From positions 1-6,052 of the forward strand of contig JAQGJO010000488.1 in assembly GCA_028290595.1 (NCBI GenBank): 6,052 nucleotides of DNA, read 5' to 3'. The DNA is from Hyphomicrobiales bacterium (lineage in GTDB: Bacteria > Pseudomonadota > Alphaproteobacteria > Rhizobiales > Beijerinckiaceae). This document shows, in pieces, positions 1-6,052 of the stretch (position 1 is the first letter of the stretch; every line of letters starts with the position of its first letter). The position numbers and the translations under genes are program-made. The notes under the pieces were generated by a model. It did no database searches, was not told the DNA's origin, and saw only the letters and a program-made list of their open reading frames with translations.

Positions 1-498
1 GGCCTGACCGTCGAGATCGGCAATACCGACGCCGAAGGGCGGCTGATTCTGTGCGACGCGCTGGCGCTCGCCGATGAGGAAGAGCCGGACATGCTGTTCG
101 ATTTCGCCACGTTGACGGGGGCCGCCCGCGTCGCACTGGGGCCGGATCTGCCGCCGTTCTATTGCACCGACGAGGCGCTTGCCGAAACCATCTCGCGCAA
201 AGGCTTCGCGGTCATGGACCCGGTCTGGCGGCTGCCGCTATGGGACCCCTACGACGCCATGCTCGACAGCAAGATCGCGTCGCTGAACAATGTGTCGAGC
301 GGCCCGTTTGCCGGCTCGATCACGGCAGCGCTGTTTCTGCGCCGTTTCGTCGCCAAAGCGCGGGCCTGGGCGCATTTCGACATTTATGGCTGGAACCCCT
401 CGACCAAGCCCGGACGTCCCGAGGGCGGCGAAATCCAGGCGGCCCGTCTGCTTTTCGGCATGCTTGAAGAGCGATACGGCACAAAGCCGCGCAAATGA
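1..498 (+). CDS. Leucyl aminopeptidase family (M17), C-terminal part
   Basis: This is the 3' part of a gene whose start lies left of the window; 165 residues are visible before the TGA. M17 enzymes are cytoplasmic two-metal aminopeptidases that remove N-terminal residues from peptides. The reading frame opens with the family signature NTDAEGR at visible residues 8-14: Asp10 and Glu12 correspond to metal ligands and Arg14 to the catalytic arginine of E. coli PepA. Further family blocks follow in order: FDFATLTGA, WRLPLWDPY, a SGPFAGSITAALFL stretch matching the PepA GGAITA region, and WAHFDIYGW. The tail GWNPSTKPGRPEGGE differs from E. coli PepA but keeps the fold. No frameshift is seen. About 95 bases separate it from the MarR gene. 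The NlpC/P60 peptidase two genes on suggests a shared role in peptide or muropeptide turnover, which is inference. The exact paralogue name (pepA or other) cannot be set from the C-terminus alone. Confidence 0.95.
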   Translation, partial: GLTVEIGNTDAEGRLILCDALALADEEEPDMLFDFATLTGAARVALGPDLPPFYCTDEALAETISRKGFAVMDPVWRLPLWDPYDAMLDSKIASLNNVSSGPFAGSITAALFLRRFVAKARAWAHFDIYGWNPSTKPGRPEGGEIQAARLLFGMLEERYGTKPRK

Positions 499-532
499 TG
501 CGTCCCGGTCGCGCGCCCGCCAATCTGCCCGA

Positions 533-564
533 TTGACTTCCCGGGCGTCTGGCGCGCTTATAAT
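533..564 (+). promoter_or_regulatory. Candidate sigma-70-type promoter for the MarR-NlpC pair
   Basis: TTGACT at 533-538 matches the -35 consensus in five of six bases, and a perfect TATAAT lies at 559-564. The spacer is 20 bases, longer than the optimal 17, which is the main weakness. With this -10 element, transcription would begin near 571, about 23 bases before the ATG at 594. The position in the short gap between the aminopeptidase stop and the regulator start fits a promoter serving the regulator and the peptidase behind it. It could also be a chance match. Confidence 0.35.
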
Positions 565-593
565 CCGGACCCGAAACAATTTTGCATCGCGAG

Positions 594-953
594 ATGGCCG
601 CGGAACTCAAACAATCCCAATCCCTGCGCCTGCTGCATGACGTCTCGCTGGATCTGGTGCGCGAATGCAAGCCCGACGATGCGGCCGACTTCACGCTGCG
701 GCAGTTGACGATCCTGCTGACGGTTTATCTCGAGCAGCCGCCGCATACAGTGCGCGGCCTGGCGGCCAAGCTGGCCGTCACCAAGCCGGTGATCACCCGG
801 GCGCTCGACAGCCTCGGCAAGCTCGGCATTCTGACGCGCAAGCGCGATCCCGCCGACAAGCGCAATGTCATCATCCAGCGCACGGTCAAGGGTGCGCTCT
901 ATGTCGAATCCCTCGGTGATCTCGTGATCCGAAAGATGCGGGCGCTGCAATGA
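594..953 (+). CDS. MarR-type winged helix-turn-helix regulator
   Basis: The product is a 119-residue DNA-binding regulator. The helix-turn-helix is at about residues 51-76 (HTVRGLAAKLAVTKPVITRALDSL region) and the wing at about 80-97. Residues 88-100 follow the MarR-family pattern D-x-R-x4-I-x-x-T-x-x-G. MarR proteins bind DNA as dimers and usually repress nearby genes until a ligand or oxidant releases them; here the ligand is unknown. The protein is shorter than most MarR members (about 140-150 residues) and ends soon after the wing, so the C-terminal dimerisation helix must be short. It has one cysteine, Cys25. I chose the ATG at 594; an in-frame TTG at 582 would add four residues. Neither start has a clear Shine-Dalgarno. 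The stop overlaps the next gene's start as ATGA, pointing to co-transcription and coupled translation. The natural target is this small operon itself, which is inference. Confidence 0.88.
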   Translation: MAAELKQSQSLRLLHDVSLDLVRECKPDDAADFTLRQLTILLTVYLEQPPHTVRGLAAKLAVTKPVITRALDSLGKLGILTRKRDPADKRNVIIQRTVKGALYVESLGDLVIRKMRALQ

Positions 954-1846
954 CGACAGCGGACTGGAAATTGCCGGCAGGCTTTGATCGGCGCACGACG
1001 CCAGCGCGACCCGATCTCGCAGCGGCAGGGCTGCGCGGCGTTATCGCATCGGCACGCTACGTCGAGGGCCGGCTGATGCGTCTGGGCTGCGAAGCCGCGC
1101 CATTGCGCAAAGCCCCGGACGAGACCGTCACCTGGGACACGCAGGTTCTGTTTGGTGAAGATGTCCTGGTGTTCGATGAGGCGGAGGGCTGGGCCTGGGT
1201 GCAATTGCTGCAGGACGGCTATGTCGGCTATCTTCGCGCAACATCGCTGGCGCCGGCTCACACGCCGATCACGCACAAGGTCTCCGCCCCGCGCACGTTC
1301 GTTTATCCATCAGCCAACATGAAGCTGCCGCCAACCATGGCGCTGCCGCTTGGCGCGCGGGTCGCCATCGAACATGATGACGGCACGTTTGCGCAGGCGC
1401 AAGGGCTTGGCTTCATCTGGTCCAGACATCTTTGTGCGCATGAGTCTTACGAAAATGACTTCGTCGACGTGGCGCGGCGTTTCCTGTTCGCTCCCTATCT
1501 CTGGGGCGGGAAGACCAGCCTGGGTCTCGACTGTTCCGGCTTGATCCAGATTGCGCTGCAGGCTTGCGGCATCCCCTGCCCGCGCGATAGCGACATGATA
1601 GGCCGCGACGTCGGCCAGGCGCTCGACCCCGCCGCGGCGCTGGCTCATCCCAAACGCGGCGATCTGTTTTTCTGGCAGGGCCATGTCGGCATGATGAGCG
1701 ACGATAGAACGCTGCTGCACGCCAATGGCTTTCACATGCAGGTGGTGGAAGAGCCGCTTGCGCAAGCTGTCGCCCGCATCAAGGACAATAGCTTCGGCCT
1801 CGTCACCGGCGCGCGCAGGTTCGAGACGCTTCCGCGTATTGCTTAA
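950..1846 (+). CDS. NlpC/P60 (C40) cysteine peptidase with two SH3-like domains
   Basis: The protein has 298 residues. Its N-terminus has no signal peptide or membrane segment, so it should be cytoplasmic. Two bacterial SH3-like domains can be read at about residues 38-102 and 107-163, followed by the NlpC/P60 domain at about 170-290. The catalytic triad is visible: Cys195 in LDCSG, His245 in GHVGMM and His257 in LLHANG. The YLWGG at 183-187 and PRDS at 211-214 are typical of the family. The SH3-SH3-NlpC order resembles YkfC of Bacillus, which cuts after L-Ala-gamma-D-Glu in cell-wall peptides. A cytoplasmic location and a neighbouring aminopeptidase favour a muropeptide-recycling role over wall cleavage; this is inference from family and context. 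The start overlaps the MarR stop by four bases (ATGA) and has only a weak ribosome site, consistent with coupled translation. The gene ends in TAA inside a TTAA shared with the convergent neighbour. Confidence 0.93.
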   Translation: MTTADWKLPAGFDRRTTPARPDLAAAGLRGVIASARYVEGRLMRLGCEAAPLRKAPDETVTWDTQVLFGEDVLVFDEAEGWAWVQLLQDGYVGYLRATSLAPAHTPITHKVSAPRTFVYPSANMKLPPTMALPLGARVAIEHDDGTFAQAQGLGFIWSRHLCAHESYENDFVDVARRFLFAPYLWGGKTSLGLDCSGLIQIALQACGIPCPRDSDMIGRDVGQALDPAAALAHPKRGDLFFWQGHVGMMSDDRTLLHANGFHMQVVEEPLAQAVARIKDNSFGLVTGARRFETLPRIA

Positions 1847-2691
1847 GGCTGACTTGTCTGGCCGGACCAGGCCTCGTCCTTGACGCGCAGGAAGGTGCGC
1901 AAAAGACGCCGCAGTGAAATGACGCCTTGCTGGCTGCCCGCGCGGAAGCTCGCGTGCGTCGGATTGCCATTCATGAACCCTGCGCCATAACCAGCGACGA
2001 CGCCAAGCATGGCAATGCGCAAACCGATCCGGCGGGCGACAATAAGCTCGGGAATGAACGAATGCCCGATCACATCCGCGCCGAGCGTTCGCGCTACTTT
2101 CACTTCCGCCACGGTAGCGAACGTCAGGCCCGGGAACCACATCATCACCGCGTCCTGAAAGCTCACGCCGGCGCTGATGGTGGCGCGTCGCAACCGCCGC
2201 TGCAGCCTGGGATCGTAAGCCTCGGCCAACGACATGAAACCGCCTTCGCTCGCGGCGCCGACGAGCGGATTGAGCCCGCTCAAATTGATGTGATCGATCA
2301 CCGAAATAATATGTCCAGGTACGATATCAGCATTCACCGAGGTCACGCCTGTGGCCATCACGAGTGTGGTGCATCCTAGAACGGTCAGGGTTTCAAACGG
2401 CACGGCCATCGAATTGAGAACGCCGGTATCGGAGTAGGAGCCATAGCCGCGCAGAAAGGCGACGCGTGCGCCTTCCAGCACTCCGATGGTGAGGACGCCC
2501 TCATTCTGGGACGGCTCGGACTTCACCGGAAACCCCGGCAAATCGCGAAAATGGAAGCTGTGCACGTCCTGCAAGCCTTCCATGAGCCCTTCAAGCCCAT
2601 GGCCAAGCAAGACCGCGATCGCCACCGGATCAGCGCCGCAGACAGACTGAATATGTTCGACTGCAAGATCCAGATCGCTTTTGTCGACCAA
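1843..2691 (-). CDS. Purine nucleoside phosphorylase-like protein with degenerate active site
   Basis: The product has 282 residues, the usual length of trimeric (PNP/MTAP-type) nucleoside phosphorylases, and shares their backbone blocks: LLGHGLEGL at 28-36, DHINLSGLNPL at 133-143, AYD at 158-160, FATVAE at 191-196, LGADVIGHS at 203-211 and PELIVARRIGLR at 214-225. Compared with human PNP recalled from memory, the functional residues are mostly replaced. Ser33 of GSGLG is His31, the GRFHMYEG loop reads RGYGSYSDTG (His86 lost), TNAAGG reads ATGVTSV, base-binding Glu201 is Ala192, Met219 is His210 and Asn243 is Gly. Ser220 and Phe200 are kept. The frame is intact, so it looks expressed but unlikely to do normal phosphorolysis of inosine or guanosine. 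It may bind another ligand or act as a regulatory or structural pseudoenzyme. The start is TTG with a good upstream ribosome site. Automated annotation would probably call it punA/PNP; I would not. Confidence 0.85.
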   Translation of the reverse strand: MVDKSDLDLAVEHIQSVCGADPVAIAVLLGHGLEGLMEGLQDVHSFHFRDLPGFPVKSEPSQNEGVLTIGVLEGARVAFLRGYGSYSDTGVLNSMAVPFETLTVLGCTTLVMATGVTSVNADIVPGHIISVIDHINLSGLNPLVGAASEGGFMSLAEAYDPRLQRRLRRATISAGVSFQDAVMMWFPGLTFATVAEVKVARTLGADVIGHSFIPELIVARRIGLRIAMLGVVAGYGAGFMNGNPTHASFRAGSQQGVISLRRLLRTFLRVKDEAWSGQTSQP

Positions 2692-2696
2692 ATTCG

Positions 2697-2702
2697 CCCT
2701 CC
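2697..2702 (-). promoter_or_regulatory. Ribosome binding site fixing the TTG start of the PNP-like gene
   Basis: On the minus strand GGAGGG lies five bases before TTG at 2691. A nearby minus-strand ATG, just upstream of the GGAGGG, is out of frame with the PNP-like protein. The spacing and the strong match to the anti-Shine-Dalgarno make TTG the best start, even though it is a rare start codon. Confidence 0.7.
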
Positions 2703-2967
2703 ATAAAGCGCAAGCCTGCCCGGGCGCCGCGGATTGTTGCCCGACAAATCGTCAATCTGGTCAAAAAACAGACCGGATCCATTCCCGGCCGTACGTCCAG
2801 CAGATGTCGACAGGACGGCAAGCAAGAATGCCTCATCCGCTCGAAATGCATATCTTGATTTGCGTAAAATATCCATCAGGCTTCTGCGGCGGCATCTACA
2901 TTGCTTCGCCTCCGGACTTGCCGTCTCCGGCAGACATGTCACACTGCGTTATGTTGGAGGAAGTCGG
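2703..2967. other. Divergent intergenic region
   Basis: These 265 bases separate the PNP-like gene (leftward) from the DUF1194 gene (rightward), so both promoters should lie here. I see no convincing consensus promoter for either. The minus strand has a TTGACC near 2760-2765 with only a poor AACAAT 20 bases on. The plus strand has a relatively AT-rich patch at about 2843-2873, including TAAAAT at 2865-2870, but no good -35 element. A small stem of five pairs (TGCCG/CGGCA, 2919-2932) sits in the probable leader of the DUF1194 gene. The DUF1194 reading frame stays open through this stretch from 2734, but the translation is arginine-rich without recognisable features, and the good ribosome site is at 2956. 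Confidence 0.5.
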
Positions 2968-3831
2968 ATGACCCGTCGAACTTTCATCAGCCTGCGAAGG
3001 CGCATTCTATCCAGTGTACTGGCCGGCGTACTGGTTCTTGCAGCCTGCCCTGTGTTTCTAACGCCGTCGTCTGCAAAGGATGGCGCGGTTGCCGTTGACG
3101 TCGAGCTGGTGCTGGCCGTCGACGTTTCCTATTCGATGGACCCGGACGAGCAGCGCATTCAGCGCGACGGCTACGCCCAGGCACTGACATCGCCGCAATT
3201 CCTCAATGCACTCAAGTCGGGCACCCATGGCAAGATCGCGGTCATCTATGTTCAATGGGCGTCGTCGCTCGATCAGGATGTCCTGCTGCCGTGGACGATC
3301 ATCGATAGTCCGCAGAGCGCGCAGGCGGTCGCCGACAAGCTCGCCGAAGCGCCCTATCGCCGCGCCCAACGCACGTCGATCTCCGGCGCTATCGATTTCG
3401 CCGTCAAACAATTCGCCGACAACGGCTTCAACGGCGAGCGTCAGGTGATCGACGTCTCCGGCGACGGCACCAACAACAATGGTAGGCCCGTTGCGGCGGC
3501 GCGGGATGAAGCCGTGCAGCAGGGCATCACCATCAACGGTCTGCCCTTGCTGATCCGGCCATCGAACTACGGCTATTTCAACGATATCGCCAATCTCGAT
3601 GAATATTATGAGGATTGTGTCATCGGCGGCGTCGGCGCTTTTTCGATCCCGATCAAGGATCGAAGCAATTTCACCGAGGCGACACGGACCAAACTTGTGC
3701 TAGAAATCGCCGCGGCGCCACCGCCCGGCATCTTCGACGGAAGAGTCGCAATCGTTCCCGCGCAGGCGCGGGAGCCGCGCGTCAGTTGCCTTGTCGGCGA
3801 GAATATGTGGCGCAATCGCTGGGGCAATTGA
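2968..3831 (+). CDS. Exported DUF1194 protein, von Willebrand A-like fold
   Basis: The product has 287 residues and belongs to the DUF1194 family, common in alphaproteobacteria and of unknown function. The start is supported by GGAGG at 2956-2960, seven bases before the ATG. The N-terminus is an export signal: basic residues at 3-12, a hydrophobic core at about 13-31, then KDG. The end of the core holds LAAC (residues 24-27), a lipobox-like site that would give a lipoprotein with Cys27; signal peptidase I could instead cut after SSA (residue 36). TRRTFI at 2-7 is reminiscent of a Tat motif. The mature part is a von Willebrand A-like domain with the metal-site motif DVSYS at 52-56, a candidate threonine at 136 in RTSISGAI, and DVSGDG at 162-167. 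Such domains usually bind proteins through a divalent cation. Cys217 and Cys274 could form a disulfide. The ggt gene begins 21 bases after the stop, so the two are probably co-transcribed and both act outside the cytoplasm. The partner is unknown. Confidence 0.9.
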   Translation: MTRRTFISLRRRILSSVLAGVLVLAACPVFLTPSSAKDGAVAVDVELVLAVDVSYSMDPDEQRIQRDGYAQALTSPQFLNALKSGTHGKIAVIYVQWASSLDQDVLLPWTIIDSPQSAQAVADKLAEAPYRRAQRTSISGAIDFAVKQFADNGFNGERQVIDVSGDGTNNNGRPVAAARDEAVQQGITINGLPLLIRPSNYGYFNDIANLDEYYEDCVIGGVGAFSIPIKDRSNFTEATRTKLVLEIAAAPPPGIFDGRVAIVPAQAREPRVSCLVGENMWRNRWGN

Positions 3832-3852
3832 GCGGGATGGTTTTGTGAGCGG

Positions 3853-5601
3853 ATGGTCTTGAAGCATTTTCTGACACTGGCCGCGGGCCTTGGTCTCGTG
3901 GTCGGCGCCAGCGCGTCCCTTGCTCAAACGCGCGCGGTCGAACCGGCGCCGCCGATCATTGCCTACGATGCACGTGTGCTGCCGGTATTGGCGCGCAACG
4001 GCATGGTTGCCAGCCAGGAAGTGAAGGCATCCCGCGTCGGCACCGAGATTCTCAAACGAGGCGGAAACGCAGTCGACGCCGCCGTGGCCGTTGGCTTTGC
4101 ATTGGCGGCAACCTTGCCGCAGGCCGGCAATCTCGGCGGCGGCGGTTTCATGCTGGTGCATCTGGCAAAAGAAAAAAAGACCATCGCCATCGACTATCGT
4201 GAGGCAGCGCCGGCCGACACGCCCAAGGATGTGTTCCTGGATGACAAGGGCGATTTCGTGCCCGAGCGCTCGCAGTCGAGCGGGCTTGGTGTCGGCGTCC
4301 CCGGCACGGTTGCGGGTCTGATCCTGGCGCATCGCAAATACGGTTCCGGCAAACTGACTCTGGCGCAGCTCATCGCGCCGGCTATCGCACTTGCCCAGAA
4401 TGGATTCACGGTCGACGACGATCTGGCAGACTCGCTGCCCCGAGCCATGCGCCGTATGGGTCGCTATCCGTCGAGCCGTGCTATCTTCATGAAAGACGGG
4501 AATCCGCTTGGGCGCGGCGACACGCTTGTCCAGCGCGACCTGGCGAAATCGCTCGAACGGATCGCCAGCCGTGGCGCCGACGGATTCTACGACGGCGAGA
4601 CGGCTCAAAAGCTCGTCGCCGCGGTTCGTGCCTACGGCGGCCGTATGACGCTCGCCGACATGAAGGCGTACCATGCCATCGAACGCGAACCCGTGCGCGG
4701 AACGTATCGCGGCTGGGACATCGTCTCGATGCCGCCGCCATCGTCGGGCGGCGTCCACTTGATCGAACTGCTCAACATTCTCGAGGGATGGCCGCTCAAG
4801 GAGATGGGCCAGAATTCCGCGCAGACCATTCATCTGATGGCCGAGGCAATGAAGCGTGCTTATGCGGATCGCGCTGAGTATATGGGCGATCCGGACTACG
4901 TAAAAATGCCGATCGCCGGCCTGCTCTCCAAGCAGTATGCGCAAAAGCTGCGCGAGCAGATCTCGCCCGATAAAGCCATGCCGTCGAACGAGATCAAGGC
5001 GGGAAATCCCCTGCCCTATGAGAGCGATCAGACGACCCATTATTCGGTTGTCGATCGCGACGGCAACGCCGTCTCCAACACCTATACATTGAATTTTTCA
5101 TACGGCCTTGGACTTGTCGCCGACGGCACAGGCATCATGCTGAACAATGAGCTTGATGATTTTGCCGCCAAGGCCGGTGCCATGAATGCCTATGGCCTGC
5201 TTGGCGGCGCCGCCAATGCGCCTGGCCCAAACAAGCGGCCTTTGTCATCGATGAGTCCGACGATGGTGTTCAAGAACGGCGAACTCGAAATCGTCACCGG
5301 ATCGCCAGGCGGCTCGCGCATCATCACGATCGTGCTGCAGATCGTGCTGAACATTCTCGATCACGGGATGAATGCCGCGGAGGCGAGCGAGGCAGTGCGC
5401 ATCCACCATCAATGGCAGCCGGATGAATTGCGCGTCGAACGCGGATTGTCGATCGACACTATCAAGCTGCTGGAAGCCAAGGGCCACGATGTGCGTGTCG
5501 GCTCGACCTTCGGTTCGGCGCAGACGATCCATCGTCTCAACGGACTGTTGATGGGCGCCAGCGATTCACGCCAGCGCGGCGGCGGAGCGGTCGGCTATTG
5601 A
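3853..5601 (+). CDS. ggt: Gamma-glutamyltransferase precursor
   Basis: This is a complete 582-residue gamma-glutamyltransferase, the enzyme that hydrolyses glutathione and other gamma-glutamyl compounds or passes the gamma-glutamyl group to amino acids, usually in the periplasm. A signal peptide spans about residues 1-25, with likely cleavage in ASLA-Q. The precursor cuts itself before the catalytic Thr394 (in ESDQTTHYSV) into large and small subunits. Other key residues match E. coli Ggt: Arg116 in DYREAAP, Asp436 in NNELDDF, Ser465-Ser466 in PLSSMSPT, and the GSPGGSR loop at 483-489. The lid-loop region (about 438-452) is present, as in E. coli. The C-terminus HHQWQPDELRVE...MGAS also fits. 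All catalytic residues are intact, so it should be active. The ribosome site is weak (GTGAG just ahead of the ATG), which with the 21-base gap suggests it relies on the upstream DUF1194 gene for expression. A second, nearly identical 3' end lies on the other strand at 5823. Confidence 0.97.
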   Translation: MVLKHFLTLAAGLGLVVGASASLAQTRAVEPAPPIIAYDARVLPVLARNGMVASQEVKASRVGTEILKRGGNAVDAAVAVGFALAATLPQAGNLGGGGFMLVHLAKEKKTIAIDYREAAPADTPKDVFLDDKGDFVPERSQSSGLGVGVPGTVAGLILAHRKYGSGKLTLAQLIAPAIALAQNGFTVDDDLADSLPRAMRRMGRYPSSRAIFMKDGNPLGRGDTLVQRDLAKSLERIASRGADGFYDGETAQKLVAAVRAYGGRMTLADMKAYHAIEREPVRGTYRGWDIVSMPPPSSGGVHLIELLNILEGWPLKEMGQNSAQTIHLMAEAMKRAYADRAEYMGDPDYVKMPIAGLLSKQYAQKLREQISPDKAMPSNEIKAGNPLPYESDQTTHYSVVDRDGNAVSNTYTLNFSYGLGLVADGTGIMLNNELDDFAAKAGAMNAYGLLGGAANAPGPNKRPLSSMSPTMVFKNGELEIVTGSPGGSRIITIVLQIVLNILDHGMNAAEASEAVRIHHQWQPDELRVERGLSIDTIKLLEAKGHDVRVGSTFGSAQTIHRLNGLLMGASDSRQRGGGAVGY

Positions 5602-5650
5602 ATAAAGGGGGGCAGTCGGGCTTAGGCAGTCGAGCCATTCTACCAGACGC

Positions 5651-5692
5651 CCCCGTCCTTCGAGACGGCGCTACGCGCCTCCTCAGGATGAG
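5651..5692 (-). repeat. Palindromic intergenic repeat, copy A
   Basis: Read on the minus strand this unit begins CTCATCCTGAGGAG and ends GTCTCGAAGGACG, matching copy B in both conserved arms. Its inner stem is GGCGC/GCGCC (5667-5671 with 5675-5679) around a three-base loop. Outer arms pair as ATCCT with AGGAC-type sequence, giving an imperfect long hairpin. This layout resembles dispersed palindromic elements that I recall as frequent in Bradyrhizobium and Rhodopseudomonas genomes; the family name is not known to me. Confidence 0.85.
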
Positions 5693-5726
5693 AGCTCCTT
5701 TGCAAATTGCAGTAAACCATCAGAAG

Positions 5727-5773
5727 CCCTCATCCTGAGGAGCACGCAAAGCGTGCGTCTCGAAGGACGAGGG
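5727..5773 (+). repeat. Palindromic intergenic repeat, copy B
   Basis: This 47-base unit runs from CCCTCATCCTGAGGAG to GTCTCGAAGGACGAGGG. The outer arms CCCTCATCCT and AGGACGAGGG pair with one mismatch, and the inner stem GCACGC/GCGTGC (5742-5747 with 5751-5756) closes an AAA loop. It is the same element as copy A but in opposite orientation, 34 bases away. The two units together could also pair with each other into one larger hairpin across 5651-5773. Confidence 0.88.
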
Positions 5774-5822
5774 CGACAAGCAGCAGTTTCCAACCAAGGC
5801 ACTGCCTACTGCCTCAGTTTTC

Positions 5823-6052
5823 TCAATAGCCGACCGCTCCGCCGCCGCGCTGGCGCGAATCGCTGGCGCCCATCAGCAGGCCGTCGAGACGATGGATCGT
5901 TTGCGTCGAGCCAAAGGTCGAGCCGACACGCACATCGTGGCCCTTGCCTTCCAGCAGCTTGATCGTGTCGATCGACAATCCGCGTTCGACGCGCAATTCA
6001 TCCGGCTGCCATTGATGGTGGATACGCACTGCCTCGCTCGCCTCTGCGGCAT
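5823..6052 (-). CDS. ggt: Second gamma-glutamyltransferase copy, C-terminal part
   Basis: This is the 3' end of a second ggt on the minus strand; the 5' part lies beyond the right edge. About 75 C-terminal residues are visible, open to the edge, beginning AAEASEAVRIHHQWQPDE and ending GGGAVGY before TGA. They match residues 508-582 of the complete upstream copy with only three changes: Ala542 to Gly, Ala556 to Thr and Asn563 to Asp. The visible frame has no stop or shift. The catalytic threonine and signal peptide are outside the window, so activity cannot be judged. The tail-to-tail arrangement with the first copy suggests an inverted duplication. Roughly nine of about twelve base differences are silent, which argues the copy has been under protein-level selection rather than decaying. 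Confidence 0.93.
   Translation of the reverse strand, partial: AAEASEAVRIHHQWQPDELRVERGLSIDTIKLLEGKGHDVRVGSTFGSTQTIHRLDGLLMGASDSRQRGGGAVGY

Follow-up and report, generated by a model that had tools for sequence, protein, structure and literature searches.

A purine nucleoside phosphorylase orthologue with a largely replaced active site at a conserved locus of a Hyphomicrobiales bacterium

The plant NP-like vegetative and bark storage proteins serve a use other than nucleoside salvage (PMC3751785). The human purine nucleoside phosphorylase (PNP) variant E201Q/N243D was engineered and is active on adenosine-based prodrugs (PMC2799393). A limited full-text search over titles and abstract openings, which addressed PNP as a pseudoenzyme, as a moonlighting, catalytically inactive or storage protein, or in Beijerinckiaceae, found no paper on the case described here.

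We analyzed a 6,052-nucleotide stretch of DNA from a Hyphomicrobiales bacterium, hereafter the window. It contains a gene for a PNP-fold protein of 282 amino acids with an altered active site (1843..2691, minus strand, read from a TTG at 2691 to a stop codon at 1843), and a ribosome-site-like GGAGGG (2697..2702, minus strand) lies 5 nt ahead of the TTG. The initial annotation had described a full-length intact frame with a good ribosome site at these coordinates; the coordinates are right and the frame is intact, but the minus strand had been missed. On the plus strand, the gene is surrounded by the 3′ part of an M17 leucyl aminopeptidase gene (1..498), a MarR regulator (582..953), an SH3 plus NlpC/P60 protein (950..1846), which is convergent with the altered gene and overlaps it by 4 bp, a divergent DUF1194 (vWA-like) ORF (2734..3831), and a gamma-glutamyltransferase (GGT) gene (3853..5601). 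The DUF1194 domain covers only residues 120-327, indicating that the true start is probably farther into the ORF. In addition, 248 nt around the GGT gene end (5372-5619) recur inverted at the window end (5805-6052) with 93% complementarity and coding differences, which represents either a second GGT arranged tail to tail or a chimera at the end of the contig. Between the GGT copies, at 5648-5775, lie two nested pairs of palindromes (CCTTCGAGACG..., CTCATCCTGAGGAG...) that resemble the short palindromic repeats frequent in Rhizobiales. In the related locus L001, a deoB match lies directly beyond the GGT end.

The family assignment was analyzed using profile and structure comparisons. PF01048 was the sole Pfam match of the window protein (75.2 bits against a cut-off of 25.1). 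It matched 11 NCBIfam PNP and MTAP-type models, every one under its curated cut-off, including TIGR01697 (159.1 of 197.1 bits), TIGR01698 (168.6 of 302.6), NF006054 (167.1 of 218), and the MTAP model (52.1 of 274.85). The best solved relative by sequence was the Agrobacterium PNP 4uc0 (E 2.8e-51). An AlphaFold2 monomer predicted from 58 sequences had a mean pLDDT of 88.5, falling to 71 in blocks 81-90 and 141-150, and this model matched 4uc0 in Foldseek with E 2.4e-27 and a TM of 0.91 by target length, which corresponds to a predicted PNP monomer fold. The best 50 of 1346 Foldseek PDB matches were all PNPs or xanthosine phosphorylases. The D133-H134, P142-L143, and Y159-D160 columns, which bear on a homotrimer with a shared active site, were retained, and the window protein may likewise form a trimer. 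The strong trimeric-PNP fold signatures noticed earlier are supported by the predicted monomer.

Next, 120 listed homologues (the best 120 of 646) were aligned with 4uc0 and 1yqq by MAFFT to compare the pocket. Reference positions and residue roles follow human PNP, in which the equivalents of positions 31, 83, 85, 87, and 114 hold phosphate and ribose. Compared with 4uc0, the phosphate/ribose region carried H31 for S33 (codon at 2599..2601), Y83 for R84 and S85 for H86 (Y83-G84-S85, 2437..2445), S87 for Y88, and T114-G-V-T117 (2341..2352) for N115-A-A-G118. On the base side, A192 (2116..2118) replaced E201, H210 and F212 replaced M219 and T221 on either side of S211 (2056..2064), A233 replaced T242, and G234 (1990..1992) replaced N243. 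F200 (F191), S220 (S211), and H257 (H246, 1954..1956) were retained; all of these codons were placed by alignment on the minus strand. In all, 11 of the 13 scored pocket positions were unlike normal PNP, confirming that the active site is almost wholly substituted as the initial annotation had claimed. Of the phosphate-site residues S33, R84, H86, and S220, S211 alone remained, the other three being H31, Y83, and S85, and both purine-recognition residues, E201 and N243, were replaced (A192 and G234). The catalytic residues have not moved to shifted positions, because the HMMER alignment to 4uc0, the check proposed earlier for such a shift, was gap-free at the motifs. Since nearly all catalytic residues are replaced, the database label of the window protein is probably wrong. 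The warning that a routine PNP label would mislead was also justified: the NCBIfam PNP cut-offs are missed, yet the clade members P0002 and P0008 are named 'purine-nucleoside phosphorylase' by their sources, and this label should not be propagated for the window's clade.

This clade comprised P0001-P0009 among the matches listed, where P0001 is the window protein, at 68-100% identity and with one fragment. Its members came from Roseiarcaceae bacterium H3SJ34-1 (L001, 92%), Rhizobiales bacterium 62-17 (L002, 70%), unclassified Beijerinckia, and metagenomes. L001 and L002 were the only loci found in the genome collection with the clade patterns, and no further member was found among the best 120 of 126 matches of a profile search in the same database (E <= 1e-60). 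A192, H210, S211, F212, G234, and H246 (positions 201, 219, 220, 221, 243, and 257) were invariant in 10/10 full-length clade members including the window, and positions 33 (H/R), 84 (Y/H), 86 (S/T/D), 88 (S/A/N), and 115 (T/N/C/A) were variable. A check proposed earlier, the recurrence of five substituted residues, was thus answered in part: A192, H210, and G234 recurred in all ten, and H31 (H or R) and S85 (S, T or D) did not. The triple A201+H219+G243 was absent outside the clade among 255 aligned proteins and 72 loci, and the A201/G243 pair was confined to the clade (8/254 proteins). Invariant clade columns amounted to 143/282 overall and 9/16 in the pocket, indicating that the pocket is without special constraint of either kind. 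The best 14 relatives by score outside the clade (P0010-P0023) had all seven key residues normal, defined as R84, H86, E201, M219, S220, N243, and H257. Homologues with a normal site, raised earlier as a counter-argument, therefore do exist in a sense; they show the origin of the protein and leave the reading of its altered site standing.

Conservation of the pocket was then compared with that of the rest of the protein. The reference comprised 43 loci selected for a high score irrespective of their residues; five of them have one or two key residues changed. In this reference, conservation was 0.92 for the pocket and 0.54 for the rest, whereas in the window's clade it was 0.78 and 0.77, indicating that the pocket excess was gone. 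Columns fixed at 90% in the reference were counted as lost or kept in pocket and other columns and compared by Fisher's test, whose p values are a guide only because columns are not independent. The window's clade lost 10/13 pocket and 19/64 other columns (p 0.0032). Similar biases were observed for three sets of altered proteins in other lineages, namely the Q84 group (8/13 and 12/64, p 0.0033), P0037/41/45/L064 (7/13 and 9/64, p 0.0039), and the E86/H88 group (6/13 and 11/64, p 0.032). The difference for the D243 group was not significant (6/13 and 13/63, p 0.077), and the control P0010-P0023 lost 0/13 pocket and 2/64 other columns.

Selection on the altered gene was estimated as dN/dS by the Nei-Gojobori method. 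Between the window and L001, the altered gene showed 0.114, and its neighbours showed 0.070 (M17, 165 codons), 0.044 (MarR), 0.169 (NlpC), 0.205 (DUF1194), and 0.069 (GGT). Between the window and L002 the value was 0.199 against 0.128-0.300 for the neighbours, and between L001 and L002 it was 0.205. In both window comparisons, the value of the altered gene lay between the lowest and highest of its five neighbours, indicating that the gene is not decaying, and its frame was intact in the window, L001, and L002. Eight changed-pocket pairs of other lineages (L058/59, L047/53, L047/49, L053/49, L048/55, L050/54, L066/67, and L070/71) gave 0.00-0.20. Because three near-normal PNP pairs (L074 with L075, L076, and L077) gave lower values of 0.015-0.072, the altered proteins are under genuine constraint, yet a looser one than these. 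Loss of catalytic residues is combined with purifying selection on the gene, as expected of a PNP-derived pseudoenzyme. Together with the residues A201, H219, and G243, replaced alike in 11/11 clade rows (one a fragment), these values uphold the initial annotation in rejecting a decaying gene.

The gene order M17-MarR-NlpC/P60-[PNP]-DUF1194-GGT was common to the window, L001, L002, and L072. The PNP of L072 was ordinary, being normal at all seven key residues and at 12 of the 13 scored positions. At this locus cdd separated DUF1194 from PNP, and deoC and deoA separated PNP from NlpC. None of cdd, deoC, and deoA was found at the three clade loci. The window gene is thus the orthologue of an ordinary PNP, and the synteny disfavours a transferred paralogue. 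Since the gene order predates the pocket change, the neighbours give no clue to a new role, and were of little use as a guide to it. Among the 12 high-scoring long-flank loci L072-L083, a single locus had all five neighbours, L081 had four, L074-L077 had three each, L083 had one, and L073, L078, L079, L080, and L082 had none. Of the loci L044-L071, all with changed pockets, 8/28 lacked all five neighbours, some being cut by contig ends. These counts indicate a gene order that is well established for L072 and the window's clade without being universal.

We further searched whole genomes for partner genes. In the clade genomes G001 and G002, no second PNP of the trimeric type was found, and nucleoside hydrolase, deoC, and cdd were absent from both; deoA was absent in G002 and represented in G001 by weak matches alone (128 bits or less against a cut-off of 571), where single gene absences are weak evidence because genome completeness is not given. 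A separate gene of G001 passed the MTAP cut-offs, and G002 had a second match at 64.5 bits. H3SJ34-1 also encodes a divergent PF01048 protein (L039:1381-2166), which was DeoD/Udp/MTAP-like at 46 bits or less and far under the DeoD cut-offs. The ribose-1-phosphate mutase gene deoB was retained in G001 and G002. Retention of deoB is a hint only and weakened as proof of activity, because it was also retained in 8/56 genomes having neither PNP nor deoA (of 199).

Of the 199 genomes of G001's family, 187 matched TIGR01697 at 1e-5. The best score was at least 240 bits in 104 genomes, 199-232 in 10, and 160-197 in 21, and the remaining 64 had no match or only matches under 92 bits, meaning that a PNP of this type was not found. 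Retention of PNP is therefore not mere inertia. In this order of score classes, deoA was present in 99/104, 8/10, 2/21, and 8/64 genomes, with 117 of 122 matching genomes counted and five having only weak matches (157 bits or less, including G001) left out; the nucleoside hydrolase PF01156 was present in 45/104, 1/10, 2/21, and 6/64. The pocket was read in 72 genomes chosen by high or low score and not at random (43/104, 9/10, and 20/21 genomes of the three upper score classes). Of the 13 positions, 0-1 were changed in 42 genomes, 5-11 in 30, and 2-4 in none. deoA occurred in 38/42 genomes with 0-1 changes, 4/5 with 5-6, 5/8 with 7-8, and 0/17 with at least 9; the nucleoside hydrolase occurred in 23/42, 1/5, 0/8, and 0/17, respectively. 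The contrasts between 0-1 and at least five changes, 38/42 against 9/30 for deoA (p 1.3e-7) and 23/42 against 1/30 for the hydrolase (p 2e-6), ignore kinship. As 9/30 genomes with at least five changes retain deoA, pocket change needs no pathway loss, and some altered PNPs coexist with an intact pyrimidine arm. Among the 21 altered genomes without deoA, deoC was found in 0/21, cdd in 5/21 with neither clade genome among them, and deoB in three (G001, G002, and G141). A DeoD-type substitute was not supported in these 21 genomes, with one weak match and none over the cut-off. Near-normal PNPs at L074-L077 had N243S as the sole scored change, and their genomes (G057, G017, G089, and G114) had a nucleoside hydrolase and no deoA. 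Of 150 genomes drawn from the order, 63 matched at 1e-30 and G001 alone was below the cut-off, indicating that, within this sample, altered PNPs with low scores seem restricted to the family.

The pocket was also altered independently elsewhere in the family. A tree built without 17 pocket columns contained 121 of 195 aligned rows, filtered for redundancy at 80% and for coverage, with W, P0009, and 1yqq left out. It required 8 changes between 74 rows in which the seven key residues were all normal and 40 rows in which at least three were changed; the 7 intermediate rows, with one or two changed, were uncounted. A single origin of all altered proteins was rejected when the 40 rows, a group defined by residues, were constrained to one clade (p-AU 8.6e-65). 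All key columns were present in 254 proteins, of which 84 had none of the seven changed and 138 had three or more, which is no census because the searches were seeded with altered proteins. In the E86/H88 group (L066-L069), deoA and cdd still adjoin the gene. The Q84 group (L050, L051, L054, and L062, including Rhodoblastus acidophilus P0078) carried R84Q, E201A/S/P, M219F/P, and N243H, and cdd was the sole partner beside the gene. The D243 group, mostly with R33 (L044, L045, L047-L049, L052, L053, L055, L056, and L058-L060), lacked cdd, deoC, and deoA beside the gene. D243 also occurred in named Methylosinus, Methylocystis, and Methylocapsa entries (P0119, P0122, P0124, P0130, P0140, P0142, P0169, P0174 from Methylocystis parvus, P0180, P0182, and P0201), and sources name the methanotroph D243 proteins PNP or phosphorylase. 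Because E201 was retained in 113 and R33 in 106 of 115 D243 rows, with positions 86, 219, and 257 varying, the methanotroph D243 clade may be an enzyme with a changed base preference more than a dead pocket. These parallel cases, the orthology by synteny, and the loss of partner genes were missed by the initial annotation.

Its alternative of a pseudoenzyme or a protein with a new ligand, as opposed to decay, still stands, with both halves remaining. The gene is best seen as an in-place descendant of the ordinary trimeric PNP of a cdd-PNP-deoC-deoA nucleoside-catabolism cluster. In the window's clade, the partner genes were lost, as seen in two genomes, the residues of the phosphate site and of purine recognition (E201 and N243) were replaced, and purifying selection preserved the protein. 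The reading that we favor, with confidence just short of even, is that this protein gave up phosphorolysis and was kept for a non-catalytic binding or structural role. Splitting of inosine and guanosine would most likely have been abandoned. The fold may then have been reused as a binding or structural protein, possibly with another small ligand held at the base side, since A192, H210, S211, F212, G234, and H246 are fixed there while 31, 85, 87, and 114 drift. The fixed pocket residues could equally form a new substrate site. It is quite conceivable, although less than evenly probable, that the protein is still an enzyme, a nucleoside phosphorylase or nucleosidase in which A192 and G234 enlarge the base site for an unusual base, H/R31 holds phosphate, and the product feeds deoB. 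A retained deoB would fit an enzyme still yielding ribose 1-phosphate, H31/R31 might partly stand in for R84 in phosphate holding, and the S220 and H257 equivalents are retained, all of which count against a non-catalytic protein. The fixation of A192, H210, F212, and G234 in 10/10 clade members points the same way, as do the related family clade with E201 and D243, which resembles a specificity change, and human PNP E201Q/N243D, which gains adenosine-type substrates (PMC2799393). Nevertheless, positions 31, 83, 85, 87, and 114 vary even inside the clade, cdd, deoC, and deoA are gone from the three loci, and deoB persists in 8/56 genomes without PNP and deoA and could be used by the other DeoD/Udp-like protein of G001. 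Overall, non-catalytic binding is slightly more likely than a new substrate.

A functionally ordinary PNP relying on atypical residues, with H/R31 for R84 and other contacts for E201/N243, would agree with the full fold similarity and the ancestral PNP locus. Such an enzyme is improbable, given that 11/13 scored pocket positions are changed, that the A201/G243 pair occurs only in this clade (8/254 proteins), and that both clade genomes lack deoC and cdd, with deoA absent or weakly matched. More improbable still is a gene in the course of disappearing since nucleoside catabolism was lost, with a product that folds only because that loss is recent: 64/199 family genomes have no PNP of this type, the stem branch is long (0.5-0.63 changes per column), and dN/dS exceeds that of the near-normal PNP pairs, but the values of 0.11-0.20 lie inside the range of M17, MarR, NlpC, DUF1194, and GGT, A192/H210/G234 are common to 10/10 full-length clade members down to 68% identity, and the frame is intact at all three clade loci.

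For the family as a whole, we suggest tentatively, and with clear doubt, that a housekeeping PNP was converted in place several times, with different residue sets, to selected non-salvage proteins in G001's family (Beijerinckia, Rhodoblastus, Methylosinus, Methylocystis, and Roseiarcaceae kin). If so, these proteins would form a natural series that begins with a working PNP and ends with a pseudoenzyme or a novel enzyme, and the PNP trimer would have a second, older function that outlasts catalysis. If the altered proteins are dead yet selected, many natural 'mutants' would be available from which to infer this older function. If they are new enzymes, the substrate given in many PNP entries of Methylocystis, Methylosinus, Rhodoblastus, and their relatives would be wrong, and a reaction that does not run may have entered the metabolic models of these methanotrophs and phototrophs.

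Compared with known systems, the window protein is like trimeric PNPs (Agrobacterium 4uc0, human PNP, and E. coli XapA) in fold, length, and motif order, and its gene occupies the chromosomal place of the normal alphaproteobacterial PNP gene; it differs in that the phosphate- and base-site residues are replaced and in falling under the matched NCBIfam PNP cut-offs. MTA phosphorylase and 5′-methylthioinosine phosphorylase belong to the same superfamily, from which the protein differs by its score (52 bits against 274.85). In human PNP E201Q/N243D the base-recognition pair is changed as in the window protein, and the variant resembles the D243 clade and not the window's clade. The plant storage proteins (Populus BSP and WIN4) are likewise NP-like proteins in non-salvage use, a likeness by description and not by sequence (PMC3751785). 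The plant NP-like family grew by duplication, whereas the window case is a single bacterial orthologue altered in place.
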